From the NCBI RefSeq assembly GCF_024653915.1, contig NZ_JANLGY010000004.1:62001-126000 (forward strand): 64,000 nucleotides of DNA, in the 5' to 3' direction. Positions 1 through 64,000 of this stretch are shown piece by piece. The stretch is from Sulfuricaulis sp. GTDB lineage: Bacteria; Pseudomonadota; Gammaproteobacteria; Acidiferrobacterales; Sulfurifustaceae. Both the position numbers and the translations under genes were made by a program. Below the pieces are notes generated by a model. That model ran no database searches and was not told the DNA's origin. It saw only the letters and a program-made list of their open reading frames with translations. Positions within the stretch are counted from its first letter, which is position 1. Every line of letters begins with the position of its first letter.

Positions 1-2
1 GC

Positions 3-1010
3 CTGACGGAAGTCCAGCGCGAACTCGAGCAGCCCGAACTGTGGAATAAGCCCCAGCGTGCGCAGGAACTGGGCCGCGAACGCGCCAAACTCGAATCCGA
101 AGTCGGCACACTCACGCGCCTGCACACCGAACTGGCCCATTCACGCGAATTGCTGGAGCTGGCGCGCGATGAAGGCGATGCCGACGTCGCCACCTCCGTG
201 GCCGGCGACTTGGAGAAACTGGAAAAAGAGCTTGCCGATCTTGAGTTCCGGCGCATGTTCTCGGGTGAGATGGACGCCAACAACGCTTTCCTGGATGTCC
301 AATCCGGTTCTGGCGGCACCGAGGCCCAAGACTGGGCCAACATGCTGCTGCGCATGTACCTGATGTGGGGTGACCGGCGCGGATTTAAAACCGAAGTTCT
401 GGAGATCTCCGAGGCGGAGGTGGCCGGCATCAAGAGCGCCACGGTCAAATTCAGCGGCCCCTATGCCTATGGCTACCTGCGCACGGAAACCGGCGTGCAT
501 CGCCTGGTGCGTAAATCCCCGTTCGACTCCGGCAACCGCCGTCATACCTCATTCGCCTCGGTTTTTGCCTACCCGGAAGTCGAGGAAAACGTGGAGGTGG
601 CCATCAACCCGGCCGATCTGCGTATCGACACCTACCGCGCCAGCGGCGCCGGCGGCCAGCACGTCAATCGCACCGATTCCGCGATTCGCATCACGCACAT
701 TCCGACCGGGATTGTGGTTCAATGCCAATCTGATCGCTCCCAGCACCGCAACCGGGCGGCGGCCATGGCGATGTTGAAATCCAAGATGTTTGAGCGCGAA
801 TTGCAGGCACGCAACAAGGAAAAGCAGAAGCTGGAAGACAGCAAGTCGGACATCGAGTGGGGTCACCAGATCCGGTCTTATGTGCTCGACCAGTCACGCG
901 TGAAGGATTTGCGCACGGGCGTTGAGAGCGGCAATCCGGAGGCGGTATTGAATGGCGACCTCGACAAGTTTATTGATGCCAGCCTCAAAAGCGGGCTGAC
1001 AGAAAGTTAA
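3..1010 (+). CDS. prfB: Peptide chain release factor 2 (RF2), 5' end outside the window
   Basis: Class I release factor that reads UGA/UAA in the ribosomal A site and triggers peptide release. The reading frame is open from base 3, giving 335 residues; by comparison with the 365-residue E. coli protein about 30 N-terminal residues lie upstream, so the programmed +1 frameshift site typical of prfB cannot be seen. The SPF anticodon tripeptide is at bases 516-524 and the catalytic GGQ at 651-659, inside the conserved [11 protein letters not shown] segment. SPF rather than PxT identifies RF2 and excludes RF1. It is followed after 46 nt by lysS, the same neighbour as in E. coli. Truncation is by the window edge only. 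Confidence 0.97.
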
Positions 1011-1056
1011 TGTATAACTTTGTTAAGCATAGTTAACTATTTAATTTATCAACTAA

Positions 1057-2550
1057 ATGCCTGACGAACTAGACGAGAATCAGCAAATCGCCCAGCGCCG
1101 TTCCAAGCTCGCCGAACTGCGCCTGCAGGGCATGCCTTTCCCGAATGATTTCCGGCGCAACGTCGTGGCTGGCGAACTGCATGCCGAGTACGGCGAGAAG
1201 GACCCGGCCGAGATCGAATCTCGCAATGTGAGGGTCAAGGTGGCCGGTCGCATGATGACCCGCCGGGTGATGGGCAAGGCCAGTTTCGCCCACCTGCAGG
1301 ACATGTCGGGGCGCATCCAGATTTACGTCACGCGCGACGTCTTGGGCGAGCCGGCCTACGAGGAATTCAAGAAATGGGATATCGGCGACATTATTGGCGC
1401 CGAGGGGGTAATGTTCAAAACCAAGACCGGTGAGTTGTCGGTTAAGGTGGACGCGGTCCGCCTGCTGGCCAAAGCGCTGCGGCCATTGCCCGAGAAATTC
1501 CATGGACTGACGGACACCGAGACCAAATACCGCCAGCGTTACCTCGACCTCATCATGAACGAGGTGGCGCGCAAGACCTTCCGCACGCGCACCGCGATCG
1601 TGCGATATATAAGGAATTTCCTCGACAGTCGCGGCTATCTCGAGGTGGAGACCCCGATGATGCAGGTAATCCCGGGAGGCGCCGCCGCGCGTCCGTTTGT
1701 GACGCATCATCATGCGCTCGACATGGGGCTGTATCTGCGCGTGGCGCCGGAACTGTATCTCAAGCGCCTGATTGTCGGCGGCTTTGAGAAGGTCTATGAG
1801 GTCAACCGCAATTTCCGCAACGAGGGCTTGTCCACACGCCACAATCCGGAATTCACCATGCTCGAGTTTTATCAGGCCTTTGCCGATTATCAGGACCTGA
1901 TGAATCTCACGGAAGAAATGATGCGCGGACTCGCCAAGGAGGTGCTGGAGAGCGAAACCATTACCTACCAGGGCGAGCAGTACGATTTCAATAAACGTTT
2001 TCACCGCATGACGTTGAAGGAATCCATCCTGCAATTCAATTCAGAGGTGAAGGAGTCGGATCTGGATTCGGTGGATGCCCTCCGCAAGATTGCCGCGCGG
2101 CTGGAAATTCCGGTGAAGCCGGGTTATGGCGCCGGCAAGCTGCAGCTGGAGATTTTCGAGAAAACGGTTGAAGCCAAACTGAAAGACCCGACTTTCATCA
2201 CTTCCTATCCCACGGAAGTTTCACCATTGGCACGCCGCAACGACACAGATCCAACGATTACCGATCGGTTTGAGTTTTTTGTCGGTGGCCGCGAGCTTGC
2301 CAACGGTTTCTCCGAGCTGAACGACGCCGAGGATCAGGCTGAACGTTTCCGCAAGCAAGTCGCGGAGAAAGAAGCCGGCGACGAAGAGGCGATGCATTTT
2401 GACGAAGACTATATTCGTGCGTTGGAGCACGGCATGCCGCCGACGGCGGGTGAGGGCATCGGCATCGATCGTCTGGTGATGCTGTTCACCGATTCACCTT
2501 CGATCCGCGACGTGCTTTTATTTCCTCACATGAGACCAGAAGGAAAATAA
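1057..2550 (+). CDS. lysS: Lysyl-tRNA synthetase, class II
   Basis: Charges tRNA-Lys with lysine in the cytoplasm. 497 residues, close to the 505 of E. coli LysRS. The N-terminal OB-fold anticodon-binding domain spans about residues 60-145 ([16 protein letters not shown]). The class II catalytic motifs follow: motif 1 near residue 195 ([18 protein letters not shown]), motif 2 near 250 (NRNFRNEG) and motif 3 near 466 ([11 protein letters not shown]). The ATG at 1057 gives the expected length, but the AT-rich region before it has no recognisable Shine-Dalgarno sequence. Linked to prfB as in many gammaproteobacteria. A palindromic repeat begins 5 nt after its stop. Confidence 0.97.
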
Positions 2551-2555
2551 GAATC

Positions 2556-2770
2556 GACAGGATTTACAGGATTAACAGGATTAGAACGAACACATTTGGC
2601 ATGGTGCTGAAAAAGATGTTGTCACACCGGCGCAAGCCGGTGTCCAGAAAATTAAAATCAAAAGCCATTAATATGCTGGATTCCGGCTCACGCCGGAATG
2701 ACAAACACAAATGTTCGGATTCTTTTAGCATCCCGACTGCTTTTAATTTTTAATCCTGTAAATCCTGTCC
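2556..2770. repeat. Intergenic palindrome 1 (CAGGATT family) with nested hairpins
   Basis: Left arm 2556-2583 is built from the unit CAGGATTAA/CAGGATTTA; right arm 2751-2770 is its inverted counterpart (AATCCTGTAAATCCTGTC). The 165-nt interior carries a second repeat type. It fills the whole lysS-miaA gap, starting 5 nt after lysS and ending 13 nt before miaA. Same family as the elements at 13564, 20381, 24481 and 44939. Confidence 0.85.
2619..2703. repeat. Inverted pair of short GC hairpins inside palindrome 1
   Basis: Two hairpins face each other. The first is ACACCGGC-GCAA-GCCGGTGT (2624-2643), preceded by TGTC and followed by CCAG. The second is TTCCGGC-TCAC-GCCGGAA (2681-2698), preceded by CTGGA and followed by TGACAA. 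Read in opposite senses both follow the pattern GTCA..CCGGC..GCCGG..CCAG, a type of dispersed palindromic unit seen in many proteobacteria. Function unknown; probably a nested insertion. Confidence 0.7.
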
Positions 2771-2783
2771 ATTTCTTTTTCAA

Positions 2784-3722
2784 ATGGCTGATCTTCCTCC
2801 CGCAATTTTTCTGATGGGCCCGACGGCGGCGGGCAAGACGGCGCTCGCGCTTGAGTTGCATGACGCGTTTCCGGTGGAAATCATCAGCGTCGATTCCTCG
2901 CAGGTGTATCGCGGCATGGATATCGGCACCGCAAAACCAACAACCGTGGAACTGGCGCGTGCGCCGCACCGTCTGATCGACATCCGCGATCCGATGCAAG
3001 CCTACTCGGCGGCGGAGTTTTGTGCCGATGCCGCGCGCGAGATGGAGGCCATCACGCACGCCGGTAAAATGCCGTTGTTGGTTGGCGGCACCATGTTCTA
3101 TTTTCATGCGCTTGAATTTGGACTCTCCGATCTACCCTCAGCCGATGCCGCGATCCGTGAACGCTTGAGTGTCGAGGCCGCACAGCAAGGCTGGGAGGAA
3201 CTGCATAGCAGGCTCCAGTCCGTCGATCCGCAATCAGCGAAGCGTATCCATCCGAACGATGCGCAGCGCATTCAGCGTGCGCTCGAAATTTACGAACTCA
3301 CCGGCCAGTCATTGACTGAGTTAGCTTCCACCCGGCAGGATATTTCGCTGCCGTATCGCCTTATCAAAATCGCGCTTTGGCCTCAGGACAGAAAGAAACT
3401 TCACGCTCGTATCGAACAGCGTTTCCACGCCATGCTGGAGCAGGGATTTTTGTCAGAGGTTGAGAAACTTTATGCGCGCGGCGATCTCCAAGCCTCAATG
3501 CCATCGGTCCGTACCGTGGGTTACCGTCAGATATGGGAATGCTTGACCGGAAAGATCAACTATAGTGAAATGATTGAACAGGCACTGGCGGCGACGCGAC
3601 AATTGGCCAAGCGCCAGATCACCTGGCTGCGCAGTTACCCGGATACACGCGTCTTTGACAGCAGTATTTCCGTCCCGGTATGTGAAAGTCAGGATTTTTT
3701 GAGGGAAATGATCCGTCTATAG
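2784..3722 (+). CDS. miaA: tRNA dimethylallyltransferase
   Basis: Adds a dimethylallyl group to A37 of tRNAs that read UNN codons. 312 residues, normal for the family (E. coli 316). The P-loop GPTAAGKT is at residues 12-19, followed by the substrate-binding [17 protein letters not shown] segment (about 37-53), then the conserved [11 protein letters not shown] and [12 protein letters not shown] blocks. The C-terminal VRTVGYRQ and KRQITWLR segments are typical. Located before hfq as in E. coli (miaA-hfq-hflX). The start follows a palindrome with no Shine-Dalgarno sequence in the pyrimidine-rich leader, but the ATG at 2784 fits the family N terminus. Confidence 0.96.
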
Positions 3723-3826
3723 GTCCGAGTCTGAGGTTATACTATTATTAATCAACCGGTCAGGAATGAGACCGGACGACCAAAAATGCCGCAAGGCACG
3801 ACGAACATAAGAACAGGAGAACTGTC

Positions 3827-4096
3827 ATGAGCCAGCAAAAAGGGCAAGCATTACAAGACCCTTTCCTTAATGTGTTACGCAAGGAACATGTCCCCGTATC
3901 GATCTTTCTGGTCAACGGCATCAAATTGCAGGGACAGATCGAATCCTTCGATCAGTTTGTGGTACTGCTCAAGAATTCCGTGAGCCAGATGATTTACAAG
4001 CATGCCATCTCCACGGTGGTGCCCAGCCGCCCCGTGAAGTTTCATATTGAAGGCATGGATGATCCCGCCGACAGCAAGGGTCCTGGAAACGAATAA
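3827..4096 (+). CDS. hfq: RNA chaperone Hfq
   Basis: Hexameric Sm-like protein that pairs small RNAs with mRNAs. 89 residues. The Sm1 part ([19 protein letters not shown]) and the Sm2 motif [12 protein letters not shown] (about 56-67) are nearly identical to E. coli; Q10 corresponds to the RNA-contacting Q8. The C-terminal tail is short (about 20 residues) and acidic rather than glycine/histidine-rich. GGAG stands 7 nt before the ATG. Upstream, an inverted repeat CCGGTC/GACCGG (3756-3775) and a TATACT hexamer (3738-3743) could belong to its own promoter, but no matching -35 was found. Its 3' end overlaps hflX. Confidence 0.98.
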
Positions 4097-5420
4097 TTCT
4101 GCCACGACATCTGCATCGGGGACGCGTCGAGAGCGCGCCCTGCTGGTGCAGTTGCGCCTGTCGGGACGGTTTGAACCGGAGGTGCTGGAGGAATTGCGCT
4201 TGCTGGCTGTATCGGCCGGCGCCGACGTCTGCGGTGCCATCCTCGGTAGCCGGCAGGTGCCGGATGCGGCGATCTTCGTGGGGAAGGGCAAGGCCGAGGA
4301 AATCCGCGAGGCCGTAGCGCGCGAAAAAGCCGACCTCGTGCTCGTTAACCACAATCTTTCACCCGCTCAGGAACGAAATCTCGAAAAGATCGCTTGTTGC
4401 CGCGTGTTGGACCGCACCGGCCTGATACTGGATATCTTTGCACAGCGTGCGCACTCCGCCGAAGGCAAGTTGCAGGTCGAGCTGGCTCAGCTTGAGCACA
4501 TGTCCACGCGTCTCGTGCGCGGCTGGACTCACTTGGGGCGGCAAAAGGGCGGTATCGGCCTGCGCGGCCCTGGCGAGACGCAGCTGGAAGTGGACCGCCG
4601 CCTGATCCGCGAACGCATCAAGAAACTCAACGAACGACTGAAACAGGTGACCGTCCAGCGCCGCAGCCGGCGCAAGGCACGTCACAAGGTCCCCATTCCC
4701 ACTGTGTCCTTGGTGGGCTACACCAATGCCGGCAAGTCATCGCTGTTCAACCGGTTGACTTCGTCCGCGTTGTACGCCGCCGATCAATTGTTCGCCACGC
4801 TCGATCCCACGATGCGGCGCATCGAGCTGCCGGGTAAGGCTTCGGTGATACTGGGGGATACCGTGGGCTTCATTCGACACTTGCCGCACGACCTGGTGGA
4901 GGCCTTCAAGTCGACGCTGGAGGAGGTGGCCGAGGCGGATGTGCTGTTGCATGTTGTCGATGCCGCCAATCCCGAACGGCTTGAGCAGATCCAGCAGGTG
5001 AATAGCGTGCTGGCGGAGATCGATGCGCAGTCCATTCCGCAGATCATGGTGTTCAACAAGATAGACTTGACCGGCGAGGCGCCACGCTTCGAGCGCGACG
5101 CCAATGGGCATATTTCGCGCCTCTGGGTGTCGGCGCGAACCGGCGACGGCATGGACCTGTTGTTGCAAGGGCTGTCGGATCACTTTCGTCGTCACCGGCA
5201 ACGCTATCGGTTTTTTCTCCCCCCGCAGGCTGGTCGATTGCGCGCCGTCCTGTATGAACGCTTTGATGTAATCCGCGAAACGGTACCGGATGCCGGTGGC
5301 TGGATGCTGGAGCTGGCGCTGGAGTCCGCCCAGTTAGCGTGGTTGCGGCAACAGAGTGATTATCATGAGTCCTATATGGTATTAGAAACCGAATCCGTCC
5401 TTGCTCCCACCGGGTCCTGA
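4059..5420 (+). CDS. hflX: Ribosome-associated GTPase HflX
   Basis: GTPase that splits stalled 70S ribosomes under stress. 453 residues from the ATG at 4059, which has GAAGG 5 nt upstream and overlaps the end of hfq by 38 nt; a TTG at 4047 would add four residues. The N-terminal HflX domain contains [10 protein letters not shown] and [15 protein letters not shown], followed by the [11 protein letters not shown] segment. The G domain starts with the P-loop GYTNAGKS (220-227), then FATLDPT, DTVGFI and NKID. The overlap with hfq suggests coupled translation. The length and the conserved blocks leave no doubt about family; only the start is uncertain. Confidence 0.94.
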
Positions 5421-5475
5421 CCCTAAAATGCCGCTCTTCACAGAGTTTTTGCTTTAAATCATTGAGGTGTAAATC

Positions 5476-6705
5476 GTGGCATGGAATGAACCTGGTAAGT
5501 CCGGGGACAAGGATCCTTGGGGTCAGCGCCGCAAGCCGGGTGCCGGCGGACCGGATATCGACCGCATCGTGAAGGACATCCAGCAGAAATTCGCTGGCTT
5601 GTTTGGTGGCCTGTTCGGCGGCGGCGGAGGTGGTGGTAATACCAGCGGTGGCGGGGCGCATGCCAGCGGTATCGGGCTGGGCTTGATCGTCGCGGTCGCG
5701 GTGGTCATCTGGCTGGTCACCGGTTTTTACATTGTCAATCAGGGCGAGCGTGGAGTCGTGCTGCGCTTCGGTCAACAGTCAGAGATTACCGAAGCCGGTT
5801 TGCGCTGGCATCTGCCGTTCCCGGTCGAGAAGGTCGAGAAGGTCAATGTGGAAAAGGTATCCAACATTGAGATCGGCTACCGCAGTAATCCACGCAGTGG
5901 CGGCAAGAGCAAGGTGCCGAAAGAGGCGCTGATGCTGACCGAGGACGAGAATATCATCGACATCGAATTCGCGGTGCAGTACAAGATCAAGGACGCTGCG
6001 GATTACCTTTTTAATGTTCGTGACGTCGAGACCACCATCTCCCAGGCGACCGAATCGGCGGTGCGCGAGGTGGTCGGCAAGAGCACGCTGGATTTTGCCC
6101 TGACCGAAGGGCGCGATCAGGTGTCTCGCAGTGCGCGTGACTTGTTGCAGCAAATTCTGGACCGGTACAAGGCCGGTGTACACATCGTCACGGTGGAAAC
6201 CCAGAAGGCGCAACCGCCGGATGAAGTCAAATCGGCATTCGACGATGCCGTGAAGGCGCGCGAGGACGAGCAACGTCTGATCAACGAGGCCGAGGCCTAT
6301 GCCAATGACGTCATCCCGCGTGCCCGTGGCGGAGCCGCGCGCCTGATACAGGAGGCCGAAGGCTACAAGGCGAGCGTGATTGCGCGCGCCGACGGCGATG
6401 CGCGCCGCTTCAGCCAGATTGCCAACGAATACGTGAAGGCGCCCGCCGTCACGCGCGAACGCCTGTACCTGGAAACCATGGAGCAGGTATTGTCCAACAC
6501 GACCACGATTTTCATCGACCAGAAAGCCGGCAATAATTTGATATACCTGCCGCTCGACAAGCTCGTGCCGATGGGTCAGGCGACCGCCACGGTGCCGTTT
6601 GTCCCGCCGCTCACGGAGGCTGATGCGACAGCAGCCGCGGCGGCGAAAGCTGGCGCCTCCAACCGCGGCCGTGCCGATTTGCGCACGCGGGGGGCGACAC
6701 CATGA
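5476..6705 (+). CDS. hflK: HflK, SPFH-domain regulator of FtsH protease
   Basis: Forms the membrane HflKC complex that surrounds and modulates FtsH. 409 residues. Starts at GTG 5476 with GAGGTG upstream; the product begins MAWNEPG, matching MAWNQPG of E. coli HflK. A Gly/Pro-rich cytoplasmic N terminus (GGGGGGGNTSGGG) is followed by one membrane segment (about 66-88), the SPFH/Band 7 domain (ERGVVLRFGQ onward), a coiled-coil region rich in Glu/Ala (about 255-310) and a disordered tail. It overlaps hflC by 4 nt (ATGA), so the two are translationally coupled. Confidence 0.96.
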   Translation: MAWNEPGKSGDKDPWGQRRKPGAGGPDIDRIVKDIQQKFAGLFGGLFGGGGGGGNTSGGGAHASGIGLGLIVAVAVVIWLVTGFYIVNQGERGVVLRFGQQSEITEAGLRWHLPFPVEKVEKVNVEKVSNIEIGYRSNPRSGGKSKVPKEALMLTEDENIIDIEFAVQYKIKDAADYLFNVRDVETTISQATESAVREVVGKSTLDFALTEGRDQVSRSARDLLQQILDRYKAGVHIVTVETQKAQPPDEVKSAFDDAVKAREDEQRLINEAEAYANDVIPRARGGAARLIQEAEGYKASVIARADGDARRFSQIANEYVKAPAVTRERLYLETMEQVLSNTTTIFIDQKAGNNLIYLPLDKLVPMGQATATVPFVPPLTEADATAAAAAKAGASNRGRADLRTRGATP

Positions 6706-7571
6706 ACCAGTCCAAACTGCTCGCGTTACTCGGCATTATTCTGCTGGTGTCGATTACGGCGAAGTCCGCTGTTTATTCGGTGGACGAGCGTGAAAAAGTC
6801 ATCATCGTGCGCTTCGGTCAGGTGCTGCGTTATGACGACGCCCCGGGGATACACTTCAAGACCCCGTTCCTCGATGAGGCGCGTTATTTCGACTCGCGCA
6901 TACTGACCATGGACGCGGAACCGCAACCGTTCCTCACCAAGGAAAAGAAATACGTGGTGGTGGACTCGTTCGTCAAGTGGCGCATCGAGGATGCCCTCAA
7001 ATACTTTCTCACGGTCGGCGGTCAGGAGTCGGACGCGCGCCGGCGTCTGGAGCAGGTTGTCAACAGCGGATTGCGCGATGAATTCGGCAAGCGCGAAGTG
7101 AAGAAAGTCATTTCCGTCGATCGCCACAAGATCATGGAGATACTGACTGAAAACACCGACCGCGAGGCGCGCAAATTCGGTATTGTGGTGGTGGACGTGC
7201 GCATTCAGCGCGTGGATCTGCCGGACGAGGTCAGCCAGTCGGTGTATCAGCGCATGAAGGCGGAACGCTCGCGCATCGCCAACGAATTGCGCGCGCAGGG
7301 CGCGGAGGCGGCGGAGAAGATTCGCGCCAATTCCGAGCGCCAGCGCGAGGTGCTGCTTGCCGAAGCCTACGGCAAGGCCGAGCGGGTTCGCGGCGAGGGC
7401 GATGCGAAGGCGACGGCGCTTTACGGCCAGGCCTACGGGCGCGCGCCGGAATTCTATTCGTTGTATCGCAGTCTCGGCGCCTACAAGGAAAGCTTCAGGA
7501 CAAAAGAAGACATTCTGATCGTGGACCCGAGCTCGGATTTCTTCAAATACATGAAGAAACCCAGCCGCTAA
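6702..7571 (+). CDS. hflC: HflC, SPFH-domain partner of HflK
   Basis: Second subunit of the HflKC complex. 289 residues. One N-terminal membrane anchor (about 5-22), then the SPFH domain beginning DEREKVIIVRFGQVLR, with the HflC-typical PGIHFKTPFLDEARYFDSR block. The C-terminal half is a coiled coil (MKAERSRIANELRAQGAEAA and beyond) followed by a short tail ending in KKPSR. Start ATG overlaps the hflK stop. Followed by a DUF2065 gene, which is the usual neighbour in proteobacteria. Confidence 0.96.
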   Translation: MNQSKLLALLGIILLVSITAKSAVYSVDEREKVIIVRFGQVLRYDDAPGIHFKTPFLDEARYFDSRILTMDAEPQPFLTKEKKYVVVDSFVKWRIEDALKYFLTVGGQESDARRRLEQVVNSGLRDEFGKREVKKVISVDRHKIMEILTENTDREARKFGIVVVDVRIQRVDLPDEVSQSVYQRMKAERSRIANELRAQGAEAAEKIRANSERQREVLLAEAYGKAERVRGEGDAKATALYGQAYGRAPEFYSLYRSLGAYKESFRTKEDILIVDPSSDFFKYMKKPSR

Positions 7572-7593
7572 GCATCCCTGGCCGGAGCGGGCG

Positions 7594-7782
7594 ATGTGGA
7601 ATGAACTGTGGATCGCACTGGCATTACTGCTGATACTGGAAGGCGTTTTTCCCTTTCTCAGCCCGGAAATGGTGCGCAAAGCCCTGGCGGCCATACACCA
7701 GCTGAGCGACTCGCAATTACGCTTCGCGGGTCTGACCAGCATGTTGACCGGCGTGTTATTGCTTTACATCATTAATCGCTAA
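7594..7782 (+). CDS. Small membrane protein, DUF2065 (YjeT-like)
   Basis: A 62-residue protein with two predicted membrane helices (about 5-24 and 42-60) separated by a polar segment (VRKALAAIHQLSDSQLR). Length, topology and the position between hflC and hisZ match the DUF2065/YjeT family, whose function is not established. It lies 22 nt after hflC and 32 nt before hisZ, so it is probably in the hflK operon. The PFLSPEMVRK segment after the first helix is the family's recognisable part. Confidence 0.85.
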   Translation: MWNELWIALALLLILEGVFPFLSPEMVRKALAAIHQLSDSQLRFAGLTSMLTGVLLLYIINR

Positions 7783-7814
7783 CATAAACGTTTCCTGTTT
7801 CGTAATCGCTCATT

Positions 7815-8999
7815 ATGTCAACGAAAGACCGCTGGCTGTTGCCTGATGGTGTCGAAGAAATCCTCCCTGTCGAAGCGCGGCGCGTGGAGAGTCTGCGTCG
7901 CCGGCTGCTCGACCTGTTCGAGACCTGGGGTTATGAATTCGTGATGCCGCCGCTCATTGAGTATCTCGAATCGCTGTTGATCGGAGCGAGCCGCGACCTC
8001 GATCTGCAAACCTTCAAGGTCACGGATCACCTGACCGGACGTCTCATGGGCGTGCGTCCGGACATGACGCCGCAGGCGGCGCGCATCGATGCGCACTATC
8101 TCAAGCGCGGCGCGCCGACGCGTCTGTGCTACATGGGTTCGGTGTTGCGCACGAAACCGGACGGTTTCGGCGGTTCGCGCGAACCGCTGCAACTCGGCGC
8201 CGAGCTTTACGGTCACGCCGGTCCGGATGCCGACGCTGAAATACTGGGGCTCATGATCGAGTCGCTGCGATTGGCGGGCATCCGCGACGCGCATTTTGAT
8301 CTCGGCCACGTCGGCGTGTTCCGCGGGCTGGCCGCGCAGGCAAAGTTGAATGTCGAACAGGAAACGGAATTATTCGAAGCGCTACAGCGCAAGGCGAGCA
8401 ACGATGTCGAGGCCCTGCTGGCGGCCAGCGACGCACCGACGGCTTCGAAGCGCATGTTGGCGGGCCTGCTGGAGCTGAGCGGCGGCGAGGAAGTGCTGGC
8501 GCGCGCCCGCAAGCAGTGTCGTGACGCACCCAAGCCGGTGATTCGTGCGCTTGACGAGCTGCAGGCGGTGGCGGATCGGGTGGCGAAACGCCCTGGCGCG
8601 CCGACGCTGAATTTCGATCTGGCCGAGCTTTCCGGTTATCACTACTACACCGGTGTGGTGTTTTCCGCGTTTGTGCCCGGTTATGGGCAGGCGATTGCAC
8701 GCGGGGGACGCTACGATGGCATTGGACAAGCCTTCGGTCGCGACCGCGCCGCCACCGGTTTCGGCGCGGATCTGCGCCAATGGCTGCGGGTCTCTGCCGC
8801 GACAACGCCGGTGCTCACCGGTGTTCTCGTGTCGAACAGCGACGATTCGGCGTTGCAGGCCGAGACCAGTCGCTTGCGCGCTGAGGGCCAGCGCGTGGTC
8901 ATGCGACTCTCCGGAGACAAATCTCCTGCGTCCGAATTTGGTTGTGACCGTGAACTGGTCAAGAAAAATGGTCGCTGGGTAATTCAATCAGCTAAGTAA
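7815..8999 (+). CDS. hisZ: ATP phosphoribosyltransferase regulatory subunit
   Basis: HisZ resembles histidyl-tRNA synthetase but is catalytically inactive; it pairs with the short form of HisG to make the first enzyme of histidine synthesis. 394 residues. The N terminus WLLPDGVEEILP, the EYLESLL segment and the motif-2-like RPDMTPQAARI are HisZ features, and SGYHYYTGVVFSAF, followed by ARGGRYD, is the class II core. It is about 30 residues shorter than HisRS and lacks the anticodon-binding domain. Its position before purA is the standard proteobacterial arrangement and implies that a short-form hisG lies elsewhere in the genome. Confidence 0.93.
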   Translation: MSTKDRWLLPDGVEEILPVEARRVESLRRRLLDLFETWGYEFVMPPLIEYLESLLIGASRDLDLQTFKVTDHLTGRLMGVRPDMTPQAARIDAHYLKRGAPTRLCYMGSVLRTKPDGFGGSREPLQLGAELYGHAGPDADAEILGLMIESLRLAGIRDAHFDLGHVGVFRGLAAQAKLNVEQETELFEALQRKASNDVEALLAASDAPTASKRMLAGLLELSGGEEVLARARKQCRDAPKPVIRALDELQAVADRVAKRPGAPTLNFDLAELSGYHYYTGVVFSAFVPGYGQAIARGGRYDGIGQAFGRDRAATGFGADLRQWLRVSAATTPVLTGVLVSNSDDSALQAETSRLRAEGQRVVMRLSGDKSPASEFGCDRELVKKNGRWVIQSAK

Positions 9000-9002
9000 T
9001 GA

Positions 9003-10307
<1,305 letters not shown>

Positions 10308-10370
10308 GGATTCCCGTTCGGAGACTTGCTGGTATTATCTGTTGCGGGACAGGAAGTCCCGGATTCAAGA

Positions 10371-10457
<87 letters not shown>

Positions 10458-10519
10458 GTACAGCCCGTGAATTAAACGGGACCCTACAGGACGGCGAACT
10501 CTACCGATAGATAAAATTC

Positions 10520-12796
10520 ATGTCAACGCGAAAACCCAAAAAACCAATTCAAGACCCCATGGCTGAACGGGAGCAACAAAAATACGAACATCCCGTCCCC
10601 AGCCGCGAGGCCATTTCAGCCATGTTGACCGAGCGCAACGAGCCCTTGCCGTTTCAAGAGCTGGCGAATGCGCTGGACGTGCACGGCGAGCGCGATGAGG
10701 ATGCCTTCAACCGTCGCCTGCGCGCGATGGAGCGCGACGGCCAGATCCTGAAAAACCGCCGCGGCCTGTACGGGCTGGCAAACAAGATGGACATGGTCTC
10801 CGGACGCGTCAGCGGTCATCCGGACGGTTTCGGTTTTCTGATTCCCGATGAAGAAGGCGAGGATCTGTTTCTTTCGCCCGGCGAGATGCGCCAGGTGATG
10901 CACGGGGATCGCGTCATGGCGCGCGTGACCGGCGTCGATCAGCGCGGCCGGCGCGAAGGCGCTGTGGTCGAAGTGCTGGAGCGCACGCACAAAACCGTGG
11001 TTGGGCGCTATGTCATGCCGAACGGCGCGGGTTTCGTTGTGCCGGAGAACAAGCGCATCACCCAGGATATCGTGATATCGCGCGGCGACGAAAACGGGGC
11101 AAGGGTTAACCAGATCGTGGTGGCGGAAATCACGTCACCGCCGACACGTCACCGGGCCCCCGCGGGACGCGTGATAGAAGTACTCGGCGATCACATGGCG
11201 CCGGGCATGGAAATCGAGGTTGCCATCCGCGCACACGACATTCCTCACGTCTGGCCGCAAGAGGTGCGAGACGAGGTCGATGGGCTGACGCCACAGGTTC
11301 CCGCGCACGCCAGCGAGGGACGATTCGATCTGCGAGAAATTCCGCTGGTCACGATCGACGGTGAGGACGCGCGTGATTTCGACGATGCCGTATTCGCCGA
11401 ACACGATGGCCGTCAATGGCGGCTGATCGTGGCGATCGCGGACGTATCCTATTATGTTAAACCCGGCACAGCGCTGGACCATGAGGCTTATCAGCGCGGC
11501 AACTCGGTGTATTTCCCGCAAAATGTCATTCCGATGCTGCCGGAAATATTGTCGAACGGTTTGTGCTCGATCAACCCGAAGGTGGACCGTCTGTGCATGG
11601 CCTGCGAAATGCAGATCGATGCCGCCGGCAACATCAGTCGTTATCGGTTTCTCGAGGCGGTCATGCGTTCGCGGGCGCGCCTCACCTACACCAGGGTGGC
11701 GTCCATATTGACGGACAAGGATGCCACGCTGCGGAACGAATATGCCGATGTCGTTCCGCACCTGGAAGCGTTGCATGGCCTTTACAATATTTTGCACACG
11801 TCGCGCATGAAGCGCGGCGCGGTGGATTTCGAGCTGCCGGAAACGCGCATCGTGTTCGACGAGGCCCGCAAGATCCAGCAAATTGTGCCGCAGCAGCGCA
11901 ATGATGCCCATCGTTTGATCGAGGAATGCATGTTGGCGGCCAACGTTTGCGCCGCCGAAATTCTTAAAAAGCACAAAGTGCCTGCGCCGTACCGCATCCA
12001 CGAAGGTCCGACAACAGAGAAATTAAGCAACCTGCGTGAATTCCTTTCCGAAATCGGCCTATCTCTGGCTGGCGGCGATAAACCGCAGGCGCATCATTAT
12101 TCCAAACTCATCAAGCAGGTGGAAAAGCGCACCGACTCGCGCCTGATCCAGACCGTGCTGCTGCGTTCGCTGTCACAGGCGGTGTACAGCCCGGACAACG
12201 TCGGCCACTTCGCGCTGGGTTATCCTAACTACACCCATTTCACCTCACCGATACGCCGCTACCCGGACCTGCTGGTGCATCGCGCCATCAAGGGCATCCT
12301 GGCAAAACGCCCGGCGGAAATTACGCCGGAACTGGCCAAGCAGCAGGGCGAACACTGCTCCCTGACCGAACGCCGCGCTGACGAGGCCACGCGCGAGGTG
12401 ACGCGCTGGCTCAAGGCTGAGTTCATGATGGACAAGATCGGCGAGGAGTTTGACGGCTACATCAGTGGCGTCACTAATTTCGGAATTTTCGTGGAACTGG
12501 TCGAGGTTTACGTGGATGGCCTGGTGCACATCACGGCGCTGGGCAACGATTACTATCATTTCGATGCGGCGCATCATCGCCTGATGGGCGAGCGCACGCG
12601 CCAGATCTACCGTCTGGGTGACAAGGTGCGCGTACGTGTCATGCGCGTGGACCTGGACGAAACCAAGATTGATTTCGAACTGGTCGGGGTGGTAACGGGT
12701 GCCAAAACCGGCAAGGCCCCCAAACAGCGTCGTCCAGAGGCAAAACGTAACGGCAAACCTTCCGGTAAAAAGCGTTCGAGGAAACGCCGGCGCTGA
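10520..12796 (+). CDS. rnr: Ribonuclease R
   Basis: Processive 3'-5' exoribonuclease that can degrade structured RNA. 758 residues. Order of domains: N-terminal winged helix (about 25-85, PSREAISAMLTERNEPL), cold-shock domains (about 90-245), the RNB catalytic domain with the metal-binding DGEDARDFDDAV at about 280-291, an S1 domain (about 635-720, GYISGVTNFGIFVELVEVYVDGLVHI), and a Lys/Arg-rich tail. Shorter than the E. coli enzyme (813) because the basic tail is shorter. The rnr-rlmB pair, one nt apart, is conserved in gammaproteobacteria. No clear Shine-Dalgarno sequence before the ATG. Confidence 0.97.
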   Translation: MSTRKPKKPIQDPMAEREQQKYEHPVPSREAISAMLTERNEPLPFQELANALDVHGERDEDAFNRRLRAMERDGQILKNRRGLYGLANKMDMVSGRVSGHPDGFGFLIPDEEGEDLFLSPGEMRQVMHGDRVMARVTGVDQRGRREGAVVEVLERTHKTVVGRYVMPNGAGFVVPENKRITQDIVISRGDENGARVNQIVVAEITSPPTRHRAPAGRVIEVLGDHMAPGMEIEVAIRAHDIPHVWPQEVRDEVDGLTPQVPAHASEGRFDLREIPLVTIDGEDARDFDDAVFAEHDGRQWRLIVAIADVSYYVKPGTALDHEAYQRGNSVYFPQNVIPMLPEILSNGLCSINPKVDRLCMACEMQIDAAGNISRYRFLEAVMRSRARLTYTRVASILTDKDATLRNEYADVVPHLEALHGLYNILHTSRMKRGAVDFELPETRIVFDEARKIQQIVPQQRNDAHRLIEECMLAANVCAAEILKKHKVPAPYRIHEGPTTEKLSNLREFLSEIGLSLAGGDKPQAHHYSKLIKQVEKRTDSRLIQTVLLRSLSQAVYSPDNVGHFALGYPNYTHFTSPIRRYPDLLVHRAIKGILAKRPAEITPELAKQQGEHCSLTERRADEATREVTRWLKAEFMMDKIGEEFDGYISGVTNFGIFVELVEVYVDGLVHITALGNDYYHFDAAHHRLMGERTRQIYRLGDKVRVRVMRVDLDETKIDFELVGVVTGAKTGKAPKQRRPEAKRNGKPSGKKRSRKRRR

Positions 12797-12797
12797 C

Positions 12798-13544
12798 ATG
12801 AGTGATCAGCATGTTTGCGGTGTACACGTGGTGCTGGCGGCGCTGAAGTCCAGACCGGACCTTGTCGAGGAAATCTGGGTTAGCGATGCACGCGGCGACA
12901 AGCGCATTGCCGCGGTACTGAATGCTGCCCGTGATGCGCAGGTAAAGATTCATAAATCGCCGCGCGCCGCCCTCGACCGCCTCGCCGATGGCGTGAAACA
13001 CCAGGGCGTGATTGCGCGCATGCGCGAAACGCCCGTGCAAAAAGAGCAGGACCTCAAAACCTTTTTAGCCCATTTGCCGCCCATGCCGCTGCTGCTCGTG
13101 CTCGACGGCGTGCAAGACCCACATAATCTCGGCGCCTGCCTGCGCAGCGCCGATGCCGCCGGCGCGCATGGCGTCATCGTGCCACGCGAGCACAGCGCGC
13201 CGCTTTCCGCCGTTGCGCGCCGTGCTGCCAGCGGCGCGGCGGAAACCATTCCCGTGTTTCAGGTGGTTAATCTTGCGCGCACCTTGCGCGAACTCAAGGA
13301 AGCCGGCATCTGGCTTGCCGGCGCGAGTCAGGAGGCTGATACTGATGTCTTTCATACCGATCTGCGCCGGCCGCTGGCGATTGTTTTGGGCGGAGAGGGC
13401 AAGGGACTGCGGCGATTGACACAGGAAGAGTGCGATATGCTGGTGCGCATTCCCATGGCCGGCACGGTGGAAAGTCTGAATGTCTCGGTGGCGGCGGGCG
13501 TATGCCTCTTCGAGGCCGTGCGGCAACGGAGCACACACGATTAA
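12798..13544 (+). CDS. rlmB: 23S rRNA 2'-O-methyltransferase (G2251)
   Basis: SpoU/TrmH-family SPOUT enzyme that methylates the ribose of G2251 in the 23S rRNA P loop. 248 residues from the ATG at 12798, one nt after the rnr stop. The N-terminal substrate-binding domain begins VCGVHVVLAALKSRP; the SPOUT domain has LVLDGVQDPHNLGACLRSAD, then the knot motifs ALVLGGEGKG-like (IVLGGEGKGLRRLT) and IPMAGTVESLNVSVAAGV. Translational coupling with rnr is likely given the spacing. An upstream in-frame extension overlapping rnr has no family support. Confidence 0.96.
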   Translation: MSDQHVCGVHVVLAALKSRPDLVEEIWVSDARGDKRIAAVLNAARDAQVKIHKSPRAALDRLADGVKHQGVIARMRETPVQKEQDLKTFLAHLPPMPLLLVLDGVQDPHNLGACLRSADAAGAHGVIVPREHSAPLSAVARRAASGAAETIPVFQVVNLARTLRELKEAGIWLAGASQEADTDVFHTDLRRPLAIVLGGEGKGLRRLTQEECDMLVRIPMAGTVESLNVSVAAGVCLFEAVRQRSTHD

Positions 13545-13563
13545 GCGCCGACCAAAAGAAAAA

Positions 13564-13653
13564 AATTAACAGGATTAACAGGATTTCTTAAGAATTCTAA
13601 AATCCTTAATCCTGTAAATCCTGTAAATCCTGAAAAATCCTGTTAATCCTGTC
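13564..13653. repeat. Intergenic palindrome 2 (CAGGATT family)
   Basis: Left arm (ATTAACAGGATTAACAGGATT) lies at 13565-13585 and a longer right arm at 13602-13653 has five AATCCTGT-like units. Begins 19 nt after rlmB and ends 37 nt before msrA. The asymmetric arm lengths suggest unit copy-number change by slippage. Confidence 0.85.
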
Positions 13654-13690
13654 TATTGCATTTTATCAGGAGAAACGCACGCTCGCCTTC

Positions 13691-14317
13691 ATGAAGAAAC
13701 CCAAAATGCCCACGTTGCACGAGGCCTTGCCCGGACGAGCCGAGAAGATGCTGGTGCCGGAAAAACATTTCGTTAACGGTCGTCTGCTTACGCCGCCATT
13801 TCCGATGGGCATGGAGCAGGTGCAGTTCGGGCTCGGCTGCTTCTGGGGCGCGGAAAAATATTTCTGGCAATTGCCGGGTGTATACGTGACCGCGGTCGGT
13901 TATGCCGGTGGTCGCACGCTTAATCCTACGTATCAGGAAGTATGCAGCGGTATGACCGGTCACAACGAGGTGGTGCTGGTAGTTTACGATCCAAAGCAGG
14001 TCAGTTACGCGCAATTGCTGAAATTGTTCTGGGAGGCGCACGATCCCACGCAAGGCATGCGTCAGGGTAATGACGTCGGCACGCAATATCGCTCCGGCAT
14101 CTATACCTACAGCGAGGCACAGAAGCAGGCGGCGCAGGTATCACTCGCGCGTTATCAGGATGAACTGAAGAAGGCAGGTTTCGCGCCCATCACCACCGAG
14201 ATCCTCGATGCACCCGAGTTTTATTATGCCGAAGATTATCACCAGCAGTATCTCGCCAAAAATCCGCGTGGCTATTGTGGCCACGGCGGCACCGGCGTGA
14301 CTTGTCTGATTACGTGA
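13691..14317 (+). CDS. msrA: Peptide methionine (S)-S-oxide reductase
   Basis: Repairs oxidised methionine (S-sulfoxide) in proteins and free methionine. 208 residues. The catalytic GCFWG motif is at residues 49-53 (nucleophile Cys50); it is followed by GYAGG, the conserved [21 protein letters not shown] and the [22 protein letters not shown] segment. A C-terminal Cys within [12 protein letters not shown] probably serves as resolving cysteine. The N-terminal extension of about 45 residues resembles the longer MsrA of E. coli. AGGAG lies about 18 nt upstream, too far for a standard start. It overlaps the next gene by 4 nt (GTGA). Confidence 0.95.
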
Positions 14318-14862
14318 GCCACACGCTTTACACCCTTGGACATGGCAATCGAAAGATTGAGGAGCTGGTTGCGCTATTGAAGGAGGCGGGGGTGGGTACG
14401 CTCGTTGACGTGCGTGCGCAACCGCGCTCACGGCACAACCCGCAGTTCAACGATGACTCGCTGCGTCTGGCCTGCGAAAATGCGGGCATTGCCTATCACT
14501 GGGCGGGAAGGCAACTGGGCGGGATGCGCGACCCGCGGCCGGATTCACCGCATCTGGCGCTCGATGAAAATCTTCGCGGTTTTGCCGATCATATGGACAC
14601 GGAGTCCTTCCAGAAGGGCGCCTTCCAGCTGCAGCATCTGGCCGCAAGCGGTGTATGCGCCATGCTTTGCGCCGAGCTCGACCCGGCACATTGCCACCGA
14701 TCGTTGATAGCGGATTACCTGACGCTCCAGGGCCAGCCCGTGGTGCACCTGATCGCTCCCGGCAAGTCGCGCGAACATGCGCTTTCGCCCGGTGTGAGGC
14801 GTGAATCCGCGGCCCTGGTCTATGATCGGCAGCTCAGTGGACAACTCGCCTTGGACCGTTGA
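14314..14862 (+). CDS. DUF488 family protein
   Basis: 182 residues from a GTG that overlaps the msrA stop. The N terminus [18 protein letters not shown] and [10 protein letters not shown] are the hallmark of DUF488; [18 protein letters not shown] near residue 125 is the second conserved block, with Cys and His residues that could bind metal or act in catalysis. The function of the family is not established. Overlap with msrA suggests co-translation, possibly in an oxidative-stress unit, which is inference only. A longer frame from 14275 lies inside msrA and is unlikely. Confidence 0.85.
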
Positions 14863-14930
14863 GGTAGGCGGCATCCCGAAAAGATATCGTAAAACAGCGA
14901 TTTTTAGCGGGTTTGGCACTCCGGCAAGCC

Positions 14931-14960
14931 TTGCTCGGGCCGGGGGGATTCCAGTAGAAT
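14931..14960 (+). promoter_or_regulatory. Candidate sigma-70 promoter for the rpsF operon
   Basis: TTGCTC (14931-14936) and TAGAAT (14955-14960) are separated by 18 nt and sit about 110 nt before rpsF. The leader between has a hairpin GCCCC-TCC-GGGGC (about 14982-14994), a possible but unproven S6:S18 autoregulatory site. This is the only good hexamer pair seen in the DUF488-rpsF gap. Confidence 0.5.
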
Positions 14961-15069
14961 GCGCCGCTCTTTTGAGCAGTTGCCCCTCCGGGGCGCCCTT
15001 GCCTTACCGGCCGTATAACAACTACAAAACGGCAGCGGAAGGCTGAAGTTCATCCATAAGGAGTGTTGC

Positions 15070-15480
15070 ATGCGTCATTATGAAGTCGTTTTCATGGTCC
15101 ACCCGGACCAGAGTGATCAGGTACCCGCGATGATCGAGCGCTACCGCTCGATGATCGAGTCCGCCAAGGGCGTGATCCACCGCCTCGAAGACTGGGGCCG
15201 CCGTCAGCTCGCTTACCCCCTGAACAAGGTGCACAAGGCGCACTACGTGCTCATGAACATCGAGTGCGAGCTGGCCACATTGCGCGAGCTGGAGTCGGCG
15301 TTTCGCTTCAACGACGCGGTGCTGCGCTCGCTCGTCATCAAGCGCAAACAAGCCGTTACCACGCCATCGCCGCTCATCAAGGAAAACGAAGAGAAGTCCG
15401 CGGCGCCCGTGTCGGCACCGGCGGATATCGATAACGGCGATAACGAAGCGGCCGAACCAGCCGCGTCCGATCAGGTTTAA
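15070..15480 (+). CDS. rpsF: 30S ribosomal protein S6
   Basis: Platform protein of the small subunit that binds with S18 to 16S rRNA. 136 residues. It starts [14 protein letters not shown] and contains [23 protein letters not shown], both S6 signatures. After about residue 100 the chain becomes an acidic, Ala-rich tail, as in E. coli S6 where glutamates are added post-translationally. AAGGAG stands before the ATG. First gene of the rpsF-rpsR-rplI operon; priB, often found between rpsF and rpsR in enterics, is absent here. Confidence 0.98.
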
Positions 15481-15491
15481 GGAGCACGACC

Positions 15492-15716
15492 ATGTCACGA
15501 TTTTTCAGACGCAAAAAATTCTGCCGCTTTACGGTCGAGAAGGTCGATGAGATCGACTATAAGGATATCGCCGTGCTGAGTGGATTCATCACCGAAACCG
15601 GCCGCATCATGCCGTGTCGCAACACCGGCACCAAGGCCCGCTACCAGCGGCAACTGACGCGCGCCATCAAATATGCGCGCTTTCTGGCGCTGATGCCGTA
15701 TTGCGACAGTCACTGA
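15492..15716 (+). CDS. rpsR: 30S ribosomal protein S18
   Basis: Binds 16S rRNA as a heterodimer with S6. 74 residues, standard length. It shows the basic N terminus [14 protein letters not shown], the [20 protein letters not shown] core and the C-terminal [20 protein letters not shown] helix. AAGGAG is 8 nt upstream of the ATG, 11 nt after rpsF. The zinc-ribbon type cysteines of some S18 proteins are not complete (Cys at positions 11, 42 and 71 only). Confidence 0.98.
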
Positions 15717-15738
15717 ACGCTACTCGCGAGGTTTAACG

Positions 15739-16188
15739 ATGGAAGTCATTCTGCTGGAAAAAGTGCGCAACCTGGGCAACCTGGGAGAACAGGTCAAGGT
15801 GAAGTCAGGTTTCGCGCGTAACTTTCTCATCCCTTACGGCAAAGCCGTCACGGCCAACGAGGAGAATCGCGCCAAGTTTGAGGCGCGTCGCGCCGAACTC
15901 GAAAAAGTCCAGACCGATGCCCTCGGCAAAGCGCAATTACGCGCTGAGAAGATGACCGGCTACACGGTCCAGGTCGTACGCAAGTTAAGCGAGGAGGGGA
16001 AACTTTTCGGTTCCGTCGGCATTCGCGACATCTGCGAAGCCATGGTGCAGGCTGGTTTCGAACTGACCAAGTCCGAAATTCATCTCGATCGCGGTCCGAT
16101 GAAGGAGATCGGCGATCACGAAATTTCCGTGTCGCTACACCCCGAAGTCAATTTCAAGCTAATCGTTTCGGTCATCGGCGAAAAATAG
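15739..16188 (+). CDS. rplI: 50S ribosomal protein L9
   Basis: Two-domain protein at the base of the L1 stalk that helps maintain reading frame. 149 residues (E. coli 149). The N-terminal domain starts MEVILLEKVRNLGNLGEQV and includes GFARNFLIPYGKAVTA; a long helix links to the C-terminal domain, which ends with HPEVNFKLIVSVIGEK. CGAGG precedes the ATG. Last gene of the ribosomal trio; dnaB follows from what looks like its own promoter. Confidence 0.98.
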   Translation: MEVILLEKVRNLGNLGEQVKVKSGFARNFLIPYGKAVTANEENRAKFEARRAELEKVQTDALGKAQLRAEKMTGYTVQVVRKLSEEGKLFGSVGIRDICEAMVQAGFELTKSEIHLDRGPMKEIGDHEISVSLHPEVNFKLIVSVIGEK

Positions 16189-16215
16189 CGCGTTATTTCC
16201 TGATTTACGGTGCAG

Positions 16216-16244
16216 CTGTTCATCTCGACGCACCGCGCTATAAT
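16216..16244 (+). promoter_or_regulatory. Candidate promoter for dnaB
   Basis: A perfect TATAAT (16239-16244) stands about 60 nt before the dnaB start. The best -35 at 17-nt spacing is the weak CTGTTC (16216-16221). It lies in the rplI-dnaB gap, which is otherwise empty. Confidence 0.5.
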
Positions 16245-16304
16245 GCGTGACACACTTGACGGCAGCTAACCAAGCCGCAATTCAGGATCGAGAGGGGGAG
16301 GTCG

Positions 16305-17696
16305 GTGGAAGAACGAGCCTTTTCCAGGCGTGGAACGGAGTCGGTGACCGACCTGCTCAAGGTCCCGCCGCAATCGATAGAGGCCGAGCAATCCGTGCTT
16401 GGCGGTCTGCTGCTCGACAACCAGAGCTGGGACCGCATTGCCGATATTCTCACCGCTGACGACTTCTACCGCCGCGAACACCGACTGATCTTCAACGCCG
16501 TCTCCTCCCTGTGCCAGGAAAACAGCCCGGCGGACGTGGTGACGGTTTCCGAATGGCTCGAACGCAGCGGCGAGCTCGAACACGCCGGCGGACTGGCCTA
16601 TCTCGGTTCACTTGCCAACAACACTCCCAGTGCCGCCAACATCGTGGCGTATGCCGCCATCGTGCGCGAAAACTCGGTCATGCGCGAACTGGTGCGGGCG
16701 GCCGGCGAGATTACTTCGGCCGCCTATACCCCCGAAGGACGCTCCGCCACTGAACTCCTGGATTTCGCTGAAAAGCGCATCTTCGACATCAGCGAAAAGG
16801 GCCACCGGCGCGGCGAATTTCAGCCCCTGAACACCCTGCTCAGCAAGGCCGTCGACCGCATCGACGAACTGTTTCGCTCCAAGTCGTCCATCACCGGCGT
16901 GCCCACCGGCTTTACCGATCTTGACGAAATGACCTCCGGGCTGCAGAAATCGGACCTTGTCATTATCGCCGGGCGTCCGAGCATGGGGAAAACGAGTCTG
17001 GCGATGAACATCGCCGAAAATGCCGCCGTGGGCCACAAGATTCCGGTGGCGGTGTTCAGCATGGAAATGCCGGGTACACAGCTGGCGTTGCGCATGATGG
17101 CCTCGCTCGGGCGTATCAACGCGCACCGAGTGCGCACTGGAAAACTCGACGATGACGATTGGCCGCGGTTGACCTCGGCCGTGAGTCTGCTCAATGAGGC
17201 CCCGATTTTTATCGATGATTCCCCGGGACTGACGCCGATGGAATTGCGTGCCCGCGCGCGTCGCTTGAAGCGTGAGCATGGTCTCGGGCTGATTCTCATC
17301 GACTACCTCCAGCTCATGACGTCGACCGAGCGCACTGAGGAGAACCGCGCCACGGAGATTTCCAACATCACGCGCGCGCTAAAAGGCCTGGCCAAGGAGC
17401 TGGATGTGCCGGTGATCGCCATGTCGCAGCTGAACCGCAGCGTGGAATCCCGTCCGGATAAAAGACCGGTCATGTCCGACCTGCGCGAGTCCGGCGCCAT
17501 CGAGCAGGATGCCGACGTGATCTTTTTCATCTATCGTGACGAGGTCTACAACAAGGACAGTCCGGTCAAAGGCACCGCCGAGATCATCATCGGCAAACAG
17601 CGTAACGGCCCGATCGGCGAGGTGCGCCTGACCTTCCTCGGGGAATACACGCGCTTTGAAAATTATACTTCCGCCGGATACGACGGGAATTCCTAG
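16305..17696 (+). CDS. dnaB: Replicative DNA helicase DnaB
   Basis: Hexameric 5'-3' helicase at the replication fork. 463 residues (E. coli 471). The N-terminal domain begins at LKVPPQSIEAEQSVLGGLLLD; the RecA-like domain has Walker A GRPSMGKTS (223-231), Walker B LILIDYLQLM and the SGAIEQDADVIFFIYRDEVY block. No intein is present. GTG 16305 is preceded by the strong purine tract GAGGGGGAGG; a second GTG at 16344 is possible. The window also has a dciA gene (33094), the likely loader for this helicase. A palindrome starts 24 nt after the stop. Confidence 0.97.
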   Translation: MEERAFSRRGTESVTDLLKVPPQSIEAEQSVLGGLLLDNQSWDRIADILTADDFYRREHRLIFNAVSSLCQENSPADVVTVSEWLERSGELEHAGGLAYLGSLANNTPSAANIVAYAAIVRENSVMRELVRAAGEITSAAYTPEGRSATELLDFAEKRIFDISEKGHRRGEFQPLNTLLSKAVDRIDELFRSKSSITGVPTGFTDLDEMTSGLQKSDLVIIAGRPSMGKTSLAMNIAENAAVGHKIPVAVFSMEMPGTQLALRMMASLGRINAHRVRTGKLDDDDWPRLTSAVSLLNEAPIFIDDSPGLTPMELRARARRLKREHGLGLILIDYLQLMTSTERTEENRATEISNITRALKGLAKELDVPVIAMSQLNRSVESRPDKRPVMSDLRESGAIEQDADVIFFIYRDEVYNKDSPVKGTAEIIIGKQRNGPIGEVRLTFLGEYTRFENYTSAGYDGNS

Positions 17697-17720
17697 GGAA
17701 GTCTGATTTATTAATTCCTG

Positions 17721-17804
17721 ACCGCAGAGAGCGCGGAGGACGCAGAGAAAAAATATATGGGAATTAACGGGAAAATCTCTGTGATCTCTGCGTACTCTGC
17801 GGTG
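17721..17804. repeat. Intergenic palindrome 3 (CGCAGAG family)
   Basis: Left arm ACCGCAGAGAGCGCGGAGG plus CGCAGAG (17721-17748) and right arm CTCTGTGATCTCTGCG plus TACTCTGCGGT (17776-17803). Between dnaB and alr; starts 24 nt after the dnaB stop. Units CGCAGAG(GA) recur inside each arm. Same family as 18921 and 36977. Confidence 0.85.
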
Positions 17805-17833
17805 AAAACTCATATTTCAGAGACTCCTCTTAG

Positions 17834-18910
17834 ATGAGCCGACCGGCGCGCGCGCTGCTGGACGCTGGGGCGCTCAAACACAATCTGCAACAGGTTCGTC
17901 TTCACGCCAAGCGTGCGCGCGTCATGGCCATCGTCAAGGCCAACGGCTATGGACACGGACTCGCCTGGGTGGCGCGGACCCTGGGTGAATCCGCCGATGC
18001 CTTCGGTGTCTCCAGCATCGAAGAGGGCATGCAACTGCGCGAGGCGGGGGTGACGCGGCCCATCTGCCTGCTTGAAGGTTTTTTCAATAACGATGAGCTG
18101 TCATTGCTCTCGAAACAACATCTTGAGCCGGTCGTTCATCATGACGGACAACTCAAGGCCATCATGAAGGCCTCTCCGATGTTGAAGCTCACGGTCTGGA
18201 TCAAGGCGGACACCGGCATGCATCGTCTCGGGTTCGCGCCTGCCGCGGTACCTGAGCTTGTGAAGCAGTTGCGCAGCGCATCCGCGGTGGCCGGCATTCG
18301 CCTCATGTCGCATTTCGCACGCGCGGAATTTCCCGACGATGATGTCACGCGCTCCCAGATCAATGATTTCGCCGGTGTGAGCCGGAATCTGGAGCTGGAA
18401 ACGAGCCTCGCCAATTCCGCCGGTATTCTCGCCTGGCCCTCGAGCCATCTTGACTGGGTGCGCCCCGGCATCATGCTTTATGGCGCCTCGCCCCTGATGG
18501 ACAAGGATGCCGCGACCATGGGGCTCAAACCCGTCATGACGCTCGAATCAGCCCTGATCGCGGTGCATGCCCGGAAGAAAGGTGACGCCATAGGCTACGG
18601 CGGCGACTGGCGTTGCCCGGAGGACATGCCGGTGGGCGTGGTGGCCATCGGCTATGGTGACGGTTACCCGCGCCACGCGCCGCCCGGTACGCCGGTGCTG
18701 GTAAACGGCCAGCGTGTGCCGACTGTGGGCCGGGTATCCATGGACATGATCACGCTCGATTTGCGGGCCCAGACGCAGGCGAAGATTGGCGATCCGGTGG
18801 TGCTGTGGGGCAAGGGCCTGCCCGTGGAGGAGGTGGCGGAAAGTGCCGGGACTCTCTCCTATGAACTGTTGTGTCACGTGACCGAGCGCATCCCGCGCGT
18901 CGTCGTTTAA
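17834..18910 (+). CDS. alr: Alanine racemase
   Basis: PLP enzyme that makes D-alanine for peptidoglycan. 358 residues. The PLP lysine is K35 in VKANGYGHG; the second catalytic residue, a tyrosine on the other subunit's side, is in the AIGYGGDW region (about 253). Other conserved blocks are WIKADTGMHRLGF, RPGIMLYGASP and GRVSMDMITLDL. Located between dnaB and radA, as in many gammaproteobacteria. The leader between palindrome and ATG is pyrimidine-rich, without a Shine-Dalgarno sequence. Confidence 0.96.
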   Translation: MSRPARALLDAGALKHNLQQVRLHAKRARVMAIVKANGYGHGLAWVARTLGESADAFGVSSIEEGMQLREAGVTRPICLLEGFFNNDELSLLSKQHLEPVVHHDGQLKAIMKASPMLKLTVWIKADTGMHRLGFAPAAVPELVKQLRSASAVAGIRLMSHFARAEFPDDDVTRSQINDFAGVSRNLELETSLANSAGILAWPSSHLDWVRPGIMLYGASPLMDKDAATMGLKPVMTLESALIAVHARKKGDAIGYGGDWRCPEDMPVGVVAIGYGDGYPRHAPPGTPVLVNGQRVPTVGRVSMDMITLDLRAQTQAKIGDPVVLWGKGLPVEEVAESAGTLSYELLCHVTERIPRVVV

Positions 18911-18920
18911 TAAGAATTTT

Positions 18921-19008
18921 CACCGCAGAGGACGCAGAGTACGCGGAGAATTAAAATTGAAAATCAAAAAATATAAAATTCTCTGCGCCCTCTGCGCTCT
19001 CTGCGGTT
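18921..19008. repeat. Intergenic palindrome 4 (CGCAGAG family)
   Basis: Left arm CACCGCAGAGGACGCAGAG plus TACGCGGAG (18921-18949), right arm CTCTGCGCCCTCTGCG plus CTCTCTGCGGT (18981-19007), with an AT-only loop. It occupies the alr-radA gap, starting 10 nt after alr and ending 16 nt before radA. Confidence 0.85.
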
Positions 19009-19024
19009 GATGCTCATAAAATAA

Positions 19025-20380
<1,356 letters not shown>

Positions 20381-20469
20381 AAAATTCACAGGATTTACAG
20401 GATTAAAACAGGATTAACAGGATTAGAATCCAAAAGATCGAATTTCAGCAGTTAATCCTGTGAAATTTT
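20381..20469. repeat. Intergenic palindrome 5 (CAGGATT family)
   Basis: The outer inverted repeat AAAATTCACAGGATT (20381-20395) matches AATCCTGTGAAATTTT (20454-20469) except for one base. The left side has three further CAGGATT units up to 20426. It fills the gap between the convergent radA and FHA genes and overlaps the last codon of the FHA gene by two bases. Confidence 0.85.
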
Positions 20470-21175
20470 ATTTCAAATAAAACTGCAAACGCGTGCCGGC
20501 GACCTCGATCAAATCGCCGTTTTTGAGTTTTGAGCCTTCCGACGGAATCGGCCGGCCGTTCAGCTTCGGCGTTTCATCCGCGCCCGGCGCCAGCGCGAAG
20601 CCCTCGGCCGTTAGCGTGATGGCCCCCGCGCGCTTGCCGGCACTGCCAAGATTGGTAATCTTCTTGGTCAGGTCGATGCGCTTGCCGCTGTTCATTCCGC
20701 TCAACACAAAAAGGGCACCGACACGTTGCCGTTCTGCTTCGACTTTCGGTGAATCTTTCGGTTTTGTTTCCAGGGTGATGGCGGCCGGTTCGATGGGCGG
20801 CCGGGACACGGGCTTCGGCTCCACGGTTCGCGATGGATTAATGATAACCGTCCTGGCAAATTCCTCCGGCGGTTGGCTGGCGCGCGCCGAATCGCTGAGA
20901 TAGATCAGCGAGTGTTTGCCAATCACGACCGTGTCGCCATTTTTCAGGTGATGTTTGGTGATCTTTTTGTTGTTGATGAAGGTGCCGTTGGTGCTGCCCA
21001 GATCCTGGATGAACGAATCCTCGCCCACCGTAAAAACATTGGCGTGCTCGCCGCTCACGGAGAGATTGTCGACCTGAATCTCGCATCCCGGCTTGCGGCC
21101 GATTTTCATATCGCCCTGTTTCAGGTCGATATGATCGACCACGTCGTTGTTGAACTTGATAATGATCTTGGCCAT
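20468..21175 (-). CDS. FHA-domain protein
   Basis: 235 residues. An N-terminal forkhead-associated domain (about 5-95) binds phosphothreonine: GR at 26-27, SGEHA at 41-45 (Ser41 and His44) and LGSTNGTFIN at 59-68 are the binding-loop residues. A linker rich in Pro/Glu/Lys (about 100-145) leads to a second FHA-like fold (about 150-235, GAITLTAEGFALAPG, LNGRPIPSEGSKLKNGDLI) that lacks the phosphate-binding residues. Lies downstream of a PP2C phosphatase gene on the same strand, 62 nt apart, so the pair likely forms a Ser/Thr phosphorylation switch. No kinase gene is adjacent. Target unknown. Confidence 0.88.
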   Translation of the reverse strand: MAKIIIKFNNDVVDHIDLKQGDMKIGRKPGCEIQVDNLSVSGEHANVFTVGEDSFIQDLGSTNGTFINNKKITKHHLKNGDTVVIGKHSLIYLSDSARASQPPEEFARTVIINPSRTVEPKPVSRPPIEPAAITLETKPKDSPKVEAERQRVGALFVLSGMNSGKRIDLTKKITNLGSAGKRAGAITLTAEGFALAPGADETPKLNGRPIPSEGSKLKNGDLIEVAGTRLQFYLK

Positions 21176-21237
21176 CTTCGTACTCCAGTCTCTTATCCCA
21201 CGGCAATAAAATGCGCCCGACGAATGGGCAATTCAGT

Positions 21238-22035
21238 TTAAATCTGTTCCTGCAATTTCCGCAGAGCCTCCGGACTGCGCGCGAAACCGCGATTCGTGCG
21301 CACCAGAATGACCGAAATATTGTCCGGACCACCGCGTTCGTTGGCGGTGTCCACCATGTGTCGTGCGGTGGTTTCGAGATCGCGTCCGTGTTCGGTCAGC
21401 ATCATCTCGATATCGCCGTCGGCGAGGACGTCGTTCACGCCATCGGAGCAAAGCAGATAAACATCGTCGCTGTAGATGTCGTGCTCACTGACGTCGGCCT
21501 CCACGTCCGGATCGATACCGAGTGCGCGCGTGACCAGATTTTTGCCAACCGTCTGACGCGCCTCTTCCGCTGTGACGAGACCGCGGCTGACCAGCTCCTG
21601 CACCACCGAGTGGTCCTCGGTGACCTGTTCCAGGATGGTGTCGCGGAAACGATAGAGGCGCGAATCGCCGACATGACCGACACAGAGTTTATCGCCGTAG
21701 AAAAGGGCGACCACCACGGTCGAACCCATGCCGGCATTTTCCGGGTTCACGCGCGCGTGGGCATAGATTGCCTGGTTGGCCTGCTGGATGGCATCGCGCA
21801 CCAGCGCCACCTCAATACTGCCGCCGCTGGCGGCGTCTGAATCGGCCAGCGTGTTGACGACGTGACGCTGAATAGCCTCGACGGCAAGACGGCTGGCCAC
21901 TTCACCGGCGCGGTGGCCGCCCATGCCGTCCGCGACCACGACCAGCCCGGCCTCGGGCGTCATGACAATGCAGTCTTCATTCTGTTCGCGGATACGGCCG
22001 GGATCGGTCAGGCCGGTGATCAGGAGTGCGCTCAT
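21238..22035 (-). CDS. PP2C-family serine/threonine phosphatase
   Basis: 265 residues, a single PPM domain. Metal-binding and catalytic motifs are complete: REQNED (16-21), VVADGMGGH (33-41), GHVGDSRLY, LLCSDGV and GGPDNISVILV. This is the Stp1 type of compact bacterial phosphatase, expected to remove phosphate from Ser/Thr in a Mn2+/Mg2+-dependent way. The adjacent FHA gene downstream supports a role in phospho-signalling. The start ATG overlaps the stop of a 71-codon frame upstream that I do not consider a gene. Confidence 0.92.
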   Translation of the reverse strand: MSALLITGLTDPGRIREQNEDCIVMTPEAGLVVVADGMGGHRAGEVASRLAVEAIQRHVVNTLADSDAASGGSIEVALVRDAIQQANQAIYAHARVNPENAGMGSTVVVALFYGDKLCVGHVGDSRLYRFRDTILEQVTEDHSVVQELVSRGLVTAEEARQTVGKNLVTRALGIDPDVEADVSEHDIYSDDVYLLCSDGVNDVLADGDIEMMLTEHGRDLETTARHMVDTANERGGPDNISVILVRTNRGFARSPEALRKLQEQI

Positions 22036-22337
22036 GAGGTTCCCGGGCTTCGGGACAGTGGTGGCTGTGCCGGAAAGGGGCGGTAAAGGACCAGGATTTC
22101 CGTGGGCAGCGGGGTGGTGGTCATGGCGGATGTGTCAGCAAACTGTCCCTTCTCGATGTGTCCGGTTTTCGTGTGCATCGAAACCGCTCTTTGTGGCGCT
22201 GCGATGTTCCCAAGTATAGGTGCTTCTGTACGACATCCGGTGCGCATTTGGCGCCTGAAAATACTCAGGTTATATCTAGAATATACACCATGAATATTGA
22301 ATATTTATATGAATTTTATGATAAAAATTTGCGTGAT
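22036..22337. other. Intergenic region between PP2C and dapE
   Basis: About 300 bases. The half next to PP2C is GC-rich and holds a 71-codon minus-strand frame (22032-22247) without recognisable family. The half next to dapE (22257-22337) is strongly AT-rich, with TATATT-like sequences on both strands, and probably carries the PP2C promoter. No repeat or RNA gene was recognised. Confidence 0.5.
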
Positions 22338-23468
22338 TCAGAGTAACAGATTTTCCAGTATGCGACGGTAGACGCGCGCCAGCCGAGTGAGATCTTCCAC
22401 CGCGATACATTCGTCGATCTGATGGATCGTACGGTTGAGCGGCCCAATCTCGACCACCTCGGTACCCGTAGGGGCGATAAAGCGGCCGTCCGAGGTGCCG
22501 CCGCTGGTGGAAGCTTCCGCCTCAACCCCGAGCTCCTGCTTCACGGCCCGCCGCACCGACTCGATCAGGGCCGTGCCCCGCGTCAGAAATGGGTGGCCGG
22601 ACAGAATCCATTCGATCCGATGTTCCACGTGATGGCGCTTGAGGATTTCCTCAACCCGGCGGCGCAATTCGGCATCGGTCACGGCGGTTGAGAAACGAAA
22701 ATTAAACACCACCTCAAGCCGGCCGGGAATAACGTTCTCGGCCCCGGTTCCGCCGTGAATATTCGAAACCTGAAAGCTGGTGGGGGGGAAATCGGCATTG
22801 CCTTTGTCCCACTCGGCGGCGGTCAGCTCGGCCAAGGCCGGTGCCAGCATGTGAATGGGATTATTGGCCAGATGCGGGTAGGCCACGTGCCCCTGTTTGC
22901 CGTGCACGAACAGGCGCCCGGTCAGGGAGCCACGCCGACCGATTTTGATGGTGTCGCCCAGGGTTTTTACGCAGGATGGCTCGCCGACGATGCAGTGATC
23001 GATCTTGATGCCCTGCTTGCCGAGCCATTCCATGACCTTGATCGTGCCATGCACCGCCGGGCCTTCCTCGTCCGAGGTGATGAGCAGGCCGATGGCGCCC
23101 TTGTGCTCGGGATGCTTGGCCACAAAATCCTCAATGCCCGTGACAAACGCGGCCAACGAAGACTTCATGTCGGCGGCGCCACGGCCGTACAGGTGGCCAT
23201 CGCGCACCTCGGGCTTATACGGGTCGCTTTTCCAGGCCTCACGCGGGCCGGAGGGCACTACATCGGTATGTCCGGCGAACACCACCAGCGGCTTGGCACT
23301 GCCGCGCACGGCCCACAGGTTCTCGACATCGCCGAAGGGCAGGCGCTCGATCTTGAAGCCGAGCAACGCCAGGCGCTTGATCATGATTTCCTGGCAGCCT
23401 TCGTCGCGCGGCGTCTGCGACGGGCGCGCAATCAGCTCCATCGCCAGTTCAAGTGTTTTATCAGTCAT
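22338..23468 (-). CDS. dapE: Succinyl-diaminopimelate desuccinylase
   Basis: Zn-dependent hydrolase that releases succinate from N-succinyl-LL-diaminopimelate in lysine and peptidoglycan synthesis. 376 residues (E. coli 375). M20 metallopeptidase motifs: GHTDVVP (H67, D69), GRGAADMK (D100) and the catalytic TSDEEG (E134, E135); the C-terminal [10 protein letters not shown] and the Zn-binding His of NRTIHQIDE are present. Third gene of the dapC-dapD-dapE run on the minus strand. Its leader is a long A/T tract after a palindrome, without a Shine-Dalgarno sequence. Confidence 0.97.
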
Positions 23469-23505
23469 TATTTATAACTTATTAATAAATATATAAAAAG
23501 ATTTG

Positions 23506-23617
23506 AACCGCCAAGACGCCAAGGACGCCAAGAAAATCGAAGGTGAATAAAAACTAAATCTAGAATATTTTCATTTTCATGTTTTTTTACTTGGCGCTCT
23601 TGGCGTCTTGGCGGTTA
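23506..23617. repeat. Intergenic palindrome 6 (CGCCAAG family)
   Basis: Left arm AACCGCCAAGACGCCAAGG plus ACGCCAAG (23506-23532), right arm CTTGGCGCTCTTGGCG plus TCTTGGCGGTT (23590-23616). The 57-nt loop is AT-rich. It lies between dapD and dapE, starting 6 nt beyond the dapD stop. Same family as 52119. Confidence 0.85.
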
Positions 23618-23623
23618 CAAAGA

Positions 23624-24445
23624 TCATATATCTCTTAACAGCTCATTAATGCCGACCTTGGAGCGGGTTTTTTCGTCGACCTGCTTCACGATCACGGCGC
23701 AGTAGAGACTGTATTTGCCATCGGCGGCGGGCAGGTTGCCCGAAACCACCACGGCGCCCTTGGGCACCCGGCCATAGGTCACCTCGCCGGTCATGCGGTT
23801 GTAGATCTTGGTACTTTTGCCGATGTACACCCCCATGGAAACCACCGCGCCTTCCTCGACGATGACCCCCTCGACGATCTCGGAACGGGCGCCGATGAAG
23901 CAATTGTCTTCAATAATGGTGGGCGCGGCCTGTATCGGCTCGAGCACGCCGCCGATGCCGACACCGCCGGAGAGATGCACGTTTTTGCCAATCTGGGCGC
24001 AGGAACCGACCGTGGACCAGGTGTCGACCATGGTGCCTTCGTCCACGTAGCCGCCGATGTTCACATAAGAAGGCATCAGTACCACCGAAGGGGCGATATA
24101 GGCGCCCCTGCGGATGGCCGCCGGCGGTACCACGCGGAAGCCGCCTTCGCGGAAGGCCTTGGAGTTGTAATCGCCGAACTTGGACGGCACCTTGTCCCAG
24201 TAATTGGTGTAGCCGCCCTTGATGAACTGGTTGTCCTCGATGCGGAAGTAGAGCAGCACCGCCTTTTTCAGCCATTCGTTGACCACCCACTGGCCGCCTT
24301 TCTTCTCGGCCACGCGCGCCTTGCCGCTATCCAGCAGGTTGATGGCCTCGTTCACGGCGTCCTTGACCAGCGTATCGACGTTGCGCGGGGTGATGGCGCC
24401 ACGGTGCTCGAAGGCCTCATTAATAATGGACTGTATGTCGCTCAT
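23624..24445 (-). CDS. dapD: Tetrahydrodipicolinate N-succinyltransferase
   Basis: Transfers succinyl from succinyl-CoA to tetrahydrodipicolinate, the step before DapC. 273 residues (E. coli 274). The N-terminal part ([19 protein letters not shown]) is followed by a left-handed beta-helix of hexapeptide repeats (about 105-235) including [20 protein letters not shown] and [24 protein letters not shown] lies 9 nt upstream of the ATG. Second gene of dapCDE; a 260-nt structured element separates it from dapC. Confidence 0.97.
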
Positions 24446-24480
24446 GGCTCTGTACCTTAAAATAGGAAAAACAAGGAATG

Positions 24481-24740
24481 GACAGGATTAACAGGGCGAA
24501 ACGGAGTAGTCGCCGATGTACTTAACGTACATCGGCGCCGTTGAGCGCCCGCACACGGATGTGCGGGCCGGGATAAACGAAGCCTCTGTCGCGACGCCAA
24601 GGAAGGCATACTTGCCGTCCGTGGCGTGACCACGAAGACCTCGACAGACCCCGGCCCCGCCATCCATGGCGGGGCGCTCGCCGGGGCGAAGACACGTTAA
24701 GTGTCTTCGCCCGTTTCCGGCTCGCCCTGTAAATCCTGTC
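24481..24740. repeat. Composite palindrome 7: CAGGATT arms around a multi-hairpin module
   Basis: Outer inverted repeat: GACAGGATTAACAGGGCGA (24481-24499) against TCGCCCTGTAAATCCTGTC (24722-24740), 18 of 19 bases paired. Inside, in order: an 11-bp stem with a TTAAC loop (24511-24537); a 9-bp stem with a CGGA loop (24547-24568); TCTGTCG/CGACAGA (24585-24591 with 24642-24648) enclosing ACGCCA/TGGCGT and a small GGCA/TGCC hairpin; an 8-bp CCCCGCCA stem (24655-24674); and a 12-bp stem with a GTTAA loop (24684-24712). It lies between dapC and dapD, so it would be transcribed in the minus sense within their mRNA. Function unknown. Confidence 0.85.
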
Positions 24741-24753
24741 AATTTAAAAATAG

Positions 24754-25962
24754 TTAACCCAGCGATTCTACATAATTTCGGATGCGCTGTGCGGCCTCGA
24801 TGCATTCAGGAAGCGGCGCCACCAGCGCCAGGCGCACGCGATTCTGGCCCGGGTTCACGCCCTCGAATTCGCGCGACAGGTAGGTTCCCGGCAGCACCAG
24901 TACGTTTTCACGCGCGTACAGCTCGCGCGTGAAGCGTTCATCGTCTTTTGGCAGTTTTGGCCACAGGTAAAACCCGGCCTCGGGTTTGTCTACGTCCAGC
25001 ACCGGCTTGAGGATTTCCAGCACGGCCTCGAACTTGGCGCGGTATTGCTCGCGATTGGAACGCACATGCGCCTCGTCGCTCCACGCCGCCGTACTCGCCG
25101 CCTGCGTCGGCGGCGGCAGGGCGCAGCCTTGGTAGGTGCGGTACTGGTGGTACTGCTGCATCAATTCGCCGTCGCCGGCGACGAAACCGGAACGCAGCCC
25201 CGGCAGACTGGAGCGCTTGGACAGGCTGTGGAACACGATACAGTGCCGGTAATCCTTGATGCCAAGATCGTTCGCCACTTGCAACAGCCCCACCGGCGGT
25301 TTGGCCTCGTCGAAATAGATTTCGGAATAGCATTCGTCCGAGGCAATAATGAAATTGTACTGTTGCGCCAGTTCAATCAACTTGGCGAAATCGTCATGCG
25401 TCAGTACCGCGCCGGTTGGGTTGCCGGGCGAGCAGACATACACCAGCGGCACCTTTTGCCAGATGTCTTCCGGCACACTCGCAAAATCCATGCGAAAGCC
25501 ATTGGCCTCGGTGGTGTTCAGAAAATACGGTCGCGCACCCGCCAGCAGCGCCGCGCCTTCGTAGATCTGGTAGAACGGGTTCGGCATGACCACCGACGGG
25601 CGTTGCGAGTTAACGCGCCGGTCAATGACGGCCTGCGCGATCGAGAACAGCGCCTCGCGTGTGCCGGCGACGGGCAGCACGTTGCGTTCCGGTTGCAGCG
25701 TGACTTTAGTGAGGTGAAAGCGACGCGTGGCCCAGAGGGCGATGGCCTGACGCAGCTCGGTCGCGCCCATCGTCACCGGGTAATTCGACAATCCCGCCAG
25801 ATTGGCTTTCAGGGCTTCCAAAACCAGGTTGGGTGCGGCATGCTGCGGCTCGCCCATGGAAAGACGAATCACGCTCTTGCCCGCGGGCGGAGCGATGCCC
25901 TGGATAAGCTGAGCGAGCCGTTGGAAAGGATAGGGCTGTAAGCTCGCGAGCCTGGAATTCAT
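24754..25962 (-). CDS. dapC: Succinyldiaminopimelate transaminase
   Basis: PLP aminotransferase that converts N-succinyl-2-amino-6-ketopimelate to N-succinyl-LL-DAP. 402 residues, fold type I. The PLP lysine is K249 in HSLSKRSSLPGLRSG; VCSPGNPTGAV and ASDECYSEIYFDE are the usual cofactor-binding blocks, and NRVRLALVAP carries the C-terminal carboxylate-binding Arg. The assignment to DapC rather than a general aspartate aminotransferase rests on its position directly before dapD and dapE. Divergent from the transporter gene at 26008 with 45 nt between. Confidence 0.92.
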   Translation of the reverse strand: MNSRLASLQPYPFQRLAQLIQGIAPPAGKSVIRLSMGEPQHAAPNLVLEALKANLAGLSNYPVTMGATELRQAIALWATRRFHLTKVTLQPERNVLPVAGTREALFSIAQAVIDRRVNSQRPSVVMPNPFYQIYEGAALLAGARPYFLNTTEANGFRMDFASVPEDIWQKVPLVYVCSPGNPTGAVLTHDDFAKLIELAQQYNFIIASDECYSEIYFDEAKPPVGLLQVANDLGIKDYRHCIVFHSLSKRSSLPGLRSGFVAGDGELMQQYHQYRTYQGCALPPPTQAASTAAWSDEAHVRSNREQYRAKFEAVLEILKPVLDVDKPEAGFYLWPKLPKDDERFTRELYARENVLVLPGTYLSREFEGVNPGQNRVRLALVAPLPECIEAAQRIRNYVESLG

Positions 25963-26007
25963 GGAGTCTGGTTTGTTAGAAAAAAAATATTATACGGTAA
26001 GCCCCTG

Positions 26008-26892
26008 ATGTCCTCCAACGACTCGCGGCGTTTTTACCCAGCCCTGGCCATGATGACCGGCGCCAGCCTGTGGGGCGTGATCTGGTATCCCATGCGCCTG
26101 CTCGAAGGCGGCGGCCTCGGCGGCATCTGGCTTACGCTCACGCTCTATGGTGCCGCGCTCGCCGTGAGCCTGCCGTTCACGCTCAAATCCCTGCCGGAAT
26201 TCACCCGCCAACCCGGCTGGCTGGCGCTGCTGATGCTCTCTGCCGGCTGGACCAACATCGCCTTCGTCGAGGCGGTGCTGGAAGGCAACATCCTGCGCGT
26301 GCTGCTGCTGTTCTATCTGTCGCCGCTGTGGGCCACGCTCATGGCCTGGGCCTTTCTGCGCGAGCACATCACGCGCATGGGGTTTGCGAGCCTCGTCATC
26401 GCCATGGGCGGCGCGCTGCTGATGCTGTGGAATCCCGTCCTCGGCGCGCCCTGGCCGCAGGGCAAGGCCGACTGGATGGCGCTCACGGCGGGTTTCGCCT
26501 TCGCGCTGTCCAACACCGTCACGCGCAAGCTGCACGACGTGTCCATCGAGGCGAAAGTTTTATCCGTCTGGGCCGGCGTCACGATTGTGGCGCTGGTCAT
26601 GATCGCGATGTTTTCCCTGCCTATGCCGCAACCATCGCTCACCATCTTTACTGGTGCCGTGGCGCTCGGCGTGTTCGGTATCCTGCTCATGACATTGCTG
26701 GTGCAGTATGGTGTGACGCACATGCCTGTGCATCGTTCGGCGGTGTTGGCTTTGATCGAGCTTGTCGCTGGCGCGATCGCGCAGCAACTTCTTACAGACG
26801 AGATTGTTACGGTGAGGGAGTGGATAGGGGGAGGGTTGATTGTGATTGGGGCTTATCTGTCGGCGAGGGCTTCATCGCCGAGGGATTATTAG
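26008..26892 (+). CDS. DMT-superfamily (EamA) transporter
   Basis: 294 residues with about ten hydrophobic segments, arranged as two EamA repeats (about 10-145 and 155-285). Membrane drug/metabolite transporter; the substrate cannot be read from sequence. Hydrophobic stretches include WLALLMLSAGWTNIAFVEAV and LVIAMGGALLMLW. It is GC-rich like the housekeeping genes. Divergent from dapC and convergent with the AT-richer GHKL gene 15 nt away. A role in amino-acid or metabolite export is a guess. Confidence 0.88.
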   Translation: MSSNDSRRFYPALAMMTGASLWGVIWYPMRLLEGGGLGGIWLTLTLYGAALAVSLPFTLKSLPEFTRQPGWLALLMLSAGWTNIAFVEAVLEGNILRVLLLFYLSPLWATLMAWAFLREHITRMGFASLVIAMGGALLMLWNPVLGAPWPQGKADWMALTAGFAFALSNTVTRKLHDVSIEAKVLSVWAGVTIVALVMIAMFSLPMPQPSLTIFTGAVALGVFGILLMTLLVQYGVTHMPVHRSAVLALIELVAGAIAQQLLTDEIVTVREWIGGGLIVIGAYLSARASSPRDY

Positions 26893-26907
26893 TCGATCTG
26901 CCTTCCT

Positions 26908-28893
26908 TTACGTTGTAGCTACTTCTTCCGTGGTCTCCTCAGTCAATACCCCTTTAAGGAATTTTGCATAGTGTTCCTGGAGATGCTTCAAGGATGCGCC
27001 TTTGTCAGCTTGGTATTCGAGGCTCTCTTGGAAGAACTGTAGCCGAGCGCGGTTCTGGTTGAGGACCTGCGCCCAAGTCTTAACATAAATTGAGCAGTTG
27101 TCCTTAGTGTGAATCCTACCGTTATTATTACTATCAGTCATCCGATACGATGCATAATCGCCATAGTCGTCGCTGATCACCCAGAAAACCCAATTCGTGT
27201 TCACACTACGAAAGCGCTCATCCTTAGTGACCGAGATTGTGTATTCTTCGATCTGCGTGATCTCTTTCTGGTTGATCTTGACTTTTGGTGCCTTAAGTTC
27301 GACGACAAGATGAGTCAATTCGTCCGCCTTATGGTGGCGGATTGAGCGTGAAAGCATCAAATCGATTATGCCGCGCTCTTTGGAGATGTGCTTTACGGGA
27401 TCATTGATTACAATGTCGTCCCCGAGGATTTTTCGGTGTTTGCGAAGAACCTCAGTAAGGGACTGATCATCAACCGAGAGGTTGTATTCCTCGCCGAATA
27501 GCCAGCAGTTCTCTGCGATGATGCGATGAAGTTGAGAGCGTTCCTTGAGCCGCTTCTTGCTATCGGCATCGAAAAGAATCGCTTCGAGTCCGGTAAGAAA
27601 CTTCAGCCGATCAGCAACGATCTTTGCCGCGCTGATGATCGAGGACAACGATACATCTCGCAGCAGTTCCGCAAGCTCTTCTTGTTTGCGTTTGGGGAGC
27701 TTGAGAACCTCTCCGAGGATGAGTTGAAGCTCTTCCGGACTTTTCTCGATCGCCTGCCGTAGCAAGCGCAGATGAAATGCCTTATTTTTCGTTGGTGTTG
27801 TCTCAAATTCGGGAATGTACTGAGCGACGTTCACGGCAACGATATCGAAGACTTGTCGCTCGACGTGTTCAACATTAGTCACGGCTTCCCCCTCATAGGG
27901 ATAAATCTTCTCTTCTTTCCAATCTTCAACAACTGTCTTCGCTTCCTGTGCAGCACGATTACGAAAGTAATCTCTGATTGCCTGTTGCGCTTCATCGATC
28001 ACAGCGATAACGGCCGAATTCATCTCAGCTAGCTCAAGCGTTCCTTCTTTCTGGAGTTTTGAAATATATGAGGATTTTAGGTAAGCAGAGAATTGATAAT
28101 TTCCGGTATGAAAACGCCGTTCCACTTGCGTTAATGGAAAACCCTTCTCATTACAGAGGTAAAGTGCTCGGCTGGTCACGGCACGCCATTCGATGATCTC
28201 CAGCCGTATTGGGTAGTTTTTGTCTTCTTCACTAATGTCGCTGAGATTGACTGTATGGCGAGAAGCAATTGCTTTATCTGGGTCGATCTGGGTTGAATCA
28301 ACTACTATCGAAATACCTTGATAGTCAGCCAAGTACAATGCAAAGATTTCTGTGAATTCTTGGATACCCGTTTCGGAGGTAATGGAACGGTAATCCTTAT
28401 GAAGCTCGGAGATAGTGAGAGTAACACCTCGCTTTTTTTCTTCAGGTGCTTTTGCTTCATCTGAAATGCGGACTTCCTGAATTTTGCCGGCGTTCATCGT
28501 AATCTTGAACGTCGACAGTTCATCCCCTTTGGGGTAGGTCACATCCCATTCCGCAAAACGACCGAGGGAAAAAGCCTTAAACCGGCCGCGACCGTCCTGA
28601 CCGTGCAGAAAACGGCCGTCTTTCTTTGTAACTGCACCAGGCCGCTTCCATGATCCACCGAGTTTTTTGAATAGCTCAGGGGCATCGGAAAAGGGCATTC
28701 CAAGACCATTGTCGGTGATAACAATAGCTGACATTGCATTGAGGTCGTTGTACTCAATGCGCACATCAATCGACGTTGCATCAGCGTCGAGCCCGTTCCA
28801 GATAAACTCCGCTACAGCCTGCACAGGCTGTGCCCGTGTTATCTTTTCTAAGAAATCCGACTGAACTTCGACGGGATAGGCGTGATCAGTCAT
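26908..28893 (-). CDS. GHKL (MORC/Hsp90-like) ATPase with C-terminal PD-(D/E)XK-like nuclease domain
   Basis: 661 residues. The N-terminal ATPase has an N box (E29 and N33 in AEFIWNGLDADAT), the G1 motif TDNGLGM (60-66) and the G2 motif GQDGRGR (98-104), the Bergerat fold of MutL, Hsp90 and MORC. A middle part (about 220-480) is mostly charged helices. The C-terminal region has the pattern IIDLML (D511), VVELKAP (E532, K534) and QIEEY, typical of PD-(D/E)XK nucleases. The gene is visibly AT-richer than its neighbours (one 60-base line in it is 42% GC against 67% in the adjacent transporter) and stands alone, so it was probably acquired. MORC-like ATPases fused or linked to nucleases are known from restriction and phage-defence loci; a defence role here is inference. 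No Shine-Dalgarno sequence was seen. The 229-nt gap to the next gene contains only a small hairpin, CCTCC/GGAGG, near 28981. Confidence 0.8.
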   Translation of the reverse strand: MTDHAYPVEVQSDFLEKITRAQPVQAVAEFIWNGLDADATSIDVRIEYNDLNAMSAIVITDNGLGMPFSDAPELFKKLGGSWKRPGAVTKKDGRFLHGQDGRGRFKAFSLGRFAEWDVTYPKGDELSTFKITMNAGKIQEVRISDEAKAPEEKKRGVTLTISELHKDYRSITSETGIQEFTEIFALYLADYQGISIVVDSTQIDPDKAIASRHTVNLSDISEEDKNYPIRLEIIEWRAVTSRALYLCNEKGFPLTQVERRFHTGNYQFSAYLKSSYISKLQKEGTLELAEMNSAVIAVIDEAQQAIRDYFRNRAAQEAKTVVEDWKEEKIYPYEGEAVTNVEHVERQVFDIVAVNVAQYIPEFETTPTKNKAFHLRLLRQAIEKSPEELQLILGEVLKLPKRKQEELAELLRDVSLSSIISAAKIVADRLKFLTGLEAILFDADSKKRLKERSQLHRIIAENCWLFGEEYNLSVDDQSLTEVLRKHRKILGDDIVINDPVKHISKERGIIDLMLSRSIRHHKADELTHLVVELKAPKVKINQKEITQIEEYTISVTKDERFRSVNTNWVFWVISDDYGDYASYRMTDSNNNGRIHTKDNCSIYVKTWAQVLNQNRARLQFFQESLEYQADKGASLKHLQEHYAKFLKGVLTEETTEEVATT

Positions 28894-29122
28894 GATGCTG
28901 TATGCTTTTCATTTTTTCATCCTTGCGCCCGCATAATCTCCTCGGCTCGATATTTTCCACTAATTATTAGAACTCTGATACCTCCCTATTCGGAGGCCTA
29001 ATTTTGTAAGCAATTCGCTGATTAACAGCAATTTATGACGGTAGGATTTGTTCATCGCCGCCACTGGCGATTCGCTAAATTTACATGCAATATCATGATC
29101 TCAACCACCAAGGAGCACGACG

Positions 29123-29236
29123 ATGAGCAAAGGCATGGACAGTAAGAAGCAGACCAAGAAGGAACCGGCCAAGACCATGAAGGAAAAACGCGCGGAGAAG
29201 CGGGCCAAGAAGGCGGCGCGGGGCGGCATGGCTTAG
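29123..29236 (+). CDS. Small Lys-rich protein, unknown function
   Basis: 37 residues: MSKGMDSKKQTKKEP, then AKTMKEKRAEKRAKK and AARGGMA. AAGGAG lies 9 nt before the ATG, an excellent ribosome site, and the product is strongly basic with a predicted helix. Similar short proteins starting MSKG.DSKK occur in many proteobacteria as I recall, but no function is known. Followed 50 nt later by a DoxX gene. It may bind nucleic acid through its charge, which is speculation. Confidence 0.65.
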   Translation: MSKGMDSKKQTKKEPAKTMKEKRAEKRAKKAARGGMA

Positions 29237-29286
29237 GGTCTTGGGGTTAATAGGCAACCGTCTTTCAACCAAAAGGGACTTTGAAA

Positions 29287-29691
29287 ATGAATACGGCATT
29301 CCTCAATTCGTGGCAGCCGCGCGCACTGGCGGTCCTGCGCATCATTACGGCGTATCTGTTTATGGCGCACGGCACCGCCAAGCTGTTCGGCATGCCGCAC
29401 CGGGCGATGTTTGACGAGTTACAGCTGATGTCGCTGGTGGGGCTCGCCGGGGTGCTGGAGGTCGGCGGCGGCGCGCTGCTGCTCATCGGGCTGTTCACGC
29501 GGCCGGTTGCGTTTGTCTTGTGCGGGTTCATGGCCGTGGCGTACTTCATGGCGCATGGAAACCAGGGGAACGCGCTGCTGCCGATGCTGAACGGAGGAGA
29601 GCTCGCGGTGCTCTACTGCTTCGTATTCCTGTATTTCGTCTTTGCGGGTGCCGGGGCCTGGAGCGCGGACGCGGCGCTGAAACGGCGGTAA
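29287..29691 (+). CDS. DoxX-family membrane protein
   Basis: 134 residues from ATG 29287 (an in-frame TTG lies two codons earlier). Four hydrophobic segments; the N-terminal LRIITAYLFMAHGTAKLFGMP, the GGGALLLIGLFTRPVAF block and the C-terminal LYCFVFLYFVFAGAGAWSADA are typical of DoxX/YphA proteins. These integral membrane proteins are linked to redox or sulfur metabolism in some organisms, but the precise role is unknown. Ends at a strong hairpin terminator shared with the convergent gene. Confidence 0.88.
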   Translation: MNTAFLNSWQPRALAVLRIITAYLFMAHGTAKLFGMPHRAMFDELQLMSLVGLAGVLEVGGGALLLIGLFTRPVAFVLCGFMAVAYFMAHGNQGNALLPMLNGGELAVLYCFVFLYFVFAGAGAWSADAALKRR

Positions 29692-29705
29692 GCGTTGCCA
29701 AACAC

Positions 29706-29730
29706 AAAAGCCGCCCACCGGGCGGCTTTT
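29706..29730. terminator. Bidirectional rho-independent terminator
   Basis: An 11-bp perfect stem AAAAGCCGCCC / GGGCGGCTTTT with an ACC loop, followed by TTTTG on the plus strand and preceded by an A run for the minus strand. It serves the doxX gene and the convergent secreted-protein gene. Confidence 0.9.
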
Positions 29731-29757
29731 GTTTATTTACGTCGGTTAGTTTCCTGA

Positions 29758-30228
29758 TTAGTTTGTTTTCTTCGGCGCGCCGATGACGTTTTCCATTTTC
29801 TGCTTGTCGATGTGATTACCGAGCTGGGCAATGAAGCCGTTGACGGCCGGATCGGAAAACAGCCCGCGTGCCGCGACCTGGCCGAGCACCTGAAAGGCGG
29901 ATTCGATGGTGCTCTGTCCTTCGTACTTGATCGCCGTCTGCACCTGTTTCTTGCAGGATTCTGTCAGCAGTCGTTCGAACAGCTTGGCCGTTTTAACATT
30001 CAGCTCATTGCGCTGCGCGTCGGTCACGGAACTGATCGACTTGACGGCGGGATGCAGGGCCGCGGCGGCGAACATCCACTTGACGAGATAGTTCTTGTCC
30101 ATCTCACTGGTCGAGGTGACGAGGCACTTGGCCATCTCGTCGGAATAGGGGCCGGCGAATGCGGAGGGTTAGGCCAGCAGGACGAGTGAGAATGTGATGC
30201 TGATGACAGCACCTTGGGCATATTTCAT
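29758..30228 (-). pseudogene. Secreted protein of unknown family, interrupted by an in-frame TAA in its signal peptide
   Basis: From the ATG at 30226-30228, preceded by AGGGAG at good spacing, the frame reads MKYAQGAVISITFSLVLLA, then TAA at 30169-30171, then PSAFAGPYSDEMAKCLVT and on to 29758. Ignoring the stop gives 156 residues: a classic signal peptide with an AFA cleavage site and a mature domain of about 130 residues with two cysteines (AKCLVTST, ESCKKQ) and helices such as NYLVKWMFAAAALHPAVKS. A start at the internal ATG (30133-30135) would yield 125 residues without a signal. So either the gene is a recent pseudogene, the base is a sequencing error, or the stop is read through. I do not recognise the family. 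The right gene structure upstream of the stop is intact. Confidence 0.75.
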
Positions 30229-30295
30229 AAGAAACTCCCTCTAGGTGTTTGCGGTGTAGCGATACAAAGTCGTAGAAGTATTTTCCGGCTAACGT

Positions 30296-30523
30296 CTACG
30301 CCCGTTTCAGCAGGAACTCGAAATTACCCTCGGCATTTTCTTTCGACTCCAGCATGGTGTTCCCGGTTTTCTTTGCATAGGCCTTGAAGTCCGGTAACGA
30401 GCCGGGGTCCGTCGTGAGGACGCGCAGCGTCTGTCCGCTTGCCATGGTTTCCATCTTTTTCTTCATACGCATGACGGGTATCGGGCAATTCAATCCACGC
30501 AAGTCCAGATCATGGTCAGCCAT
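30296..30523 (-). CDS. TusA-family sulfur-carrier protein, copy 2
   Basis: 75 residues from the internal ATG at 30523, preceded by GGGAGAAG. The CPxP motif with the sulfur-accepting Cys is in LRGLNCPIPVMRMKKKM; the fold is the beta-alpha-beta of TusA/SirA. It could relay persulfide sulfur to tRNA thiolation, molybdopterin, or a dissimilatory sulfur pathway. It is 61% identical (46 of 75 by eye) to the next gene, which lies 39 nt upstream, so they are a tandem duplicate. The downstream part of the two proteins ends in FEFLLKR. Confidence 0.88.
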   Translation of the reverse strand: MADHDLDLRGLNCPIPVMRMKKKMETMASGQTLRVLTTDPGSLPDFKAYAKKTGNTMLESKENAEGNFEFLLKRA

Positions 30524-30562
30524 CGTTGCTTCTCCCGTTACAAGCAAGTAACTCCAATATTC

Positions 30563-30790
30563 TTACACCCGTTTCAGCAAGAACTCGAACTCGCCAGCGG
30601 GGGTCTTCTTCGATTCGAGCAGCACATTGCCTGAACCTCTGGCATAGGCGTCGAAGTCTATGACCGTCGCGGGATCTGTCGCCAATACACGTAAAGTCTG
30701 GCCAACCTTTATGGTCAGCATTAGTTTCGCCGTGCGCATGACAGGCAGTGGGCAAGTCAGTCCACGCGCGTCGAGTTCTTGATCAGCCAT
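30563..30790 (-). CDS. TusA-family sulfur-carrier protein, copy 1
   Basis: 75 residues. GGGGAGG lies upstream of the ATG. The motif LTCPLPVMRTAKLM holds the catalytic Cys. TusA proteins carry persulfide sulfur in the cytoplasm. First of two tandem copies; the leader contains an inverted repeat at 30826-30841 that may be an operator. No dsr, sox, hdr or rhodanese gene is next to the pair, so its pathway cannot be named. Confidence 0.88.
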   Translation of the reverse strand: MADQELDARGLTCPLPVMRTAKLMLTIKVGQTLRVLATDPATVIDFDAYARGSGNVLLESKKTPAGEFEFLLKRV

Positions 30791-30825
30791 CTATACCTCC
30801 CCAATTACCGTCAAAGCCGAAATAC

Positions 30826-30841
30826 AATCTAAATATAGATT
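30826..30841. promoter_or_regulatory. Inverted repeat upstream of the tusA pair, possible operator
   Basis: AATCTA-AATA-TAGATT, a perfect 6-bp inverted repeat with a 4-nt spacer, 36 nt upstream of the tusA copy 1 start. A TATATT sequence overlaps it on the minus strand, so it may lie on the promoter. Weak evidence: short and AT-rich. Confidence 0.35.
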
Positions 30842-30911
30842 ATTTTCGCGGTTTTGCTTTTGGAGGCGCAGAAATGCCGGTAATTTGTGCACCAATAAGG
30901 GGCGACGGGAA

Positions 30912-31100
30912 TTATTTCCTAACAAAATCCAGCGCCTGCATCAGGCGGTCGAGGGCGCGGCGGCCAGGGCTTTTGCGACGCATCGGGTTGTCCATATCCC
31001 AGCGCACCTGATCGCGGCGCTCTTTGCTGAGGCGCCGCATCTTTTTGCGCTGCTCGCGTTCGCGGGACGCTGGTTTGTTGGAATCGCTATCTTTTGTCAC
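30912..31100 (-). CDS. Small charged protein, unknown
   Basis: 62 residues from GTG 31100, with AAGGA before it. Very rich in Arg, Lys, Asp and Glu (REREQRKKMRRLSKERRDQV), then RWDMDNPMRRKSPGRRALD. It has no membrane segment or Cys. I do not recognise a family. The first gene after the Cys-containing anchored protein at 31125 with a 24-nt gap, so it is probably in the same transcript. Opposite-strand frames over it are unlikely. Confidence 0.5.
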   Translation of the reverse strand: MTKDSDSNKPASREREQRKKMRRLSKERRDQVRWDMDNPMRRKSPGRRALDRLMQALDFVRK

Positions 31101-31124
31101 GGGATCCTTTTCAGCTTCGTGCTT

Positions 31125-31487
31125 TCAGGCATGCGCCTTGCGACGGTTTTTGCGTACACGTTTCTGCTCCCCCTGGTGGCGCACCATATCAGACGCTTGC
31201 CGGCGGTCTTCCTCGGTGCGCCGGTCGTCGTAGTGATCATATCGGCACTGGCAATAGGGCGCCGTGCAATTTTCCAACGGCAGGCGGGGTGCTTCCTTCG
31301 CGAGAAATTTGCTCGACGACAACGTCCTGACTTCAGGGCAGGCATTGGCATGGGCGTGGATGGCCACGGCATGGAAGCGGTTGGAGGGGGGCGGTGCTTC
31401 AGCCGTCACGACCGGTTTCTGTCGATGCCACAGGTATGCCGCCGCGACCGCGGCGATGACGACGAACAGCAATAGCAACAATCCCAT
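31125..31487 (-). CDS. N-terminally anchored protein with a Cys/Asp/Arg motif, unknown function
   Basis: 120 residues from the ATG at 31487 with AGAGGG before it. One N-terminal membrane helix (about 2-20, MGLLLLLFVVIAAVAAAYLW), a short Pro-rich linker, and a cytoplasmic or periplasmic domain with Cys residues in CPEVR, NCTAPYCQCRYDHYDDRR and EEDRR. The CxxxxCxC cluster followed by DDRR could bind a metal. I recall similar proteobacterial proteins without known function. The tail is strongly basic. A longer frame to 31595 lacks a start signal. Confidence 0.65.
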   Translation of the reverse strand: MGLLLLLFVVIAAVAAAYLWHRQKPVVTAEAPPPSNRFHAVAIHAHANACPEVRTLSSSKFLAKEAPRLPLENCTAPYCQCRYDHYDDRRTEEDRRQASDMVRHQGEQKRVRKNRRKAHA

Positions 31488-31497
31488 GTTCCCTCTT

Positions 31498-32079
31498 TTA
31501 AGCGCGTACGCGCCGTGCGCGAGGGTTTCCCTGCGGTTTGCCGGCATTCGCCACGAGCGATCCATATCGATAATAGTAGAAGGCGTCGGCGGCAATCGCT
31601 GCCGCCAGGACCAGTGTCGGTATGCTCGTGTTCAAGGAGGAAACCGCGGCGACGAGATAGATCAGCGCAAACGCGGTGTCCGTCTCGACCTCCACCCGTT
31701 TTCGGGGCGGCCACTTCTCTCCCAGATGTCCCCAGCTTTCCCACCAGATCGCCGCGGCTTTGGTTCCCAGCAACCACCAGGCCGGGTGGATGGAGGGAAA
31801 AATATTTTCCCCGAGGATCGCATTGCCCGCCAGGAATAAACAGGAGACGATCACCAGATCGGCCCAGAATTTTCCATGCGTGTAGGATTTCCGGTTACCG
31901 TCACTGACAGAATGCGCGTAGTCCATGACGTAAAGAATGAAGAGGGCCAGCGCCAACAGCGCTTCCTCGCCCCAGATCGTGCGGTCCGAGAATTCATTAA
32001 ATCCGGTGTAGATCAGGGTTCCGAGGACAGCCGGATACAGCAAATTGTTCATCACTACGCACCAGCGTGCATCGCTCAT
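31498..32079 (-). CDS. Multi-pass membrane protein, unknown
   Basis: 193 residues with about five hydrophobic segments (for example LLYPAVLGTLIYTGFNEF, EALLALALFILYVMDYA, WADLVIVSCLFLAGNAIL, DTAFALIYLVAAVSSL). AAGGAAA lies before the ATG at 32079. Tryptophan-rich loop WWLLGTKAAAIWWESWGH. No recognised family. It is 10 nt upstream of the Cys-containing anchored protein, so the three genes 32079-30912 look like one operon. Confidence 0.7.
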   Translation of the reverse strand: MSDARWCVVMNNLLYPAVLGTLIYTGFNEFSDRTIWGEEALLALALFILYVMDYAHSVSDGNRKSYTHGKFWADLVIVSCLFLAGNAILGENIFPSIHPAWWLLGTKAAAIWWESWGHLGEKWPPRKRVEVETDTAFALIYLVAAVSSLNTSIPTLVLAAAIAADAFYYYRYGSLVANAGKPQGNPRARRVRA

Positions 32080-32261
32080 ACGGCGGTTTCCTTGTGATGG
32101 AAGGGTACAGTCCCGATTAAAGGTTCTAGGCGCCGATAATTCAAGTTTTCTGGCCTATTAATGCTGCCTCTTTCGGGCAGCCGCCTGGTTGCCGGTTATA
32201 TAAGGGATGTGGCTGGCTTATTGAATACTACTGACAACAACAGACGCCGGCAGTTAGGCGA

Positions 32262-32984
32262 TTATTTCGAATAATCCCGCTCTCCGAATATCGCCGTGCC
32301 CACCCGCACCATGGTCGCCCCCTCCTTGATGGCTTCGATGTAGTCACTGCTCATGCCCATGGACAGCTCGGTGAAGTCCTTCAGCCCAAAACGCTGCTGA
32401 CAGTCGTCACGCAACCATCGCAGGGTGGCGAAGCATGCGCGAATTTCCTTTTCCTCGGCTTCGTGGGGGCCGATGGTCATGAGTCCGCGCAATGGCAGGG
32501 CAGTGAAATCTTCTTTTAATAATTTTTCGATAAAACCCGGCAGGGCATTGGGAGCAATGCCGTGTTTTTTCGGATCAGCGGTAACATTTACCTCTATCAG
32601 TATATTAATGATTGATGATTTCTCTTGTGCGTGTCGGAAAAGTTTACGCGCAAGGTCCAGGCTGTCGAGCGAATGCAGCCAGGAAAAATTTCCCGGGATG
32701 AATTTGATCTTGTTGGTCTGGAGGTGGCCGATGAAATGCCAGTCAATGGACAGACTTGCGTGATGCGAAATCTTCGGCACGGCATCTTGTGCTGTACTTT
32801 CTGCAAAATCTTTTTGTCCGGCTGCGATGGCGGCCGCTATCGCCTCTTTCGAGTGACCTTTTGACACCGCAATCAATCGGATAGCGTCGGAACTTCCTGT
32901 GCGCGTGCGCGCCGCGTCGATAGACTGTCTGACGTGGAATAAATTACTTGCGATCGCGTCAAAAGTTTGGTTCACAACTTGCAT
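32262..32984 (-). CDS. PLP-binding homeostasis protein (YggS/PROSC family)
   Basis: Binds pyridoxal phosphate and buffers cellular PLP and amino-acid pools; no enzyme activity is known. 240 residues. The PLP lysine is K42 in LIAVSKGHS; LHSLDSLDLA, RGLMTIGPHE, LSMGMSSDYIEAI and VRVGTAIFGERDYSK are family blocks. The usual FGEN segment is FAES here, an unusual change. Divergent from dciA rather than next to proC as in many bacteria. Confidence 0.92.
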   Translation of the reverse strand: MQVVNQTFDAIASNLFHVRQSIDAARTRTGSSDAIRLIAVSKGHSKEAIAAAIAAGQKDFAESTAQDAVPKISHHASLSIDWHFIGHLQTNKIKFIPGNFSWLHSLDSLDLARKLFRHAQEKSSIINILIEVNVTADPKKHGIAPNALPGFIEKLLKEDFTALPLRGLMTIGPHEAEEKEIRACFATLRWLRDDCQQRFGLKDFTELSMGMSSDYIEAIKEGATMVRVGTAIFGERDYSK

Positions 32985-33093
32985 GTTACCGTGATTTGAA
33001 AAATATTTTCACATGTCAATGTTGCGCGCGATTTTTATTTAAGGATAATGATCGCCCGCGTTGGATGGATCGAACACAAGAGGTGAAGAACCC

Positions 33094-33570
33094 ATGACAA
33101 GGAATGGACCCCGGAATGCCGGCGCTCATTTACCCACCGAGATATTGAATCGCGCCGGCGTGCACATGGACAAGCTCTCCAGCCTGTTGTCGCACTGGAA
33201 AGCGAGCATCGGTGAGCCGCTGGTCTCGCACAGTTTTCCCGTCAGCTATGACAGCGGCCGCCTCAGCTTGCGTGCTGATACTTCGGCCTGGGCCAGCCGT
33301 CTGCGCCACAGTCAGGCGGAGATCATGGACGAGCTGCGCCACGACCCGTATTTCCACGATTTGCGCGAGCTGTACGTGCGTGTGCTGCCCGAGCGGGCGC
33401 GCGCGCAGGGTGAGAAGAAGCGCCAGTCGATTACCTTGCCCAGCCGCATCCCGGACAGCGCCGCCCATCTCATCAAGAGCGTGGCGGACGACATCCTGGA
33501 CCCGGCGTTGCGCCGTTCGCTCATCCGTCTGGCGGGCACGCGCGACAAGTCTGCATCCGCAAAAAGTTAA
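33094..33570 (+). CDS. dciA: DciA-like protein (DUF721), replicative helicase operator
   Basis: DciA proteins replace DnaC in loading DnaB onto DNA at the origin. 158 residues from ATG 33094, with AGAGGTGAAG upstream; a TTG at 33061 is also in frame. The DUF721 core includes LSSLLSHWKASIGEPLVSHS and LRADTSAWASRLRHSQAEI. The basic C-terminal region is typical of the gammaproteobacterial form. dnaB lies in the same window at 16305. Followed 15 nt later by a CapA-like gene. Confidence 0.85.
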   Translation: MTRNGPRNAGAHLPTEILNRAGVHMDKLSSLLSHWKASIGEPLVSHSFPVSYDSGRLSLRADTSAWASRLRHSQAEIMDELRHDPYFHDLRELYVRVLPERARAQGEKKRQSITLPSRIPDSAAHLIKSVADDILDPALRRSLIRLAGTRDKSASAKS

Positions 33571-33585
33571 TCCTATAATCAGTCC

Positions 33586-34758
33586 ATGGTCCTGAACCGA
33601 CATATCGGCGGGCTGTGTCGGCGCCTGTTCATGGGGGCGCTTTGCGCCGTCAGCGCCGCTTGCGCCACACAGCCTGTTCCACCTTCACCCAAGCCATCGG
33701 CGACGGTCAACGTGCCTCAGCCGGTGGTAACGCCTGGCACGCCTGCGAGGGCTGTTACGCCAGAATGCCATGTCGCCGCGGTGGGCGACATCATGCTCGG
33801 CGGCACGGCGGCGCCCGAGATGCGCAAATTCGGTTATGACTACCCCTTTGAGCTGACGAAGGACATCCTGAAACAGGCGCAGATCGTTTTCGGCAATCTG
33901 GAAGGCCCGCTGACCGATGACGGCGCCTCCGAAACCGCCAAGCAATATGTCTTCCGCTCGCCTCCGGACAAGGTGGCCCCGGCACTGTCACGTGCCGGCT
34001 TTAATATCGTGTCACTCGCCAATAATCACACGCTGGATTATGGCCCTGAAGGGCTGGAGCACACCCGCCAGGCGCTGGAAAAGGCCGGCATACAATCTGT
34101 GGGTGCCGGCGCCAATGCGGCGGAGGCGCGCGCAGCGGTATACATGACATGCGCGCCACCGCGCGGCAGTGGATTTTCCGCGGTGAACTTCACCACCCAG
34201 GTGGCCTTTCTGGCCTATTCATTGACGTTTCCGGAGGAATTCTGGGCCGGGAAGGACAAGCCCGGCACTGCTTTTGGCCATGAACGCCATGTGGGCGCGG
34301 ACGTGGCGGCGGCGCGTGAAAAGGCCGATATCGTGGTGGTTTCGTTCCACTGGGGGCAGGAAGGCAAGACCGAGCTGCGCGACTACCAGAGGCAACTGGC
34401 GCACGCCGCCATCGACGCCGGGGCCTCCGCGGTGCTGGGTCATCACCCGCATATCCTGCAGGGCGTGGAGCGTTACAAGAACGGGGTGATTCTTTACAGC
34501 CTCGGCAACTTTGCCTTCGGATCGTTCAGCAACACCGCCACGCGCAGCGCGATCGCGTTGCTCACGTTCCGCGACAATCAGTGGCGCGAGCTGCGCATGG
34601 TCCCGATTAACGTGAAAAATGCCGAGGTCGTGTTCCAGCCGCGTCCGCTGGTCGGGCGCGACGCCACGGATGTCGTCGAGCATTTACAGCAAATGTCACA
34701 AGCACTCGGCACCACGTTGGAGAGCCGCGACGGGGTGGCGGTGCTGGTTGCGAAATAA
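33586..34758 (+). CDS. CapA-family (PGA_cap) protein, probable lipoprotein
   Basis: 390 residues. An N-terminal signal with Arg residues and ALCAVSAACATQ looks like a lipoprotein signal, though Ser at -3 of the Cys is not ideal. A Pro-rich spacer precedes the metallophosphoesterase-like domain: VAAVGDIMLGG, GNLEGPLTD, LANNHTLDYG and VLGHHPHILQG are the CapA metal-binding blocks. Such proteins belong to the poly-gamma-glutamate synthesis family, but no capB/capC is adjacent, so the substrate is unknown. No clear Shine-Dalgarno sequence; the internal ATG at 33631 is an alternative start. Confidence 0.82.
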   Translation: MVLNRHIGGLCRRLFMGALCAVSAACATQPVPPSPKPSATVNVPQPVVTPGTPARAVTPECHVAAVGDIMLGGTAAPEMRKFGYDYPFELTKDILKQAQIVFGNLEGPLTDDGASETAKQYVFRSPPDKVAPALSRAGFNIVSLANNHTLDYGPEGLEHTRQALEKAGIQSVGAGANAAEARAAVYMTCAPPRGSGFSAVNFTTQVAFLAYSLTFPEEFWAGKDKPGTAFGHERHVGADVAAAREKADIVVVSFHWGQEGKTELRDYQRQLAHAAIDAGASAVLGHHPHILQGVERYKNGVILYSLGNFAFGSFSNTATRSAIALLTFRDNQWRELRMVPINVKNAEVVFQPRPLVGRDATDVVEHLQQMSQALGTTLESRDGVAVLVAK

Positions 34759-34766
34759 TATTTGGT

Positions 34767-34856
34767 AACCACAGATAAACACGGATGAACACGGATTAAA
34801 ACCATCGATTTTCTTCTGTTTCTTTTATCAGTGTTAATCTGTGTTCATCCGTGGTT
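34767..34856. repeat. Intergenic palindrome 8 (ACAGATAAACACGG family)
   Basis: Left arm AACCACAGATAAACACGGA plus TGAACACGGATTAA (34768-34798), right arm TGTTAATCTGTGTTCATC plus CGTGGTT (34832-34856). It begins 8 nt after the CapA-like stop and ends 59 nt before lolC. Related in pattern to 43994 and 51431. Confidence 0.8.
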
Positions 34857-34915
34857 CCAAAAACCTTAAAAAAGGTACTTGTGCGAATTCATGCATCTGT
34901 GTTTAATGCCGGGCC

Positions 34916-36160
34916 ATGATACGTCCGTTTGAGCTTTTCGTTGGCCTGCGCTACACCCGCGCCCGTAAACGTAACCACTTTATTTCTATCATCTCGCTAA
35001 TCTCCATACTGGGCATCACGCTCGGTATTACGGCGCTTATCACGACGCTCTCGGTTATGAACGGCTTCGGCAAGGAACTGCGCGGTCGCATCCTCGGCGT
35101 TATTTCGCACGTCACCATCACCGAAACCAGCGGCCAGCTGCAAAACTGGAAGGCCGCGGCTGAGCGCATCAAGAATCCCCAGGTGATCGGGCGCGCGCCC
35201 TACATCGCCGGGCAGGGCATGGTGGCGCGCGGCAAGACCGTGAGCGGCGTCATGGTGCGCGGGGTGCTGCCGTCCGAGGAAATGCAGGTCTCCGAATTCG
35301 GCAGTCGCATGGTAGATGGCAAGCTGGAGGCGCTGAAGTCCGGCGAATTCGGCGTCGTCATTGGCAGCACGCTGGCGTGGAAGCTTGACCTAAGTGTGGG
35401 TTCGCCAATATCGCTGATCATCCCGCAGGCGCTGGTGACGCCGGCCGGCCTCATGCCGCGTTTCAAGCGCTTCACCGTGGTGGGCATCTTCAAGATGGAC
35501 ATGCACGAATACGACAGTGGCCTGGTGTTAATGAATCTTGACGACGCCGCCAAGCTGTACCAGATGGGCGATCAGATCAGCGGTCTGCGCTTGAAACTCG
35601 ACGATCTGGATGCCGCGCCACGGGTGGCCAATGAACTGGAAGAAGGGCTCGGAGCAAATTATCTGGCACGCGATTGGACACGCGAGCATGGCAACTTCTT
35701 CCGTGCCCTCAAGATCGAAAAAACAGTCATGTTCGTCATCCTGCTGCTGATCGTGACCGTGGCCATGTTCAATGTGATATCCACGCTGGTAGTCGTGGTC
35801 ACCGAGAAACGGTCCGACATCGCCATCCTGCGCACGCTCGGCGCCAGCCCCCAAAGCATCATGGGCATATTCCTCGCGCACGGTTCCGTTGTTGGAGTGG
35901 TGGGCACGCTGGTGGGCACGGCCTGTGGTGTTTTACTGGCGCTCAACGTTGAACCCATCGTGCACGGCATTGAGCGCTTGTTCAGCACCTCCTTTATTTC
36001 AGCGGATGTGTATTTCATCAGCGAATTGCCGTCTGATTTACACTTGTCCGACGTGATCCTGGTGTCGAGCTGTTCACTGGTGCTGGGCCTGTTGTCCGCG
36101 CTCTATCCCGCGTGGCGTGCTTCCAAGGTACAACCGGCCGAGGCCTTGCGTTACGAATGA
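34916..36160 (+). CDS. lolC: Lipoprotein-releasing ABC transporter permease (LolC/LolE/LolF type)
   Basis: Inner-membrane permease that hands outer-membrane lipoproteins to LolA. 414 residues. The N terminus [24 protein letters not shown] and the first membrane helix (about 25-48) are family hallmarks; a large periplasmic domain follows, then three helices at about 270-295, 320-345 and 375-400. Only one permease gene precedes lolD here, which suggests the single-permease LolF-D form, although lolE could be elsewhere. Overlaps lolD by 4 nt (ATGA). Confidence 0.93.
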
Positions 36161-36969
36161 GCAAGAAAGCTGAAAAAACTCCGAAGGCGGACAAAGGGGC
36201 GAGGCACAGCCCGGCCGAGGCCGTCACTCAGTCAGGGCAAACGGATCTGAAGAAGGCGCTTGAATCGACCACAGCGCCGGAAATAACCGAAAAAAAACAT
36301 ATTCTGCGCGCCACCGGTCTGCAGAAGATTTTCGACGAGGGCACGTTCAATGTGCACGTGCTGAAGGGCGTGTACCTGCGCGTCGAGCCGGGTGAGCGCG
36401 TGGCGATTGTCGGCGCCTCCGGTTCGGGCAAGAGCACGTTGTTGCATCTGCTCGGCGGGCTGGACCGACCCTCGGCGGGGCAGGTGGAGATCGACGGTCA
36501 GGACCTGACGAAGATGACTGAGAGCGAGGCCAGCGTATTGCGCAATCGCATGCTCGGTTTTATCTATCAGTTCCATCATTTATTGAATGAATTCACCGCG
36601 CTGGAAAACGTCGCCATGCCGCTGCTGGTGCGGCGCATGCCGGCGGCCGAGGCCATCGCACAGGCGCAGGCCATGCTAAAGCGCGTCGGTCTCGAGGATC
36701 GCTTGCAACATCGTCCAAGTGAACTCTCTGGCGGTGAACGCCAACGCGCGGCGGTGGCGCGCGCCATGGTGACACGGCCATTGTGCGTGCTCGCGGATGA
36801 GCCCACCGGCAACCTCGACCGCGAAAACGCGCAGAATGTTTACGAGCTGATGCTGGAACTCAATCGTGAACTTAAAACGAGTTTTATTATTGCCACCCAC
36901 GATTCCGCGCTGGCGGCGAGCATGGACCGTGTGCTCAGACTCGAAGACGGCGCACTGAAGCAGATGTAA
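36157..36969 (+). CDS. lolD: Lipoprotein-releasing ABC transporter ATPase
   Basis: ATPase that drives the Lol permease. 270 residues. Walker [10 protein letters not shown] at 86-94, the LolD-specific [21 protein letters not shown] block, signature [14 protein letters not shown] and Walker [12 protein letters not shown]. Compared with E. coli LolD (233 residues, Walker A near 42) there are about 44 extra N-terminal residues rich in Lys, Glu and Ser. The ATG overlaps the lolC stop. Convergent with a DUF2062 gene beyond a palindrome. Confidence 0.95.
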
Positions 36970-36976
36970 GAGTTTT

Positions 36977-37052
36977 AACCGCAGAGAACGCGGAGCAGAA
37001 GAGAAAAAACTTTTGATCAAAAATCTCTGCGATCTCTGCGTCCTCTGTGGTG
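36977..37052. repeat. Intergenic palindrome 9 (CGCAGAG family)
   Basis: Left arm AACCGCAGAGAACGCGGAG plus CAGAAGAG (36978-37004), right arm CTCTGCGATCTCTGCG plus TCCTCTGTGGT (37025-37051). The loop is only about 20 nt, so this is the tightest of the palindromes. It lies between the convergent lolD and DUF2062 genes, 7 and 10 nt from their stops. Confidence 0.85.
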
Positions 37053-37062
37053 AAAAATAATA

Positions 37063-37587
37063 TTAGGCGCTTCTTTCGTGCTTGCGTTTGCGTTTTTCCC
37101 AGTCGCGTATCACGTGCCAGCGCCACAGGGCGCGTATGCTGAAATATCCAATACTGGCGCTTATGGCGCTCACCAGCAATGAGCCGAGCAGAAACGGTTT
37201 CCATATGCGGATCAGTTCCGTGCTGATCCACTCCCACGAGATTTGAAATTCGACCGCGTGTACCGGCGTATCCAGTATCCAGGCGCCGACGTAGTAGCAG
37301 AAATAGGACACCGGCGCTATCGTGAGCGGGTTGGTTATCCACACCAGCGCGACGGCGATCGGCAGGTTGACGTGAAACAGGATGGCCAGGCCCGCGGCCG
37401 GTATCATCTGGAACGGCATGGGCATAAACGCCATGAACAGGCCGACGGCGAAAGCGCCGGACGCCGAGCGGCGGTTCAGGTGCCACAGGTTGGGATCGTG
37501 TAGCAGCGTGCCGAACAGGCGCAAATGCTTGTGCTCTCGGATTTTGTGGGGATCCGGGAGGTATCGCCTGATATATTTTTTTGCCAT
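37063..37587 (-). CDS. DUF2062 membrane protein
   Basis: 174 residues from ATG 37587 (a TTG three codons upstream is possible). The N terminus KKYIRRYLPDPHKIREHKHL is basic; then RRSASGAFAVGLFMAFMPMPFQM and the helix LPIAVALVWITNPLTIAPVSYF are family hallmarks, followed by a third membrane segment (about 125-150) and a basic tail. Function unknown; it is often found next to comEC as here, in the opposite direction. Confidence 0.88.
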   Translation of the reverse strand: MAKKYIRRYLPDPHKIREHKHLRLFGTLLHDPNLWHLNRRSASGAFAVGLFMAFMPMPFQMIPAAGLAILFHVNLPIAVALVWITNPLTIAPVSYFCYYVGAWILDTPVHAVEFQISWEWISTELIRIWKPFLLGSLLVSAISASIGYFSIRALWRWHVIRDWEKRKRKHERSA

Positions 37588-37640
37588 GAATTCCAAGTGT
37601 ATAGTCTCACGAAATAAAAATAACAGCCAAGGAGCCTGCC

Positions 37641-39920
37641 ATTCGCCTCGCCACGTTGGCCTTCCTCAGCGGCGTGCTGCTGGTTCAGCAGTTGGCCGTA
37701 TTGCCTTCCCTGTGGTGGACATTGCTGCTGGCACCGCTCCTGTGGCCGGCCATCCGTCGTCCCCTGTGGTTCATTCCGGTTTTTTTCCTGGCCGGCGCGA
37801 TGTGGGTGAGCTTCCGTGCCGGCATTATCCTTGATGACAGCCTGCCGCACGAGCTCGAAGGACGGAATTTGGTCGTGGAAGGGCGGATTGTGGATATTCC
37901 ACGCCGTGCCGAATTCGGCCAGCGTTTTGAACTGGAAGTGGCGCGCGCCGAGCTCGATGGCGAAGCCGTGCACGTGCCGCGCAAGATACTCCTCAATAGC
38001 CGGGAATATTCCTTCCAGCCGCGTGCCGGCGAAACCTGGCGGCTGCTGGTTCGCCTCAACCGTCCTCATGGCTATCAGAACCCTGGCGGGTTTGATTACG
38101 AGGCGCACCTGTTCCGGGATCGCATTCGCGCCAAGGGATACGTGCGTGACGATATGGCGCCGCAACGTCTGGATCGGGTACCGGCGTGGTACGACATTGA
38201 CCGTTGGCGGCAGGATCTGGGGGACCGCATTCACTCGCTTCTGCAGGATAACGAGTATGCCGCAATAATTGTTGCACTGGCCAACGGCGACAGCCGTGGT
38301 GTTGGCGCGGAGCAGTGGCAAGTATTGCGCCGTACCGGCACGCTGCACCTCGTCGCCATTTCCGGACTGCACATCAGCTTGATTGCCGGCGTCGTGTTTT
38401 TCATGACGCGCTGGTTGTGGGCGCTGCCGGGGACAACCGTTTTGCGCCTGCCCGCACCCCAGTTCGGTGCGATTTGTGCGCTGCTGGCGGCCGCCCTCTA
38501 CGCCGCGCTGGCCGGTTTCGTGGTGCCAACCCAGCGCGCGCTCATCATGCTGACCGTGGCCATGGCCGGCATCCTGTTACGCCGGCGCTTTCCGCCTTCG
38601 CAATTGCTCGCGGTGGCCGGGCTTGCCGTGCTGCTCTACGACCCGCTCGCGGTAATGTCCGCGGGTTTCTGGTTGTCATTTGCCGCCGTAGCCGTGATTC
38701 TGTTTGTCATGCACGGAGACCGGTCGGGAAAGTCAGTGGCCTGGAAACTGGGTTATATCCAGTGGGCCATCGCACTGGGCATGCTGCCGCTGATGCTGGC
38801 AATGTTCCAGCAGGTATCGCTGGTGGCGCCGGTGGCGAACATGCTTGCCGTGCCGGTGTTTGATTTAATGGCCGTGCCGCTGACGCTGCTGGGAACGCTC
38901 ATGCTGGGTTTCGCGCCTGATGTTGCCGGGTTTCTTTTCAAGCTGGCAGCGTGGTTGCTGCAGATGCTGTGGCAGGCGCTGACATGGCTGGCGGATTTAT
39001 CGTTCAGCCAATGGACTCAGCCGGCGCCGGTGTGGTGGGCGCTATTGTGTGGTGCCATTGGTGTAGCGCTGCTACTGGCGCCGCGCGGCTGGCCGGCGCG
39101 CTGGGTCGGTGTTGTATGGTTGCTGCCCTTGTTTATGGTGCGCCCGCCGGTGCCCGCCGCGGGGGAGGTGTGGTTCACGCTGCTGGACGTCGGACAGGGA
39201 TTGTCCGCGGTGGTCCGTACCCGCGAACATGCTTTGCTGTTCGATGCCGGACCGCGTTTCGGTGACTTTGATACTGGCAAGGCGGTAGTTGAGCCATACC
39301 TGCGCGCCGTGGGTGTGCGACGACTCAATAGCTTCCTTATCAGTCACAAAGATATCGATCATATCGGTGGCGCCAAATCTGTTCTGCACGGATTGCCGGT
39401 CGAGAAAGTACTGAGCAGCGTCCCGGAGATCCTGCCCATGGCGCAACTGTGCCGCTCCGGGCAGTCATGGAATTGGGATGGCGTGGATTTCGATGTGCTG
39501 GGACCGGATGACGCCGGAGCAGGACGCAGGAACGACGCTTCTTGCGTGTTGAGGGTGCGCAGTCGCCATGGAAATATCCTGCTGCCGGCCGACATCGAAG
39601 CCAAGTCCGAGAAAAAATTGGTGGAAACGTGGGGCGACCGGTTACGTGCGGAAATTCTGGTGGCGCCGCACCATGGCAGCAAAACCTCCTCAACGCCCGC
39701 ATTCATCGAGGCAGTCGCGCCGCGCTACGTGCTGTTCCCGGCCGGCTATCGCAATCGCTATCGGCATCCTCATCCCGTTGTTGTTCAACGCTATGTGGAC
39801 CGTGGCGTTATTTTGTACGATTCTGCCTCATCAGGGGCGCTGGAATTCCGGTTGAACGCCAATGGTCTCGATGTCGCGGCTTATCGGGCGCGGCACCGGC
39901 GCTATTGGTACGCGGATTGA
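37641..39920 (+). CDS. comEC: DNA internalization protein ComEC/Rec2, apparently initiated at ATT
   Basis: Channel for uptake of single-stranded DNA. 759 residues. The frame MRLATLAFLSGVLLVQQ begins at ATT 37641, with AAGGAG 7 nt upstream; the first conventional start, TTG 37656, would be 20 nt or more from that site and shorten the conserved N terminus. Domains: DUF4131 (about 20-180), competence membrane domain (about 210-480) with AISGLHISLIAG, and a metallo-beta-lactamase domain (from about 500) with LLDVGQGLSAV, SHKDIDHIGG and APHHGSKTSSTP. First gene of a run leading to exbB. Confidence 0.9.
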   Translation: MRLATLAFLSGVLLVQQLAVLPSLWWTLLLAPLLWPAIRRPLWFIPVFFLAGAMWVSFRAGIILDDSLPHELEGRNLVVEGRIVDIPRRAEFGQRFELEVARAELDGEAVHVPRKILLNSREYSFQPRAGETWRLLVRLNRPHGYQNPGGFDYEAHLFRDRIRAKGYVRDDMAPQRLDRVPAWYDIDRWRQDLGDRIHSLLQDNEYAAIIVALANGDSRGVGAEQWQVLRRTGTLHLVAISGLHISLIAGVVFFMTRWLWALPGTTVLRLPAPQFGAICALLAAALYAALAGFVVPTQRALIMLTVAMAGILLRRRFPPSQLLAVAGLAVLLYDPLAVMSAGFWLSFAAVAVILFVMHGDRSGKSVAWKLGYIQWAIALGMLPLMLAMFQQVSLVAPVANMLAVPVFDLMAVPLTLLGTLMLGFAPDVAGFLFKLAAWLLQMLWQALTWLADLSFSQWTQPAPVWWALLCGAIGVALLLAPRGWPARWVGVVWLLPLFMVRPPVPAAGEVWFTLLDVGQGLSAVVRTREHALLFDAGPRFGDFDTGKAVVEPYLRAVGVRRLNSFLISHKDIDHIGGAKSVLHGLPVEKVLSSVPEILPMAQLCRSGQSWNWDGVDFDVLGPDDAGAGRRNDASCVLRVRSRHGNILLPADIEAKSEKKLVETWGDRLRAEILVAPHHGSKTSSTPAFIEAVAPRYVLFPAGYRNRYRHPHPVVVQRYVDRGVILYDSASSGALEFRLNANGLDVAAYRARHRRYWYAD

Positions 39921-40020
39921 GCAGATGCGCTAAGCGGTTTGGCGGCGGCTGTCTTTGAGGTTTTGGCCTCGTCTGATACATTAGCCGCACTTTTTTAATA
40001 ATTTCCCCCGGAATAACAGC

Positions 40021-40635
40021 ATGTTCGAACTTATTAAGGCAGGGGGCTGGGTCATGTGGCCCATCATCCTGTGTTCCGTGGCGGCCCTCGCCATCATTGG
40101 CGAGCGTTTGTGGTCGCTTCAGAAAAAAAATGTCGCACCGCCCAACCTGCTGGCGCAGGTGCAGCAACTGCTAACGCGCAACGAGCTCGAACCGTCGCAT
40201 CTGACGGCGCTACGCGACAGTTCACCGCTGGGTCGGATTCTGGCGGCGGGCTTGGTTAACCGCGACCATGACCGGGAGATCGTCAAGGAGGCCGTCGAGA
40301 ACGCCGGGCGTCATATCGTGCCGGATCTCGAGCGCTATTTGCGCAGCCTTGGCACGATCGCCGCGATCTCGCCGTTCCTGGGCCTGTTTGGGACTGTCAT
40401 CGGCATGATCCAGATGTTCTCCGGCATCAGCCAGCACGGCGTCGGCGACCCCACCATCGTCGCGGCGGGTATCTCCACGGCGTTGATCACTACCGCTGGC
40501 GGTCTGGCCGTCGCCATTCCAAGCCTCATGTTCTATCGCTATTTCCGCGGACGCGTGAGCGAACTGTTGATCGAGATGGAGCAGGAGGCCATCAAGCTGG
40601 TGGAAATCCTGCAAGGCGAACGCGAGAACGACTGA
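40021..40635 (+). CDS. exbB: ExbB/TolQ-family proton channel protein
   Basis: Part of a proton-driven complex that energises outer-membrane processes. 204 residues with three membrane helices (about 10-30, 115-140, 155-178). The conserved LRSLGTIAAISPFLGLFGTVIGMI and ALITTAGGLAVAIPS blocks are those of MotA/TolQ/ExbB channels. It precedes exbD by 8 nt. The position before msbA and lpxK is common in gammaproteobacteria. No TonB gene is adjacent. Confidence 0.92.
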   Translation: MFELIKAGGWVMWPIILCSVAALAIIGERLWSLQKKNVAPPNLLAQVQQLLTRNELEPSHLTALRDSSPLGRILAAGLVNRDHDREIVKEAVENAGRHIVPDLERYLRSLGTIAAISPFLGLFGTVIGMIQMFSGISQHGVGDPTIVAAGISTALITTAGGLAVAIPSLMFYRYFRGRVSELLIEMEQEAIKLVEILQGEREND

Positions 40636-40643
40636 ATCGAACT

Positions 40644-41075
40644 ATGAATTTTCGCCCTACCATGCCGGAAGAAGAGCCGGAGCTGAACCTGATACCGTTG
40701 ATCGACGTGTTGTTGATGACGTTGATCTTTCTGGTTGTCACCACCAGTTTTTCAAACGAAGCGCGTCTGAGCGTGCGCCTGCCCGAGGCCTCGGCCGAGG
40801 TCAAGGAGAACGTGCCATCGTTGCGGGTGACCATCGACGCCAAAGGCCAGTTTTACATCGGTGAACAGCAGCTGCTGAACGCCACGCCGGAGGTGTTGCG
40901 CAATGCGCTGATGCGCGCCGCCGGCGGTAACAAGGATCCGCTGATTGTTGTTCACGCCGACGCGCACACGCCGCATGAGGCCGTCATTCGTGTTATGGAC
41001 TCGTCGCGTCGCCTCGGCTTCACCCGATTGACGTTCGCCACCCAGCAGCCGTCCGGCCAAGCGGCGCGTGAGTAA
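40644..41075 (+). CDS. exbD: ExbD/TolR-family protein
   Basis: Partner of ExbB. 143 residues: a short cytoplasmic N terminus (MNFRPTMPEEEPELNLIPLI), one membrane helix whose conserved Asp is in LIPLIDVLLMTLIFLVV, and a periplasmic domain (about 45-135). The overlap with msbA (8 nt, GTGAGTAA) couples the two. Together with exbB it could energise TonB-dependent uptake or another envelope process. Confidence 0.92.
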   Translation: MNFRPTMPEEEPELNLIPLIDVLLMTLIFLVVTTSFSNEARLSVRLPEASAEVKENVPSLRVTIDAKGQFYIGEQQLLNATPEVLRNALMRAAGGNKDPLIVVHADAHTPHEAVIRVMDSSRRLGFTRLTFATQQPSGQAARE

Positions 41076-42822
41076 AAACCCGGACACGCAAAATAACCTG
41101 CGGCTGTACCGCCGGCTGCTGGCATATGCCTGGCCGTACAAGTGGATGTTTTTTCTCGCCGTTGTCGGCATGATTGTGCTGTCGATCACCGCGGCCGGTT
41201 TCACCGCTCTGATAAAGCCGCTCATGGACGAGGGCTTCGTCCAGCGCGATGCCTCGGCCATCAAGATGATCCCGCCGCTGATTGTGCTGTTGTTCCTGGT
41301 GCGTGGTATCGGCAACTTTCTGGCGCAATATGGCACTGCCTGGATTGGACGGCGCGTAACCTACGATCTGCGCAAAAATATTTTCCAGCGCATGTTGAGT
41401 TTGCCCAGCCGTTATTATGAATCGAGCTCCTCGGGCAGCCTGATTTCCCGAATTATTTACGATGTTGAACAGATTGCCGCCGGCGTTACCCAGGTGCCTT
41501 ATGTCGTCATCGGCGACGGGCTCACCATGTTGGCGCTGGCCGGTTGGTTGCTGTACCTCAACTGGAAACTTACCCTGGTGTTTGCCATCCTGCTGCCGAT
41601 CACGGCGCTGCTGGTGCGGGCCATGAACCGGCGTTTTCTGCACACCAGTCTCGAGATCCAGACAAGCATGGGCGAGATCTCGCAGGTGGTGCGCGAAGCG
41701 AGCGACGGTCAGCGCGTGGTCAAGGCCTTCGGCGGCCAGCCAGCGGAGATGCTTGCTTTTGTGCACGGCAATGAAAAAAACCGCCGCCAGTCGCTGCGCA
41801 AAGTGGCGGTTTCCGCCATCGGCATGGGCTTGCTGCAATTTGTCGCCTCGATCGCGCTAGGGTTGGTGATCTATGCCTCATTGCTCACAGGCGAGATCAC
41901 GGCGGGAACGTTTACTTCCTACCTGGCTGCTGCCTTGTGGATCACGGGGCCGAGCCGACGACTGGCGCGCGTCAACGAAACCATCCAGACCGCGCTGGCC
42001 GCGGCGCAGAGCATATTTGCCGTGCTGGATGAGGAGCCGGAAGAGGATACCGGCTCAATGACCATCGAGCGCGCGCGCGGCCGTGTTGAATATCGCCATG
42101 TCGGCTTTCGCTATCCCAGCTCCGCGCAGGATGTACTGGATGATGTTTCCTTCAGCGTTGAGCCTGGGCAGGTGCTGGCCATGGTTGGTCAGTCGGGTAG
42201 CGGCAAGAGCACCATTGTCGGCCTGCTGCCGCGCTTCTATCGATGTAACCGCGGCAGCATCCGGCTCGACGATACCGATATCAACGACCTGACTCTGGCC
42301 AGCCTGCGCCGGCAGGTTGCCCTGGTTGGTCAGGAAAACATCTTGTTCGACGATTCCATCCGCCACAACATCGCCTACGGCGAGGAAGGGGCGATTGATG
42401 AAAATCGCCTGATGGAGGCGGCGCGCGCGGCACACGTGCTCGAATTCACGGAACGTCTGCCGGAAGGGATGAACACGCACGTCGGAGATCGCGGCGCGCT
42501 GCTGTCGGGCGGGCAACGGCAACGCATCGCTATTGCCCGGGCGTTGTACAAGAATGCCCCGATCCTGATTCTCGATGAGGCGACTTCCGCGCTCGATACC
42601 GAGTCCGAGCGGCTCGTGCAAGACGCCTTGCAGCAATTGATGAAGGACAGGACTACGCTGGTGATTGCCCATCGCCTGTCCACAGTTGAACACGCCGACC
42701 GGATCGTGGTGCTGGCGCAGGGGCGCGTGGCGGAGAGCGGCTCGCATCGGGAGTTGCTCGCGCGCAATGGCGTATACGCCGGCTTGTACCGCAATCAATT
42801 CCGCGACACCCCGGCCAACTGA
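41068..42822 (+). CDS. msbA: Lipid A export ABC transporter MsbA
   Basis: Flips core-lipid A across the inner membrane. 584 residues (E. coli 582). Six membrane helices in the N-terminal part (about 20-310), including the conserved GTAWIGRRVTYDLRKNIFQR; then the ATPase with Walker A GQSGSGKST (374-382), signature LSGGQRQRIAIARAL and Walker B ILILDEATSALDTESE. GTG start 41068 overlaps exbD. lpxK follows 7 nt after the stop, as in the standard msbA-lpxK pair. Confidence 0.95.
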   Translation: MSKNPDTQNNLRLYRRLLAYAWPYKWMFFLAVVGMIVLSITAAGFTALIKPLMDEGFVQRDASAIKMIPPLIVLLFLVRGIGNFLAQYGTAWIGRRVTYDLRKNIFQRMLSLPSRYYESSSSGSLISRIIYDVEQIAAGVTQVPYVVIGDGLTMLALAGWLLYLNWKLTLVFAILLPITALLVRAMNRRFLHTSLEIQTSMGEISQVVREASDGQRVVKAFGGQPAEMLAFVHGNEKNRRQSLRKVAVSAIGMGLLQFVASIALGLVIYASLLTGEITAGTFTSYLAAALWITGPSRRLARVNETIQTALAAAQSIFAVLDEEPEEDTGSMTIERARGRVEYRHVGFRYPSSAQDVLDDVSFSVEPGQVLAMVGQSGSGKSTIVGLLPRFYRCNRGSIRLDDTDINDLTLASLRRQVALVGQENILFDDSIRHNIAYGEEGAIDENRLMEAARAAHVLEFTERLPEGMNTHVGDRGALLSGGQRQRIAIARALYKNAPILILDEATSALDTESERLVQDALQQLMKDRTTLVIAHRLSTVEHADRIVVLAQGRVAESGSHRELLARNGVYAGLYRNQFRDTPAN

Positions 42823-42829
42823 TTTAATC

Positions 42830-43813
42830 ATGCACTGGCTGGAATGGCACTGGTATCACAAAACCCCGCTTAGCCTCTTGTTGCTGCCAGTCAGCTGGCT
42901 TTATTGCCTGCTTATTGTAGTGCGCCGTGAACTGTATCGTCTGGGCGTGTTTCCTTCCGTGAAGTTGTCGGTGCCGGTCATCGTGGTGGGCAACGTCACG
43001 GTAGGAGGCAGCGGCAAGACTCCCCTGGTTCTCTGGCTCGCGAGTTTCTTGCGCCAGAAGGGCATGCGTCCGGGCATTGTGTTGCGTGGCTACGGCGGCA
43101 GTGCCGCGGACTGGCCGCATGGAGTTACGCCACAGCACGACCCCGACGTGGTAGGCGACGAGGCGGTGATGTTGGCGCGCCAAAGCGAATGCCCGGTGGC
43201 AGCGGACCCGGACCGTGTTCGGGGCGCACAGTACCTCTTGCGTGAACATCGGTGCGATGTCATCGTGAGCGATGACGGTTTGCAGCATTTGCGTCTGGCA
43301 CGTGACATGGAAATTGCCGTTATTGATGGTGAACGCCGTTTCGGTAATGGCTATTGCCTGCCTGCCGGGCCGTTACGTGAGCCGATCGGTCGCCTGCGCG
43401 ATGTCTTGCTGCGTGTTACCAACGGCGCCCCACAAGCGGATGAGTTGGGCATGGTGCTGGTGGAAACCGGTTTTTGCCGGGTGAATGCACCGGCGTCCTA
43501 TGCCTCGGCAGGATCGTTCAAGGGTGAAACCGTTCATGCCGTGGCGGGCATTGGGAACCCGGCGCGGTTCTTCGCGCACCTGCGACGGCTCGGCATTGAG
43601 ATCATCAAACACCCGTTTCCCGATCACCACCGGTATGTACCGGGGGATATCCGTTTTCAGGACAATCGCCCGGTGATCATGACCCAGAAAGATGCGGTAA
43701 AATGCGAACGCTTCGCGGGCGATCATGTCTGGTTTCTGGCAGTAGAGGCGCGACCTGACCCGCACATCGGTGAAGTAGTGTGGCAACGACTCAAGGAGAA
43801 GTTACGTGGATAA
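42830..43813 (+). CDS. lpxK: Tetraacyldisaccharide 4'-kinase
   Basis: Phosphorylates the 4' position of the lipid A precursor. 327 residues from ATG 42830. An N-terminal amphipathic or membrane segment (about 12-32, [20 protein letters not shown]) is followed by the P-loop [12 protein letters not shown] (54-65), then [13 protein letters not shown] and [13 protein letters not shown]. Ends overlap ycaR by 8 nt. A longer frame starting inside msbA is not supported. Confidence 0.95.
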
Positions 43814-43988
43814 AAAACTGCTCGACATCCTGGTTTGCCCGGCGTGCAAGGGGCCGCTGATATATGACAAGATTAAATCAGAATTGGTCTGTAAGGCCGA
43901 CCGTCTGGCCTATGCCATCCGCGACGATATTCCGGTGATGCTGGAAGACGAAGCGCGCCAGGTGGCGGAAGAAGAGCTGCCTAAATGA
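43806..43988 (+). CDS. ycaR: Trm112-family protein YcaR
   Basis: 60 residues. Two cysteines in [13 protein letters not shown] match the Trm112/UPF0434 zinc-ribbon start; a third Cys is in [20 protein letters not shown]. Function in bacteria is unclear. It begins at GTG 43806 inside the lpxK end and lies between lpxK and kdsB, the standard neighbourhood. A palindrome begins 5 nt after its stop. Confidence 0.93.
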
Positions 43989-43993
43989 ATTTT

Positions 43994-44177
43994 GGAACGC
44001 AGATGAACGCAGACAATTTTGCCGGGAGCAAAAATTGGACAGCGGAGCGCAGCGACGCTGGCCCGAGCGCAAGCGAGGGCGAGCGCCATGGATGGCGCGA
44101 GCATAAACACAGATATAAAGAAACAAGGCATGCTTTTTTGGTTTTAATCTGCGTTCATCCGCGTTCATCTGCGGTTT
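43994..44177. repeat. Intergenic palindrome 10 (CGCAGATGAA family) with nested module
   Basis: Left arm GGAACGCAGATGAACGCAGA (43994-44013), right arm AATCTGCGTTCATCCGCG plus TTCATCTGCGG (44146-44173). The interior holds GC-rich units with GAGCGC/GCGCAG repeats and the hairpin GCGCCAT-GG-ATGGCGC (44083-44098), whose core GCCATGGATGGC also occurs on the minus strand of palindrome 7. It fills the ycaR-kdsB gap. Confidence 0.82.
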
Positions 44178-44193
44178 CAAAAATAAAATAATC

Positions 44194-44955
44194 ATGATCG
44201 TCATTATTCCAGCGCGTTACGCCTCGACCCGCCTGCCCGGCAAGCCGCTGGCGGATGTCGCCGGCAAGCCGCTGATCCAGCGTGTCCATGATTGCGCCAA
44301 AAAGAGCGGTGCCGCCCAAATTGTTGTCGCCACGGACGACGAGCGCATTCGCGCCGCGGCGGAAGGTTTTGGCGCGAGCGTGGTGATGACATCAATCGAA
44401 CATCGCTCGGGCACGGATCGGCTGGCGGAGGTCATTACGAAGCTTGGCATTGGCGCCGAAGAGATTGTCGTGAATCTGCAAGGTGATGAGCCCATGATGC
44501 CGCCAGAGCTGATTCGCGCGGTGGCGGCAAAACTTGCCTCGCACAAAGAAGCGCAAGTCGCTACCGCCTCTCACGCTATTCATGAACGCGAGACGCTGAC
44601 CAATCCGAACGTGGTAAAAGTGGTGTGTGATGCCAAGGGTTATGCACTTTATTTCAGCCGTGCCGCCATTCCCTGGCCGCGCGACATCATGGCCGGGAAG
44701 GGCGGGGGTTCCCTCCAGGCCTTTCGCCATATCGGTCTCTATGCCTACCGTGCAGGTTTCGTGCAGCGCTATGCATCCTGGACGCCCTGTCCACCGGAGG
44801 AGACGGAACAGCTGGAGCAGCTACGTGTCTTGTGGCACGGGGAACGGATTGTAGTGCACGAGGCGCGCGCTCTGCCCGAGGCCGGCGTGGACACGCCGGA
44901 AGATCTCGAAAGGGTGCAGAAAATATTTTTGAATAGACGGGATTCACAGGATTAA
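44194..44955 (+). CDS. kdsB: 3-deoxy-manno-octulosonate cytidylyltransferase
   Basis: Activates KDO with CTP for the LPS core. 253 residues (E. coli 248). It begins with MIVIIPARYASTRLPGKPL, the nucleotide-binding start, and has VVATDDERI, the EHRSGTDRLAEV block, NLQGDEPMMPPEL and HIGLYAYRAGF. The last residues (RRDSQD) and the stop codon are encoded by the left arm of palindrome 11. The ATG has no Shine-Dalgarno sequence; the leader is an A/T tract. Confidence 0.96.
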   Translation: MIVIIPARYASTRLPGKPLADVAGKPLIQRVHDCAKKSGAAQIVVATDDERIRAAAEGFGASVVMTSIEHRSGTDRLAEVITKLGIGAEEIVVNLQGDEPMMPPELIRAVAAKLASHKEAQVATASHAIHERETLTNPNVVKVVCDAKGYALYFSRAAIPWPRDIMAGKGGGSLQAFRHIGLYAYRAGFVQRYASWTPCPPEETEQLEQLRVLWHGERIVVHEARALPEAGVDTPEDLERVQKIFLNRRDSQD

Positions 44956-45018
44956 AACAGGATTAACAAGATTAAAGCTAAAAATATTCTTTCAAGTAAT
45001 CCTGTAAATCCTGTGGAA
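44939..45018. repeat. Intergenic palindrome 11 (CAGGATT family), overlapping the kdsB stop
   Basis: Left arm GGGATTCACAGGATTAAAAC plus AGGATTAACAAGATTAA (44939-44975) and right arm TAATCCTGTAAATCCTGTGG (44998-45017). The left arm covers the last five codons and the TAA of kdsB. It ends 11 nt before the phosphatase gene. Confidence 0.85.
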
Positions 45019-45029
45019 TTTTTATTTAT

Positions 45030-45503
45030 ATGGTGAAAGTTCTGTTCGTTTGTCTCGGTAATATCTGTCGCTCGCCGACGGCGGAAGGTGTGTTCCGCAA
45101 ACTGGTGTGCGATATGAAACTGGAGCACCAGTTCGAAATCGATTCGGCGGGCACCCATGCCTATCATGTTGGCGACCCGCCGGACGAACGTGCCCAGGCC
45201 GCCTGCGCGCGCCGTGGCATCGACATCAGTGGCCTGAGCGGGCGCAAGGCCATCGCCGCGGACATAGAGAGATTCGATTATGTCTTGGCCATGGACCGCG
45301 AGAATTTCGAAAATCTGATCGACATCTGTCCGCCGGGCCATGAGACGCGCGTCCGGCTGTTCATGGAGTTTGCCGCTGATCGGCCGGAGGAAGAAGTGCC
45401 CGATCCATATTTCGGCGGGGCCGGTGGTTTTGACCGCGTGCTCGACATGATTGAGGACGCCGCACAAGGCCTGCTCGAAGACATCCGGCGCACGCGTTTG
45501 TAG
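45030..45503 (+). CDS. Low-molecular-weight protein tyrosine phosphatase
   Basis: 157 residues. The catalytic P-loop CLGNICRS (8-15; nucleophile Cys8, Arg14) starts the protein, and the general acid lies in VPDPYFGG (123-130, Asp125). GTHAYHVGDPPDERA and DYVLAMDRENFENL are family blocks. Could act on exopolysaccharide kinases or arginine-phosphate; target unknown. It lies after kdsB and before a strong terminator facing rne. No Shine-Dalgarno sequence before the ATG. Confidence 0.94.
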   Translation: MVKVLFVCLGNICRSPTAEGVFRKLVCDMKLEHQFEIDSAGTHAYHVGDPPDERAQAACARRGIDISGLSGRKAIAADIERFDYVLAMDRENFENLIDICPPGHETRVRLFMEFAADRPEEEVPDPYFGGAGGFDRVLDMIEDAAQGLLEDIRRTRL

Positions 45504-45509
45504 ACTCAA

Positions 45510-45537
45510 AAAAAACCCGCCTGGTGGCGGGTTTTTT
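45510..45537. terminator. Bidirectional rho-independent terminator
   Basis: Stem AAAAAACCCGCC / GGCGGGTTTTTT with a TGGT loop, 12 bp, with A and T runs on the two sides. Serves the phosphatase gene and the convergent rne, whose stop codon starts 3 nt later. Confidence 0.93.
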
Positions 45538-45539
45538 GT

Positions 45540-47930
45540 TTACTTGTTTCCTTTATTGTCGTCGGCATCAAATCGGGTTTCGACTTGAACCAACTCCGGT
45601 TTGGGAGAGGATTCACGGCTGTCCGATTCATGATGTGATTCATGTTCGGTCGGACTCGCCGATGGCGTATGCCAGCCGTCATTTTGTTCCGGTGGCGTCT
45701 CCCGGGATGAGGTGGACGACGGCGACTCCGTGAAGGATTCCGTCATGCCGCCAGCCGTGTCTGCCGGCGCCTGATACGAGACTTCACGTGGAGGCTGTGA
45801 TTCCTGTGCAGGTTGCTCAGGCGCCGCATTCGACCCTGGCGCATTGTTATTGTTACGTGCGTTGAAGTCCGGTCTTTCCTGCGGCGGCCTGCCTTCCTGA
45901 CCCCGGCCACGACGGCGACCGCGGCGTCGGGGTCTACGACCGCTCCCTTCCGGGCGTTCGCTTTGAGGCGCACTGGCCTCGTTGTCGGCGCTCGGTCCCG
46001 GGCCGGAACCCCCGCTGGTCTGTTGCGGCGGTTGCGGTGGGCGCGGACGGTTTCGGTCCTGACCTTGTCCTTGGCCGCCGGGACGGCGGTCAGAATGCCC
46101 GTGGCGCTCATGCCGTTGACCCTGATGGGGACGATGCTGTGGACGCCCGCCACCATGACCACGATGCGGCTGATGTGGACGGGCCGGCCGGCTTTCCGGG
46201 GTCGCCGGTTTCTTTGCTTCCTCATCTTTTTTGCCGAACAGGCCAGAGATGAACTTCTTGATGAGGCTACCGCCGTTAGCGGCAGGCTTCGGACGTTCTG
46301 GCGGTGCGGCAGTGGTATGCGTGAGCGGACCGATGACCGGCTTTTCCGCTTCCGCGGAAACCGGTGTGGGTTGAGCGGGTTTGCGCTCGTCCTCGTCTTC
46401 GTCCTCCACCAGATCGATCTCATAGCTCGGTACGTCGGCCTCGGCCTCGTATTCATCGATGCGCAAGCGGCGAATGTGATAATGCGGTGTTTCCATGTCC
46501 GACATCGGAATGATCATGATCGGCGTGCCGATACGTGATTCGATGGCGCTCATCTCCATGCGCTTTTCGTTTAGCAGGTAGGTTGCTGTCTCGATCGGCA
46601 GATGGACGTGGACCGCGGCGGTGTTTTCCTTCATGGCTTCTTCCTGGATCATGCGCAGGATCGAAAGCCCCGATGACTGCACGCTGCGAATATGTCCGGT
46701 ACCGCGACAGCGTGGGCAGATCAGACTGGAGGATTCACCGAGCGAAGGACGCAGACGTTGGCGCGACATTTCGAGCAGCCCGAAACGTGATATGCGGCCA
46801 ACCTGGGTGCGGGCGCGATCGACCTTGAGAGAATCGAACATGCGGTTTTCCACATCGCGTCGGCTGCGCTCGGGCGTCATGTCAATGAAGTCGATGACGA
46901 TCAGACCGCCGAGGTCGCGCAGGCGCAGTTGGCGGGCAATTTCTTCCGCCGCCTCCAGATTGGTGTTGAGCGCGGTTTCCTCGATGTCGGCACCCTTGGT
47001 GGCACGCGCCGAATTGACGTCGATGGTGACCAGCGCCTCGGTTTTGTCGAACACGACCGCACCGCCCGATTCCAGACGCACTTCGCGCGAAAAGGCCGAC
47101 TCAATCTGATGCTCGATCTGAAAACGCGAGAACAGCGGCGTCTCGTCCTTGTACAGCTTGAGCTTGTCGATAAACTGCGGCGCCACTTGCTGCATGAATT
47201 TCAACATGCGCTCGTGAATTTCCGGGTTATCCACCATGATGTCGCCGATGTCGGCCTTGAGGTAATCGCGGGTAGCGCGCACCACGAGGTTGCTTTCCTG
47301 GTAGATCAGGAAAGGCGCGGCGCGTTCCTGCGAGGCCTTGTAAATGGCGTCCCACAGATTGATCAGGTAGTCGAGGTCCCACTGCAATTCCTCGGCCGAA
47401 CGGCCGATGCCGGCGGTCCGGGCGATAACAGAATAGTCATCGGGCAGCTTGAGCTGACCCATGGCCTCACGGAGTTCTGCGCGATCTTCGCCCTCGATGC
47501 GGCGGGAAATGCCGCCACCCTTGGGATTATTGGGCATGAGAACCAGATAGCGGCCGGCGAGGCTGACAAAAGTCGTGAGCGCCGCACCTTTGGTGCCGCG
47601 TTCTTCCTTGTCCACTTGCACCAGCAGTTCCTGGCCTTCGCGCATGACGTCCTTGATACGCACCTGACTCATTGGGGTGCGTTCGTTGTAACCCTGGAAG
47701 TAAATGCGGGAAATTTCCTTGAGGGGCAGGAAACCCTGGCGTTCGGAACCGTAGTCCACGAAGGCGGCTTCCAGGCTCGGCTCCACGCGGGTAATTTTAC
47801 CCTTGTAGATATTTCCTTTTTTCTGCTGGTAGGTAGAGGATTCGATGTCGAGGTCGATAAGTTTCTGACCGTCGACAACAGCCAATCGCAGCTCTTCGGG
47901 ATGAGTTGCGTTAAAGAGAATACGCTTCAT
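45540..47930 (-). CDS. rne: Ribonuclease E
   Basis: Endoribonuclease and degradosome scaffold that starts mRNA decay and matures rRNA and tRNA. 796 residues against 1061 in E. coli; the difference is in the tail. The N-terminal S1 domain (about 39-119), 5' sensor and DNase-like domain (IDVNSARATKG; VIDFIDMTPERSRRD) and the zinc-link CPRCRGTG (about 404-411) are conserved. The last 260 residues are disordered, with Pro/Arg/His-rich stretches (HGGGRPQHRPHQGQRHERHG, GRRPRRRGRRRGRGQ) that probably bind RNA. It has a long leader (see 47931-48445). Confidence 0.97.
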   Translation of the reverse strand: MKRILFNATHPEELRLAVVDGQKLIDLDIESSTYQQKKGNIYKGKITRVEPSLEAAFVDYGSERQGFLPLKEISRIYFQGYNERTPMSQVRIKDVMREGQELLVQVDKEERGTKGAALTTFVSLAGRYLVLMPNNPKGGGISRRIEGEDRAELREAMGQLKLPDDYSVIARTAGIGRSAEELQWDLDYLINLWDAIYKASQERAAPFLIYQESNLVVRATRDYLKADIGDIMVDNPEIHERMLKFMQQVAPQFIDKLKLYKDETPLFSRFQIEHQIESAFSREVRLESGGAVVFDKTEALVTIDVNSARATKGADIEETALNTNLEAAEEIARQLRLRDLGGLIVIDFIDMTPERSRRDVENRMFDSLKVDRARTQVGRISRFGLLEMSRQRLRPSLGESSSLICPRCRGTGHIRSVQSSGLSILRMIQEEAMKENTAAVHVHLPIETATYLLNEKRMEMSAIESRIGTPIMIIPMSDMETPHYHIRRLRIDEYEAEADVPSYEIDLVEDEDEDERKPAQPTPVSAEAEKPVIGPLTHTTAAPPERPKPAANGGSLIKKFISGLFGKKDEEAKKPATPESRPARPHQPHRGHGGGRPQHRPHQGQRHERHGHSDRRPGGQGQGQDRNRPRPPQPPQQTSGGSGPGPSADNEASAPQSERPEGSGRRPRRRGRRRGRGQEGRPPQERPDFNARNNNNAPGSNAAPEQPAQESQPPREVSYQAPADTAGGMTESFTESPSSTSSRETPPEQNDGWHTPSASPTEHESHHESDSRESSPKPELVQVETRFDADDNKGNK

Positions 47931-48445
47931 TGTTGATAGATGTCCCCGACGCCCGGTATTGCGTGCAGCTCCGTCCGCGCTGTTGTTTCAGCGCGACATG
48001 ACGGAACGTCGTCCTGCCGACAGGGTGCAGAGACCGCTAATTTAGGGTCGACGGTCTTCTGCTTTGATACCGCGCTTGATGCTGTGCGCGGATGTGCAAA
48101 TTCAGACTTTAATTACGTCGTGAACAGTTTTGCTGTCCCACGCGTCGTCTGCCTGTGTGTGTCGGCAGGTGCTCGCTTTTTATGAGCGTCTATTCCATAC
48201 GCCTCTACAGGAAGTAGGGGAGAGGCGTGTTACCCATTTGGGCTCTGTCCGTTATATGCGTAGGACACCGGATTATGTGGGCCGGTCGGCAACGGTGCGG
48301 CAGAGCCCGCGCCGGCTTTTACCTGGCGCGAAAATCCGTTGCATTTCTAGTACTTGTGTAAAACTCTAAAGAATTTACTAAAAGTACTCACTGGCACTAT
48401 AGCAAACCAATTGACTCCCCAGCAATCTGTTATTATCGCGCCGGC
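47931..48445 (-). promoter_or_regulatory. rne leader and promoter region (rne/rluC divergent gap)
   Basis: 515 nt. On the minus strand an extended -10 TGCTATAGT (48396-48404) would start rne transcription near 48389, giving a leader of about 460 nt. It contains two good stems near the rne start: CGCGCTG/CAGCGCG (47976-47995) and GCAGAAGACCG pairing with CGGTCTCTGC (48027-48062, one bulge). A long structured rne leader is the known site of RNase E autoregulation in E. coli; equivalence here is inference. TTGACT (48411) on the plus strand has no -10 at good spacing for rluC. No gene was recognised in the gap. Confidence 0.55.
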
Positions 48446-49420
48446 ATGAAGAAGGCCGTCGACCCCGTAGCCCCCACCGTCCGTTACCTCGAAATCGATG
48501 AAACCCGCGCCGGCCAGCGGCTCGACAATTTCCTGATTGCCATCCTCAAGGGAGTCCCCAAGAGCCATATTTACCGCATTTTGCGCAAAGGTGAGGTGCG
48601 TATCAACAAGGGACGGGCGCGCCCCGACTATCGTCTGGAAGAGGGGGACTTGGTGCGCATCCCCCCTTTGCGACTGGCGCCCCCACCGCTCCTGGCCGGG
48701 GGACCGGAGGCCGCGGAAGGATTTGCCTGGCTGTTGCCACGCATCCTGTTCGAGGATGACGACCTGATGATGGTCAATAAGCCTTCCGGGCTCGCCGTAC
48801 ATGCCGGCAGCGGCGTCAGCGTGGGGTTAATCGAGGCACTGCGTGGACTGCGACCGCAAGCGCCGTTTCTGGAGCTCGCGCATCGTCTGGACCGTGATAC
48901 GTCGGGCTGTCTGCTGTTGGCCAAGAGCCGGCCGGCCCTGATGGCGCTGCACCGGATGTTGCGCGACGGCAAGATGGAGAAACGCTATCTCGCTTTGGTT
49001 GCCGGGGCCTGGCGCGGTGGCGCACGCGAGGTCAGCGCGGCGCTGGAGAAAAACCGCCCACGCTCGGGCGAGCGCATGGTGGAGATATCCGAAGACGGCA
49101 GGGAGGCGGTGAGTCATTTTACTCCGCAACAGCGTTTCAAATCGGCATCGCTCATGGAGATCCGGTTGTTGACCGGACGCACACACCAGGCGCGGGTGCA
49201 TGCCGCCCACCTGGGCCATCCGATTGCCGGTGACGATAAATACGGTGATCGTGAATTCAACCGTCGCCTGCAACGGTTTGGATTGAAGCGCATGTTTCTG
49301 CATGCTTACCGGTTGCGATTCGCACATCCTGTGAACGGCAGTAAAATGGATATGGAGGCCCCGCTCCCCGCTGAACTTTCTTCATTACTCGAGCGCCTGA
49401 CACATGAAACCGCGGTATGA
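48446..49420 (+). CDS. rluC: 23S rRNA pseudouridine synthase RluC
   Basis: Makes pseudouridines 955, 2504 and 2580 in 23S rRNA. 324 residues (E. coli 319). An N-terminal S4 RNA-binding domain (about 20-75, QRLDNFLIAILKGVPKSHIYRILRKGEVRIN spread over the first part) precedes the RluA-family domain with HRLDRDTSG (146-154; catalytic Asp149) and LLTGRTHQARVH. Divergent from rne as in E. coli. Overlaps the HAD gene by 17 nt. Confidence 0.96.
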   Translation: MKKAVDPVAPTVRYLEIDETRAGQRLDNFLIAILKGVPKSHIYRILRKGEVRINKGRARPDYRLEEGDLVRIPPLRLAPPPLLAGGPEAAEGFAWLLPRILFEDDDLMMVNKPSGLAVHAGSGVSVGLIEALRGLRPQAPFLELAHRLDRDTSGCLLLAKSRPALMALHRMLRDGKMEKRYLALVAGAWRGGAREVSAALEKNRPRSGERMVEISEDGREAVSHFTPQQRFKSASLMEIRLLTGRTHQARVHAAHLGHPIAGDDKYGDREFNRRLQRFGLKRMFLHAYRLRFAHPVNGSKMDMEAPLPAELSSLLERLTHETAV

Positions 49421-50090
49421 ACTGATTATTTTCGATTGGGACGGAACGCTCATGGACTCCGTCGCCAAGATCGTGCGTTGTTTCACGGCGGCCGTGGATG
49501 ACGTGGGTGCCCCGCATCCTGGCCAAGACGCCACGCGTCATGTCATTGGCCTTGGTCTGGCGGAGGCGGTTGCGACGCTGTTACCGCAGGTCGATGCCGA
49601 TACACGCACACAGGTGGTGGAGCGCTATCGCCAGTATTTTCTGCATCTCGACCAGACCGACATGCCACTGTTCCCGGGCGTGCGCGAGGGGCTGGAGTCC
49701 CTCGTGGCGCAGGGCTGTATGCTCGCGATTGCGACCGGCAAGGCACGCCGCGGACTGGACCGTGTGTTACACGATACCGGTATGGCACATCTTTTTTGTG
49801 CCACGCGATGTGCTGACGAGGCATTTTCCAAACCGCATCCGCGCATGCTGGAAGATATTCTGGAGCAGACCGGTTTCAGCGTGGAGCAGGCGTTGATGGT
49901 GGGTGACACCACCTATGACATGCAGATGGCGCGCCATGCCGGCATGGATAGCCTCGCCGTGACATATGGTGTGCACGGGCGCGAGCTGCTGGTGGAACAC
50001 GCTCCGCTGGTCTGTCTGGATTCCTTTAGCGAGGTGTATGCGTGGTTGCAGCAAGCAAACGGCCTGTCATCTGCCGCAGCCACGAATTAA
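49404..50090 (+). CDS. HAD-family hydrolase (phosphoglycolate phosphatase-like)
   Basis: 228 residues. The nucleophile motif DWDGTLMDS is at 11-19 (Asp11, Asp13), a helical cap follows (about 18-90), then AIATGKARRGLD (motif 2), KPHPRML with the motif 3 Lys, and VGDTTYDMQMARHAG (motif 4). Substrate not predictable, but the family includes phosphoglycolate and pyridoxal phosphatases. In an rluC-HAD-Rieske-protease run with overlaps on both sides, so probably one transcript. Confidence 0.9.
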   Translation: MKPRYELIIFDWDGTLMDSVAKIVRCFTAAVDDVGAPHPGQDATRHVIGLGLAEAVATLLPQVDADTRTQVVERYRQYFLHLDQTDMPLFPGVREGLESLVAQGCMLAIATGKARRGLDRVLHDTGMAHLFCATRCADEAFSKPHPRMLEDILEQTGFSVEQALMVGDTTYDMQMARHAGMDSLAVTYGVHGRELLVEHAPLVCLDSFSEVYAWLQQANGLSSAAATN

Positions 50091-50431
50091 TTGAACGCGG
50101 GCGCGGCGTGCGTTTTGTTGTGCGTCGTCATGGCGAAGTGACTCCTGCGTTTGCGGTCCGCTTCAATGGCGTCGCGCATGCCTATCTCAACCGGTGCGCC
50201 CATCGCTCCCTGGAGCTTGATTGGGTGAATGGAGAGTTTTTCGATGCTTTTGGCGAGCACCTGCTCTGCGCCACGCATGGCGCGCGCTACATCCCCGCCA
50301 GCGGTGCCTGCGTGGGAGGGCCCTGCCATGGCGCCGGGCTGGTAAAACTTCCCCTGGTCGAGAAAAACGGCCAGATACTGCTCGAATCGGGGAATGATAT
50401 ACACTTGGTAGATTCAGAAGACGTAGCATGA
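50042..50431 (+). CDS. Rieske [2Fe-2S] domain protein
   Basis: 129 residues from GTG 50042, overlapping the HAD gene by 49 nt. The cluster ligands are C52-A-H54 in NRCAHRSLELD and C76-x-x-H79 in LLCATHGARY, followed by the GACVGGPCHGAGL loop. It is a soluble single-domain ferredoxin-like protein; the electron partner is unknown. Precedes the S49 protease gene by 10 nt. A shorter form starting at a later GTG is possible. Confidence 0.88.
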   Translation: MVAASKRPVICRSHELIERGRGVRFVVRRHGEVTPAFAVRFNGVAHAYLNRCAHRSLELDWVNGEFFDAFGEHLLCATHGARYIPASGACVGGPCHGAGLVKLPLVEKNGQILLESGNDIHLVDSEDVA

Positions 50432-50441
50432 GGTTATCTCC

Positions 50442-51425
50442 ATGACAGACGAAACCAATTCCACCCCGGCGTCATCCGGTGCCGAGGGTCGGTCCCCGCG
50501 CTGGGAGCGCGATCTGCTCGAACGCCTGGCGTTTGCCGCGCTGACCGAGCAACGCCGCTCGCGGCGCTGGGGTATTTTCTTCAAGCTGTTTTTTGCCTCG
50601 TACCTGGTGTTGATTCTGGTGATTGCGCAATCGGACAGCTGGAGTGGCAAAGCGTTATCGAACAATCACACGGCACTGGTTGATCTGGAAGGCGTCATCA
50701 GCGCTGACAGCCTGGCCAATGCGGACAATGTCATCTCCGGATTGCGCGCGGCATTTGAGAACAAGTCGACTCAGGGAATCGTCTTGCGCGCCAACAGTCC
50801 CGGCGGCAGTCCGGTGCAGGCAGGCTATATCAATGATGAGATAAAACGTTTACGCACCAAGTATCCGAAGACACCGTTGTATGCCGTAATCGGCGATGTG
50901 TGCGCCTCCGGGTGTTACTACGTGGTGGCGGCGGCGGACAAGATTTACGTTGATAAGGCCAGCGTCGTTGGCTCTATCGGTGTGCTCATGAACGGTTTCG
51001 GATTCGTGGATACCATGAAGAAAGTCGGCGTGGAGCGCCGACTCTTGACGGCGGGCGAGCACAAGGGCTTTCTCGATCCCTTCGGGCCGGTGAAACCGGC
51101 GGATGCCAGGCACGCTCAACAGATGTTGGACGAGATTCATCAGCAATTTATTGCAACGGTACGCCAGGGCCGCGGCAAGGCGCTGAAGGAAACCAAGACT
51201 ATGTTCTCGGGACTTTTCTGGACCGGCGAGGAAGCCATCAAGATGGGTCTGGTGGATAGTTTGGGTGGCGCCAGCTACGTGGCACGCGAAGTGATCGGAG
51301 CAGAAGAGATTGTGGATTACACCTATCGCGAAAATGTCTTTGATCGTTTCTCGCGGCGGTTAGGAACGGCCATGGCACAGACCCTCAGCACCGATCTCCT
51401 CGGCCGCACGCCTCTTTTAAAATAA
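50442..51425 (+). CDS. sppA: S49-family signal peptide peptidase, SppA type
   Basis: Inner-membrane protease that degrades cleaved signal peptides. 327 residues, the short (single-domain) form. One membrane segment near the N terminus (about 45-62, FFKLFFASYLVLILVIAQS). The Ser-Lys dyad is S156 in VCASGCYYVVAAADKIY and K208 in GEHKGFLDPFG. The NSPGGS oxyanion region is at about 125. The product ends in LLGRTPLLK. Convergent with maf across a palindrome. Confidence 0.93.
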   Translation: MTDETNSTPASSGAEGRSPRWERDLLERLAFAALTEQRRSRRWGIFFKLFFASYLVLILVIAQSDSWSGKALSNNHTALVDLEGVISADSLANADNVISGLRAAFENKSTQGIVLRANSPGGSPVQAGYINDEIKRLRTKYPKTPLYAVIGDVCASGCYYVVAAADKIYVDKASVVGSIGVLMNGFGFVDTMKKVGVERRLLTAGEHKGFLDPFGPVKPADARHAQQMLDEIHQQFIATVRQGRGKALKETKTMFSGLFWTGEEAIKMGLVDSLGGASYVAREVIGAEEIVDYTYRENVFDRFSRRLGTAMAQTLSTDLLGRTPLLK

Positions 51426-51430
51426 TTTTG

Positions 51431-51524
51431 GAACCGCAGATTAACGCGGATGAACGCAGATCACAGAAAAAATAAACTCGAAGTTTTATGTTTTAATCCG
51501 CGTTTATCTGCGTTCATCTGCGGT
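51431..51524. repeat. Intergenic palindrome 12 (CGCAGATTAA family)
   Basis: Left arm GAACCGCAGATTAACGCGGA plus TGAACGCAGAT (51431-51461), right arm TTAATCCGCGTTTATCTG plus CGTTCATCTGCGGTT (51493-51525). Between the convergent sppA and maf genes; 5 nt after sppA and about 10 nt from the maf stop. Confidence 0.85.
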
Positions 51525-51534
51525 TGCTTCGCTT

Positions 51535-52110
51535 TTATATTATTTTGATCCCTTCGTTTTCGAGCATCCGCACCAGACGGATGAGCGGCAGACCGATCAA
51601 CGTATTCGGATCGTCGCCCTCGAATTTTTCCAGTAATGCTATTCCCAAGCCTTCCGACTTGACGCTGCCGGCGCAGGAGTAGGGTTGTTCCTTGTGCAAA
51701 TAGGCCTCGATCTGCGCATCCGTCAGTGGGCGGAATGTCACGCGATATGGAATGACTTCGCACTGAAGGCGTTGGGTGTCGGCGTTGACCAGCGCCAGGG
51801 CGGTGTAGAGTGTGACAGCCCTGCCGGAAGCGGAGCGCAGTTGTTCCACCGCCTTGTCATGGCTGTGTGGCTTGCCCACGATCCTGCCGTTATAGATCGC
51901 CACCTGATCCGAACCGATCACCAGTGCACCTGGTTTTTGTCCGGCAATCTTTTGCGCTTTTTCGATGGCCAGACGTTCTACCAGTTTTTCCGGTGTTTCG
52001 CCGGGACGCGGTGTTTCGTCCACCTCGGGCGCCATGACTTCGAAGGGAATTTGCAGCCGTTCCAGCAGTTCGCGGCGGTAGGGCGACGAGGAAGCCAGAA
52101 TAAGTTTCAT
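51535..52110 (-). CDS. Maf-family nucleotide pyrophosphatase (YceF-like)
   Basis: Hydrolyses non-canonical nucleotides; the YceF subtype prefers m7GTP. 191 residues from ATG 52110; a TTG six codons upstream lies inside a palindrome arm and is unlikely. The N terminus MKLILASSSPYRRELLERL is the Maf hallmark, followed by VDETPRPGE, VIGSDQVA and YRVTFRPLTDAQIEAYL. It lies in the rne-to-fab region as in E. coli (yceF next to yceD). No Shine-Dalgarno sequence was seen. Confidence 0.92.
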   Translation of the reverse strand: MKLILASSSPYRRELLERLQIPFEVMAPEVDETPRPGETPEKLVERLAIEKAQKIAGQKPGALVIGSDQVAIYNGRIVGKPHSHDKAVEQLRSASGRAVTLYTALALVNADTQRLQCEVIPYRVTFRPLTDAQIEAYLHKEQPYSCAGSVKSEGLGIALLEKFEGDDPNTLIGLPLIRLVRMLENEGIKII

Positions 52111-52118
52111 AAGATGAT

Positions 52119-52189
52119 TAACCGCCAAGACGCCAAGATATTGTGAATTTAATCTTGTTTTTCTTGGCGTCCTTGGCGTCTTGGCGGTT
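52119..52189. repeat. Intergenic palindrome 13 (CGCCAAG family)
   Basis: Left arm TTAACCGCCAAGACGCCAAG (52118-52137), right arm CTTGGCGTCCTTGGCG plus TCTTGGCGGTT (52163-52189). It fills the gap between pycB and maf: 8 nt after the pycB stop and 8 nt before the maf start. Confidence 0.85.
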
Positions 52190-52197
52190 CAAAATTC

Positions 52198-54039
52198 TTA
52201 TTCAATCTCGACCAGCGCCTCATCGGGATTGACGCTATCGCCTTTGGCGACGTTCACGGCCTTGACCATGCCGGTGACCGGTGCCGAAACTTCGTTTTCC
52301 ATTTTCATGGCCTCGACGACCAGCACCGGGTCGCCGGCCTTTACCTTGACGCCGGCTTTAACCAGGATGTCCACGATGGTGCCGGGCATGGAACTGGTGA
52401 CGTGGCCTTCCTTCGATGCCTTGGGGCGCTTCGACCCCTTGGAGGCACGCCGCGTGTCCACCATGCCGGCTTCGGTTGGCACGGTCTCGGTGAGTGTTTC
52501 AATAAGTATCTGCTCCGGCACGCCATCGACCGAGACAAAGAACGGACGCTGTTCCTCTGACTTGTGGCCGGCGCCGGTGACACGAATGTGATAGGTCTCG
52601 CCGTGCATCGTGACATTGAAGTCCGTTGGCGCGTAGGCGGGCAGACCCGTCGCGACCGCGGATTTCGGAGGCTTGAGTTCTTCTGGTGCGAGGGTACCGG
52701 CGGCGCGCTCTTCGAGGAACTTGCGCCCGATTTCCGGGAACATGGCGAAGGTGAGTACATCTTCCTCGCTTTTGGCGAGTTCGCCAATTTCATCGCGCAG
52801 GCGATGCAGTTCGGGTTTGAGTTTGTCCGCGGGACGGCAGGTGATGACTTCATCGTCGCCGATGGCCATGTTGCGCACGGTTTCGTTGATCCTTCCCGGC
52901 GCCTTGCCATAGCGGCCCTGCAGGTAGAGCTTCACCTCGTTGGTAATGCTTTTGTAGCGTTTGCCGGTTAGCACGTTTAGCACGGCCTGAGTACCGACGA
53001 TTTGTGACGTCGGCGTGACCAGCGGCGGATAGCCCAGGTCTTCACGTACACGCGGAATTTCCGCCAGCACTTCATTCATGCGATTGAGCGCGCCCTGTTC
53101 CTTGAGCTGGTTCGACAGGTTCGAGATCATGCCGCCCGGCACCTGACTCACTTGCACGCGCGTGTCGATTTCGGCGTATTCACTCTCGAACTGATGATAC
53201 TTTTTGCGGACTTCGCGGAAATAGAAGCCAATCTCCTGCAGCAATCCGAGATTGAGACCTGTGTCGTAGGGTGTATCGTGGAAGGCGACCACCATGCTTT
53301 CGGTCGGCGAATGGCTGGTGCCCCAGGAAAGTGATGAGATGGCCGTGTCGATGTGGCGCGCGCCGTGCTCGACAGCCAGGTACATGCAGATGTTGGCCAC
53401 GCCCACCGTGGTGTGGGAGTGAAAGGCGAGTGGCAGTTTCACGGCCTTGGACAGCGCCGCGAACAGTTCGACTGTGCGCGCTGGCGTGATCAAGCCGGCC
53501 ATGTCTTTCATGGCGATGGACTGGCAACCCATTTTTTCCATCTGGCGCGCCATTTCGACGAAATGTTCGGTGGTGTGCACCGGGCTCGTGGTGTAGCAGA
53601 TGGCGCCTTGCGCGTGCTTGCCGGCCTTGAGCACGGCCTTCACCGAGACTTCGATGTTGCGCATGTCGTTCATGGCATCGAAGATGCGGAAGACATCGAC
53701 GCCGTTCTGTGCTGCTTTCTTCACGAAGGCTTCGACAACATCGTCGGAATAATGACGGTAGCCCAGCAGATTCTGGCCGCGCAGCAGCATCTGGATCGGT
53801 GTCTTGGGCAGCGCTTTTTTCAGCTGGCGCAGACGTTCCCACGGGTCTTCCTTCAGGAAACGCAGACAGGTGTCGAAGGTAGCGCCGCCCCAGGCCTCCA
53901 GCGACCAGTAGCCGACCTTGTCAAGCTTGTCGCAGATCGGCAGCATGTCTTCGGTGCGCATGCGCGTGGCGAGCAGCGACTGGTGCGCATCGCGCAGCAC
54001 CAAGTCTGTCACCATAACTTTTTTGGATGAAGACGCCAT
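52198..54039 (-). CDS. pycB: Pyruvate carboxylase subunit B (biotin-carrying carboxyltransferase)
   Basis: Transfers CO2 from carboxybiotin to pyruvate to form oxaloacetate. 613 residues. The carboxyltransferase domain (about 10-300) begins VTDLVLRDAHQSLLATRM and has LEAWGGATFDTCLRF and FRIFDAMND; a PYC_OADA part (about 310-460) and a biotinyl domain follow, with the biotin Lys579 in EAMKMENEV. The oxaloacetate decarboxylase alpha subunit has the same architecture, but no decarboxylase beta or gamma gene is near and the biotin carboxylase pycA is 15 nt upstream, so the two-subunit pyruvate carboxylase is preferred. Confidence 0.9.
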   Translation of the reverse strand: MASSSKKVMVTDLVLRDAHQSLLATRMRTEDMLPICDKLDKVGYWSLEAWGGATFDTCLRFLKEDPWERLRQLKKALPKTPIQMLLRGQNLLGYRHYSDDVVEAFVKKAAQNGVDVFRIFDAMNDMRNIEVSVKAVLKAGKHAQGAICYTTSPVHTTEHFVEMARQMEKMGCQSIAMKDMAGLITPARTVELFAALSKAVKLPLAFHSHTTVGVANICMYLAVEHGARHIDTAISSLSWGTSHSPTESMVVAFHDTPYDTGLNLGLLQEIGFYFREVRKKYHQFESEYAEIDTRVQVSQVPGGMISNLSNQLKEQGALNRMNEVLAEIPRVREDLGYPPLVTPTSQIVGTQAVLNVLTGKRYKSITNEVKLYLQGRYGKAPGRINETVRNMAIGDDEVITCRPADKLKPELHRLRDEIGELAKSEEDVLTFAMFPEIGRKFLEERAAGTLAPEELKPPKSAVATGLPAYAPTDFNVTMHGETYHIRVTGAGHKSEEQRPFFVSVDGVPEQILIETLTETVPTEAGMVDTRRASKGSKRPKASKEGHVTSSMPGTIVDILVKAGVKVKAGDPVLVVEAMKMENEVSAPVTGMVKAVNVAKGDSVNPDEALVEIE

Positions 54040-54054
54040 GATGGTTCTTGCCTC

Positions 54055-55473
<1,419 letters not shown>

Positions 55474-55593
55474 GCTGAAACTCCGCTGAGCTGAATGACG
55501 GCGCCCGCCAGGCCGCTACGCTTCGTTTTGTACGGAAAGGGGGCGGCACTGTCAATAACATTTCCGGCCCGTCGGCACGGCTAAAACCCTATT

Positions 55594-55622
55594 TTGACAC
55601 AAGTTTGCAGCAAATATATGAT
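55594..55622 (+). promoter_or_regulatory. Strong candidate sigma-70 promoter for yceD-rpmF-plsX-fab
   Basis: TTGACA (55594-55599) and TATGAT (55617-55622) with a 17-nt spacer, a near-consensus pair. Transcription would start near 55629, about 86 nt before yceD. It lies in the divergent pycA/yceD gap, which otherwise holds nothing recognisable. Confidence 0.8.
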
Positions 55623-55714
55623 GCGCGGCCTGTATCTGGCCGCCTGCCCGCAAAACCGTCCGATTCCGGAGGTTATAAGCGCGCAACGGATACGCCCGAT
55701 TCTGTGAGGGAATC

Positions 55715-56263
55715 ATGTCGTCATCCTGGAAAGAGTCACACGGACATTTACCGGGGACCATCGATCCGATCCTGCTCGCGGAAAGGGGCGCACATCTGAC
55801 CGGCACGCTCCCGCTGAAGAGCTTGCCGAGCCTCGCGCAAGGCAGTCTTGAAGGTTCGGGCGACGTCATGGTCGATCTGGCCTTTGAAAGACAGGAAGGC
55901 GAGAAGGTATTTATCATGCACGGCGCGCTGCGCGTGCACTTGCGAGTGACTTGCCAGCGCTGTCTGGAAGCGATGGATCTGGAACTCAAGGCGGCACCGT
56001 GGCTTATCCTGCTGAAGTCAGGAGAACGTCTGGAACAGCAGGAAGGCGACGCTGATATTCTGGTGGCGGACAAGCCCCTGCCATTAAGCGAGTTGGTGGA
56101 ACACGAATTACTGCTGGTGTTGCCGATGGTACCGATGCATGCACCGGAGCAGTGCCCGGTGAAAGTCCGTGCCGCGAGCGTTGCCAAGGCCGATGCTGCT
56201 CGTGTCGTACGCGGCGGCAAGAACCCGTTTTCGGTTCTGGGCAAACTGAAGAAGACGAAATAG
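55715..56263 (+). CDS. yceD: YceD, DUF177 family (large subunit rRNA accumulation protein)
   Basis: 182 residues, slightly longer than the 173 of E. coli YceD. The cysteine pair in [14 protein letters not shown] is the family motif; the later [21 protein letters not shown] block is conserved too. In other bacteria the protein is needed for 23S rRNA accumulation. It precedes rpmF, as in nearly all proteobacteria. GAGGGA lies a few nt before the ATG. Confidence 0.92.
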
Positions 56264-56295
56264 TACCGATTATCTTTAATTATCGAGGATTTACC

Positions 56296-56475
56296 ATGGC
56301 CGTACAGAAAAGCCGAGTATCACCTTCACGCCGCGGTATGCGTCGTTCGCATGATGCGCTCACGAAGTCGGCACTTTCGGTTGACAAGACCAGCGGCGAG
56401 ACGCATCGCCGGCATCATGTCACCGCCGACGGTTATTACCGCGGCCGCAAGGTGCTGGAAACCAAAGCAGAATAG
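56296..56475 (+). CDS. rpmF: 50S ribosomal protein L32
   Basis: 59 residues from ATG 56296, preceded by GAGGA. The N terminus [20 protein letters not shown] is the L32 signature; [18 protein letters not shown] closes it. No cysteine pair, so it is the zinc-free form. Frames starting further upstream overlap yceD and have no support. The rpmF-plsX linkage couples ribosome and lipid synthesis. Confidence 0.97.
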
Positions 56476-56513
56476 CGCTGGTTTGATCCGGAATTACTCA
56501 GGGACTTGAGAAC

Positions 56514-57533
56514 GTGATCACGATTGCCCTCGACGCCATGGGGGGCGATCACGGTGTTGGCGTCACCGTGCCCGCGGCCCTTGAGGCGCTGAAACATCAG
56601 CCGGGGCTGAAGCTCATTCTCGTCGGCCAGCGCGAAGTCATCGAGGCCGAACTTGGGCGCCATCGCGCAGCCGGCAGCGACCGGATCACCCTCCATCACG
56701 CCTCTGAAGTCGTGGGCATGGATGAACCCCCTGCACAAGTCCTGCGCAACAAGAAAGATTCCTCCATGCGTGTGGCCATCAATCTCGTCAAAGAAGGCGC
56801 GGCCCAGGCAGCCGTGTCTGCTGGCAACACCGGAGCGCTCATGGCCACCGCGCGTTTCGTCCTCAAGACTTTGCCGGGCATCGACCGCCCGGCCATCATC
56901 ACAACCCTGCCGACCATGCACGATCATGTGCACGTGCTCGATCTCGGTGCCAACGTGGATTGCACGCCGGATCAGCTGTTGCAGTTCGCCATTATGGGTT
57001 CGATCCTTGTCACCGCCGTGGAAGGCGAGGCTCGCCCGCGCGTCGGGCTGCTCAACGTGGGCGAGGAAGACATCAAGGGAAATGACACCGTCAAGAAGAC
57101 ACACGAATTGCTTCGTTCCAGCTCTCTCAATTATGCCGGTTTCGTAGAAGGGGATGAGATTTATACGGGCGACATGGATGTGATCGTATGTGATGGTTTT
57201 GTCGGCAACATCATGCTCAAGACCAGCGAAGGTTTGGCGCACATGATCGCTCATTTCATCAAGCAGGAATTCAGACGCAACCTTCTCACGAAGCTATCCG
57301 CGCTGGTCGCCTTGCCAGTGCTGCAGGCGTTCCGCAAACGTGTCGACCCACGGCGATACAACGGTGCCACGCTGATCGGACTCAATGGCACTGTTATCAA
57401 GAGCCATGGCGGCGCCGATGTATTGGCCTATGAACATGCCATCATGGAGGCCGTGGCGGAAGTGAAGAACAACGTTCCGGCGCGTATCGGACAAGCGTTG
57501 GCCGCCATGGCGGCCAAGGGAGAAGTGGTGTGA
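56514..57533 (+). CDS. plsX: Phosphate acyltransferase PlsX
   Basis: Makes acyl-phosphate from acyl-ACP for phospholipid synthesis. 339 residues from GTG 56514. [10 protein letters not shown] begins the protein, with [42 protein letters not shown] and [14 protein letters not shown]. Overlaps fabH by 4 nt (GTGA). First lipid gene of plsX-fabH-fabD-fabG-acpP-fabF. Confidence 0.97.
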
Positions 57534-58498
57534 TCTATTCGCGCATAATTGGCACCGGGGGCCACTTGCCGGCCAAGGTGCTCACCAATCACGATCTCGA
57601 AAAAATGGTCGAGACCACGGATCAGTGGATCGTCGATCGCACTGGCATTCGCGAACGCCATATCGCTGCCGAGGGCGAGACCACCGCCTCCATGGCTGAA
57701 CAGGCCGCGCGGCACGCCATCGAGGCGGCTGGCATCAGCACCAAAGATATCGATCTTATTATTGTGGCGACCACCACGGCCGATCAGGTATTTCCCAGCA
57801 CTGCCTGCCTGCTGCAGGAACGCCTTGGTATTCACGGCTGCGCCGCTTTTGATGTGCAAGCTGTCTGCACCGGCTTCGTCTACGCGCTCGGTATCGCGGA
57901 CAAATTCGTGCGCACCGGGTCGGCCAAGTGTGCGCTGGTGGTGGGCAGCGAAACCCTGTCGCGCATTACCGACTGGACTGATCGCACCACCTGCGTGTTA
58001 TTCGGTGACGGCGCCGGCGCTGTGATACTGACGGCATCTGACAAGCCCGGCATCATCTCCTCGCATTTGCATGCCGACGGCAAGTATAAGGACCTGTTGA
58101 GCGTTCCTGCCGGTATCTCGAAGGGTTACGACAAGGTGATCAATGGCACCGCCTACATGAAGATGGAAGGCAACGAGGTATTCAAAGTGGCGGTGAACAC
58201 TCTCGGGCGCATCGTGGACGAAACGCTCGCGGCCAATCACATGAAGAAATCGGATATCCAATGGCTCGTGCCGCATCAGGCCAACCATCGCATCATTGCC
58301 GCAACGGCGAAAAAGCTGGGCATGTCCATGGATCACGTGGTCATGACGGTGGACCGACACGGTAACACCTCGGCGGCGTCGATCCCGTTGGCCTTTGACG
58401 AGGCGGTGCGCGATGGTCGCATCAAGACCGGCGACGTGGTCATGATGGAAGCCTTCGGGGGCGGTTTTACCTGGGGCTCGGTTTTATTGAAGTATTGA
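57530..58498 (+). CDS. fabH: 3-oxoacyl-ACP synthase III
   Basis: Condenses acetyl-CoA with malonyl-ACP to start fatty acid synthesis. 322 residues (E. coli 317). The catalytic triad is C113 in [11 protein letters not shown], His in VPHQANHRI (about 249) and Asn in HGNTSAAS (about 279). The N terminus is [15 protein letters not shown] 57530 overlaps the plsX stop. A palindrome starts 11 nt after the fabH stop, breaking the otherwise tight fab cluster. Confidence 0.97.
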
Positions 58499-58509
58499 TA
58501 TGAGTTTTT

Positions 58510-58602
58510 GACGCAAAGACGCAAAGAAAAAATTCAAAATCTTTTAAATTTCGGCGCGAAGCGCCGCTTTGGTTCCCTTTGCGCCTTCGCGTCTTTGCGT
58601 CA
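58510..58602. repeat. Intergenic palindrome 14 (CGCAAAGA family) with nested hairpin
   Basis: Left arm GACGCAAAGACGCAAAG (58510-58526), right arm CTTTGCGCCTTCGCGTC plus TTTGCGTC (58577-58601). The loop contains a separate CGGCGC-GAA-GCGCCG hairpin (58552-58566). Fills the fabH-fabD gap. Confidence 0.82.
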
Positions 58603-58627
58603 AATAATCTTATAACTTTTTAAACAT

Positions 58628-59557
58628 ATGACACTGGCATTCGTTTTTCCCGGGCAGGGCTCGCAGTCGGTCGGCATGATGAATGCCCTGGCGGCGGAGT
58701 TTCCCGTCGTCAAGCAGACCTTCGCCGAGGCCTCGCAGACTCTGGGCAAAGACCTCTGGCAATTGGTGGAACAGGGCCCGGAAGAAAAATTGAATCAAAC
58801 CGAGATCACGCAACCGGTCATGCTGGTGGCCGGTGTGGCAACCTGGCGCGTGTGGTTGGCGAACAAGGGCCCGCTGCCGCAGGTGATGGCCGGACACAGT
58901 CTCGGTGAGTATTCCGCGCTGGTATGTTCCGGGGCGCTGGATTTTCCCGATGCGGTAAAACTGGTTGCGGATCGCGCACGCTTCATGCAAGAAGCAGTGC
59001 CGATCGGGCAGGGTGGTATAGCCGCGATTCTGGGTCTGGACGATGATGCCGTGCGGAAGCTGTGCGAACAGGCAGCCCAGGGTGAGGTCCTCGATGCGGT
59101 CAATTATAATTCTCCGAATCAGGTCGTAATCGCCGGGGCGGCGGCGGCCGTGGCCCGCGCCGTGGAGCAGTCCAAGGCGGCCGGCGCCAAGCGCGCCGTG
59201 GTGCTGCCCATGAGCGTGCCGGCGCATAGCCGGCTCATGCACCCGGCGGCGCTGCGCATGGCCGAAAGGATCAAGTCCGTGAACATGCGTTCGCCGCGCG
59301 TGCCGGTGATTCATAACGTTCATCTGCGGGCGGAATCCGACCCGGAAGCGATTCGAAATGCGCTGGTGCGCCAGATAGAATCCCCGGTGCGCTGGGTAGA
59401 GCTGATCCAGAAATTGGCCGCCGACGGCGTGGATCGGATGGTAGAATGCGGGCCGGGCAAAGTCCTGGCGGGTCTGAACAAGCGTATCGTGAAAACTGTC
59501 GAAACGTTCCCGGTATTCGATCCGGTAACATTGCGTGAAACTCTGATGAAGGTTTAG
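58628..59557 (+). CDS. fabD: Malonyl-CoA-ACP transacylase
   Basis: Loads malonyl onto ACP. 309 residues (E. coli 309). The start LAFVFPGQGSQSVGM, the nucleophile S91 in AGHSLGEYSAL and the second active-site His in VPAHSRLMHPAA are typical. The leader is AT-rich after palindrome 14, without a Shine-Dalgarno sequence. Next gene is fabG, 23 nt later. Confidence 0.97.
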   Translation: MTLAFVFPGQGSQSVGMMNALAAEFPVVKQTFAEASQTLGKDLWQLVEQGPEEKLNQTEITQPVMLVAGVATWRVWLANKGPLPQVMAGHSLGEYSALVCSGALDFPDAVKLVADRARFMQEAVPIGQGGIAAILGLDDDAVRKLCEQAAQGEVLDAVNYNSPNQVVIAGAAAAVARAVEQSKAAGAKRAVVLPMSVPAHSRLMHPAALRMAERIKSVNMRSPRVPVIHNVHLRAESDPEAIRNALVRQIESPVRWVELIQKLAADGVDRMVECGPGKVLAGLNKRIVKTVETFPVFDPVTLRETLMKV

Positions 59558-59580
59558 TAAGCAGGAAATATTAGAAAGCC

Positions 59581-60324
59581 ATGGTTTTGAAAGGACAGAT
59601 TGCGCTGGTCACTGGCGCCAGCCGCGGGATCGGGCAGGCGATTGCGCTTGAGCTGGGCCGGCTGGGCGCGCATGTGATTGGCACGGCAACATCCAGTGAT
59701 GGCGCAGACAAGATCAGCGCGACGCTGAAAGAGAAAGGCGTTTCCGGACAAGGGATGATGTTGGACGTAAACAACGCGGAGTCGATCGCCGCCGTTCTGT
59801 CTGAAATCGAAAAATCCGGCGGTGCCCCGACGATTTTAGTGAACAACGCTGGCATCACGCGTGACAATCTGTTGCTGCGCATGTCCGAAGAGGAGTGGGA
59901 TGCCGTTCTGGATACCAACCTCAAGTCTGTGTACCGGATGAGCAAGGCTTGCCTGCGCGCCATGACCAAGGCGCGCTCGGGGCGTATCATCAGCATCAGC
60001 TCAGTGGTGGGAGCCATCGGTAACGCCGGGCAGGCGAATTACGCCGCCGCCAAGGCCGGTCTGATCGGATTCACCAAGGCGCTCGCGCGCGAGGTGGGTT
60101 CGCGCAACATCACCGTCAACGCGGTGGCGCCGGGTTTTATCGATACCGACATGACCCGCGCACTCCCCGAGGCGCAGAAGGAAATATTGCTCAAGCAGAT
60201 CCCCTTGGGTCGCCTGGGACTGGCCGAAGAAGTGGCCTCGGCCGTAGCATTTCTGGCCTCGCCGCAGGCGGGCTATATTACCGGTACGACCCTGCACATA
60301 AACGGCGGGATGTACATGAACTAA
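59581..60324 (+). CDS. fabG: 3-oxoacyl-ACP reductase
   Basis: NADPH-dependent first reduction of the elongation cycle. 247 residues, short-chain dehydrogenase. Gly-rich motif TGASRGIGQAI near residue 12, NNAG about 87, catalytic Ser/Tyr/Lys in ISISSVVGAIGNAGQANYAAAKAG (split here over residues 138-158), PGFIDTDM near the end. AGGA before the ATG. Followed by acpP. Confidence 0.97.
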   Translation: MVLKGQIALVTGASRGIGQAIALELGRLGAHVIGTATSSDGADKISATLKEKGVSGQGMMLDVNNAESIAAVLSEIEKSGGAPTILVNNAGITRDNLLLRMSEEEWDAVLDTNLKSVYRMSKACLRAMTKARSGRIISISSVVGAIGNAGQANYAAAKAGLIGFTKALAREVGSRNITVNAVAPGFIDTDMTRALPEAQKEILLKQIPLGRLGLAEEVASAVAFLASPQAGYITGTTLHINGGMYMN

Positions 60325-60443
60325 AGTGAGTATCTGTCTGGAAAAAGCCGGTTATATGATTGGCTGGACGGTTTTACACAAATGGTGTTAACTATGCGCC
60401 CGCACGAGGGTAGCAACGTCAATTCTTGGAGGAATAATCACCC

Positions 60444-60680
60444 ATGAGCAGTGTCGAAGAGCGCGTCAAGAAAATTGTTGTGGAGCAGTTGGGCGTTAAC
60501 GAGGGTGAAGTCAAGCCTGCCGCCTCCTTCGTGGATGATTTGGGCGCGGATTCCCTGGATACGGTCGAGTTGGTGATGGCGCTGGAAGAGGAGTTTGACT
60601 GCGAAATTCCTGACGAACAGGCGGAAAAGATCACCACTGTTCAGCAGGCCATCGACTACGTCAACTCCCGTCTGAACTGA
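60444..60680 (+). CDS. acpP: Acyl carrier protein
   Basis: Carries growing acyl chains on phosphopantetheine at Ser37 in [16 protein letters not shown]. 78 residues (E. coli 78) and acidic. GGAGGA lies 10 nt before the ATG. Located between fabG and fabF; a hairpin terminator follows its stop and may set the higher acpP level relative to fabF. Confidence 0.98.
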
Positions 60681-60697
60681 TAACTCATTAGAATAAG

Positions 60698-60730
60698 AGG
60701 CCGTCATCCGCACCGGGTGACGGCCTTTTG
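60698..60730 (+). terminator. Rho-independent terminator after acpP
   Basis: Stem AGGCCGTCA (60698-60706) with TGACGGCCT (60718-60726), with an inner CCG/CGG extension, then TTTTGGTTTT. It lies 17 nt after the acpP stop and before fabF, so it probably attenuates the cluster. Confidence 0.85.
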
Positions 60731-60740
60731 GTTTTATAAA

Positions 60741-60757
60741 GCGCGGCGTAGCCGCGC
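60741..60757. repeat. GC hairpin upstream of fabF
   Basis: GCGCGGC-GTA-GCCGCGC, a perfect 7-bp stem with a 3-nt loop, between the acpP terminator and the fabF start. It has no T run. May be a short palindromic unit or part of the fabF leader. Confidence 0.5.
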
Positions 60758-60779
60758 CCAGACAATGAGGGATTCGGCT

Positions 60780-62024
60780 TTGAGCAAGCGTCGCGTCGTC
60801 ATTACCGGCCTCGGCATCCTGTCTCCCATTGGCATCGGTGTCGCTGAGAACTGGCGCAGTATTCTTGCCGGCAAAAGCGGTATCGGCCCCATCACGCTGT
60901 TCGATGCCACCGGCTACCCATCCACCATCGCCGGTGAAGTCAAGAATTTTGACCCCACCACGTTTGGCATTTCTGAAAAGGAAGCGCGTCGCATGGACCG
61001 CTTCATTCAATTGGGCATGGCGGCCGGGATCGAGGCGTTCAAGGATTCTGGGCTGGAAGTGACAGAGTCGAACGCTGAGCGTATTGGCGTGCATCTCGGT
61101 TCCGGCATCGGCGGCGTTGGCACCATCGAAGACACCGCTCTGACCATTAAGGAAAAGGGACCGCGCCGGGTATCCCCCTTTTACGTTCCCATGAGCATCA
61201 TCAATATGATCTCGGGCGACCTGTCGGTGATGTATGGCTTCAAGGGGCCGAACCTCGCCATGGTTACTGCCTGTGCCTCGGCGACCCACGGCATTGGCGA
61301 TGCTGGCCGCTTGATTGAATACGGCGATGCCGATGTCATGATCGCCGGTGGTGCGGAGGCTGCCATCACGCCAACCGCTATCGCCGGTTTCGGTAACGCC
61401 AAGGCGCTTTCCACGCGCAACGACAATCCTGAAACCGCCAGCCGTCCCTGGGACAAAGACCGTGACGGCTTCGTTCTGGGTGAAGGCGCGGGCGTGGTGG
61501 TGCTCGAGGAATACGAACATGCGAAAAAACGCGGCGCGAAAATTTATTGCGAGCTTGTGGGTTTCGGCATGAGCGGGGACGCCTATCATATGACCAGTCC
61601 GCCGGAAAACGGCGAAGGCGCGGCGCGCTGCATGCGCAATGCTTTGCGTAACGCCGGGCTCAATCCCGACCAGGTGCAGTACGTCAACGCCCACGGCACT
61701 TCCACGCCGCTCGGCGACAAGGCCGAGACCTTCGCGGCCAAGGCGGCGTTCGGAGATCACGTGCGCAAGTTGGCCATGAGTTCCACCAAATCCATGACCG
61801 GTCACTTGCTGGGCGCGGCTGGCGGTATCGAGGCGGTTTACTCGGCGCTGGCGGTGCAATACCAGGTTGCGCCGCCGACAATCAATCTTGTCACGCCCGG
61901 CCCGGATTGTGACCTGGATTATGTGCCGGGTACCGCGCGTCAAATGAAAATCGACGTTGCCATTTCGAACTCCTTCGGTTTTGGCGGCACCAACGGGACG
62001 TTGGTATTTCGCAAACTGGCGTGA
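60780..62024 (+). CDS. fabF: 3-oxoacyl-ACP synthase II
   Basis: Chain-elongating condensing enzyme. 414 residues from TTG 60780, which gives the N terminus [16 protein letters not shown] as in E. coli FabF and has GAGGGA 7 nt upstream. The ATG at 60765 would add five residues and would itself overlap that Shine-Dalgarno sequence. Catalytic C165 in [10 protein letters not shown], His in [13 protein letters not shown] and [11 protein letters not shown]. Its end overlaps pabB by 4 nt (GTGA). Confidence 0.95.
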
Positions 62025-63442
62025 ATGCCCATCCGGCCCAGAATACAAACACCACCCCGGGATATGTCTGCCGCCGCCTGACGGTTATCCCCGATCTCGT
62101 CGCGCTTCACTCGCGATTTCCTGAACGTTACCCACATCTACTGGCCAGCGTGGCGCATGGCACGCCGCGCGCCCGCTATGACATCCTGTTCGCCTTTCCC
62201 GGAGAAACCCTGTCGCTACAGGCTGATTCCCGGCTCTACCGGGACGGACAAGCGCTGGGCCAGGGCGATTTTCTGAGTGCTTTTGATCGTGACTGGCAAG
62301 GGCTGGCGGCATCAGCCGATGCAAAGGGCACGCCTGACAATGAAGCACTGCCATTTACCGGCGGGTGGTTTGTTTATCTCGGCTATGAACTGGTGACCCA
62401 GATCGAACCCACGGTCACCGGTGTCCGGTTTGATGCGACGTTTCCAGTGGCATGCGCTACACGCGTGCCGGCGGCCATCATTATTGATCGTGCGCAGCAG
62501 CAGACCTGGTTGATGTGTGAGTCTGAACAGGCAAAGCAACTGATGCCGGTGCTTGAGCAGGACGTCCTTACATTGATGGAAGCCAAGACAAACACGTTAA
62601 TACCAATCGTGGCTGCCGTTCATGAAGAGGAACCGCGGCGTTTTCTTGGGCATGTGCGCCTGGCGCAGGAATATATCCGTTCGGGCGATGTGTTTCAGGT
62701 AAATCTCTCGCGATTGTGGCGCCTGACGCTGCCATCGCCTTTGCATTCGGCGGAACTCTACCGCCGCTTGTGTGTAACCAATCCAGCGCCATTTGCCGGC
62801 ATGATGACCTGGGGTAGTGATCGCGCGGTGATCAGTTCATCGCCGGAGCGTCTGGTGGCCGTGCGTGGACGCACGGTGCAGACACGTCCCATCGCGGGCA
62901 CTTATCCACGCAGCACCGATGCCACTCAGGACCACGCCTTGTCGCAGGACCTGCTGCACCATCCCAAGGAGCGCGCCGAGCACGTTATGTTGATCGATCT
63001 GGAGCGCAACGACTTGGGGCGCGTGTGCCGCACCGGCACGGTGCAAGTACGGGAATTCATGACGCTTGAGTCCTATCGGCACGTGCATCACATCGTCTCG
63101 GAAGTCACGGGAGAATTGCGCGAAGGTATTACCCCGGCTCAAGTCATTCGTGCGGTATTCCCAGGCGGCACCATCACCGGCTGCCCCAAGGTGCGCTGCA
63201 TGCAAATTATTGCCGAGCTGGAACAGGCTCCGCGCACGGCCTATACCGGATCAATGGGATATATCAATCGCGACGGCAGCCTCGATTTGAATATCCTGAT
63301 CCGTACCATTGTCCGGAACGGCCAGCAAATAAGTTTGCGCGCCGGCGCCGGCATTGTGGCTGACTCGGTTCCGGAGCGGGAATTGGCGGAAACGCGCGCC
63401 AAGGCCAGGGGCATGCTGGCCGCGCTGGGTGTTTCAGTATGA
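62021..63442 (+). CDS. pabB: Aminodeoxychorismate synthase component I (chorismate-binding), PabB-like
   Basis: Adds ammonia from the PabA glutaminase to chorismate to give 4-amino-4-deoxychorismate, for folate. 473 residues. The chorismate-binding core has [31 protein letters not shown] and [13 protein letters not shown]. The PabB-type PIKGT motif, whose Lys is the covalent nucleophile in E. coli (K274), reads PIAGTYPR here, the TrpE-like form. Position between fabF and pabC (4-nt ATGA overlap) and the FPGG motif support PabB. Starts at GTG 62021. Confidence 0.85.
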
Positions 63443-64000
63443 CGACTTTAATCGATGGTAAACCGGGTGAAAGCATTTCAATATTGGACCGCGGTTTCCA
63501 GTATGGCGATGGAATTTTCGAAACGATGGCAGTCGCGAACAGCGAACCACTCCTGTGGGACAGGCATTTGCATCGTTTTTTACATGGCACTGCGCGACTA
63601 AGCCTCAAAGCACCTTCTGTAGATTTGTTACGACGGGAGGCCGAACAGGTATGCCGGGGTAACGAGCGCGGTGTGCTGAAGATTATTCTGACGCGTGGCA
63701 TTACCGGGCGAGGTTATGCCCCGAATATGGATGCAGCGACGACACGCGCCGTTAGTCTGCTGCCATGGCCGGATTATCCCGCCCGGCTTCGAACGGATGG
63801 CGTGAACGTGCAATTCTGTCGTAACCTCATAACACGCCATCCTGTTCTGGCGGGACTCAAGCACCTCAACCGGCTCGAACAGGTTCTGGCGCGCATGGAA
63901 CTGAAAAACGGTTGCACCGAGGGGCTGATGCAGGACGAGACCGGCCATATTATCGAAGGGACCATGGCTAATATATTTATCGTGTCGGGCGGTGCGTTGC
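63439..64000 (+). CDS. pabC: Aminodeoxychorismate lyase, 3' end outside the window
   Basis: PLP fold-type IV lyase that releases 4-aminobenzoate and pyruvate. 187 residues are visible before the window ends. DRGFQYGDGIFETM (about 18-31), the LKIILTRG strand and GLKHLNRLEQVLARMEL with the PLP Lys (K141) are typical of PabC; the following TGHIIEGTMANIF is the last block seen. The ATG overlaps the pabB stop. An mltG-like gene, frequent after pabC, would lie beyond the window. Confidence 0.92.
   Translation, partial: MTTLIDGKPGESISILDRGFQYGDGIFETMAVANSEPLLWDRHLHRFLHGTARLSLKAPSVDLLRREAEQVCRGNERGVLKIILTRGITGRGYAPNMDAATTRAVSLLPWPDYPARLRTDGVNVQFCRNLITRHPVLAGLKHLNRLEQVLARMELKNGCTEGLMQDETGHIIEGTMANIFIVSGGAL

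Follow-up and report, generated by a model that had tools for sequence, protein, structure and literature searches.

The family closest in architecture to the protein analysed here was described as paraMORC3, in which a GHKL domain is combined with an S5 module and a C-terminal restriction endonuclease (RE)-fold domain carrying E-D-ExK (Iyer, Abhiman and Aravind, 2008; PMC2292703). The same paper describes restriction-modification (R-M) neighbourhoods for these families, along with one subset of paraMORC3 that is standalone (Iyer et al., 2008; PMC2292703). VcSduA, which joins a GHKL ATPase to a PD-(D/E)xK nuclease, confers on E. coli protection from Drexlerviridae and on V. cholerae protection from phage X29; this protection is reported to hold at every MOI examined, and is abolished by either the E27A or the K557A mutation (Adams et al., 2025; PMC12137116). 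Adams et al. place VcSduA in Shedu type I-D and mention that such GHKL-nuclease proteins were earlier annotated as paraMORC3 (PMC12137116). According to a 2026 review, E. coli Shedu uses an N-terminal clamp to sense DNA ends (PMC12904381).

The window, which is the whole 64,000-nucleotide stretch of Sulfuricaulis sp. DNA analysed here, carries on its reverse strand (26908–28893) a gene for a 661-amino acid, paraMORC3-like GHKL ATPase-nuclease, identified by ORF calling, Pfam and alignment. The encoded protein is a member of the paraMORC3 family, with an architecture that is already known. It contains a GHKL domain with ATP-binding motifs, an S5-type domain and a C-terminal RE-fold domain with E-D-ExK, and the MORC motif is absent: the MORC-specific GhXhhpXXRhl motif of the S5 domain is found in none of the 60 rows of our two alignments, which have two rows in common. 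A sporadic spread, with some members standalone and some beside R-M genes, is a further likeness to paraMORC3, and there is no difference in the features compared, the match being to the 2008 description of the family. The likeness to VcSduA as reported includes an N-terminal GHKL ATPase, a C-terminal PD-(D/E)xK nuclease, a single gene and a mobile location, whereas DUF4263, reported for VcSduA, is not found by Pfam in the window protein, VcSduA being compared here by its published description (PMC12137116). Spacing of the catalytic residues was considered as another link to VcSduA and rejected, as E27 and K557 of VcSduA lie 530 residues apart (PMC12137116), compared to 505 for the corresponding pair in the window protein and 500–509 in the 18 rows measured. 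Because the SduA_C signature was searched and gave no match, we file the protein as paraMORC3 and term it Shedu-like.

Domain architecture, active sites and predicted folds

Profile searches locate both enzymatic halves of the protein. Pfam assigns HATPase_c_3 to residues 25–142 (E = 2.4e-13) and gives a sub-threshold match to the nuclease model HSDR_N_2 at residues 479–554 (E = 5.9e-5), and phrog_6203, a PHROG family of unknown function, spans residues 23–635 (E = 3e-74). PADLOC returns weak matches only, two REase_II models falling in the ATPase region and PDC-M02A on residues 510–544. A sequence search of the PDB with the full protein yields GHKL matches alone, all weak (best E = 0.013), and the C-terminal profile has no PDB match at E up to 10; Rfam has none between 26 and 33 kb of the window.

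The GHKL/Bergerat ATPase domain covers approximately residues 9–205 (28279–28869, reverse strand) and houses E29/N33, D61-x-G63-x-G65 and the lid H97-G98...G101-x-G103-R104. It is followed in the AlphaFold model by an S5-like transducer and a helical middle region, approximately residues 206–412 (27658–28278, reverse strand). The C-terminal PD-(D/E)XK nuclease domain, modelled as residues 416–661 (26911–27648, reverse strand), has a Shedu-like fold according to the model and profile comparison, and includes the nuclease motif D511...E532-x-K534 (27292–27363, reverse strand), invariant in 42 of 42 aligned rows.

A closer look at the motifs shows how strictly both active sites are conserved. E29/N33, TDNGLGM (60–66), GQDGRGR (98–104), D511, E532-x-K534 and Q547-x3-Y551 are all invariant across an 18-row full-length alignment in which identity goes down to 21%. 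In a second alignment of 42 rows, which has two rows in common with the first and likewise includes the window protein, N33, D61, G98, R104, E451, D511, E532, K534, Q547 and Y551 are kept throughout, and E29 is present in 41 rows, the remaining row having a gap. As the motifs are invariant in both alignments, apart from this gap at E29, they are not chance occurrences. E451 is a further invariant and supplies the first acidic residue, completing the E-D-ExK site. The sequence-only reading of this DNA had recognised a GHKL ATPase fused to a PD-(D/E)XK nuclease, and its open reading frame, strand and motifs are borne out by these alignments. It is to be corrected in that the fusion had already been described as paraMORC3, and the related VcSduA already tested against phages, according to the papers cited above (PMC2292703; PMC12137116).

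A full-length AlphaFold2 model built on the 42-row alignment has a pLDDT of 81 and a pTM of 0.54. Its N-terminal part matches the ATPases of MORC2 (Z = 17.5), TRAP1 (17.4) and SMCHD1 (16.9) over residues 9–318, and some TRAP1/Hsp90 rows align out to model residue 416. In the predicted structure, the GHKL domain is followed by the S5-type domain, within the stretch aligned to the ATPase modules of MORC2, TRAP1 and SMCHD1; Foldseek also matches the model to MutL structures. The likeness to MORC2 and other MORC ATPases, to MutL and to TRAP1 thus lies in the fold of the ATPase and transducer. The window family differs from MORC proteins in lacking their S5 motif (0/60 rows), and from MutL in that the NCBIfam MutL models score at best 31.7 bits, far below their cut-off of 180.

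A separate model of the C-terminal domain (residues 416–661) has a pLDDT of 83 and a pTM of 0.82. In VIA-align, its top structural matches are E. coli SduA (PDB 8ps4, Z = 10.2; 8ps5, Z = 10.1) and B. cereus Shedu (8ti9, Z = 9.8; 8ti8, Z = 9.5), with 8ps4 superposing over 168 residues (rmsd 3.9) and 8ps5 over 167. The nickase N.BspD6I (Z = 9.1), EndoMS/NucS (8.6 and 8.4) and FokI (7.8) come after Shedu, and since N.BspD6I is next at 9.1, the second to fourth rows are best read as tied with it. Foldseek's own ranking is led by MspJI and NucS/EndoMS (E = 6e-4 and 9e-4), with no Shedu chain in the best 50 rows. The PD-(D/E)XK nuclease fold of this domain is well supported by the model, and the non-nuclease fold that would speak against the earlier proposal was not seen. 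Shedu may be its closest solved relative, supported by a margin that is not wide; the orders given by VIA-align and Foldseek differ.

Relation to Shedu proteins

The window protein differs from Shedu SduA in its N-terminal part, a GHKL ATPase, in the missing Pfam SduA_C signature, and in the absence of Shedu from the best 50 Foldseek rows. A search with Pfam SduA_C/DUF4263 (PF14082) at a limit of E = 10 matches neither the protein nor anything else in its own genome, with the hmmscan filters dropping most SduA_C matches above approximately 0.1 despite this limit. The same model matches 4/143 genomes of the class sample and 17/398 of the phylum sample, from which 20 distinct SduA_C loci were considered. 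Twelve of the 17 non-fusion, Shedu-type loci went into a Shedu alignment, and the three GHKL fusions into a second one; five loci (L075, L168, L170, L171 and L172) were excluded as partial or atypical.

Profile-profile comparison detects what the Pfam search does not. In hhalign, the C-terminal family aligns to the 12 Shedu proteins with E = 7e-7 and a probability of 92, and to the three GHKL-SduA_C-like fusions with E = 1.3e-14, these E-values, like the one that follows, being for a single comparison. The full-length profile aligns to the same fusions over 539 columns with E = 1e-29, to which the common GHKL domain contributes. Homology of the window protein to Shedu proteins is, on these profiles, detectable, and the Pfam Shedu profile misses its branch.

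The three fusions (L076, 1192–3171; L173, 100–1944; L174, 1321–3090) represent a sister architecture, GHKL with a Shedu-like domain. The L076 protein matches SduA_C with E = 3.5e-5 and 24.5 bits, under the cut-off of 27, in an hmmscan run on this locus only; in the genome search, L173 is just above the SduA_C cut-off and L174 under it. The GHKL motifs of L173 and L174 were read from the alignment.

The insertion slot and acquisition of the gene

The gene lies in a segment of approximately 2.16 kb (26893–29053), apparently inserted, that holds this one gene. To its left is an EamA transporter gene (26008–26892, forward strand; identified by Pfam and the genus/family search), matched in 13/13 genus/family genomes, the own genome included and two (G001 and G003) with fragments only. 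In the congener G002 (L037), the EamA gene is followed by 59 bp and then by the segment that starts at 29054 in the window, so this is an empty site. The slot of another congener, G005 (L051), is filled by 3.6 kb of different genes, and that of G008 by approximately 2.1 kb of yet different ORFs; in G006 the gene order at the slot differs. The G005 cargo (L051, 7182–10120) encodes a UbiE-like methyltransferase, a TfoX_N protein, and two proteins of 179 and 295 amino acids that have no Pfam match, the larger of which has a VECKR motif and is possibly a nuclease. On the right, the edge of the variable slot is marked in the congener comparison by a conserved ORF for a lysine-rich protein of 37 amino acids (29123–29236, forward strand; MSKGMDSKKQTKK...), which is kept in the window and in 4 of 6 congener loci, the other two contigs ending nearby, and is missing from the three loci of other genera.

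The edges of the insert show no visible target-site duplication. A 10-nt direct repeat, TTCATCGCCG (26871 and 29051), was considered as one and rejected, because similar sequence flanks the empty site on both sides too. There is no integrase among the six neighbours scanned with Pfam, and the sole tRNA in the window lies at 10371–10457. A scan for sigma-70-like promoters near the gene found none, with 2.6 expected by chance, and is therefore uninformative. Two adjacent ORFs further along (30296–30547 and 30563–30790, reverse strand) appear by eye to be tandem TusA paralogues; the second, the only one scanned, matches PF01206. The absence of a partner gene noted in the sequence-only reading stands locally, as neither the Pfam scan of six neighbours nor the 17 probe proteins revealed an adjoining R-M or defence gene, and it does not extend to the family, since some relatives lie in or at the end of R-M operons.

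The composition of the gene sets it apart from its surroundings. Its GC (0.474) and GC3 (0.512) are the lowest of 41 window ORFs, itself included, these being the mechanically chosen, non-overlapping ORFs of at least 200 amino acids. Compared to the other 40, with means of 0.596 and 0.716, the z-scores are −5.1 for GC and −3.8 for GC3, and only one ORF of at least 300 amino acids has a larger codon-usage distance, which upholds the earlier remark that the gene is AT-richer than its neighbours. The protein has no match in the eight other genomes of the genus, nor in any of 59 relatives, 36 of them with a completeness of 90% or more. Conservation throughout the relatives with normal composition, which would have spoken against acquisition, is thus not what was seen. 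In the class sample, 21/369 genomes match at E = 1e-3, nine of them (own genome included) over most of the length and 12 in the ATPase region only, and in the phylum sample the family profile matches 12/398 genomes at 1e-20. The gene has apparently been acquired horizontally, as single-gene cargo.

Settings of the relatives and candidate functions

The nearest intact relative is from Propionivibrio (L001, 63%) and is sister to the window protein with support 100/99 in a 31-row tree from which the Paraburkholderia copy was left out. There, the paraMORC3 gene closes a type I cluster that also contains two hsdM genes (the second recognised by a probe match), hsdS and hsdR, and lies 63 bp downstream of hsdR. 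R-M genes of several types are found next to other relatives. On a Phaeobacter plasmid (L025), the gene overlaps that of a type ISP restriction enzyme by 4 bp. In L059 (G387), a DNA methylase and a ResIII helicase, a type III-like res, are followed by the relative 120 bp after res, and in L061 (G225) the relative has hsdS on one side and, on the other, an AlbA_2 gene followed by hsdR. A Psychrobacter plasmid (L027) has an annotated LlaMI-family restriction endonuclease gene 187 bp away, with an annotated cytosine methylase gene adjoining too and drt2 nearby, and the relative on a Deinococcus plasmid has an annotated DNA methyltransferase gene at a distance of 1.5 kb.

Two relatives have defence genes of other kinds close by. 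In L062 (G068, 6732–10765) a Shedu gene (SduA_C, E = 1.1e-27) is convergent with the paraMORC3 relative at a distance of 689 bp, and on a Bradyrhizobium plasmid (L030) an AbiJ-type gene lies 415 bp from it. An HNH endonuclease gene is found beyond the Shedu/paraMORC3 pair of L062. Related large helicase-like genes, possible partners, lie near the relatives on a Paracoccus versutus plasmid (L177, 7941–14601) and in L030 (4019–10031), on opposite sides.

Within approximately 3 kb, an R-M gene is present at 6 of 30 genome, plasmid and phage-record loci, and a methylase-like ORF on 2 of 53 viral contigs, with probes that come partly from the same loci, so that R-M types unlike these can escape. 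The 30 loci are two phage records, 18 of 50 plasmid records, eight full-length class-sample matches from other genomes and two further loci; 12 ATPase-only class-sample matches and the 4–5 kb loci of the phylum sample stay outside this count, and four plasmid relatives added later changed the R-M share from 6/26 to 6/30. All 53 viral contigs are counted, many of them with short flanks and some near-duplicates. In 36 of the 50 plasmid records with relatives, a single place accounts for at least 80% of the query. The two phage records are Pasteurella phages Pmp3 and Pmp14 (L024 and L148), in which the relatives are cargo within the tail gene region. T4SS regions and Streptomyces plasmids are other settings in which no R-M match was seen. 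Most of the relatives seen, whether on a plasmid, in a prophage or in a chromosome, lie apart from R-M genes. Some plasmid copies are damaged (L149, L150, L155, L175 and L176), being cut or interrupted beside IS3, IS21 or IS5, or split over two frames as on a Paraburkholderia hospita plasmid (L175, 61%), whose copy is almost as near to the window protein as that of L001 and where no R-M match is nearby. These copies suggest repeated loss of the gene.

We consider it probable that the product of the window gene is an ATP-gated DNA nuclease of the paraMORC3 type, that the gene arrived by horizontal transfer as a single-gene cargo, and that its role is, most likely, to restrict phage or other foreign DNA. 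The single-gene defence nuclease that the sequence-only reading had in mind is, going by the sequence comparisons and models, still the most likely role. We infer that the window copy would be active against phages through closure of a dimer, gated by ATP and set off by a trigger, with DNA as the substrate. Binding of ATP would close the two subunits as a clamp through their N-terminal GHKL domains, and the state of the clamp would be passed on by the S5/middle region to the C-terminal Shedu-like PD-(D/E)XK domain, where DNA may be cut at the site formed by E451, D511, E532 and K534.

A broader picture of the subfamily can be drawn tentatively, and we think it rather doubtful. It would be a Shedu-fold branch that the Shedu profile does not see. 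Through its GHKL clamp, one enzyme could serve as an additional subunit in type I, ISP and type III-like restriction operons, and elsewhere it would move about unaccompanied, in phages, plasmids and chromosomal slots; solo copies such as the window gene would monitor foreign DNA with the help of unlinked R-M systems. Somewhat less likely still is that the window protein is an accessory R-M subunit, a solo copy that acts in trans for one of the unlinked R-M systems of the cell, a possibility raised by Iyer et al. (2008; PMC2292703). The own genome does have two matches to the HsdM family PF02384 (C4:182894–183880 and C13:216743–217666) and one N6_N4 methylase match, none of them beside the window gene, and the place of the L001 gene 63 bp after hsdR, along with the type ISP, type III-like and type I settings of L025, L059 and L061, fits a subunit. 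However, 24/30 loci and 51/53 viral contigs have no R-M match within approximately 3 kb, and the R-M type is not the same in the different relatives, a pattern easier to reconcile with an independent nuclease accompanying R-M genes than with a dedicated subunit.

A MutL-like enzyme of DNA repair or maintenance, in place of defence, is very improbable. MutL is among the Foldseek matches, the mismatch endonuclease NucS/EndoMS is among the C-terminal fold matches, and NCBIfam MutL models touch the ATPase region, but they score far under their cut-off (31.7 against 180 bits), and a gene that matches in 0/59 relatives, is patchy in the class sample and is borne by phages and plasmids is unlike a housekeeping repair gene. 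That the gene is an acquired passenger without function has just as slim a chance, for the reading frame is intact and all invariant active-site residues are kept, even though no partner was recognised, the uninformative promoter scan gave no match, and some plasmid relatives are broken by IS elements or split over two frames.

For the paraMORC3 family, the addition made here is a small one, consisting of the link of this branch to Shedu, its invisibility to the Pfam profile, the R-M operon of L001 and a clean empty site. The window gene offers a clean single-gene case, with the empty site in the congener G002. Profile comparison and predicted structure connect to Shedu a family that has seen few tests since it was named in 2008. 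As this type of protein is found in several kinds of restriction operon and alone in prophages, the question of whether it is an R-M subunit or an independent nuclease is directly testable.
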